A DNA stretch of 33,518 nt, taken from contig CP070836.1 of assembly GCA_020341795.1 (NCBI GenBank), forward strand, positions 1,057,169-1,090,686, written 5' to 3'. This DNA comes from Thermoplasmatales archaeon. Its GTDB lineage: Archaea; Thermoplasmatota; E2; DHVEG-1. Position numbers and translations under genes: made by a program. This document shows positions 1 through 33,518 of this stretch, in pieces. A model generated the notes under the pieces. That model saw only the letters and a list, made by a program, of their open reading frames with translations. It was not told where the DNA came from and did no database searches. The first letter of the stretch is position 1, and the number at the start of each line of letters is the position of its first letter.

Positions 1-47
1 CCGGTCTTTAAAAAAATTCTTTCATCATAAATTAAAGGTGAGATTTA

Positions 48-1694
48 GTGAAGATTAATGAGGAAATTGATGGAGTACCAATAGTTCTTGCCGCATCTCG
101 TGCTGAAGCAAACGAATATGATAACAATCCTTTTCACGCATTTATATGTACATGTCCAAAGAAATTTTCAGGTTTTGCATTAAGAGAGCATTTAAACAAT
201 CTTGCATCAAATAAAGATGGAACTGCTCAACGAACCGTTTATGGATTAAGAAAGGTTGAATCTATTCTAATAGATGAGTTTGGAGAAGAAAATGTAAAAG
301 TTGCACATTATAATCAACTCCATAAGTTTATAGGACGAAAAACAAAAATTTTTGGTATATCAACGATGGATCCAATGGGTCTTGCCTATGTTAGCACCAC
401 TTATAATTCTTTAATTGGTCTTGGTGGTGAAGCACTTAATGCTTTTGAATTTAAAAAACTGCTAATGCATCCCTCAATTTTAAAATATAAACCAAAAATT
501 ATTGTTGGAGGACAGGGCTCATGGCAAGTAGCTGAGGCTCAAGCTCAAGAAAAACTTGGAATCGATATTTTATTTCAAGGTGAAGGGGAAAATGATCTAT
601 TAGATGTTTTTAAATGGCTTTTAGAAGATAAAAATATCCTAAGTTACTTTCAGTCATCAAAAACCCAAAGACAAAATGTTCCTTTAATAAAAAACGCGGC
701 AAGCTATGGAATGGTAGAAATAATGAGAGGTTGTGGACGAGGATGTCATTTCTGTAGTCCAACAATGAGAACCCGCTATAGTTTTCCAATAGGCCATATA
801 ATGAAAGAGGTAGAAGTGAATATTAAGGGTGGTGCAAAATCAATATTTACTGTTACAGAGGATATTTTTTTATATAAATGCAAGAAAAACTTTATACCAA
901 ACAGAAGAGAAGTTGTAAAACTATATAAAACAATAGCATCGTATCCTGGAGTTGATTATATCCTACTTTCCCATGCATCATTTGCACCAGTATTATACGA
1001 TAAAAAACTTCTTGATGAATTAACACCAATTCTTCTTGAAAAAACAAAATGGACACCTCAAGCAAGTCCTTTATATAAACAATCAATTGTATCAGTTGAA
1101 ATGGGAATAGAATCTGGTAGTGTACGGCTTATGAAGAAACACATGAAAGGAAAAGCACTACCATATAGCGTTAATAACTGGCCTGAAATTGTTATCAATG
1201 CAATAGGAAAGATGAATGATTATGACTGGTGGCCATTATGTACAATAATGACTGGACAGCCTGATGAAAATGAGGATGATGTTATTGCAACTATCAATCT
1301 TATAGATGATTTACGGGCTCATAACGCAAAAATGTTCTATACACCTGTATTGTTTATACCCTTGAAAGAAGCAGTTTTTAGGAATTGTCATAGAACAAAT
1401 CTAAATGGCATTACAGAGCTTCAATGGGAAGTCATTGCTCGTTGTTGGAGAAACAATATTGATTTCTGGGCACCAGATATGCAAAGATATATAGGACCTC
1501 TATTTTTATTTGGACATTGGTTTTATGCACGATGGAAACATGGTAAAAAATCAACAAGACCTGTTTTAAGACTTGCAGGTTTTCCTGTTGCAAGTAAAAT
1601 AGATAAACAATGCAATCCTGAATATTGTCAAAATCAAGACAAAAACGAGAGAAATGGTTTTAGGGGCTTTTTTGAACAGGTAAAAGAAAGATAA
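48..1694 (+). CDS. B12-binding-type radical SAM protein
   Basis: Predicted radical SAM enzyme of 548 residues. The cluster motif CGRGCHFC (C229, C233, C236 in CxxxCxxC spacing) lies in the middle of the protein. It is preceded by a Rossmann-like region (about residues 60-200, with IFGISTMDPMG, KIIVGGQGSW and LFQGEGEN) that resembles the cobalamin-binding domain of B12-dependent radical SAM proteins; the classical DxHxxG cobalamin ligand is not evident. The segment VSVEMGIESGSVRLMKKHMKG matches the SAM-binding part of the barrel. The start is GTG at 48, with AGGTGAG five bases upstream and an in-frame stop just before it. Substrate unknown. It converges on the aminopeptidase gene. The family call is firm, the reaction is not known. 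Confidence 0.85.
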   Translation: MKINEEIDGVPIVLAASRAEANEYDNNPFHAFICTCPKKFSGFALREHLNNLASNKDGTAQRTVYGLRKVESILIDEFGEENVKVAHYNQLHKFIGRKTKIFGISTMDPMGLAYVSTTYNSLIGLGGEALNAFEFKKLLMHPSILKYKPKIIVGGQGSWQVAEAQAQEKLGIDILFQGEGENDLLDVFKWLLEDKNILSYFQSSKTQRQNVPLIKNAASYGMVEIMRGCGRGCHFCSPTMRTRYSFPIGHIMKEVEVNIKGGAKSIFTVTEDIFLYKCKKNFIPNRREVVKLYKTIASYPGVDYILLSHASFAPVLYDKKLLDELTPILLEKTKWTPQASPLYKQSIVSVEMGIESGSVRLMKKHMKGKALPYSVNNWPEIVINAIGKMNDYDWWPLCTIMTGQPDENEDDVIATINLIDDLRAHNAKMFYTPVLFIPLKEAVFRNCHRTNLNGITELQWEVIARCWRNNIDFWAPDMQRYIGPLFLFGHWFYARWKHGKKSTRPVLRLAGFPVASKIDKQCNPEYCQNQDKNERNGFRGFFEQVKER

Positions 1695-1720
1695 TTCTAA
1701 TTTTTAAAAATATTATTTAT

Positions 1721-3082
1721 TTAGTATTTTAGAAAAGCTTTATATGCTAAATATGATGAATAAACATCGACTTTACTTGTAATCTCATAAGGTGAATGCA
1801 TACTCATAACTGCAGGACCTAAGTCTATTACTTCCATACCAAGACGACTAAAGTATTTAGCAACTGTTCCACCACCACCATTGTCGACTTTTCCAAGCTC
1901 AGCTGTTTGCCATGGTATTTTTTCCTTATTTAGTATTGTCCGAATCTCCGATACGTATTCTGCACTAGCATCATTTGCTGAGTATTTACCACCATGGCCT
2001 GTGAATTTACTCATGACAACTCCATTTCCTAGAGTGGATGCATTTTTCAGCTCGAAAACTTCCGTATAATTTGGAGTTACTGCTGCGTTTACATCGGCTG
2101 ATACTACTTTTGATTTAAGCATAACACCGTCTATATCAACGTTTTTATCAATTTGTTTAATAACTGATCTAAGAAATGTTGAAACTTGTGCTGTAGTATT
2201 TCCCTCACTACCAATTTCTTCCTTGTCAACAAATAATGCAATAGATGTAAATTCTGGATTCTTCAAATCCATTATCGCTTTATATGCTGTATATGCACAT
2301 ACTCTATCATCCTGACCATATGCTGCAATGAGTGATCTATCAAAACCAAGATCACGTGCTTTTAAAGCAGGAACCGCTTCAAGCTCAGCTGAGACGAAAT
2401 CCTCCTCAGTAATACCATAATCTTTATTAATTTTGTCAAGTATAGCTGTTTTAATTTTTTCAGAAAAATCACCTTTTGCAGGTTGACTACCAACTAAAAT
2501 ATCGAGGCTTTCACCAGCAACTGCCTCACTAATCTTTTTTGTATCTTGTACTTTACGAGACAAATGTGGAAGAAGATCAGGAACTGAAAATATTGGATCT
2601 GTATCTTTTTCACCAATTGAAAAACTCAATTTTTTACTATTTTTTTTAACAACAACACCGTGAAGGGCGAGAGGGATTACAACCCAATGAAATTTTTTAA
2701 TTCCTCCATAATAATGAGTCTCAAAAAGTGCAACATTACATGTAACTTCTTCATAAAGCGGAATCTGCTTTAGATCAAGACGAGGTGAGTCAATATGAGA
2801 AATAACAATACGAACTCCTTGTGAAATATGTTTTTTACCTAAAACAATTATCGCTGCCGATTTGTCTTTATTAATAATTATATTTTTACCAGCTTTTTTT
2901 GCATTTTCATTTATGTATTTAATAGCTTCTCGCTCTGTTTTTGCAATATTAAGAAAGTTTTTATAATCAACACAGAAATCAAATGATTTTTTTATTTGTT
3001 CTTTTGTAAAAATCTCCCAAGCAGATTTCTTTTTATAAGCAAATTTACTCTCCTTACTCTCTTTCTTTTTATTCTCAGCCAT
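1721..3082 (-). CDS. M18 family aminopeptidase
   Basis: Zinc aminopeptidase of the M18 (aspartyl aminopeptidase / aminopeptidase I) family, 453 residues, probably cytosolic, releasing N-terminal acidic or neutral residues from peptides. Recognised by the ordered family motifs: SHIDSPRLDLK (metal His and catalytic Asp), GQDDRVCAY (bridging Asp), DKEEIGSEG (catalytic and metal Glu), SADVNAAVTPNY (metal Asp), HGGKYSANDAS and a C-terminal MHSPYE (metal His). The open frame extends to a TTG at 3100, but the ATG at 3082 has GAGG eight bases upstream and is preferred. The N-terminus is a lysine-rich charged stretch. Substrate preference cannot be read from sequence. Confidence 0.9.
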   Translation of the reverse strand: MAENKKKESKESKFAYKKKSAWEIFTKEQIKKSFDFCVDYKNFLNIAKTEREAIKYINENAKKAGKNIIINKDKSAAIIVLGKKHISQGVRIVISHIDSPRLDLKQIPLYEEVTCNVALFETHYYGGIKKFHWVVIPLALHGVVVKKNSKKLSFSIGEKDTDPIFSVPDLLPHLSRKVQDTKKISEAVAGESLDILVGSQPAKGDFSEKIKTAILDKINKDYGITEEDFVSAELEAVPALKARDLGFDRSLIAAYGQDDRVCAYTAYKAIMDLKNPEFTSIALFVDKEEIGSEGNTTAQVSTFLRSVIKQIDKNVDIDGVMLKSKVVSADVNAAVTPNYTEVFELKNASTLGNGVVMSKFTGHGGKYSANDASAEYVSEIRTILNKEKIPWQTAELGKVDNGGGGTVAKYFSRLGMEVIDLGPAVMSMHSPYEITSKVDVYSSYLAYKAFLKY

Positions 3083-3167
3083 ATGTATTGCCTCAGACAA
3101 ATGTCATATAATAATTAAATAAAAAGATAACTAACTAATTATAAGAAAAAAAATTAAAGAAAAAAAT

Positions 3168-4070
3168 TTATCTTTTTTTCTTCAAAATTAACATTGCTAC
3201 TGCAATAGCTACAATAACTACTAACAGTTCAAATCCTGGTTGATTATTGCTGCCGCCACCATTACCTGTACTTGATTTTGAAACATTTACTGAAAAATAG
3301 TCAATTCCATAGTTACCATCACTGTCATATGCATATACAACACCAGTGTAAACATCAGGTTTATTAATAGTATAAGTAGGAGTTTGACCTTCAATCATAA
3401 TATTAGAATCATCAAATACCCACAACCATTCATAATCATCAGGATTACCTTCTTCAAGTGATGCATTTAAAGTAAATGATTTCCCTGCAATTGCTTCATA
3501 TTCTTCATCATTTCTTATAAATAATTCATCAACAAGGTACATATCACTAAATGTATTTCCATCTGTTGCAGATTCTAATGCTAGTACTTCTGAAATACTA
3601 ATTAATCTTTCATTTGCACTATATAAATCAAATTTTATTGAAAGAACATTTTCCCCTTCACCTGAAAAAGAGTTTATATCAACTGTACCAAGATCACTTT
3701 CTACTATAGCTTCGGAATCGTAATCTTCAAAACCTTCTCCAAGTTCACTCCAATCAATACCTGTATAAGTTGCTGAATAACTATGATGACTAGTTTGAAG
3801 AGTCATCCAATATAATATTGTAGGGATCAATGATTTTTTAATTTCTCCTCCATCAATAAGTTTTAATCGTAATTCTACTTCATCTCCTGTTTTTATTGCT
3901 GATACTACTTCAATATCAATGTCTTCTCTTGTAAGATTTTCTTCATAATCAGAAAATATATCATTTATATCGTCTGTATGAGTTATTGTTTCATCTGCTG
4001 CAAAAACAGTAGATGATGATACAACAAGTCCAATTAGCACTAACGTTGAAATAAATATTTTTTTAATCAT
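3168..4070 (-). CDS. Secreted PKD-like surface protein with PGF-CTERM anchor
   Basis: Exported surface protein of 300 residues. It has an N-terminal signal peptide (MIKKIF, a hydrophobic stretch, then VFAAD), acidic beta-rich ectodomain, a PKD-like immunoglobulin fold near residues 210-275 (DYEWLWVFDD, YTGVVYAYDSDGNYG), a Gly/Ser/Asn linker, and a C-terminal tripartite tail: PGFE, a hydrophobic helix, then KKKR. That tail matches the PGF-CTERM sorting signal, processed in other archaea by an archaeosortase that joins the protein to a lipid. No archaeosortase gene is in this window. The start was set at the ATG at 4070, giving a clean signal peptide and GGGGA about ten bases upstream, rather than 13 codons earlier. 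Function of the ectodomain unknown. Confidence 0.85.
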   Translation of the reverse strand: MIKKIFISTLVLIGLVVSSSTVFAADETITHTDDINDIFSDYEENLTREDIDIEVVSAIKTGDEVELRLKLIDGGEIKKSLIPTILYWMTLQTSHHSYSATYTGIDWSELGEGFEDYDSEAIVESDLGTVDINSFSGEGENVLSIKFDLYSANERLISISEVLALESATDGNTFSDMYLVDELFIRNDEEYEAIAGKSFTLNASLEEGNPDDYEWLWVFDDSNIMIEGQTPTYTINKPDVYTGVVYAYDSDGNYGIDYFSVNVSKSSTGNGGGSNNQPGFELLVVIVAIAVAMLILKKKR

Positions 4071-4195
4071 TTTAACACTGTCCCCATAATAATTAATTTG
4101 AACCTGCAATAGAAGAACTAGTTTATATTATTTTTTTATGAAATAAAGTATAAGGAAAAATGATAATTTCATCTATATAATTGGTATTTTTTATA

Positions 4196-4516
4196 TTATT
4201 TCAATTTCTTTTTTAAATCTTGGACCGTCGTTGTAAATTCATCAAGCGTTGATTCAAGTGTTCCAAGAGTTTCATGCACTCGATCTGTAACTAAAGCACC
4301 TTGTGGTGATGGTTTAATAATACCATCCTTTTCAAGTGTTCTAAGGGAGTAACGAATCATATGTTGTGGTTGTCCTGTCATTTGTGATAATCTAATAATC
4401 CCAATAGGTCCATGTTGCTGTACAGTTTTTAATACATCTACATGTCTGCTAAGAAGTTCTAGCTCTTTTTCAGCAACATTAGTGATGCTTGTCTTAGATT
4501 TATTCGTTTCTTCCAT
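4196..4516 (-). CDS. Winged-helix transcriptional regulator
   Basis: Small DNA-binding protein of 106 residues. The central part has a winged-helix pattern: a helix (ELELLSRHVDVLKTVQQ), the helix-turn-helix (GIIRLSQMTGQPQHMIRYSLRTLEKDGII), then a wing (KPSPQGALVTDRV). The C-terminal 30 residues (LGTLESTLDEFTTTVQDLKKKLK) look like an amphipathic dimerisation helix. Similar short wHTH proteins are widespread in euryarchaea, targets unknown. Start chosen at 4516: AGGAG at 4526-4530 abuts the upstream ATG at 4525 with no spacing but sits nine bases before 4516. Divergent from the RAM-domain gene at 4722. Confidence 0.8.
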   Translation of the reverse strand: MEETNKSKTSITNVAEKELELLSRHVDVLKTVQQHGPIGIIRLSQMTGQPQHMIRYSLRTLEKDGIIKPSPQGALVTDRVHETLGTLESTLDEFTTTVQDLKKKLK

Positions 4517-4525
4517 AAACCACAT

Positions 4526-4530
4526 CTCCT
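4526..4530 (-). promoter_or_regulatory. Shine-Dalgarno AGGAG deciding the start of the wHTH gene
   Basis: Minus-strand AGGAG touches the ATG at 4525, too close to serve it, and lies nine bases before the ATG at 4516. This favours the shorter protein. Confidence 0.6.
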
Positions 4531-4721
4531 GCTAATTGTTAACATAATACATTACCCTATTTAAGTTTTTTTACAATAGATCTATTAAAAGGGATATCAT
4601 TGGTTGACCATCTTGTCTGAGTTTTTCCAATAATAAATCACATCTTATCTGTTAGTAATTTAGAGTCTAAATTCAATTTAAAAGAAAAATTATAAGACAG
4701 TTAACCTTTATTCACATTTTC

Positions 4722-4970
4722 ATGGCAACAGGATTTGCACTATTATCAATAAGCCCATTATATGAAAAAGATGTATTTGAAAAATTAAAATTAGTTCCAG
4801 AAATAACAGAGATACATCCTCTTTTTGGGGAATATGATATCCTTGTTAAAATTGAATGTGGAAACATTGATACAATTGGTGAAACAATTATTAAAAAAAT
4901 TAGAGCGCTTAAAGGAATTGTTGATACAAAGACATTAATTGGAACAAAAAGCTTGTCGGGTGAATATTAA
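4722..4970 (+). CDS. Stand-alone Lrp/AsnC ligand-binding (RAM) domain protein
   Basis: An 82-residue protein consisting only of the RAM (AsnC_trans_reg) domain that in full-length Lrp/AsnC regulators forms the oligomerisation and effector-binding half. Visible features are the first beta strand (ALLSISPLYEKDVFEKL), the conserved segment VPEITEIHPLFGEYDILVKI and the last strand IVDTKTLIGT. There is no helix-turn-helix. Such SAM-type proteins bind small effectors or modulate full-length Lrp proteins. Upstream, TTATAAG lies about 30 bases before the ATG and no Shine-Dalgarno sequence is seen, so translation is probably leaderless. The ligand is unknown. Confidence 0.85.
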   Translation: MATGFALLSISPLYEKDVFEKLKLVPEITEIHPLFGEYDILVKIECGNIDTIGETIIKKIRALKGIVDTKTLIGTKSLSGEY

Positions 4971-4975
4971 AAATA

Positions 4976-5095
4976 TTATTTTTTTCTATCTTTTCGGGCA
5001 AGAAGTCTAAACCTTTCTTCAATTGCGAAGATTTCTGCAATAAACATGACTTCATCACGTTCTTCTTCACTACCAACCTGCCCCACAATTAACAT
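4976..5095 (-). CDS. Possible 39-residue protein in an otherwise empty interval
   Basis: Minus-strand frame starting MLIVGQVGSEEERDEVMFIA and ending LARKDRKK. Composition is that of a real helical protein rather than noise: acidic first half, amphipathic middle (EIFAIEERFRLLARK), basic end. It converges on the RAM-domain gene with five bases between the stops. The upstream AGAAAGTG is a poor ribosome site and an in-frame stop lies just before, so it could be the tail of a decayed gene. No family recognised. The rest of 5096-5260 is AT-rich with nothing I can assign. Confidence 0.4.
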   Translation of the reverse strand: MLIVGQVGSEEERDEVMFIAEIFAIEERFRLLARKDRKK

Positions 5096-5263
5096 TTTTT
5101 CACTTTCTTTTCATTTCATTTAATGCTAAATAATAGCATGATTTAATATATTTATATTTGTAATTGGCAGTATATATTAGTTTCTATTTTTAAAAAAGCA
5201 TAGTTTTTTTAACAGATTAAAAAATGATATAATGAATTTTTAATAAAAATTTATAAACAAAGT

Positions 5264-5276
5264 TATATATATAAAA
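5264..5276 (+). promoter_or_regulatory. TATA box for the beta-helix/metzincin gene
   Basis: TATATATATAAAA ends 24 bases before the ATG at 5301. This spacing fits archaeal TATA/TFB promoters giving a leaderless or nearly leaderless transcript; there is no Shine-Dalgarno sequence before the ATG. Confidence 0.5.
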
Positions 5277-5300
5277 TTGGGATTCATTAATATTTAATAT

Positions 5301-7367
5301 ATGAATAATAAGATAAGATTAATAATAATAGCATTATTTTTATTATCAATAATTACACAAACAGTAATCAGTAAGAAATATATATTACTAGATAATGAAA
5401 TTACAATTTACGTTGATAATGACAATACTTTAGGGCCATGGATTGGATCAATAGAATATCCATACAAGAATATATCTCAAGGTTTAGAAAATTCTTCTGA
5501 AAACTACAACATTTTTGTTTTAAATGGTATATACAATGAAAACCTTAACATAGATAAAAAAATAAATTTAATAGGGGAAAATAAAACAAATACGATAATA
5601 AATGGCAATTATAAAGGAACAGTCATTAAAGTTAATTCAGATTATGTAAACATACATGGCTTTACAATTAAAAACTCTAATGGACCAAATTTGGATGCAG
5701 GAATTAAAATAAATTCAAAAGATACAACCGTTTCAGATTGTATAATATTTAGAACGAGGATAGGTCTTTACTTTGATAAGACACATAACAATAAAATCAT
5801 TAAATGTATAATTAATACAAATGGAGAAGGAATATTTTTTGATACATGTAAAAACATCGAAATAATAAACACTGAATTTTGTCATAACGCAATTGGTATA
5901 AATTTTAGAAAATGTGAGAATTTCAACATTATAAATTCATATTTCCATGAACATGGTATAGGTTTGTTTTTTAATCATTCATCGCAGATAAACATATCGA
6001 GTTCAGCAATTTGTGATAACAACAATAATCAACCAGGTTGTTTTATTTACAATTCAACAGAATTTACAATACATAACTCAAATTTTATTCATAATGGTGC
6101 TGCAATAAGAATAGACAATAGTTCAGAATTAAATATCAATAATTGTACCTTTAGATACAACGCACATGATGCAATATATATGAAAAAAGGCTCAAAAGAT
6201 ATTACAGTTACAAATTGCAATATATCTGATAGCCTACGCTATGGAATATATATCAAAGATGGAGTATTCAAAATTGTTAATTCAAATATATACAACAACC
6301 ATCTCGATAGTATTCATGTGAATAAAGGAATAGTGAGTGCTCAAAAAAATTGGTGGGGTGCAAAAACTGGTCCATGGTTTAAAGGTGTAAAAATAATAGA
6401 TAGAATGAAATTAGTTAAAGGTCGACTAAAGCTAATACCATGGCGTCTCAAACCTGTTAGTAATAATGGTGCAAATTGGAAAGTTGAAGACGTTTTTATT
6501 AAAACAAAGGTACATGGTTATGGAGATGAGAACATTGATTTATCTGGAGATGACAGCGATGGTGATGGAGTACCTGACTGGTGGGAGTTATATTGGGGAT
6601 ATAATCCATTAGTTGCTGATGACCATGCAAACATCGATGAAGATAAAGATGGACTAAATAATTTTGAAGAATGCTACATGTATGAACAAAATTCAAATCC
6701 TTTTAGAAAAGACGTATTTTTAGAGATTGACTGGATGGTAACAAAAAGAAACAATAATCATTTAAATATTCCAGATGAAACTCTAATCCAAAAGGTTCAG
6801 AAAAAATTTCGCAATCACGGAGTTGAACTACATGTAAATTTTGGATCTGGGTCTAGTGCAGAACAAATACCTTATCAACCAAGGTTTAATTATGATACCC
6901 TTGTTGATCTTTACTGGGATTATTTCCTTCACAACGATTTAAACAATCCTAGAAAAAATATATTCCATTATGGTTTAATCTGTGATGAAGGAGCAGGTGC
7001 TGGTTTTGAGTTTATGGGCTGGGCTCATTGTAATGCATTTTGTATCTCATCCGAAATATTAAAATTTGTATATCCACAATATAGTTATGAATGGTTAATA
7101 GTTAATGGAGCTTTTCATGAACTAGGTCATACATTTGGTTTGTTTTCTGATGATTTTGGCGGCAATGACAATCGTGGAGCATTAAAACCTTCGCAGAAGG
7201 ATTTCTGGATTTATAGGAATTATAAAAGTATTATGCATTATCTTTACATTTGGAATAATGATTTAAATTATTCAGATGGTGATAATAGTCCAGGGGATTT
7301 TGATGACTGGAATAACTTTGATTACCAGTTTTTTAAGGATACAAATTTTGATTACCCAACAGGTTAA
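5301..7367 (+). CDS. Secreted beta-helix, calcium-repeat, metzincin-like protein
   Basis: Large exported protein of 688 residues. An N-terminal hydrophobic segment (about residues 5-24) is a signal peptide or anchor. Residues about 35-360 form a right-handed parallel beta-helix: IYNENLNIDKKINLIGENKT, many Asn-rich repeats such as NINNCTFRYNAHDAIYMKKG, ending with the archaeal surface-protein motif NWWGAKTGP. Residues about 415-465 carry two calcium-binding segments (DSDGDGVPDWWE, DEDKDGLNNFEE). The C-terminal domain has the zinc motif HELGHTFGL (H606, E607, H610) and a Met-turn-like SIMHY (M645). The residue where metzincins usually place a third His is Ser; GGNDN a few residues later may supply the ligand. 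A related gene lies at 15162. Likely an extracellular protease or adhesin; substrate unknown. Its TAA overlaps the stop of the convergent permease gene. Confidence 0.8.
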   Translation: MNNKIRLIIIALFLLSIITQTVISKKYILLDNEITIYVDNDNTLGPWIGSIEYPYKNISQGLENSSENYNIFVLNGIYNENLNIDKKINLIGENKTNTIINGNYKGTVIKVNSDYVNIHGFTIKNSNGPNLDAGIKINSKDTTVSDCIIFRTRIGLYFDKTHNNKIIKCIINTNGEGIFFDTCKNIEIINTEFCHNAIGINFRKCENFNIINSYFHEHGIGLFFNHSSQINISSSAICDNNNNQPGCFIYNSTEFTIHNSNFIHNGAAIRIDNSSELNINNCTFRYNAHDAIYMKKGSKDITVTNCNISDSLRYGIYIKDGVFKIVNSNIYNNHLDSIHVNKGIVSAQKNWWGAKTGPWFKGVKIIDRMKLVKGRLKLIPWRLKPVSNNGANWKVEDVFIKTKVHGYGDENIDLSGDDSDGDGVPDWWELYWGYNPLVADDHANIDEDKDGLNNFEECYMYEQNSNPFRKDVFLEIDWMVTKRNNNHLNIPDETLIQKVQKKFRNHGVELHVNFGSGSSAEQIPYQPRFNYDTLVDLYWDYFLHNDLNNPRKNIFHYGLICDEGAGAGFEFMGWAHCNAFCISSEILKFVYPQYSYEWLIVNGAFHELGHTFGLFSDDFGGNDNRGALKPSQKDFWIYRNYKSIMHYLYIWNNDLNYSDGDNSPGDFDDWNNFDYQFFKDTNFDYPTG

Positions 7368-8476
7368 TCCTCTTTCCATTTTGTTAGAATAAGTCCTGTA
7401 AGGAAAAATATTATTGCAAAGATTAGAACTATTACACTATGAAATATCGCGTCATCTGTTTTCAGATATATCATTGCATTTCTAAAGCCTTCATTTACAT
7501 AATAAAGTGGTAAAACTTTTGCTATAGTTTGTAGAAATTCTGGCATCTGTTCAAGTGGGAAAAACGTTCCTGCAAGAAACATCATTGGAAATGTTACAGC
7601 ACCACCTGCCATACCTGCTGATTCTTCATCTTTTACAAAACGACCAATGACCATTCCCATACCTGTGAACAAGAAACTTGTGGCAATTATAAGTATAAAC
7701 ATTAGTAATGAAATATGAATATTAAGGCCAAATAAAAAAATTCCAATAACAATTATTAGGAATGCAGAAACAAATGATAAAAATAATTGAAATAGCATTT
7801 TTGATAAAATCCACTCGGTTCTAGTAATAGGTGTTGTCAGAAGTTTTCTAAGAATTCCATCTTTTCTAAACTTTGTATTTCTCTCAAGGCTTCCATAAAT
7901 ACAAGTTTGCATAATTGTAAAACCAATCATTCCTGGTAAAAAGAAATCGATAAATTCAAACTCACCACTGATAGTTTCAATATCATCAATTAAAATTATA
8001 TCTTTTCCACCTGATATATTTTTGTTTAATTCAATTACAACTGCTGAGATAACACTTCTAATAATTGAATTTGTTTGCTGCTCACTTTGATCAAAATAAA
8101 ATTTGATGCTTGTAGTAACGTTTTCATCGAAATAGAAAGTATTAAGGGATTGTTCAAAGTCATCTGGAATTACAATTAAACGTTTAATATCATTGTTTTT
8201 GATATATGATAAAATATTTTCTTCTTCAATAACTTTGACATTCGTTTTAATAATATCTGTGTCGTTTAATATTTCAGTAAACATTACCGACATATCTGAA
8301 TCATCATAATCTACAACGACCAACTCATATTCTGCATCTCCAACTCCTGAAAAAATAGCGCCAAACATCAATATTAATAAAATCGGAAATAAAAGAGTCC
8401 AAAAAAGGGTAGCCTTACTTCTGTAGAAAGACTGCAGATCGGCTTTGAAACTTGCCCAAATTATACCTGCATTCAT
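7364..8476 (-). CDS. ABC-2 type exporter permease
   Basis: Membrane subunit of an ABC exporter, 370 residues. It has one N-terminal membrane helix (ATLFWTLLFPILLILMFGAI), a large extracytoplasmic domain (about residues 45-180), then five or six helices, with the typical segment NTKFRKDGILRKLLTTPITR between them. This is the ABC-2/YhgE-like layout of Drr, Nod and antibiotic or lipid exporters. The start codon overlaps the ATPase stop by four bases (ATGA), so the two are translationally coupled and surely partners. Cargo unknown. Confidence 0.9.
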   Translation of the reverse strand: MNAGIIWASFKADLQSFYRSKATLFWTLLFPILLILMFGAIFSGVGDAEYELVVVDYDDSDMSVMFTEILNDTDIIKTNVKVIEEENILSYIKNNDIKRLIVIPDDFEQSLNTFYFDENVTTSIKFYFDQSEQQTNSIIRSVISAVVIELNKNISGGKDIILIDDIETISGEFEFIDFFLPGMIGFTIMQTCIYGSLERNTKFRKDGILRKLLTTPITRTEWILSKMLFQLFLSFVSAFLIIVIGIFLFGLNIHISLLMFILIIATSFLFTGMGMVIGRFVKDEESAGMAGGAVTFPMMFLAGTFFPLEQMPEFLQTIAKVLPLYYVNEGFRNAMIYLKTDDAIFHSVIVLIFAIIFFLTGLILTKWKED

Positions 8477-9534
8477 TCGTCTTCCTCCGATAGCTTAGCA
8501 CCAGTTAAATGTAAAAATACTTCTTCTAGATTTGAGCGTCTAATATCTATTGCATCATAATCAATTGCTTCATGACGGAGAATTGACAATATTTCAAGAA
8601 CTCGTTCTTTGTGTTCAATATAAACTTCAATATCTCCATTATCTTCTTGTTTTGCATTAAAACCACTTTGCTTTAGAGCATCTATAGCATCTTCGGTTTT
8701 ACAGTTTTTAATATCAAGAATGCTTCCCTCACCAAATTTACGAATTAGTTCCTCTACAGACCCCTCAGCAATAATATTTCCTTTATGAATTATTGCAACA
8801 TGATCGGCAAGATACTCTGCTTCTTCCATATAATGAGTTGTAAGAAAAACTGTTTTTCCTTTATTTCTAAGGCCTGCAATTACTTCCCAAACTTCCCTTC
8901 TAGCTTTTGGATCAAGACCTGTTGAAGGTTCATCCAAAAAAACAATCTCGGGATTATTAACAAGTGAAATTGCAACACCAACACGTTGTTTAAGACCACC
9001 AGAAAGATTCATATAAAGTTTATTTTCTTGATCTTTTAAATCAAGATTGGCAATTATTTCATTAATACTTGCACGATTTTTGAACATTTTTTGAAAAAAC
9101 TCTAGCGTTTCACGAACAGTTAGTCTTTCAAAGGAGTGAAATTCTTGTGGCAAAACACCTATTCTTTCTTTAACCTGATCAAAAGAACTACTGATATCAT
9201 TACCAAGGATTTTTACAGCTCCAGCGGTTGGTACCCTGATTGATTCTATCATTTCAACAGTAGTTGTTTTGCCAGCACCATTTGGTCCTAAAAATGCAAA
9301 TACTTCACCTTTTTTAACTTTGAATGAAATATTGTTTACTGCAACAAGATCGCCATATTCTTTTCTAAGATTGGAAACCTCAATTGCAGATTCATCTGAA
9401 GAAATAGGATAACCAAATGTTACTTTTCCTTTTGTCGAGCAATAAGGACATATTACTTTTACAACTTCTCCATAACTACCTGAAGTGGTAATAGTATTAC
9501 CGCAATTAGGGCATTTAACAGTTCTCTCCATCAT
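8473..9534 (-). CDS. ABC exporter ATPase with N-terminal zinc ribbon
   Basis: ATP-binding subunit, 353 residues. All ABC motifs are present: Walker A GPNGAGKTTT, Q-loop LPQEF, signature LSGGLKQRV, Walker B VFLDEPSTGLDP and H-loop TTHYMEEAE. A C-terminal domain (about 265-345) of the DrrA/CcmA type follows. Unusually, residues 1-40 form a zinc ribbon (CPNCGNTI and CPYCSTKG). The open frame continues 31 codons upstream to 9627, but that part (IESILPLKIYNSFYIPSNIK) is hydrophobic and unlike the family; I prefer the ATG at 9534 (or the adjacent one at 9531). The start carries only a weak GAG ten bases upstream. Partner of the permease at 7364. Confidence 0.87.
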   Translation of the reverse strand: MMERTVKCPNCGNTITTSGSYGEVVKVICPYCSTKGKVTFGYPISSDESAIEVSNLRKEYGDLVAVNNISFKVKKGEVFAFLGPNGAGKTTTVEMIESIRVPTAGAVKILGNDISSSFDQVKERIGVLPQEFHSFERLTVRETLEFFQKMFKNRASINEIIANLDLKDQENKLYMNLSGGLKQRVGVAISLVNNPEIVFLDEPSTGLDPKARREVWEVIAGLRNKGKTVFLTTHYMEEAEYLADHVAIIHKGNIIAEGSVEELIRKFGEGSILDIKNCKTEDAIDALKQSGFNAKQEDNGDIEVYIEHKERVLEILSILRHEAIDYDAIDIRRSNLEEVFLHLTGAKLSEEDE

Positions 9535-9906
9535 AAAAATATCTCTTTTAATATTTGAGGGAATATAAAAACTATTATATATCTTTAAGGGTAAAATTGA
9601 CTCAATTGTTGGGATTTCTTCGAACATTTTCTCAGATTTTATATACTTTACGAGGATAAAATATAAACTGGTGTAAAATATGAATAAATAGAGATAAAGC
9701 CAATGATAGTTTAATGCTCTATCTTAGTATATATTTTGGTCGCATGTCATTTGTATTAATACCACCAAGAACTGTAAATGCATATTTGATCTTTGAAATA
9801 TTATAAAACAAATTAATAGATTTTTTTTAAAAATCTCTTTATAACTTTTTTTAATTAGGTAAATTTAATTACAAGACAATTATTGCTGTATCTTTGGAGA
9901 GAATCT
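9535..9906. other. Divergent intergenic region between the ABC ATPase and apgM genes
   Basis: AT-rich, 372 bases. CTTTATAAC near 9837 is a plausible TATA box for apgM. A 30-codon minus-strand frame with a TTG start (9811 down to 9719; contains KYAFTVLGGINTNDMRPK) looks coding-like but is too short to call; it may be the tail of a lost gene. No RNA gene is recognised. Confidence 0.4.
9896..9899 (+). promoter_or_regulatory. Shine-Dalgarno GGAG of apgM
   Basis: GGAG lies seven bases before the ATG at 9907 and so selects that codon over the upstream TTG at 9883. Confidence 0.65.
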
Positions 9907-11115
9907 ATGGATTTAGATTTTATATCTAAACTTGTTAAACCTGGAAAAACAAAAATTGTAATGCTTGTTCTTGATGGACTTGGAGGTCTTCCTATTAAAG
10001 AAGGTGGATTAACTGAACTTGAAACAGCAAAAACTCCAAATCTTGATAAGCTTGCTGAAAAAAGTATATGTGGGCTTCAAATACCTATCAGTGATGGTAT
10101 ATCACCAGGTAGTGGCCCAGGTCATCTAAGTTTTTTTGGGTATGATCCAATAAAATACCAAGTTGGTCGAGGAGTATTAGCTGCAAATGGCATTGATTTC
10201 GATCTTAAATCTATTGATGTTGCTGCTCGTGGTAATTTTTGCACAGTTGATGAAAATGGTAATGTTTTAGATCGTAGAGCAGGTCGGATTAGTACGGATG
10301 TAAATCAACAATTATGCAAGAAGTTATGTGATAATATTGAAATTCCAGGTGTTGAGATTTTTATTGAAACTATAAAAGAGCATCGTTTTCTACTAGTGAT
10401 AAGAGGGGAAGATTTATCTGCTGAATTATATGATACAGATCCACAAGCTATTGGTAAAAAACCTCATGAACCGAAATTGAAAAAAATAGGTTTTAACAAA
10501 ACAATAGATATTGTAAAAAGTTTTATTGACCAAGCAGGTAAAATTTTATCCGAAAATTATCCTGCAAATATGGTACTTCTTAGAGGTTTTTCAAAAAAAC
10601 CTGATTGGCCTCTTTTTCCTGATATATTTGGACTTAAAAGTGGTGCTATTTCTGCATATCCAATGTATAGAGGTCTTGCAAAACTTATTGGTATGAATCT
10701 TCTTGAAACAGGACAGACAATAGAAGGTGAATTCACAACACTTGAAAAAAATTGGAATGATTATGATTTCTTCTTTTTACATATTAAAAAAACTGATAGT
10801 TATGGTGAGGACGGTAATTTTTATTCAAAAGTAAAAATAATTGAAGAAGTAGATGGTTTAATCCCACGTTTGATGAATCTAAATCCAGATGTAATTGTAA
10901 TTACAGGTGATCATTCAACTCCTTCATTTTTAAAAATCCATAGTTGGCATCCAGTACCAACACTTATTTACTCGAAATATTGCAGACCAGATAACGTGAA
11001 AAATTTTGATGAGAAAAGTTGTATTACAGGAGGGCTTGGACCTCGACTTCCAGCAGTACAAATTATGCCAATTGCAATGGCAAATGCTCTTAGGTTAGAA
11101 AAGTTTGGTGCATAA
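9907..11115 (+). CDS. apgM: 2,3-bisphosphoglycerate-independent phosphoglycerate mutase, archaeal type
   Basis: Cytosolic enzyme of glycolysis and gluconeogenesis that interconverts 3- and 2-phosphoglycerate; 402 residues, the usual length for the archaeal ApgM family of the alkaline phosphatase superfamily. Recognised by VLDGLGGLP (metal Asp), ETAKTPNLDKLA, the active-site serine region SPGSGPGHLSFFGYDP, VAARGNFCT, DRRAGRI and the C-terminal metal motifs ITGDHSTPS and HSWHPVPTL. The start is the ATG at 9907 rather than the TTG eight codons earlier, because of the well placed GGAG. Appears monocistronic, followed by a long gene-poor stretch. Confidence 0.95.
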   Translation: MDLDFISKLVKPGKTKIVMLVLDGLGGLPIKEGGLTELETAKTPNLDKLAEKSICGLQIPISDGISPGSGPGHLSFFGYDPIKYQVGRGVLAANGIDFDLKSIDVAARGNFCTVDENGNVLDRRAGRISTDVNQQLCKKLCDNIEIPGVEIFIETIKEHRFLLVIRGEDLSAELYDTDPQAIGKKPHEPKLKKIGFNKTIDIVKSFIDQAGKILSENYPANMVLLRGFSKKPDWPLFPDIFGLKSGAISAYPMYRGLAKLIGMNLLETGQTIEGEFTTLEKNWNDYDFFFLHIKKTDSYGEDGNFYSKVKIIEEVDGLIPRLMNLNPDVIVITGDHSTPSFLKIHSWHPVPTLIYSKYCRPDNVKNFDEKSCITGGLGPRLPAVQIMPIAMANALRLEKFGA

Positions 11116-11261
11116 AAACAGACTAGTTAAGTACTTAATTTTTAATTCTTATTTTATGACAAAGTATAATTCAAATATTAAAAAGTAATGCGGGAATTGG
11201 GATATTTTTGTTAATAATTGTAAAAAAAAATTTTTATCTGTGGTACTCTAAACTCTAGAAA

Positions 11262-11478
11262 TCATTTTAGATCTTCTGCAGGTTCATTATTAGAAATTGA
11301 GCAATAAAGTTGAAACAATTTTACTACAATAATGACAATTGTCGCTAGTTGATTTATGATAGTAATCGGAATAGGTTTGGTTTATATCAGTTAATTTAGG
11401 AAAATTTTTATGTTGTAACCAAAGCATGACTAGATATAAGAACAACGACTCATGCTGTTGGACCAGGACTTTAAGATA
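11262..11478 (-). pseudogene. Relic of a small zinc-ribbon gene
   Basis: A minus-strand frame runs open from 11478 to 11290 and reads ...NFPKLTDINQTYSDYYHK then STSDNCHYCSKIVSTL before a stop. Moving one frame at about 11305 restores a plausible tail, YCSISNNEPAEDLK, followed by a stop at 11262. CHYC followed by YCS about ten residues later resembles a zinc ribbon that has lost a cysteine and acquired a frameshift. No upstream ribosome site is seen. The whole interval 11116-11767 has low coding density, and stop-broken plus-strand frames such as THAVGPGL and DTMVIDFGD also suggest decayed genes. Confidence 0.3.
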
Positions 11479-11516
11479 CTATGGTTATTGATTTCGGTGA
11501 TTAAAAAAAGGAAATC

Positions 11517-11594
11517 ATAATTATATGTTTTCATTGTGGATATCTTGAATATAAAGATGCTAATTTTTGCAGTGAATGTGATAAAAAAATATAA
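11517..11594 (+). pseudogene. Short zinc-ribbon reading frame without a normal start codon
   Basis: Plus-strand frame encoding ICFHCGYLEYKDANFCSECD then KKI and a stop. The CxxC, 12 residues, CxxC pattern is that of the short zinc-ribbon domains common at protein ends in archaea. An in-frame TAA precedes it, and only ATA or ATT codons are available as starts, although AAAGGA sits just upstream. It is either the surviving end of a longer gene or a small gene using a rare start codon. Confidence in the zinc ribbon is good, in expression low. Confidence 0.4.
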
Positions 11595-11630
11595 AATCTT
11601 ATAGATTAGCCATTTTATCTATTTTTCTTA

Positions 11631-11699
11631 ATTTTCTGCAAATTATTAATTTTTGTTTAAATTTTTTTTATTTTGCAGAAAATTTTTAAAAAACGTTTT
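11631..11699 (+). promoter_or_regulatory. Two-site operator-like element upstream of the zinc-ribbon gene
   Basis: Two inverted half-sites, ATTTTCTGCAAAT (11631-11643) and TTTTGCAGAAAAT (11671-11683), match as inverted repeats at 12 of 13 positions. Their TGCA centres are 37 bases apart, about 3.5 helical turns. The palindrome AAAACGTTTT follows at 11690-11699. A near copy with the same spacing and the same palindrome lies at 14566-14615. The arrangement fits paired Lrp/AsnC dimers bound to one DNA face; the bound protein is inferred to be the regulator encoded at 13590-14564. Confidence 0.5.
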
Positions 11700-11767
11700 A
11701 TGACTATCTAAACTGATACTAATATTAGATGACAAAAAAAAGATTTGAAAAAAATGGAGGAAAAAAA

Positions 11768-12022
11768 ATGAAAGAATGCGAGGAATGTGGTAAAAAACTT
11801 GGAATATTTCACGGTTATATTCATCCTACTTTAGGTAAAGATTATTTAATTTGCAGTGAGTGTTATGATAAAGTTTCAGAAAGTGTTAATCAATGGAGAG
11901 ATTTTGTAAATTCAAATTCATTTAACAATGATTCTCCACAAATTGAGATCCCTGAGATTACAAAAGATCTTATTTCAAAAGTTGGAAGTGTAAAAAGATT
12001 GTTTAAAACTGTTAAAGTTTAA
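11768..12022 (+). CDS. Small zinc-ribbon protein
   Basis: An 84-residue protein. The N-terminal half is a treble-clef or zinc-ribbon module, CEECGKKLG then ICSECYDKV (two CxxC pairs 22 residues apart) around HGYIHPTLGKDY. The C-terminal half is an acidic linker followed by a short basic segment (KVGSVKRLFKTVKV). There are no membrane helices. GGAGG at 11756-11760 sits seven bases before the ATG at 11768, so the 13 codons upstream are leader, not protein. It is preceded by the operator-like element at 11631 and followed 98 bases later by the MFS transporter, possibly co-transcribed. Biochemical role unknown. Confidence 0.8.
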   Translation: MKECEECGKKLGIFHGYIHPTLGKDYLICSECYDKVSESVNQWRDFVNSNSFNNDSPQIEIPEITKDLISKVGSVKRLFKTVKV

Positions 12023-12120
12023 TAAAATTTCATATTTTTAAATAATTATATTTAATATTTTTATATAAAAATATTTAAATTATGATTTAATTACTTATTT
12101 CAGGTATTGTTGGATAAATA

Positions 12121-13311
12121 ATGATTGATATTAAAAAAAGCAGGTATTCAAAATACTTCTTATTTTCAAGTCTTTACTTTATTCAAGGACTCATTTTAAC
12201 AATATCATGGGTAATTATACCTCTTTATTTTATTAAATTTGAAATATCTCTTCCTGTAACATCACTAGTTATTGGGATTGGAATGCTTCCATGGTCGATA
12301 AAATTTTTTTGGGGAGGTATCGTAGATTATTTCATTGAACATGGTAGAAAAAAATTCATTTTAATGGGAGGATTACTATTTGCCTTTGGTCTTTTTTCAC
12401 TTACTTTTATAGATCCAAAAGAGTATTTAGCATTGTTTACAATTTTTTTATTTCTCAGTGTTAACGGAATTGTTTTTCTAGATGTTGCAATAGATGCATG
12501 GGCAATTCAGACTTCTGAAGAAGAAGATCGAGGAAAAATAAGTGGCTCAATGTTTGCAGGGCAAAACAGTGGATATGTTGTAACTATTATTTTATTTACA
12601 TATATTGGCTTTAATTTTGGATACAACTATGTTTTTTTAATAGCAGCTCTAATTGCAATTATAATATCATTATTTCCGATTTTATTTGAAGAGAAAAAAA
12701 TAACAAGGAAAGATCAAAAAATAAAACAAATTTTAATAGGTGAATTTAAAAAGAAAAAAACACAAATCATATCGCTTTTTACATCTTTACTTTTTATTAG
12801 TTCAGGTATTATAATAGTAGCAATTCCAATGTTTTTATCAATTCAATTAAAACTTGATGATCCTTTTATTGGTGTTATTATTGCAACAGCTACTACAGCT
12901 CAAGCCATTGGTTGTATAATTGGTGGATATACCTCAGATAAATATGGCAGAAAAAAGATGCTTAATTTGTACATATCAATAAGTATTATTTTTATATTAT
13001 TAATCGTATTTGCAAAGACTTGGTTATTGTTACTAGTTATTTTAAGTATTTATAAATTTTTATATGGAGGGTATACAACAATTAATTTAGCACTACTTAT
13101 GGATACTACAAATCCAAAAATTGGTGCACTTCAGTTCTCAATTCTTGCAAGTCTTGCAAACTCAGGTTTGACAGGTGGAAATGCTGTTAGTGGATCATTT
13201 GTTACTTTGCTTGGTTTCACTAGAACATTTATTATGTGTGCATGGTTTTTAGGACCACCATTGTTAATTTTATATTTTATAAATTTAAAGAACAATATTA
13301 AAAATGGGTAA
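12121..13311 (+). CDS. Major facilitator superfamily transporter
   Basis: Polytopic membrane protein of 396 residues with about twelve hydrophobic helices in two halves separated by a basic cytoplasmic loop (FEEKKITRKDQKIKQILIGE). The signature between helices 2 and 3 is GGIVDYFIEHGRKKFIL and its second-half counterpart GGYTSDKYGRKKMLNLY. SWVIIPLYFIKFEIS and LDVAIDAWAIQTS recall the AmpG/acetyl-CoA transporter branch, so an organic or muropeptide-like solute is possible, but the substrate is not identifiable. The start ATG at 12121 follows GGATAAATA, a weak ribosome site. Downstream lies a regulator relic on the other strand. Confidence 0.85.
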   Translation: MIDIKKSRYSKYFLFSSLYFIQGLILTISWVIIPLYFIKFEISLPVTSLVIGIGMLPWSIKFFWGGIVDYFIEHGRKKFILMGGLLFAFGLFSLTFIDPKEYLALFTIFLFLSVNGIVFLDVAIDAWAIQTSEEEDRGKISGSMFAGQNSGYVVTIILFTYIGFNFGYNYVFLIAALIAIIISLFPILFEEKKITRKDQKIKQILIGEFKKKKTQIISLFTSLLFISSGIIIVAIPMFLSIQLKLDDPFIGVIIATATTAQAIGCIIGGYTSDKYGRKKMLNLYISISIIFILLIVFAKTWLLLLVILSIYKFLYGGYTTINLALLMDTTNPKIGALQFSILASLANSGLTGGNAVSGSFVTLLGFTRTFIMCAWFLGPPLLILYFINLKNNIKNG

Positions 13312-13349
13312 CTGGGTAAATTCTATAAATTCTTAAAATAACTTATTAA

Positions 13350-13551
13350 CTAGAATAACTCTTTAAAATTTCTTGCTTTATGAGATACTTTTACATGAAA
13401 ATATTTGTAAAATCTTATTGCATTTGGAAATTTAGCAGATGAATCTTCTATAGTTTGATGTAGTAGGTTGGTATCAGAAAAAATAAAATTGAATCACTAA
13501 ATCATTATATCCCAATACTTAATCAACCGACGGTAGGTGCTTGTTATTTTT
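13350..13551 (-). pseudogene. C-terminal relic of an Lrp/AsnC-type regulator
   Basis: Minus-strand frames match the end of the intact regulator next door. TNLLHQTIEDSSAKFPNAIR and FYKYFHVKVS align with NQLYNIMKDLSLKFPNSIKH and YKYFSVIKTS. Further upstream, a different frame gives LGYNDLVIQFYFF, matching IGYVDLELAFYL, after an in-frame stop. So about 65 codons of a former second RAM domain survive with at least one stop and one frame change, ending at a TAG at 13350. The corresponding N-terminal relic lies on the far side of the intact gene at 14885-15030. Confidence 0.65.
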
Positions 13552-13589
13552 AGATATTTAATTATTTTATTCAGTTCTTTAATAAAAAT

Positions 13590-14564
13590 TTATTCTTCTG
13601 AAAAAAGTCCCCATTTAGATGTTTTTATAACGCTAAAATACTTATAATGCTTTATTGAATTAGGAAATTTTAAAGATAAATCCTTCATAATATTATAAAG
13701 TTGATTAGCATTTTTTAAATAAAAAGCTAATTCAAGGTCAACATATCCTATTGATCGTTGAATTCCTTGTATATATGGGTGATTTTCAATATATTTGATA
13801 ATTTTGTTTATTTGATTATGATCTTTTAATATAATATCGCATTTGTAAAGATTATAACCTAATTTTGGCAAGTCAAGAAGGATTCTAAATCCCTTGATTA
13901 TTCCTAAATCCATAAGTTTTTTTATTCTATATCTAACAGTTGTTGTCGCTATATTAAGTTCTTTTGCAATATTTATAGTTGGAGTTCTTGCATTTGAATA
14001 TAGAAGTTTTATTATTTTATGATCAATTTCATCAATTTCAATATTATTTTTATTTCCACATACCATCGCTTTAACATTTTTTGGATTTTCTTCATCGGTT
14101 CCCTCTAATAAAAATGAATATCTATATCCATAAGAGGTATAAACAACTGAAAATACTTGTTGTGCAAAATAATCTCTGTATTTACTTAAAATATTCTCCC
14201 ATACATGATATGCTTTGTTTTCGTCTTTAACATAAGTATTAATTAGTAAATCATATTGTCCATCTAAAAGACAAACAGTATGTGTATATTTTACATTAAT
14301 AAAATAATCAATTATTTCATCTATCATCTCCGGTGAAGTATATTGAAAAGTAAAATAGAATCTATACCATGAATATCCTAATAAACTACTATTAGTTATA
14401 GGAATAAAATTTTTAATTAATCCTCTTTCCTGAAGCTTATTTACCCTATAAGCAACTACATCCTTGTGCATACCAACCTTTTTCCCAATTTGAGAAAAAG
14501 ATTGTCTTGAATTTAAATCAAGAGTATACAGTATTCTCCTATCCTTAACATCTAGTTTTTCCAT
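13590..14564 (-). CDS. Tandem-duplicated Lrp/AsnC-type transcriptional regulator
   Basis: DNA-binding regulator of 324 residues, about twice the length of ordinary Lrp/AsnC proteins. It contains two complete modules. Helix-turn-helix 1 (about 5-50; SFSQIGKKVGMHKDVVAYRV) is followed by RAM domain 1 (about 60-150). Helix-turn-helix 2 (about 175-225; TINIAKELNIATTTVRYRI) is followed by RAM domain 2 (about 230-315). Frame extends to a TTG at 14630, but the ATG at 14564 begins the usual MEKLDVKDRRIL sequence and is preferred. Operator-like half-site ATTTTCTGCAAAA begins two bases upstream of this ATG, suggesting autoregulation. Both neighbours on this strand are decayed relatives. Effector probably an amino acid or other small metabolite by family analogy; not known. 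Confidence 0.85.
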   Translation of the reverse strand: MEKLDVKDRRILYTLDLNSRQSFSQIGKKVGMHKDVVAYRVNKLQERGLIKNFIPITNSSLLGYSWYRFYFTFQYTSPEMIDEIIDYFINVKYTHTVCLLDGQYDLLINTYVKDENKAYHVWENILSKYRDYFAQQVFSVVYTSYGYRYSFLLEGTDEENPKNVKAMVCGNKNNIEIDEIDHKIIKLLYSNARTPTINIAKELNIATTTVRYRIKKLMDLGIIKGFRILLDLPKLGYNLYKCDIILKDHNQINKIIKYIENHPYIQGIQRSIGYVDLELAFYLKNANQLYNIMKDLSLKFPNSIKHYKYFSVIKTSKWGLFSEE

Positions 14565-14565
14565 G

Positions 14566-14615
14566 ATTTTCTGCAAAAGAACAATTTTTTTTGATTTAAA
14601 AACGTTTTGCGGAAT
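14566..14615. promoter_or_regulatory. Second copy of the two-site operator-like element
   Basis: ATTTTCTGCAAAA (14566-14578) and TTTTGCGGAAT (14605-14615), with centres 36 bases apart and an AAAACGTTTT palindrome at 14599-14608. Half-site sequence, orientation and spacing agree with 11631-11683. It lies between the regulator start (minus strand) and a decayed gene on the plus strand, so it could control both directions; the left half-site would be blocked when the regulator binds at its own start codon. Confidence 0.5.
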
Positions 14616-14673
14616 TTTTTGAAAAAACAAGTTAATTTTTTAATTTGCTCATTTAGATAATAATGGAAAAAAT

Positions 14674-14862
14674 GGAGGAAAGAAAAAAATGAAATAAATT
14701 ATTTCTGAATTTTATGTATTGATGTTGTTATTAGTCGACTTCATCACAGGTGCTAAAAATGTTTTGGTTTCCCTTGAAATTATGAATCAATCATCTGAAG
14801 ATAATGGTTCATATTATATAGCAAGTTATGATCATATTCAGATTTTTAATAACAATTTATAA
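14674..14862 (+). pseudogene. Decayed gene with intact ribosome site and a stop at codon 3
   Basis: GGAGG at 14674-14678 precedes ATG at 14689, but the third codon is TAA (ATG AAA TAA). The same frame is then open for 54 more codons to 14862: IISEFYVLMLLLVDFITGAK ... SLEIMNQSSEDNGSYYIASY ... and a stop. The leader (AAAAAATGGAGGAAAG, then A-rich, then ATGAAA) closely copies that of the zinc-ribbon gene at 11768. I read this as a gene killed by a nonsense mutation; an internal start at the ATG at 14722 would give a 46-residue protein. No family recognised. Confidence 0.45.
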
Positions 14863-14884
14863 AATTATACAAAAGTTGAAATAA

Positions 14885-15030
14885 AATTAAAGAGATTTTG
14901 TGATTCTGTACCTTCTTTTTAAAGATATCTTTATGAAAACCTACTTTTTTACCAATCTGAGAATAGGATTGTTGACGATTTTTTCTTAATTGATATATGA
15001 TTTTTTATCTTTTTAATATTTTTTCTCCAT
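14885..15030 (-). pseudogene. N-terminal relic of an Lrp/AsnC-type regulator
   Basis: Minus-strand frame reads KIIYQLRKNRQQSYSQIGKK then VGFHKDIFKKKVQ, directly comparable with RRILYTLDLNSRQSFSQIGKK and VGMHKDVVAYRVNKLQ of the intact regulator. An in-frame stop sits before KIIYQ, and homology fades after the helix-turn-helix. It is a fragment of about 45 codons with no function expected. The remaining bases of 14863-15161 are AT-rich with no other gene seen; AATATATATG near 15120 may serve the gene at 15162. Confidence 0.65.
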
Positions 15031-15161
15031 ATTTCTTTCATAAATACATTTTATATAACATTAAATCTTTTGAATGGCTAAAGTTAAAAAATTTTTTAAT
15101 TATTATTTATAATGGTAAATAATATATATGAAATTATTAATATTCTATAAGGATTAATTAT

Positions 15162-16801
15162 ATGATAGCAGTGAAAAAAAGAAGTAAAAAAATCAATATT
15201 TTGTTAACCATATTTATAATCATATTAATTGTCTTACCGGCTTTATATTTATATTACAGTAATATAGATGATGAAGAAAAACCATTGTATGGAATTTCTA
15301 AAAAAATTGATAATAAAATAAGTCCACTAACTCCTCAAGCTGTTTTTATAGAAATGCATCGAATAAGAAAAAAAGGGATAATCAACGTTATGATTAATGC
15401 AGGTGTAAATATATTCGATACATCACCTACAATAGGACGAGAAATACAACATATCCTAGAAGGAATAAGACTTGGTATAGGGTGGAATAAAAAACCAATT
15501 TTTAACTATAAAACAAAAATTGATGGATTTAAATGGGATGGAAAATTAGATTTCGAAACATGGGACACCGATTATATGAATCATATCATAAAAAAATCAG
15601 TTGAAGAGGAACAACAAACAGTTAAAATTGATTTTTTCTTTATCGAAAAAAATAAAAAGCTATTACAGACAGAAATAATTGAAAGCGAAGGTTTCAAAAT
15701 AATTTATGATTTTAGAAATGGAACATGGGATGGAGATGATTATTTCAATGACAGTGACGGATATGGACATTTTAATGGCACACATTTTGAAATGTGGTTT
15801 TCAATATATCAAACAGATTTTGATGGAGATAAAATACCTTATTGGACAGAAGTAAACATTCTTAATACAAATCCAAAAATTGATGATTCAAAACATGATC
15901 CAGATAAAGATGGAATATCAACAAGCTGGGAATGGAAATGGGGATATAATCCTTTTATATGGGATAATCATACATATCTAGATCCAGACAGAGATGGTTT
16001 GCAAAATATAGAAGAATTCACTATGGAAAAATGGCTTGCTAATCCATTTTACCAAGATATTTATATTGAAGTTGATGAAATGGAAAAAGCACCTTTTAGA
16101 TTATTTGAAATAAAAAATGAAGATGGTAAAATCCTGCCAAGAATTAAGAGATCACGGCTTGATGGATGGGATCATGTATTCTGGGAGGAATCTCAACAAA
16201 TGTTAATGGAACGATTCAACGAACATGGAATAACTGTTCATATTGATGATGGAATTATGGGTGGTGGTGGTGACAAATTACCATTTAGTCAAAACCCTGG
16301 AGCGCATATGTTTCCCGAGGGAGTAATAGCAGGATTTATAAAAATAATTTCTCAGATGAAAGAAAGGGAATATTCAGATATTTAGCAGTCATCCATGGCG
16401 GTGGATGGTGTGCACCACAGGATGAAAAAAATTTACATGATTGTATGACAGTACCAAGTAATAAAAAATTTTTCGAAAGTCAACTTAATATGGCAATAAC
16501 CCCCAGAACAAAAAGAATTGGAAGAGCAATTCAAGTAATTCATGAACTTGGTCACAGTCTTGGTTTTAATAACATGGGAGGAGTTGATAATTCAAGCAAA
16601 AACTTTGGAGATCCTCCAGATTACCCATGGCATGATTATGTCAGCGTGATGAACTATGATTACTTTAGACAAAGATACTTTGATTATTCAGATGGTTCAC
16701 ACGGTGAAAACGATTTTGATGATTGGAGCAATGCTGATCTTACAATCTTTCAAAAAACAATTGATGACACATATGGTATTGAATGGGAAAGAAAATATTA
16801 A
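15162..16801 (+). pseudogene. Secreted calcium-repeat, metzincin-like protein, broken by a frameshift
   Basis: Two adjacent frames (15162-16385 and the one ending at 16801) are one gene of about 546 codons. It begins with AAGGA eight bases before the ATG, a basic N-terminus and one membrane helix, then an unrecognised domain (about 40-205). Calcium-type repeats follow (about 205-295: DSDGYGHFNG, DFDGDKIPYWTE, DPDKDGISTSWEW, DPDRDGLQNIEE), then a metzincin-like domain with HELGHSLGF (His about 461) and SVMNY. The right half parallels the gene at 5301. Adding one T at 16335-16337 or one A at 16340-16344 joins the frames and yields NNFSDERKGIFRYLAVIHGG, which aligns with the paralogue. Real mutation or homopolymer sequencing error cannot be told apart here. 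The TAA overlaps the stop of the convergent peptidase gene. Confidence 0.8.
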
Positions 16802-18306
16802 ACACAATATAAAACTAGATATTTTTCTTTAAGATAATCGATATAAACTTTCGAGTTTAAACCCTCTCCACATGTTTTTTTAATTATTTCATCAGCTGTC
16901 AATAATCGACCATATCTATGAACATTTTCTCTCAGCCAGTTTAAAATATTTCCAAATTCTCCATTTTCGATGTCATTATAAATCTCTGGTTTTTCACATG
17001 TAAGTTGATTAAACAATTGAGCAGAGTAAATAGTACCAATTGCATAGGTTGGAAAATATCCAAAATTTCCACCACTCCAATGCATATCCTGCAATACTCC
17101 ATCTTTATCGCCCATTGGAATAACACCAAGCATTTCATCCATTTTTTCATTCCAAATCATTGGTAATTCTGATACCATGATTTCATCTTGTAATAAAGCA
17201 ACTTCAATTTCAAAACGAAGTATTACATGCAAACAATAAGTAAGTTCATCTGCATCAACACGAATAAGAGATGGTTTAACTTGATTAACAAATCTATACC
17301 AATCATCAAAACTTATATTTGTAAAAGAATTAGATGAAAGTTTTTTAAAAACAGGATAGAAATATAACCAAAAATGTTTGCTACGAGCTATCATATTTTC
17401 CCAGAATCGAGATTGAGACTCATTCAGCCCAACAGAAGCAGAGTCTGAAATAACAGTATTTAAGTACTTATCACGCGGCATTCCCAACTCATAAAGGGCA
17501 TGACCTGCTTCATGAATTGTTGAATAAAAAGAAGACAATGGACCAGGTCTATCATAGTTAGTAGTAATTCTAATATCATCATTTCCTAAACTCGTAGTAA
17601 ATGGATGAGTTGAAACATCAATCCGAGCTTGATCCATTGGAAGATTCATTTTTTCAAGTATCAATTTACTAATCCTTTGTTGTATTGGTAAATTAAATTT
17701 AACATCGAGGTTAATTTGTTTTTCATACAAGTTACTCGATTTTATTTTATCGATTAATTTAATAAGATTGATTTTTAGATATTCAAATTCTGTCCTTAAA
17801 GTGTTAACAGTCATACCTTCTTCGTAATCATCAACTACACTGTTATATCGTGAACCAGGAAGATTTATATATCCACAATATTCTTTTTCAAGTTCAACGA
17901 TTTTTTCAAGATGAGGTTCAAAAACCTTATAGTCATTTTTCCCTCTTGCATCCTCCCAAGCTTGATACGCAAGAGAAGTTGTTTTTGCCATTTTTTCAAC
18001 AAAATTAGATGGTACTTTTCTAGCTTTTTCTAAATCTTTTTCAAGACGTGCTACTACAGTTTTATCATTATCAGAAAGACTTTTGAAATTTCCTGGTTTT
18101 ATTAAAATCTGGACATGATTCCAAAATTTATCAGATATTATTTTATCATGTGATATTCGAGATATATATGCAGATTGTTCAGAACGTTCTGTTGCTCCAC
18201 GCAAAGGCATATATGTCAGTTGATCCCAACTTAATAAAGCTGCAACGCCACTAAGAGTAGAAAGTACTTTTTGCTCATTATAAATAAAATTAAGTGATTC
18301 TTTCAA
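16798..18306 (-). CDS. M32 family metallocarboxypeptidase
   Basis: Zinc carboxypeptidase of the thermostable carboxypeptidase Taq / Pfu family, 502 residues, cytosolic, removing C-terminal amino acids. Family motifs seen: HPFTTSLG, DDIRITTNY, the zinc motif HEAGH (H265, H269), third ligand Glu in NESQSRFWEN (E296) and RVDADELTYCLHVILRFEIE. The residue before that Glu is Asn, where most members have His. I chose TTG at 18306, because GAGGTG at 18314-18319, inside the end of the preceding exonuclease gene, lies seven bases before it; the frame itself extends to 18333. The gene follows xth with a four-base gap and is probably co-transcribed. Confidence 0.9.
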   Translation of the reverse strand: MKESLNFIYNEQKVLSTLSGVAALLSWDQLTYMPLRGATERSEQSAYISRISHDKIISDKFWNHVQILIKPGNFKSLSDNDKTVVARLEKDLEKARKVPSNFVEKMAKTTSLAYQAWEDARGKNDYKVFEPHLEKIVELEKEYCGYINLPGSRYNSVVDDYEEGMTVNTLRTEFEYLKINLIKLIDKIKSSNLYEKQINLDVKFNLPIQQRISKLILEKMNLPMDQARIDVSTHPFTTSLGNDDIRITTNYDRPGPLSSFYSTIHEAGHALYELGMPRDKYLNTVISDSASVGLNESQSRFWENMIARSKHFWLYFYPVFKKLSSNSFTNISFDDWYRFVNQVKPSLIRVDADELTYCLHVILRFEIEVALLQDEIMVSELPMIWNEKMDEMLGVIPMGDKDGVLQDMHWSGGNFGYFPTYAIGTIYSAQLFNQLTCEKPEIYNDIENGEFGNILNWLRENVHRYGRLLTADEIIKKTCGEGLNSKVYIDYLKEKYLVLYCV

Positions 18307-18310
18307 AATT

Positions 18311-19075
18311 TTACACCTCAATCTCAATTCCAATTGGACTATGATCCGAACCCATTACATCCTGCAATATAAATGCCTTTTTAACATATTTTATAAATTC
18401 TTTATTTACAAAGATATAATCAATTCTCCACCCAATATTTCTTTCACGTGCACGTGTTTTCATATCCCACCAACTGTATTGCTCTGGATCTTTGTTGAAC
18501 TGTCTAAATGTATCTATATAGCCATGGTCAATAAATGTATCAATCCAAGCACGTTCAATTGGTAAAAAACCTGAAATTTTTTCATTTTCTTTGGGACGTG
18601 CAAGATCAATTTCTTTATGTGCTGTGTTAAAATCTCCACAAACAACTATATTTTTTCCTTCAGCTTTATAATTATCTGCAATAGATAAAAAAGTATCATA
18701 GAAATCCATTTTATAGTTAAGTCTTTCTTGATTTTTTTTCCCATTTGGAAAATAAATATTAAAAAGCATAAATGAGGGATATACAATTAATAATACTCTT
18801 CCCTCATTGTCAAATTTTTCAATACCAAAACCATATTTTACATCAACAGGTTTTTGTTTTGAAAAGGTAGCAACACCACTATACCCTTTTCTTTTAGCAG
18901 AATTGAAATAAATATGATAACCTGGTATGTTTTTAAGATGAGACGGAACTTGTTCAGGTAATGCTTTAATCTCTTGTAAGCACAATAAAGTGGGTAATTC
19001 TTCTTTAAACCAATCAAAAAGTCCTTTCTTATCTGCAGCTCGAATTCCATTGATATTCCATGATAATATTTTCAT
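18311..19075 (-). CDS. xth: Exodeoxyribonuclease III / AP endonuclease
   Basis: Base-excision repair nuclease of the exonuclease III family, 254 residues, which cuts DNA 5' to abasic sites and trims 3' blocked ends. Near the N-terminus are [10 protein letters not shown] (Asn) and LCLQEIKA (metal Glu); [12 protein letters not shown] and NIYFPNGKK follow; the catalytic pair is [22 protein letters not shown] and the terminal [11 protein letters not shown] (Asp-His) complete the site. Length is normal. The ATG at 19075 is directly at the start of the conserved MKILSWN. It is divergent from the cysteine synthase gene. Confidence 0.95.
18314..18319 (-). promoter_or_regulatory. Shine-Dalgarno GAGGTG inside the end of xth, serving the M32 gene
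   Basis: Formed by the last codons of the exonuclease gene (minus-strand GAGGTG) and seven bases before a TTG codon at 18306. It supports translational coupling and the TTG start. Confidence 0.6.
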
Positions 19076-19143
19076 ATAGTACCATTAATAAGAAAAGTAG
19101 TGATAAGATTAATCTTTGTTTTGGTAATATCCTATAAAAATAT

Positions 19144-19147
19144 GGAG
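19144..19147 (+). promoter_or_regulatory. Shine-Dalgarno GGAG of the cysteine synthase gene
   Basis: GGAG sits six bases before the ATG at 19154 and overlaps the upstream in-frame ATG at 19142, arguing for the shorter protein. Confidence 0.6.
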
Positions 19148-19153
19148 AAATAT

Positions 19154-20050
19154 ATGATTGGTAAAAATATACTTGAACTCATTGGAAACACACCTCTTGT
19201 TAAAATAAATAAGCTTAATCCTAATCCAAATGTAACGATTTATGCTAAACTAGAAGGTAACAATCCAGGTGGAAGTATTAAAGATAGGATTTCTTTAAAA
19301 ATGATTGAGCAAGCTGAAGCATCAGGTGAATTATCAGCTGGAAAAACAATTATTGAACCAACCTCCGGAAATACAGGTATTGGTCTTGCAATGGTCGGTG
19401 TTGTAAAAGGTTATAATGTCAAAATTGTGATGTGTGAATCTGTATCTGTTGAGCGGAGAAAAATATTGAAATCTTTTGGTGCAAAAATTATTTTAACACC
19501 TGAAGAGTTCGGAACCGATGGAGCAATATTAAAAGCAAAAGAGCTTGTTAAAAATAATCCTGATAAATATTTTATGCCAGATCAGTTTTCTAATAAATAC
19601 AACAAAATTGCACATTACGAAACAACAGCAAAAGAAATCTGGGAGCAGACAAGTGGCAATGTTGATTATTTTGTATCAGCTATTGGTACTTCTGGCACTA
19701 TAATGGGAGTGGGAAATCATCTGAAAGCAAAAAATCCAAACGTAAAAATTGTTTGTGCACATCCTGTGAAAGGTCATTATATACAAGGTTTAAAGAGCAT
19801 GGAAGAAGCAATTGTTCCATCTATTTATGATCCATCAAAAATTGATATAGAAGTTATGATTGAAACAAAAGATGCATTTGAGATGACAAGGCAACTTGCA
19901 AAAAAAGAAGGGATTTTTGCAGGAATGAGCAGTGGTGCTGCAATGCTTGCATCAATTGAAACAGCAAATAATGCAAATTATGGTACCATTGTAACTATTT
20001 TCCCAGATAGAGGAGATCGATATTTAAGTACAGATTTATTTAAGGATTAA
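19154..20050 (+). CDS. cysK: PLP-dependent cysteine synthase
   Basis: O-acetylserine (or O-phosphoserine) sulfhydrylase that makes cysteine from an activated serine and sulfide; 298 residues, fold type II PLP enzyme. Seen: ILELIGNTPLVKI, the PLP lysine in GNNPGGSIKDRI, the substrate loop EPTSGNTGIGLA, the phosphate loop AIGTSGTIMGVG, and FAGMSSGAAM with IFPDRGDRYLST near the end. The frame extends 18 codons upstream, but GGAG before the ATG at 19154 decides the start. The family also includes cystathionine beta-synthase-like enzymes, so the exact donor is inferred. Confidence 0.92.
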   Translation: MIGKNILELIGNTPLVKINKLNPNPNVTIYAKLEGNNPGGSIKDRISLKMIEQAEASGELSAGKTIIEPTSGNTGIGLAMVGVVKGYNVKIVMCESVSVERRKILKSFGAKIILTPEEFGTDGAILKAKELVKNNPDKYFMPDQFSNKYNKIAHYETTAKEIWEQTSGNVDYFVSAIGTSGTIMGVGNHLKAKNPNVKIVCAHPVKGHYIQGLKSMEEAIVPSIYDPSKIDIEVMIETKDAFEMTRQLAKKEGIFAGMSSGAAMLASIETANNANYGTIVTIFPDRGDRYLSTDLFKD

Positions 20051-20108
20051 TAAATTCATATTAGAAAAAATTGTTATAACGACAAAGAAAAAAAGATGAG
20101 AAGGAATA

Positions 20109-20882
20109 ATGAACGAATTTGCATATATCATAATTTTAACATTAGCAATCGCTTTTTTTGCATTTATTGGCGTATTTACACTTGCGTTAAAAGATAAGGT
20201 ATTGAATAAAATACTTCTTTTTCTAGTAAGCCTATCAGCAGGTGCATTAATGGGTGGTGCTTTTCTCCATCTTATACCAGAAGCAATTCATAAAATATCA
20301 CACGATAACCTTATACATGTCGATGAAATGATTGGGCAGGTTTTATCATTTGTTTTACTTGGTTTTATAATTTTTTTCATATTAGAAAAAGTCCTCCACT
20401 GGCGACATTGTCACAAGGGTAGTTGTGATGTACATACATTTCATTATATGAATCTTATAGGGGACTCCATTCATAATTTTATTGACGGGCTTATAATCGC
20501 TGCAAGTTTTGTCACATCAACTGAACTAGGATTTACAACAACAGTTGCTATTGCTGCACATGAAATCCCACAAGAAATAGGTGATTTTGGAGTATTAATA
20601 TATGGTGGTTTCGAGAAAAAAAAAGCAATTTTGTTAAACTTTCTTGTTGCATTGATTATTGTATTTGGAGGAACAGTAGGATATTTTATTTCAACATCAG
20701 TTGAACAAGCAACAATATTTTTACTACCATTTGCAGCTGGCGGTTTCATCTATATCGCTGCAACAGATCTGGTACCTGAGATAAAAAAAGAGCTTGATAT
20801 TAGAAAATACATGATTACACTGATTTTTTTCTTATGTGGAATTTTGATAATGTGGTTTATTAAATATTATTTTCAACATTAA
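20109..20882 (+). CDS. ZIP family divalent metal transporter
   Basis: Membrane protein of 257 residues with about eight helices, taking up zinc, iron or related divalent cations. The metal path motifs of the ZIP family are in the centre: DSIHNFIDGLIIAASF in helix 4 and AIAAHEIPQEIGDFGVLIYG in helix 5. A short histidine and cysteine loop (HWRHCHKGSCDVHTFHY) precedes helix 4, in the position of the regulatory metal-binding loop. The start follows GAGAAGGAATA and is 58 bases after the cysteine synthase stop, so the two may share a transcript. It converges on the Tes gene. Confidence 0.9.
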   Translation: MNEFAYIIILTLAIAFFAFIGVFTLALKDKVLNKILLFLVSLSAGALMGGAFLHLIPEAIHKISHDNLIHVDEMIGQVLSFVLLGFIIFFILEKVLHWRHCHKGSCDVHTFHYMNLIGDSIHNFIDGLIIAASFVTSTELGFTTTVAIAAHEIPQEIGDFGVLIYGGFEKKKAILLNFLVALIIVFGGTVGYFISTSVEQATIFLLPFAAGGFIYIAATDLVPEIKKELDIRKYMITLIFFLCGILIMWFIKYYFQH

Positions 20883-20894
20883 AATAAGATTTAA

Positions 20895-22418
20895 TTATGT
20901 TAAAGGTACATCTTTACGAAGATCATCTTTGATTTTTTTACCTACTTGCTCCTCCCATTCAGGTATAGTAATTGAGTGTTTTTCACGAATTTTATCACCA
21001 ATTCCAAGACCATTATATGAGCAAAATGGGACTATTCCTTCAAGTGTTGAATAATGAATTACACAACGCTGTAGTCTATCTATATTTAAGTTAAATGCAT
21101 CTTGGAACCACATAGAACCTACAAAAAGGCTTTTATAGTGAAATCCCCGTAGTGAATCATAGCTACCGCCAATTGCTGCATCTTTTAATATTTTTTTCAG
21201 ATTGAATCCTGCTGGTGCATTTTCTTGTGTTACAAAATTATCGATTTTTTTCAAAAAAGCTGATGCAACTCTTAATTTTTTTAGTGGTCCTCTTATTTGG
21301 CTTTCTTTGTCAACAAATTTAAGGAGACCTTCAACATCTATAAAACGTGTAATAGGAATTGGTTTTCCGTTATCATAAAAAATATATGTTGCACCACCAC
21401 ATCCAGGATGAGCGGTGAACTCAACTTGTTTTTCCCTCTTAAGTAGTTCAATTAGTTTTGATATTGGAAATACAAATGGCACTGGGTAGAAATCCTCTCT
21501 GCTTATTTGTCCATTGAACTCTTTTTCAATAGCCTCCATCATCATAACATAGTCGACTCTTTGCTGCTCTCTTTTTTCATCTTTTAACTTGGTGACTCGT
21601 CCACAGAAACTAATAGGTTGAAAGTTTACACCGCGAATTATATCTATGTTTTCAAGGGCAAATTTTATAATTTTTCCTGCTTCATGAAGATTCTTACCAC
21701 CAATTAAAACTGGTACAAGTACGATTTTTAGATTTACCTTTCGCAGATTTTTAATTGCTTTTTTATTTAGATCAATCCATGGATTTGTCTCTTTTGTTAC
21801 TCCATCAAAGCTCATATATATAGTGTTTACTTGTGCATCTTTTAACTGTTGGCAGAAATCCAGACTTTCTGAAAGTTTAAGCCCGTTTGTGTTAACTTGT
21901 ACATGTGAAAAACCTAAGTTTTTAGCCATATAAACAATGTCAAGAAGATCTTCGCGTATTGTTGGTTCACCACCTGTTATCTGTATTGCTTTAGAACCTA
22001 TTGGTCTTGTATTTCTCGCCTGAATCATCATATCTCTAATTTGCTCCATTGTTGGTTCATACACTCTACCTGATGCTCCTGCATTCATAAAACAATAACT
22101 ACATCTTAGATCACATCGATTAGTAATAAGAAGATTTGTTAGAACAGTTTGTGATTTATGCATGTCATAAAGTGCAGGTTCATCAAAGACTTTTATTTTT
22201 ACATCTGGTGATTCAACACCTGTTATTTTGTATTTAATCCATTTATTATATATAGCTAAATCTGAAAAATAAATATCTTTAAAATCACCATGTTTATCAC
22301 ATTTTTTCTTAATGAAAACTTTTCCACTTTCTTTTACTATTGAAGCATCTATTTTTTTAATTGTTCCATCTTGATAACATGCTGGGCATATTGATGATGT
22401 TTTTTCTAATTCAACCAT
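20895..22418 (-). CDS. tes: Tetraether lipid synthase, radical SAM
   Basis: Radical SAM enzyme of 507 residues matching the Tes / GDGT-MAS family, which joins two archaeol chains tail-to-tail to give macrocyclic or tetraether membrane lipids. An N-terminal cysteine region (CPAC at 11-14, KKCDKHG near 40) corresponds to the rubredoxin-like iron site of the family. The radical SAM motif is CDLRCSYC (C102, C106, C109), followed by ITGGEPTIREDLL, VNTNGLKL, FQPISFCGR and late cysteines in HPGCGGATY, QRCVIHYS and VPFCSYNG for auxiliary clusters. The start ATG at 22418 has AAGGAAAAG upstream. It stands alone, divergent from hypC. Related subfamilies of the same superfamily exist, so function is strongly suggested rather than proven. 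Confidence 0.85.
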   Translation of the reverse strand: MVELEKTSSICPACYQDGTIKKIDASIVKESGKVFIKKKCDKHGDFKDIYFSDLAIYNKWIKYKITGVESPDVKIKVFDEPALYDMHKSQTVLTNLLITNRCDLRCSYCFMNAGASGRVYEPTMEQIRDMMIQARNTRPIGSKAIQITGGEPTIREDLLDIVYMAKNLGFSHVQVNTNGLKLSESLDFCQQLKDAQVNTIYMSFDGVTKETNPWIDLNKKAIKNLRKVNLKIVLVPVLIGGKNLHEAGKIIKFALENIDIIRGVNFQPISFCGRVTKLKDEKREQQRVDYVMMMEAIEKEFNGQISREDFYPVPFVFPISKLIELLKREKQVEFTAHPGCGGATYIFYDNGKPIPITRFIDVEGLLKFVDKESQIRGPLKKLRVASAFLKKIDNFVTQENAPAGFNLKKILKDAAIGGSYDSLRGFHYKSLFVGSMWFQDAFNLNIDRLQRCVIHYSTLEGIVPFCSYNGLGIGDKIREKHSITIPEWEEQVGKKIKDDLRKDVPLT

Positions 22419-22527
22419 TTAGATCTTTTCCTACAAACCTATATGAAATTAAGAGCTTAAAATATATTGTTCTATAAAGCTTTAACTGTTAATTCAGGGC
22501 GAAAATATATAATGTATTATATTATAA

Positions 22528-22531
22528 GGAG
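22528..22531 (+). promoter_or_regulatory. Shine-Dalgarno GGAG fixing the GTG start of hypC
   Basis: GGAG sits six bases before GTG at 22538. No in-frame ATG is near, and HypC must begin Met-Cys, which GTG TGT supplies. Confidence 0.7.
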
Positions 22532-22537
22532 CTGCCT

Positions 22538-22771
22538 GTGTGTCTTGCAATCCCTGGAAAAATTATAGGAATTGATGAAAAAAATGAACATGCGATCATC
22601 GATTATGGAGATGGAACTAAACGTAAAGCTAACATTAGTCTTGTTGACGTGAAAAAAGGTCAATATGTCCTTGTTCATGCTGGATTTGCAATAGAAGTTT
22701 TAAACGAAAAAGAAGCAAAAGAAACACTTGATCTTTTCAGAGAAATGCTATCAGTAGAGGATGATGACTAA
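22538..22771 (+). CDS. hypC: Hydrogenase maturation chaperone HypC
   Basis: Small chaperone of 77 residues that holds the Fe(CN)2CO group with HypD and delivers it to the hydrogenase large subunit. Begins with the diagnostic MCLAIPGKI, with catalytic Cys at position 2 after the initiator is removed. VSLVDVKKG-like segment (ISLVDVKKGQYVLVHAGFAI) is the family beta-barrel. The start is GTG. Followed immediately by hypD without a spacer, forming an operon. Confidence 0.95.
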   Translation: MCLAIPGKIIGIDEKNEHAIIDYGDGTKRKANISLVDVKKGQYVLVHAGFAIEVLNEKEAKETLDLFREMLSVEDDD

Positions 22772-23851
22772 ATGTTTTCTCTAAAAGATAAAAAATTAGC
22801 AGATAAAATTGTAAATGATATAAAAAAATCAGATATAAAACTAAAGTTTATGCATGTCTGTGGTACCCACCAAGATACACTTGTAAAACATGGACTTGAT
22901 GCACTTCTTAAAAAATGTGGTGTTGAAATTGTGCAAGGACCAGGTTGTCCAGTATGTGTTACAACTGCAAGAGAAATAGAAGAGATGCTAAATTTAGCAC
23001 GTACAGGTAAAATCGTTACAAGTTTTGGAGATATGATAGATGTCCCTGGCGAAGAGCATTCCCTTCGAAGTATGAAAGAAGAAGGATATGACGTTCGAAC
23101 AGTATATGGAATTGAAGATGCTGTAAAAATTGCTCAAAATCACCCTGAAAAAGAAGTCGTTTTTATAGCAATAGGTTTTGAAACAACAGCACCAACAACA
23201 GCATCTGTAATTCTTAATAAACCTCCAAAAAATTTTTCAATTCTTTGTTGCCATCGTATAATCCCACCTGCATTGAAAGCTATTGTTGAAATGGGTGAAA
23301 TCAAACTTAATGGTCTAATAGAACCAGGTCATGTTTCGACAATTATAGGAATCAAACCTTATGAATTTCTTTCAAAAAAATATAAAGTTCCTCAAGTTGT
23401 TGCAGGATTTGAACCCATTGATGTATTAATGGGTGTCTGGATGCTTGTAAAACAGATAAAAACAGGTAAAGCATTTGTTGAAAATGAATATAGTCGTGTA
23501 GTCCATCCCAATGGTAATATAAAAGCAAAAAAAGCATTAAATGATATTTTTGAACCTTGTGATATTACCTGGCGTGGTTTTTCTGTTATTGAAAAATCTG
23601 GTTTAAGACTAAAAAGTAAGTTTGAAGAATATGATGCTCGTAAGAGATTCAATGATGATCTTGTTGAAATCCATCTGAAAGAATTCCATGAACCAGAAGG
23701 TTGTATGTGTGGAGAGCTACTTAGAGGTCTTGTAACACCTTTTGAATGTCCATTATTTGGTCAAGCTTGTACTCCAGAGTCACCAATCGGTCCTTGCATG
23801 GTAAGCATTGAAGGGAGTTGCAATATCGGATATCGCTATTCCAGTAAATAA
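22772..23851 (+). CDS. hypD: Hydrogenase maturation protein HypD
   Basis: Iron-sulfur scaffold of 359 residues on which the Fe(CN)2CO moiety of [NiFe]-hydrogenase is assembled with HypC and HypE. Conserved pieces are MHVCGTHQDTL, QGPGCPVCVT, FGDMIDVPG, AIGFETTAPTTA, GFEPIDVL, PEGCMCGELLRG and the C-terminal cysteine set around FGQACTPESPIGPCMVSIEG, which binds the 4Fe-4S cluster. The ATG follows the hypC stop directly. hypE and hypF are elsewhere in this window; hypA and hypB are not seen. Confidence 0.95.
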   Translation: MFSLKDKKLADKIVNDIKKSDIKLKFMHVCGTHQDTLVKHGLDALLKKCGVEIVQGPGCPVCVTTAREIEEMLNLARTGKIVTSFGDMIDVPGEEHSLRSMKEEGYDVRTVYGIEDAVKIAQNHPEKEVVFIAIGFETTAPTTASVILNKPPKNFSILCCHRIIPPALKAIVEMGEIKLNGLIEPGHVSTIIGIKPYEFLSKKYKVPQVVAGFEPIDVLMGVWMLVKQIKTGKAFVENEYSRVVHPNGNIKAKKALNDIFEPCDITWRGFSVIEKSGLRLKSKFEEYDARKRFNDDLVEIHLKEFHEPEGCMCGELLRGLVTPFECPLFGQACTPESPIGPCMVSIEGSCNIGYRYSSK

Positions 23852-23873
23852 TAATAAATTTGATAAATTTTAT

Positions 23874-24464
23874 ATGAATTACATTATTTTGTTAGAGGTG
23901 CAGATTATTACAACAACAAACAAGCGAAAAAAAGAACTCGATAAAGAGCGGAATGAATGGCGAAAAAAACATAGAATAATAAAAGGAAAAATCATACTTT
24001 GGCCAGATAAGCCACCTGAACATGTTAATGCTCGTGCTAGTAAAATCTATAACTGGTTTTGGAAAAAGATTTTACTTGAATCAAAACAACATGATATTCC
24101 TGCTATTATATCAAATATTAAAAATCAAATAAAATCAGATGCTGATCCTAAAAAAATTCAGGTTCATCGTACAACGATTGGAATGGCTGAGGATGCATAT
24201 AAGCTAAAGGATCTTGAGGATATTTTAGATTTTGATACCAAGTTACAATATGATAAAAACCCCTTTTATAATTCTGAAACAGGTGTTATCTATGATGATG
24301 GTAATATTTTTACAACCGATTATGATGAAAATGAAACAGAGATCCTTGTACGCGATATTGAAGGAATTATTATTGATAGATTAAGTTTTGGAAATGATAA
24401 AAAATCAATAAAAGAAATTAGGAATAATAAATATAAAAACTGGGATTATGCAAAAGAAAATTAG
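23874..24464 (+). CDS. Uncharacterised charged protein downstream of hypD
   Basis: Not recognised. About 196 residues if the ATG at 23874 is used; the frame extends back into hypD and also has a GTG after TTAGAG at about 23898, so the start is uncertain. No membrane segment, no cysteine pairs. The N-terminal third is very basic (NKRKKELDKERNEWRKKHRI) and is followed by WPDKPPEHVNARASKIYNWF and a helical stretch; the C-terminal half is acidic and rich in Tyr and Asp (NSETGVIYDDGNIFTTDYDE). It is 22 bases after hypD and on the same strand, so it may be in the hyp operon, but nothing in the sequence links it to hydrogenase maturation. Confidence 0.6.
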   Translation: MNYIILLEVQIITTTNKRKKELDKERNEWRKKHRIIKGKIILWPDKPPEHVNARASKIYNWFWKKILLESKQHDIPAIISNIKNQIKSDADPKKIQVHRTTIGMAEDAYKLKDLEDILDFDTKLQYDKNPFYNSETGVIYDDGNIFTTDYDENETEILVRDIEGIIIDRLSFGNDKKSIKEIRNNKYKNWDYAKEN

Positions 24465-24837
24465 AATTAGGAATATATGTTTTTATAAAAATTTTTACAG
24501 AATTCAAATTAACAATTCTTTTATTCGAAAATTTCCAAATAAATTATTTATATTATAATTTTTATATAATATTATATTTCTCTTGATATAGGTGATTATT
24601 TGGGCCATAATAACTCTAAAAAATTAAAATAGTTTGAAAGTAAGTAAAAATGAAAAAACTTTGAAAAAAAATAAACATTTCCTAATAAATAAATCATATA
24701 AATCTAGAAAAATAACCAATATTACAGTAATTTTACTATTAATTCTATATATTGATTTTATTCTTCTGTTTTAAATATATTTGTTAATACTTTCGCCAAT
24801 ATATAATATAATGAGGAAAAGTTTTTAACATGTCTAG
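24465..24837. other. AT-rich interval without a convincing gene
   Basis: One plus-strand frame (24634-24774, TTG start, 46 codons) gives a basic start and a hydrophobic end (NITVILLLILYIDFILLF), like the signal anchor of a lost secreted protein; there is no ribosome site of note. No RNA gene or repeat was seen. Confidence 0.3.
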
Positions 24838-24848
24838 TTTAAAAATAA
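24838..24848 (+). promoter_or_regulatory. TATA box for the AlkD-like gene
   Basis: TTTAAAAATAA ends 26 bases before the ATG at 24874, the spacing expected for a leaderless archaeal transcript; no Shine-Dalgarno sequence is present. Confidence 0.5.
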
Positions 24849-24873
24849 TTTTATTATTTAGTCACTAGATAAC

Positions 24874-25551
24874 ATGAATTATAGACAAATCATTCAAAAG
24901 TTGAAATCTCTTGAAAATCCTGAAAACGTCAAAGGAATGACAAGATATGGTATAAATCCAGAAAACAATCTAGGAATAAATGTAACAACATTACGATCAA
25001 TCGCAAGAGAGATTGGTAAAAATCATGATCTTGCACTAAAACTTTGGAATTCTGGAATACATGATGCACGGATGCTTGCAGCTCATATCGATGATCCAAA
25101 GTTTGTAACAGAGGAGCAGATGGATAGTTGGGTAGGAGATTTTAACTCATGGGATGTTTGTGATAATGCATGTGGTCATCTTTTTGATAAAACCCCTTTT
25201 GGTTACAAAAAAGCTTTTGAATGGAGTAAAAAGGATGAGGAATTTGTAAAACGTGCAGGTTTTGCAATAATGGCATGGTCAGCAGTTCATGATAAAAAAC
25301 AGGGAGATCAGGTTTTTATAGATTTTTTGTCTGTAATTAAACGTGAGTCAATTGATGATCGTAACTATGTTAAAAAAGCAGTTAATTGGGCTCTTAGAAA
25401 TATTGGAAAACGAAATATTGAAATGAATAAAATTGCAATTAAAACATCTAAAGAAATTTTAAAAATTGATTCAAAGTCTGCTCGCTGGATAGCAAATGAT
25501 GCAATACGCAAACTGACTAGCGATAAAATCCAGCAAAGACTGAAAAAATAA
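24874..25551 (+). CDS. AlkD-like DNA alkylation repair protein
   Basis: Helical HEAT-like-repeat protein of 225 residues resembling the AlkD family of DNA glycosylases, which remove N3- and N7-alkylated bases. Typical segments: GINPENNLGINVTTLRSIAR, LALKLWNSGIHDARMLAAHI, FNSWDVCDNACGHLF, KRAGFAIMAWSAVHDK, DDRNYVKKAVNWALRNIGKR and SARWIANDAIRKL. The tryptophan and aspartate positions common to this family are visible, but which bases it repairs cannot be told. It converges on a small zinc-ribbon gene. Confidence 0.85.
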   Translation: MNYRQIIQKLKSLENPENVKGMTRYGINPENNLGINVTTLRSIAREIGKNHDLALKLWNSGIHDARMLAAHIDDPKFVTEEQMDSWVGDFNSWDVCDNACGHLFDKTPFGYKKAFEWSKKDEEFVKRAGFAIMAWSAVHDKKQGDQVFIDFLSVIKRESIDDRNYVKKAVNWALRNIGKRNIEMNKIAIKTSKEILKIDSKSARWIANDAIRKLTSDKIQQRLKK

Positions 25552-25575
25552 TCATTTAAACGTCTTGATTATAAT

Positions 25576-25725
25576 CTAGATTATACCTTTAATTGCAGCA
25601 GCACAACCTTTGCATATCTTCTTTTCTTTTCCATGTATTTCAAAGGTATAGATATCATCAAAACCATGTTCTTCACCGCATACAAGACAAGCATGTTTTT
25701 CCTTTAGAATATTTTTAACTTCCAT
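25576..25725 (-). CDS. Small zinc-ribbon protein of 49 residues
   Basis: Begins MEVKNILKEKHACLVCGEEH and ends ICKGCAAAIKGII. Two CxxC knuckles (C13/C16 and C38/C41) around HGFDDIYTFEIHGKEKK form a compact zinc ribbon that would be the whole protein. It lies 25 bases after the stop of the membrane-protein gene on the same strand, so the two are probably co-transcribed; the ribosome site is weak. Convergent with the AlkD-like gene. Function unknown. Confidence 0.7.
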   Translation of the reverse strand: MEVKNILKEKHACLVCGEEHGFDDIYTFEIHGKEKKICKGCAAAIKGII

Positions 25726-25750
25726 AGGTTTATTATAGGATTTATTATTA

Positions 25751-25996
25751 TTAAGGTTTTAGGTTTTTAATTTTTCCATTTGCTATTTTATTTAAAATTT
25801 TAAAATATAGAAACACAAATATTAATTCTAATCCAAAAATCAATAAGTACCAACCAAAGGTTGATAATATTTTTAACCAGTTACCAAAATTAGTAAAATC
25901 AAAACCATATGATATTGCAATCGAGCCCAGAAATGGTATGAACATGGCAATAATTACTATAAGCAGGATTCCAACAAGATCTCTATGTCTACCCAT
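25751..25996 (-). CDS. Small two-helix membrane protein
   Basis: About 81 residues: a short basic start (MGRHRDL), helix 1 (VGILLIVIIAMFIPFLGSIA), a loop (DFTNFGNWLK), helix 2 (GWYLLIFGLELIFVFLYFKIL) and a basic tail. No family recognised. The frame also offers an ATG six codons upstream at 26014. I chose 25996 because the TATA box at 26021-26030 lies 25 bases before it, giving a leaderless transcript. Followed by the 49-residue zinc-ribbon gene. Confidence 0.65.
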   Translation of the reverse strand: MGRHRDLVGILLIVIIAMFIPFLGSIAISYGFDFTNFGNWLKILSTFGWYLLIFGLELIFVFLYFKILNKIANGKIKNLKP

Positions 25997-26020
25997 AATA
26001 AAACACCGATGCATAAATTG

Positions 26021-26030
26021 TTTTTAAAAG
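26021..26030 (-). promoter_or_regulatory. TATA box of the small membrane protein gene
   Basis: Minus-strand CTTTTAAAAA sits between the end of hypF and the gene, 25 bases before the ATG at 25996. It shows the small genes have their own promoter and need not be part of the hydrogenase transcript. Confidence 0.5.
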
Positions 26031-26035
26031 TTGCT

Positions 26036-28216
26036 TTACTTATTTCCTATTATTGCATTTTGTCCTATTGCAATTCCACCATCACCATTAGGTACTTTGT
26101 TATGAACAACTAATTTTAATCCTGCTTTTTTAACCTGTTTTTCAATCATCTCATTTATTGGTGTATTATATGTTACTCCTCCAGAAAGTCCAATGTTTTT
26201 AATATCATTGATTTTTGCATAATCTATTGCAATAGTTGAAAGTTGATCTATTATTGACTTGATAAACGAATAAGCATAATCTGCTTTATTCTGTCCAGAC
26301 AAAAATTTGTTAATTTTTTCATCAAGTTGCCTAAAAAGATCAATTGTTCCAATAACTCCGTTTTTAACATCCACATCAAAAGAATATTTTGGCTTACCAT
26401 TTGCTAAATATCGTTCAAGTTTCATAGCAGGTTCACCATCATAAGTACGCTCACAACATATATTTAGATAACATGAAACTGCATCAAGAACACGACCAAG
26501 GCTACTAATCTGAGGTGATTTATCCATAAGTTTTGATAAAATCTCTGCTTCCATTCCTTTAAACACTATTTCCTTTCCAAATTTTTTAAAAATCGCAAAG
26601 ACCAATCTACGAGGATCAAGTGTGGCTGCATCACCACCGATAAGTGGGATGTACTCAAGATGCCCAATTCTTTTAAAATCATCATAATTTGAATATAATA
26701 TCTCTCCACCCCAGAATTTTCCATCAGATCCATAACCTAGACCATCAAGAGTTAGCACAACACATTCATCTAAAAATTGTTCAACTTGAAGTGAAACTGC
26801 ATGAGCCCAATGATGTTGAACTTCAAAAAATGGAACATTATATTCATCTGCAAATTTTCTAGCAACAACTCTTGTCTCATATCCGGGATGCATGTCCATT
26901 ACCACTCCATCTATATCTGGTTTTTTCATCGTAAGATTCATTATATGACGAAGAGCTTCCTCTAAAAAAACAACTGTTGAGTAATATTTTGAATTTCCGA
27001 TATATTGTGTTGCAAAAATATTTTTATCAGATGAAAAAGCGCCACAAATATTTTCTCCAGCACCAACACTTATTATATGACTATCATATGAAATAGGTAA
27101 TGGATCAGGTACATAACCCCTGGATTTTCGAAGAAAAAAATAATTTCCTTTCCAAATTCGTATTACTGAGTCATCTACACGATTAGGAATATCTCTATTA
27201 TGTAAAAGATAATAATCTGCATCAATTGAAAAAGCATCTTCATCGGATGTTATCATCGCCTCTCCAGGTATATTTGAAGATGTCATTACAAGAGCATCGG
27301 TTTTAAGATGGTTAAAAAGTAGATAATGAAGACCAGTGTATGGTAGAAAAAGTCCAACATTGTCAAGACCAGGTGATGCAAGATCTAGATTTTTCTTTTC
27401 AACAAGTACAATTGGTCTATTTTTAGATGTTAAAAGTTTTTTTTCATCATCTGATATTCTTGCATATTTTACAGCGGTTTTAATATCTTTAACCATTATT
27501 GCAAAAGCTTTCTGAGGGCGATTATACCATTCTCTAAAGCGTGGTATCTCATCAAGGTTACAACATAGATGCATTCCACCCCAGGATTTTATCACACCTG
27601 TTTTTCCTTCATCGAGTTGATTTGCAAACCTTTTAATTGCATGTTTTCCCCCTAAGTCTTTTCTACTATTGTCATACAAATGATAAATCGGACCACATTC
27701 TGGACACGAAATTGTTTGTGCATGATATCGTCTATTCAATGGATTCATGTATTCTTTTTGACAGGACACACATAATGGAAATTTATACATAGATGTACGT
27801 TCTCTATCGTAAGGTACTTCCTTTATTAAGCTGTATCTTGCTCCACATACTGTACAGTTTGTAAATGGAAACATGTATCTTTTGTTGTTTTTATTAAAAA
27901 GTTCATTTATACAATCGTTACAAATTCCAACATCTGATGGTATCTGTGAATGTCGACTTCCATGTTTACTATGTAGAATCTTAAAATCTATAAAAACACG
28001 GTCATCTTTTGATGTTTTAATATTAGTTATTTTAGCAATTGATGGAAGATTTTTTTTTATTTGTCTTATAAATTCATCTTTGTTTTTATCAATTACTACC
28101 TCTACTTCAGAACCTTTGTTTAATACGTAGCCTTTTAGATCCATTTTTTTTGCAATACGATAAATAGTTGGTCTAAAACCTACACCTTGTACAATCCCTT
28201 CGAAGATAAGTTTCAT
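26036..28216 (-). CDS. hypF: Carbamoyltransferase HypF
   Basis: Makes the cyanide ligands of the [NiFe] site from carbamoyl phosphate and passes the carbamoyl group to HypE; 726 residues. Domains in order: acylphosphatase (1-90, GIVQGVGFRPTIYRIA), zinc-finger pair (about 105-180, CNDC, CTVCG, CVSCQ, CPECGP), YrdC-like ATP-binding domain (about 195-375, GVIKSWGGMHLCCN, RPIVLVEKK, TSSNIPGEAMI) and Kae1-like domain (about 385-726, GAGENICGAFS, VQHHWAHAVSL, LDGLGYGSDG, LSGGVTYNTPI, PNGDGGIAIGQ). Complete. Two bases separate it from the hydrogenase ferredoxin gene, so it is the last gene of the hydrogenase operon. Confidence 0.95.
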   Translation of the reverse strand: MKLIFEGIVQGVGFRPTIYRIAKKMDLKGYVLNKGSEVEVVIDKNKDEFIRQIKKNLPSIAKITNIKTSKDDRVFIDFKILHSKHGSRHSQIPSDVGICNDCINELFNKNNKRYMFPFTNCTVCGARYSLIKEVPYDRERTSMYKFPLCVSCQKEYMNPLNRRYHAQTISCPECGPIYHLYDNSRKDLGGKHAIKRFANQLDEGKTGVIKSWGGMHLCCNLDEIPRFREWYNRPQKAFAIMVKDIKTAVKYARISDDEKKLLTSKNRPIVLVEKKNLDLASPGLDNVGLFLPYTGLHYLLFNHLKTDALVMTSSNIPGEAMITSDEDAFSIDADYYLLHNRDIPNRVDDSVIRIWKGNYFFLRKSRGYVPDPLPISYDSHIISVGAGENICGAFSSDKNIFATQYIGNSKYYSTVVFLEEALRHIMNLTMKKPDIDGVVMDMHPGYETRVVARKFADEYNVPFFEVQHHWAHAVSLQVEQFLDECVVLTLDGLGYGSDGKFWGGEILYSNYDDFKRIGHLEYIPLIGGDAATLDPRRLVFAIFKKFGKEIVFKGMEAEILSKLMDKSPQISSLGRVLDAVSCYLNICCERTYDGEPAMKLERYLANGKPKYSFDVDVKNGVIGTIDLFRQLDEKINKFLSGQNKADYAYSFIKSIIDQLSTIAIDYAKINDIKNIGLSGGVTYNTPINEMIEKQVKKAGLKLVVHNKVPNGDGGIAIGQNAIIGNK

Positions 28217-28218
28217 TT

Positions 28219-28620
28219 TTATTCAACAATTAACTCTTTAGAATAAGGATCTACATCAGCTAGAAGGAACTCATTACTCATACTCAAACATTTTGTAGGA
28301 CATATATCATTACATTGACTACAGAAACAACACCTTGCTAAATATATTTTGATTTTTTTGTCTTTTTCTTTAAATTCAATTGCTTCACATGGACAAACCT
28401 TAAGACATAGTTTACACCCAATACATTTTTCTTTATCGTATATTATTTTTCCACGGAAACCTGGAGGTGTCGGAACTGGTGGATTGAGTTTTACCTTACC
28501 TGCACCTACTGCTTCTAAATATTTAGTAGTACTTGATGGTTGATATTTTGCTGGAAATTTATTAGTCCAAGGTTTTTTAAACATCTGTCTAAAAACAGGT
28601 CCTAACATACTAAATCCCAT
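28219..28620 (-). CDS. Hydrogenase polyferredoxin subunit, 2[4Fe-4S]
   Basis: Electron-transfer subunit of 133 residues, equivalent to EchF, MbhN or NuoI of group 4 hydrogenases and complex I. Two CxxCxxCxxxCP motifs: C66, C69, C72, C76 (CIGCKLCLKVCP) and C97, C100, C103, C107 (CFCSQCNDICP). The N-terminal 60 residues (FKKPWTNKFP, PPGFRGKIIYD) are those of the NuoI-like family, not of a free ferredoxin. The ATG overlaps the large-subunit stop by one base (TAATG). It links the catalytic small subunit to an external ferredoxin. Confidence 0.92.
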   Translation of the reverse strand: MGFSMLGPVFRQMFKKPWTNKFPAKYQPSSTTKYLEAVGAGKVKLNPPVPTPPGFRGKIIYDKEKCIGCKLCLKVCPCEAIEFKEKDKKIKIYLARCCFCSQCNDICPTKCLSMSNEFLLADVDPYSKELIVE

Positions 28621-29852
28621 TAATGCATCAACCTCCTTGTTTTTTCAACGCTCAATCGATGTAGTTGTTCTTTATTTAATAAAGAGCGTTGACCATTATT
28701 TACAATTGCAACACGATTAGTACAACTCATACATGGATCAGTACTTGCTGCAACAATTGGTATATCTGCAATTTGCTCACCTTTAAGCATTGGAATCCAT
28801 GGTAATATATTATTATATGTAGGTGCTCGAACTTTCCATGTAAATGGAGCATCTTCACCTGTTAGTTTTACATAATGTATAACTTCGCCTCGTGGTGCTT
28901 CGTGACGTCCTACTCCTTCACCATTTGCTTTTTTAAGTTGTGCTAGAACTTTTGCAATCTTTGGTTCTGATACTATATCACCTGCTGGCATTTTATCAAC
29001 ACATTGTTCAATAAGTTCAATAGATTGTTTAACTTCGAGTAAACGTTGAATAATCCTATCATATACATCTCCATTTACCTCACCTGTAAGTGCTTCTGGT
29101 GTAATATAATCAATATCTAGATCACCATATGCAAAATAACTTGTATCCGCTCGAAGATCTTTTTTGATTCCTGATGCACGAGTAGTTGGTCCAACTGCAC
29201 AGAGCTTTAAAGCATTTTCTTTTGTAAGAATTCCTGCTCCTTGACTTCGCATTTTAATTGTTTTATCATCTAAAAAAATATGAGCAAGTTTACCGAAATT
29301 ATCTTTAAAATATTTTAAATCTTTTTGAATACGTGGAAGCATATCTTTAGTGATGTCACGTCTTATTCCACCTATCGTCATTATTCCTTTTGTAACACGG
29401 TTTCCACATAGATACTCTGTTAGATCCATTGCTCTTTCTCGTATCTCCCATGTAAGAAACAAAACAGTATCAAAACCTATTTCATGAGCAGCAACACCAG
29501 CCCAAAGTATATGTGAGGTGATACGTTCAAGTTCTCCTTGAATGACACGTAAGTATTCTGCACGCTCTGCAACTTCAATATCTGCAGCTGCTTCAATTGC
29601 TAACGTAAATGCTGCAGGGTGACAATATGAACAAATGCCACAAATACGTTCTGCAAGATAAAGAATCTGAATTGGATTTCGCTTCCTTGAAGCCCATTCA
29701 ACAGCACGATGTACATGACCAAGTTTTACATCTATATCAATAATTCTTTCACCAGAGATTTCAAACTCAAAAAACACTGGTTCTTTTAAAGCAGGATGAA
29801 TTGGACCAATAGGAACATGATATGTAGTTTTTGTCGTTGCTTCTGGACTCAT
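28620..29852 (-). CDS. Group 4 [NiFe]-hydrogenase large subunit
   Basis: Catalytic subunit of 410 residues, homologous to EchE, MbhL, HycE and NuoD. Both nickel-binding pairs are present: ERICGICSYCHP near the N-terminus (C71, C74) and DPCMSCTNR near the C-terminus (C374, C377), so it should be a true hydrogenase, not a complex I relative that has lost nickel. Other marks are GHVHRAVEW, GIMTIGGIRRDI and GRHEAPRGEVIHYV. A 33-residue tail follows C377; whether it is cleaved is not known, and no maturation endopeptidase gene is visible. The start overlaps the upstream stop (ATGA). The subgroup within group 4 is not assigned. Confidence 0.93.
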   Translation of the reverse strand: MSPEATTKTTYHVPIGPIHPALKEPVFFEFEISGERIIDIDVKLGHVHRAVEWASRKRNPIQILYLAERICGICSYCHPAAFTLAIEAAADIEVAERAEYLRVIQGELERITSHILWAGVAAHEIGFDTVLFLTWEIRERAMDLTEYLCGNRVTKGIMTIGGIRRDITKDMLPRIQKDLKYFKDNFGKLAHIFLDDKTIKMRSQGAGILTKENALKLCAVGPTTRASGIKKDLRADTSYFAYGDLDIDYITPEALTGEVNGDVYDRIIQRLLEVKQSIELIEQCVDKMPAGDIVSEPKIAKVLAQLKKANGEGVGRHEAPRGEVIHYVKLTGEDAPFTWKVRAPTYNNILPWIPMLKGEQIADIPIVAASTDPCMSCTNRVAIVNNGQRSLLNKEQLHRLSVEKTRRLMH

Positions 29853-30382
29853 TTCTTCACCTCATGTAAATTTTTATAAAGTTTTTCAAGACCTTTCTCA
29901 TCACGTCTCCACGGGTAAACATCTTTTGGGAAATCATCTGGAAGGAAAAGTCTTCTGTTATCAGGAATATTTTTTATTTTAACACCTAGAAATTCTTGTT
30001 TTTCACGTTCAGTTATAAGAGCACCTGGGATTAGGTCGCATATTGTTTCAATTTCGGGTTTGGATTTTGGCAGTTCAACAGATATATGTAAATTTATTTC
30101 CCCAAGTCTTGTTCCATAGTTTACAGTGAAATGATAAATAAGTTCAATGTTATTTCCAAGATCATTACCTGATATAATTGCTAGGTGTGGATAATTATAT
30201 TCAATTATATATTTTACTATTTCTTTAAAAGCTCCTTTATCTATCTTCATCCAGATACTAGGGGTTTCATTCTTCTTAGAGCCTGCTGCTCTTTTTTTAA
30301 TATCAGCACTTATAATATTTGTATTAAATTTATCCTTCAAATATTTCACATGTTCCTCAGGAGTTTTTTGATCTTTTGTCAT
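29849..30382 (-). CDS. Hydrogenase NuoC-like subunit
   Basis: A 177-residue subunit equivalent to EchD, MbhK or the 30-kDa (NuoC) subunit of complex I, which bridges the large and small subunits. Recognised by the terminal segment ITEREKQEFLGVKIKNIPDN then RRLFLPDDFP and YPWRRDEKGL, and by the mid-protein strand VNYGTRLGEINLHISVELPK. The N-terminal 45 residues are charged and divergent. Two bases after the small-subunit stop and overlapping the large-subunit start by four bases. Confidence 0.88.
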   Translation of the reverse strand: MTKDQKTPEEHVKYLKDKFNTNIISADIKKRAAGSKKNETPSIWMKIDKGAFKEIVKYIIEYNYPHLAIISGNDLGNNIELIYHFTVNYGTRLGEINLHISVELPKSKPEIETICDLIPGALITEREKQEFLGVKIKNIPDNRRLFLPDDFPKDVYPWRRDEKGLEKLYKNLHEVKK

Positions 30383-30384
30383 TA

Positions 30385-30819
30385 TTAACCACCCTCCAAA
30401 GTTTCAAGTTTTACCCATGCCTTTGCAACTGCATTAATAATTGCTTCAGGACGTGGTGGACATCCAATTACATGAACATCAACTGGTAAAATCTGATTTA
30501 TAGGTCCCACAAGGTTGTATGATTCATAAAAGACATCTCCTGTGTTTCCGCAGTTACCCACACAAATGACAGCTTTTGGATCTGCCATTTGATCATATAC
30601 ACGTTTAACCTTATCTACCATCTGTCGTGATACAGGACCTGTAACAAGCATTACATCTGCATGACGTGGGGTACCAACAAGTTTAATTCCAAAACGTTCA
30701 ACATCATAACGTGGACAAAGAGCAGCTATTATTTCTATATCGCAACCATTACATGATCCACTGTTACAATGATAAACCCATAGAGCTTTTTTAAAAGATT
30801 TAGGTAATCCTTTTGCCAT
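30385..30819 (-). CDS. Group 4 [NiFe]-hydrogenase small subunit
   Basis: Electron-relay subunit of 144 residues, homologous to EchC, MbhJ and NuoB; carries the 4Fe-4S cluster next to the nickel site. Cluster cysteines: HCNSGSCNGCDIE (C23, C26), CVGNCGNTGD (C86 or C90) and GCPPRPEAI (C120). Typical PADVMLVTGPVS-like segment is HADVMLVTGPVSRQM. Length is normal for group 4, shorter than in other [NiFe] groups. First gene of the operon; GGGAGG (30830-30835, minus strand) lies ten bases before the ATG. Confidence 0.93.
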   Translation of the reverse strand: MAKGLPKSFKKALWVYHCNSGSCNGCDIEIIAALCPRYDVERFGIKLVGTPRHADVMLVTGPVSRQMVDKVKRVYDQMADPKAVICVGNCGNTGDVFYESYNLVGPINQILPVDVHVIGCPPRPEAIINAVAKAWVKLETLEGG

Positions 30820-30870
30820 TAACTAAATACCTCCCTAAATGAACACTACAGTTTCAGGTAATCTAGTATA

Positions 30871-30883
30871 GTATTTAAAAATT
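30871..30883 (-). promoter_or_regulatory. TATA box of the hydrogenase operon
   Basis: Minus-strand AAATTTTTAAATAC, about 52 bases before the small-subunit ATG, would give a leader of about 25 bases carrying GGGAGG. It separates the operon from hypE upstream, though read-through from hypE is possible. Confidence 0.45.
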
Positions 30884-30897
30884 TATGTAATTAATTA

Positions 30898-31953
30898 TTA
30901 ACAAATCCTTGGAACAGGGTCTCCAATTGGTTTGTGAAGGTTTCTTCTTCCACCAATAGTTGTTTCAAGGACTACACCTTTAATCTTATTTGTTGCATGA
31001 CCAATTATTTCAGCGTTTTTTCCAAGTGAATGTTTTTTAATTTCTTTTAAAATTTCATCTGCTTTTTCTTTTACAACACCAAGGACTACTTTACCTTCGT
31101 TTCCAATCTCTAGAGGATCGATTCCTAACATATCACAAGCACTGCGAACACCATTTGGAATTGGGATTTTTTCTTCTTCAATAACAATACCTACTTTTGA
31201 TTTATCGCTGAATTCATTTAGAGTGTTTGCAAGCCCTCCCCGTGTTGGATCTTTTGCAGATACGACTCCACCAATGGCAAGTGTTTTTTCCATTAAGCTA
31301 TTAACTGGTGCTATATCTGATTTTATTTTTGTTTCAAAACCATATCCTTCACGAAAACTCATAAGAGCAATACCATGTTCTGCAATATTTCCAGAAAGAA
31401 TTATTATATCCCCCAATTCAATATTTGAATCAAGTAACCAATTAGATTTAAATTTTCTATATCTTTTAATCTCTTTGATATTACCTTCAAGATACTTACT
31501 TTTTTTACCAATTCCAGTTGTATTAATCATAAACTCCTGAATAGCCCCCTTTTCAACTACTTTTGTATCTCCCGTTACAATAGGAACATTGGCATTATTT
31601 GCAGTTTCACCCATGCTTTTTACAATTCTTTCAAAGTTTTTAATAGAAAGACCTTCCTCAATGATAAAACCAGCTGAAAGAGCAAAAGTAGTTGCACCCA
31701 TAACAGATATATCATTTACTGTTCCAGCAACAGCGAGAGATCCAAGGTCACCACCTGGAAAAACAATAGGTTGAACAGTATGTGAATCAGTTGAAAATAC
31801 AATGTCATCTATCACAGCCGAATCATCAAGCATAGAGAGTGATACTTCGCCTTTTTGTATGTCTTTTCCAAAATATTTTAAAATTTTTTGTTTGATGAGT
31901 ATGTCCATCATCTCTCCACCAGCACCTTGTGCCAGTTTGATTTTATCAGCCAT
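30898..31953 (-). CDS. hypE: Hydrogenase maturation protein HypE
   Basis: Dehydrates the carbamoyl group received from HypF to a cyano group, using ATP; 351 residues, PurM-like fold. Diagnostic features are GAGGEMMDILI at the N-terminus, LDDSAVIDDIVFSTDSHTV, GGDLGSLAVAGTVNDISVMG, PIVTGDTKVVEKG, DPTRGGLANTLNE and the extreme C-terminal PRIC, whose last cysteine is the carbamoyl and cyanide carrier. Lies 78 bases upstream of the hydrogenase small subunit on the same strand. Divergent from a small membrane protein. Confidence 0.95.
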   Translation of the reverse strand: MADKIKLAQGAGGEMMDILIKQKILKYFGKDIQKGEVSLSMLDDSAVIDDIVFSTDSHTVQPIVFPGGDLGSLAVAGTVNDISVMGATTFALSAGFIIEEGLSIKNFERIVKSMGETANNANVPIVTGDTKVVEKGAIQEFMINTTGIGKKSKYLEGNIKEIKRYRKFKSNWLLDSNIELGDIIILSGNIAEHGIALMSFREGYGFETKIKSDIAPVNSLMEKTLAIGGVVSAKDPTRGGLANTLNEFSDKSKVGIVIEEEKIPIPNGVRSACDMLGIDPLEIGNEGKVVLGVVKEKADEILKEIKKHSLGKNAEIIGHATNKIKGVVLETTIGGRRNLHKPIGDPVPRIC

Positions 31954-32002
31954 ATTAATACCCAGAAGTAAAATCTTGATGCATAAGGTTTATTTATAAT
32001 CT

Positions 32003-32320
32003 ATGGTTCACACAGATGAAATGGTTCAAAACATCCTAATATCAATATTTGGGGAAGGATATTCCTGGCAAGACATTGTTATTGCAACAGTAAGTTTGAT
32101 GTTCGGAGCAATACTGTTACCACAACTTATAGACGTCTGGCATGGCAAAACAACATTAAATCTTTTCACAGCAAGTCTAACAACAATTGGTTTATTCATT
32201 CTTACTATTACTTTTTTCACTATGCAATTTTGGGCATCATTTATTGCTGATTTCATCTCCGGAATAATATGGTTATTATTATTTTTATTCTCTGTTAGAA
32301 ACATAAAGAAAAAGAAATAA
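32003..32320 (+). CDS. Small membrane protein with about three helices
   Basis: 105 residues, no family recognised. Hydrophobic segments: IVIATVSLMFGAILLPQLID, LFTASLTTIGLFILTITFF and FIADFISGIIWLLLFLFSV, ending in a basic tail (RNIKKKK). The pattern PQLIDVWHGKTTLN between helices 1 and 2 is distinctive and recalls bacterial and archaeal proteins annotated only as hypothetical. The ATG at 32003 is possible; an alternative at 32021 lies 25 bases after a TTTATTTATA box, as expected for a leaderless message. Confidence 0.6.
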   Translation: MVHTDEMVQNILISIFGEGYSWQDIVIATVSLMFGAILLPQLIDVWHGKTTLNLFTASLTTIGLFILTITFFTMQFWASFIADFISGIIWLLLFLFSVRNIKKKK

Positions 32321-32325
32321 AAAAT

Positions 32326-33186
32326 CTATTTTGTTAATCTATTTAGTAAAATCTTATTAACCTGTGGATTTATATTTTTCTTAATAAGCTCCGGTGATGT
32401 TATCATTGCACCATCTAAAATATTTTTACAATTACAGATTCTATCATATTTAATTCGTGGTATTAGTCTTTTAATTATCTCTGCTGAATTTTTATCATTT
32501 TTTTTAAGATTTTCAACAATGGATGTAACACTAACATCATCTTCTCCCTCATACCAGCAGTCATAATCTGTAACTGTTAATATTCCGCATGTACACATTT
32601 CTGCCTCACGTGCAAGTTTTGCCTCAGGTGCAAGTGTCATACCAACTACGTCAACATCCCAAGAACGGTAAAGATTTGACTCTGCACGAGTTGAAAATTG
32701 AGGTCCCTCAATGCATATATACGTTCCACGATATAAATCCACTTTTTGTTCTTTTACAGCGTCAAATGCTAAATCTGATAATTTTTTACAAAATGGATCT
32801 GCAAATCCAACATGAACTACTATTCCTTTATCAAAAAAAGTACTATGTCTTTTAGCAGTATGATCAATTAGTTGATCTACTATTACAAAATCACATGGTT
32901 TAATCTTTTTTTTAAGGCTTCCCACTGCAGCTGTTGACACCAGGTATTCAACTCCACATTCTTTCAATGCAAAAATGTTTGCTCTATAGTTAACCTTATG
33001 AGGCGGATTCATGTGTCCTTTTCCATGCCTTGGTAAAAAAGCAACTTCTACTCCTTGTATCTTACCAATTGTTATTTTATCAGAAGGTTTTCCAAAAGGA
33101 GTATTTACATTTATTTCTTCTATATTTTTTATAATATCAATATTGTAAAGTCCGCTACCACCAATTATTCCAATATTAACAGTCAT
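32326..33186 (-). CDS. mtnP: S-methyl-5'-thioadenosine phosphorylase
   Basis: Purine nucleoside phosphorylase family II enzyme of 286 residues that splits methylthioadenosine, a by-product of polyamine and SAM chemistry, into adenine and methylthioribose-1-phosphate. Motifs: GIIGGSGLY, FLPRHGKGHMNPPHKVNYRA, STAAVGSL, YICIEGPQFSTRAES, GMTLAPEAKLAREAEMC and TDYDCW, the last Asp pair being typical of enzymes acting on 6-aminopurines rather than the inosine version. The ATG at 33186 starts directly at the core. Divergent from an adenine phosphoribosyltransferase gene, which could re-use the released adenine. Confidence 0.92.
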   Translation of the reverse strand: MTVNIGIIGGSGLYNIDIIKNIEEINVNTPFGKPSDKITIGKIQGVEVAFLPRHGKGHMNPPHKVNYRANIFALKECGVEYLVSTAAVGSLKKKIKPCDFVIVDQLIDHTAKRHSTFFDKGIVVHVGFADPFCKKLSDLAFDAVKEQKVDLYRGTYICIEGPQFSTRAESNLYRSWDVDVVGMTLAPEAKLAREAEMCTCGILTVTDYDCWYEGEDDVSVTSIVENLKKNDKNSAEIIKRLIPRIKYDRICNCKNILDGAMITSPELIKKNINPQVNKILLNRLTK

Positions 33187-33261
33187 AGACTGTACGAATA
33201 GAAATAACTAAAAAAGCTTTTTGCTTACTATTTTGATTGATTATAGATAGAGGTAAGATAT

Positions 33262-33408
33262 TTGAATGATTCTATAAAATCAAAGATTAATACTGTTCCA
33301 CATTGGCCAAAAGAAGGAATTATGTTTAGAGATATTACAACTCTTCTTGAGGATCTCATGGATGTTAGAGAAACAATAGATTTACTATATAAACGTTATA
33401 AAGACCGC
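33262..33408 (+). CDS. apt: Adenine phosphoribosyltransferase, N-terminal part, cut by a junction
   Basis: TTG start with GAGG eight bases upstream (33250-33253). Reads NDSIKSKINTVPHWPKEGIM then FRDITTLLEDLMDVRETID and LLYKRYKDR, the standard APRT beginning (PGIxFRDITPLL). The expected next segment, about KIVGxEARGF, does not follow: from about 33405 the composition changes and this frame continues without homology to the window end. The gene is therefore truncated by the chimeric end, not by a stop codon. Function would be salvage of adenine to AMP. Divergent from the thioadenosine phosphorylase gene. Confidence 0.75.
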
Positions 33409-33518
33409 ATATTTCCCGCGCTATTTCCTGAACTCAGCAATCGCCACGACAGCACAGGTAGTAGCGACTCTCATTACTGCTTCCCTTGCGGGATATGCTA
33501 TTGCACGGATCAAATTCC
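33408..33518 (+). CDS. Fragment of a bacterial-type sugar ABC permease, foreign to the contig
   Basis: In the frame starting at 33413 the sequence reads FPRYFLNSAIATTAQVVATL then ITASLAGYAIARIKF, the helix and loop preceding the EAA region of MalG/UgpE-type binding-protein-dependent sugar permeases (FLNS...SLAGYAxARxxF). GC content is near 50 percent against about 30 percent before it. Neither start nor stop is in the window. Most likely an assembly chimera or an unrelated end, not archaeal chromosome. Confidence 0.7.

Follow-up and report, generated by a model that had tools for sequence, protein, structure and literature searches.

Architecture and neighbourhood of the focal gene

The window analysed here, a stretch of 33,518 nucleotides, belongs to a 1.79 Mb source genome held in a single contig, and its relatives lie in the Thermoplasmatota. 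At positions 5301-7367 a first-pass annotation had described a beta-helix joined to calcium-binding segments and a protease-like domain, and all three parts were recovered in this reading frame by Pfam, NCBIfam and reading of the sequence (Table 1). The beta-helix is matched by Pfam Beta_helix (4.6e-19) and NosD (2e-10), both above their curated cut-offs, and by NCBIfam NosD_copper_fam (1.1e-21), where its 76.9 bits fall far below the cut-off of 300 bits. Like NosD and other beta-helix proteins the focal protein passes the Pfam thresholds, but unlike them it continues from the helix into calcium repeats and a protease domain. The two DxDxDG-type segments start at residue 417, and Pfam TSP3_bac was found in 4 of 54 relatives. 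The C-terminal part contains HELGHTFGLFSDDFGGNDN, SIMHY, YSDG and DFDDW, and most orthologues begin, as the focal protein does, with a hydrophobic N-terminus.

Table 1. Coordinates of the focal gene, its parts and motifs, the adjoining transporter genes and the frameshifted paralogue (window positions unless a locus is named).
Feature	Position	Strand	Description	Basis
Focal gene	5301..7367	+	688 aa: signal peptide, beta-helix, calcium repeats, metzincin-like protease domain	ORF and family-wide conserved architecture
Probable signal peptide	5301..5372	+	residues 1-24, MNNKIRLIIIALFLLSIITQTVIS	read by eye from sequence
Right-handed beta-helix	5475..6359	+	residues about 59-353, NWWG at end	Pfam
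NWWG closing the beta-helix	6348..6359	+	residues 350-353	NWWG/NYWG at residues 335-430 in nearly all orthologues
TSP3-like calcium repeats	6549..6677	+	residues 417-459, DDSDGDGVPDWWE ... DEDKDGLNNFEE	NCBIfam MtsD, TSP3-repeat part, 3.8e-5
Metzincin-like protease domain	6696..7364	+	residues 466-688	AlphaFold2, PDB matches, profile match
HELGH	7116..7130	+	606-610: H606 and H610 zinc histidines, E607 general base (predicted)	conservation; end of modelled helix
Ser616, canonical third-ligand position	7146..7148	+		direct reading
GGNDN	7158..7172	+	620-624; D623 (bases 7167-7169), proposed third zinc ligand	column conservation, spacing
Met-turn SIMHY	7227..7241	+	643-647	conservation
YSDG ... 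DFDDW	7269..7310	+	657-670, conserved C-terminal element; D666, D669 invariant	alignment
ABC-2 permease and ATPase region	window 7364-9627; L223 10339-12425; L224 6874-9047		tail to tail with focal gene	
Paralogue, N-terminal piece	15162..16385	+	calcium repeats and start of protease domain	
Paralogue, C-terminal piece, other frame	16445..16801	+	HELGH 16541-16555, GGVDN with Asp 16586-16588, SVMNY	

The tetrapeptide NWWG lies at the end of the beta-helix, as had been noted, and recurs there as NWWG or NYWG in nearly all orthologues. Across the beta-helix clade it stands about 257 residues ahead of HExxH, and because this arrangement is repeated in about 30 further loci the architecture is not a product of chance. 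Three longer relatives (822-843 aa) also have NWWG, at a greater distance from HExxH; together with the spacing kept in the clade, this indicates that the beta-helix fusion is real and old.

An ABC-2 permease gene stands tail to tail with the focal-type gene, with an ATPase gene adjoining, in the window, in locus L223 of the same genus and in locus L224 of another genus of the family (neighbouring genes are named here from reading their translations). The ends of the focal and permease genes overlap by four bases in the window and in L223, and L224 additionally keeps aminopeptidase-like, PKD-like and phosphoglycerate-mutase-like neighbours. The synteny is partial, being absent from L225. Elsewhere in the window, translations suggest that the minus strand carries HypF-like, hydrogenase-subunit-like and HypE-like genes at 26036-31953, and that a HypD-like gene lies at 22772-23851.

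The window also holds a paralogue, beginning at 15162, which had been described as sharing GGVDN, SVMNY, YSDG and DFDDW. The motifs are indeed kept, but they lie outside the reading frame that starts at 15162: this stops at 16385 and the motifs follow in a second frame, at 16445-16801, so that the paralogue is frameshifted in this assembly. Two relatives (L005 and L098) are intact across the corresponding region, and the frameshift may be either a sequencing error or the mark of a young pseudogene.

The predicted zinc site and the column of its candidate third ligand

Metzincins are defined by the motif HExxHxx(G/N)xx(H/D) together with a Met-turn (PMC11674741). Residues 606-616 of the focal protein read HELGHTFGLFS; HELGH lies within a modelled helix (202-217), a glycine (G613) follows three residues past the second histidine, and the Met-turn is present as SIMHY. 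At the position of G613 most of the family has Gly, and the remainder Asp, Asn, Ser, Ala, Glu or Gln. Three residues after this glycine, where His or Asp is canonical, we read Ser616, followed by GGNDN at 620-624, in agreement with the first-pass annotation, and the candidate ligand D623 stands seven residues further on. Since the canonical third ligand is missing, we do not file the focal protein as a canonical metzincin. In the models the helix stops at the second histidine or one residue beyond it, so the additional residues are predicted to form a loop.

We classified 133 HxxxH-bearing domains after removal of duplicates. The canonical HExxHxxGxxH occurs in seven of these, namely five bacterial rows and a near-identical archaeal pair (L060/L081), and the loop of the other 126 carries x-G-H or G-x-D (one has A-V-D). 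Of these 126 domains, which lack the canonical third ligand, 125 were aligned with MAFFT, unguided; at the position of D623 the alignment shows Asp in 82 sequences and His in 43, and neither a gap nor a third kind of residue. The expectation that the Asp of GGxDN would be conserved across homologues is thus upheld in a modified form: the column is 100% Asp or His, but a third of the sequences have His. In the same alignment H606, H610, Y641, S643 and Y647 are invariant (125/125), E607 is found in 121 sequences (His in four) and the methionine of the Met-turn in 118 (Leu in seven). Apart from column 623, the only columns in which every residue could bind a metal are those of H606, E607 (His in four), H610, D666 and D669.

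The distance from the second histidine to the proposed ligand is 12 in most D types, and the remaining D types and every H type have 9; rarer values are 10 in two rows and 14 and 29 in single rows, as compared with 5 in canonical metzincins. Downstream, 17 residues separate the ligand from the tyrosine that precedes the Met-turn in 108 rows (57 D12, 13 D9 and 38 H9). D9 and H9 sequences align without gaps over 34 residues, L074 and L072 for instance being identical at 21 of the 34. The gapless alignment and the common spacing of 17 place Asp and His at the same site, and they exclude the alternative register in which H types are aligned to D types on the conserved Gly, with His one residue before Asp. 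A zinc ligand would be expected to exchange between His and Asp only, as is seen here, and D623 appears, on these patterns of conservation, to be the third zinc ligand, displaced by seven residues from its usual position. Among distant members of other classes, L198 and L206 have GID; L202 (G257), a very divergent homologue, has the zinc loop HELGHVLGLYPGELMGNGNGW, lacking Asp and His alike ahead of the Met-turn region.

It could instead be argued that the domain is metzincin-like but that D623 has a structural role, in the loop or with calcium, and that zinc is held by H606 and H610 together with another residue, such as D666 or D669, or with water. The invariance of D666 and D669 in all 125 sequences would suit such an arrangement, and the ligand role of D623 is itself read from sequence. 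However, in the relatives that have the classical third histidine D669 is also acidic, D666 is mostly Asp and the YSDG/DFDDW element is largely kept, so these two residues do not compensate for a lost histidine and are excluded in that capacity; column 623 is the only one to alternate with the classical His. If the Asp were structural, Asn, Glu or Ser should moreover be acceptable in its place, instead of an exchange with His only, and we consider a structural role for D623 unlikely. Several of the bacterial classical-His relatives also carry Asp in GGxD, and the presence of both residues in one protein suggests that this Asp may serve another role there.

A further candidate in some beta-helix members is the histidine of DDHGGNDN, in place of the Asp. 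In the profile alignment the bacterial third His coincides with focal residue F619, and many orthologues have His at this position; yet the focal protein has Phe and its close orthologues Phe or Tyr, which excludes the DDHGG histidine as their third ligand, while the Asp is invariant within the clade. Even for the members that possess this histidine, such an assignment seems to us highly improbable, and ligation by the Asp remains the preferred reading.

Fold, recognition and evolution of the family

AlphaFold2 modelled focal residues 395-688 with a mean pLDDT of 86.3 and a pTM of 0.87, and a GH-type relative (L065) with values of 92.7 and 0.88. The leading PDB matches were acutolysin A, CpaA, archaemetzincin, ADAM17 and PAPP-A for the focal model and a venom metalloproteinase, mirolysin, ulilysin and ADAM-8 for L065. 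The metzincin-like fold suggested by the first-pass annotation is favoured by the predictions, the best matches of both models being metzincins, though remote ones (TM at most 0.51, E 1e-3 or weaker).

A closer link is provided by four bacterial proteins with the classical HExxHxxGxxHGG site, from a Burkholderiaceae MAG (L104), Andreprevotia (L108), a Thiotrichales MAG (L110) and a Spirochaetes bacterium (L111). The archaeal profile matches these with a probability of 99.8 and an E-value of 1.5e-27 over a region that spans HExxH, GGND and the Met-turn. They have in common with the archaeal domain KDxFIxxDYM, HxxxHxD, FHY, HExGH, GGND, YxSVMNY and DDW, and differ from it in that their third His occupies the canonical position, and they showed no beta-helix. 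L104 just passes the cut-off of Pfam Reprolysin_3 (24.2 against 22.4 bits), whereas the archaeal members fall below it. Judged by this profile match, the archaeal proteins are a metzincin-like family homologous to proteins that pass the metzincin motif test.

With a search profile (A2) built from four paralogous protease domains, members of the family were detected in 78 of the 293 Thermoplasmatota genomes sampled, with up to 10 matches per genome and a concentration in the window's own family, order and class. GTDB genomes yielded 76 loci, nearly all titled Thermoplasmata, Thermoplasmatota or Euryarchaeota and four of them bacterial. The source genome has six family genes and seven matches, because the frameshifted gene at 15162 is counted twice. 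No peptidase model of Pfam-A or NCBIfam reached its cut-off in any of 54 members tested, nor in the paralogues, which is in line with the earlier suggestion of an unrecognised metzincin subfamily. Taken at the level of sequence, this is a large archaeal metzincin-like family that lies outside the Pfam and NCBIfam models and has a putative third ligand that is relocated and interchangeable between His and Asp. A scan of viral contigs gave two matches only, which cover the calcium-repeat region, and we reject a viral origin on that scan. A phylum-wide scan around Andreprevotia added mostly calcium-repeat matches, and a PHROGs search gave nothing convincing.

In a quick IQ-TREE phylogeny of 130 rows, calculated without the ligand loop, with no root inferred and with a distant bacterial outgroup, the deeper archaeal branches are Asp types, within which the H9 type is nested. 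The H9 label requires a minimum of five changes on the best tree, and strongly supported branches make at least one of these unavoidable. The beta-helix proteins group together in a single clade (30 rows, support 100) in which every row is of the D12 type. Within it, a subclade of L135, L136, L038 and L040 (support 97) has HHLGH in place of HELGH and keeps the Asp; these proteins retain the zinc histidines with the general-base Glu replaced by His, and on that ground may be inactive. The L223 contig carries both such an HHLGH gene and, a few genes away, a normal HELGH copy.

This sister clade, with its HHxGH motif and retained Asp, and the missing canonical third ligand of the focal protein would fit a different reading, in which a decayed protease domain on a beta-helix adhesin makes the focal protein a non-catalytic binding protein. 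The loss of the Glu is nevertheless limited to one clade of four rows, and H, E, H, D and the Met-turn are kept in the focal protein and most of the clade, so we judge a non-catalytic focal protein to be unlikely; an active enzyme is the reading that we follow below.

L060 and L081 each have a second protease gene, the two being near-identical, with the classical HELGHQLGLPH and no GGxD. In L060 a GVDN-type copy adjoins this classical-His gene, so that a canonical site occurs inside an otherwise relocated family. Tentatively, and with somewhat less than even confidence, we propose that the ligand was relocated within one family: the loop would have lengthened and the classical His been lost, a downstream Asp would have taken its place and later given way to His, the archaeal pair would have become classical again and one clade would have exchanged its Glu for His. 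The order of insertion, loss of His, takeover by Asp and return of His is one that we infer from the sequences.

Comparison with known metalloproteases and proposed role

An aspartate as third zinc ligand is already known in snapalysins, thuringilysins and igalysins (PMC12237041), and the novelty of the present family thus lies in where the residue stands. In igalysins (M64, IgAse), snapalysins (M7) and thuringilysins (M6) the Asp follows three residues after the motif glycine, whereas in most members of the archaeal family it lies 9-12 residues after the second histidine and is interchangeable with His. The IgAse motif HExxHxxxGxxD, with one extra residue, was called unique (PMC12237041); it is absent from the focal protein, where HELGHTFGLFSDDFGGND has Gly at +3 and not at +4. 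The snapalysin motif HExxHxxGxxD is likewise absent, Ser616 occupying the place of the Asp, and Pfam M7 gave no match. Leishmanolysins (M8, GP63) offer a parallel in that an insertion separates the motif glycine from the third ligand (PMC11957388), but theirs is large and precedes a His, while the archaeal loop is longer by only 4-7 residues in most members and ends in His or Asp.

The pappalysins (M43: ulilysin, mirolysin and PAPP-A) are among the best PDB matches of both models, but have the canonical HExxHxx(G/N)xxH, which the focal protein lacks, and an identity to it of about 12%; Pfam M43 gave no match. Archaemetzincins (M54) have HExxHxxGxxH followed by conserved cysteines (PMC3427221), none of which follows the motif in the focal protein, and are a remote fold match only. 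The Asp-zincins of M35 (deuterolysin) have an Asp ligand and no Met-turn; the focal protein has a Met-turn and no Pfam M35 match. MEROPS M62 is mentioned as a membrane metalloprotease of Euryarchaeota (PMC3890501).

By analogy, the main warning against ligation by D623 is the crystal of Thermus TTHA0227 (PDB 2EJQ). This protein resembles the focal domain in its HExxH and in a four-residue insert in the motif, with an Asp conserved 10 residues past the second histidine, and in the crystal this Asp is too far away for ligation (PMC3890501). It differs in being of the mini-zincin type, described as without most of the C-terminal subdomain (PMC3890501).

Taking the evidence together, we consider it likely that the focal protein is secreted and acts as a zinc endopeptidase, and that it represents a distinct metzincin-like family, with zinc bound by H606, H610 and D623 and with the protease presented on a stalk of beta-helix and calcium repeats. 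According to this model E607 would act as the general base and M645 of the Met-turn would lie under the metal, with D623 ending a loop seven residues longer than the canonical one (HExxH-x12-D as against HExxH-x5-H/D). The calcium repeats would serve as a rigid spacer and form, with the beta-helix, a long calcium-stiffened extracellular stalk; the beta-helix probably binds a polymer or surface and would so present the protease to its target. The role of the protease may be the breakdown of extracellular protein. Related MBG-D archaea have been credited with extracellular peptidases and a life on detrital protein, and the extracellular peptidases that a published survey lists for them include C10, C11, C13, C25, M09B, M14 and M28, with no metzincin among these (PMC6461988).

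The metzincins are defined by a third ligand at a fixed spacing, and the archaeal family departs from this: the site at which His and Asp exchange is shifted downstream by 4-7 residues in most members and by as many as 24 in one. As homologues with the classical site exist, relocation of the ligand is directly testable within one fold. Profile-based annotation by Pfam-A and NCBIfam overlooks these proteins. With this family, a set of predicted secreted proteases that had gone unrecognised can be added to the repertoire of archaea whose relatives are supposed feeders on sediment protein.
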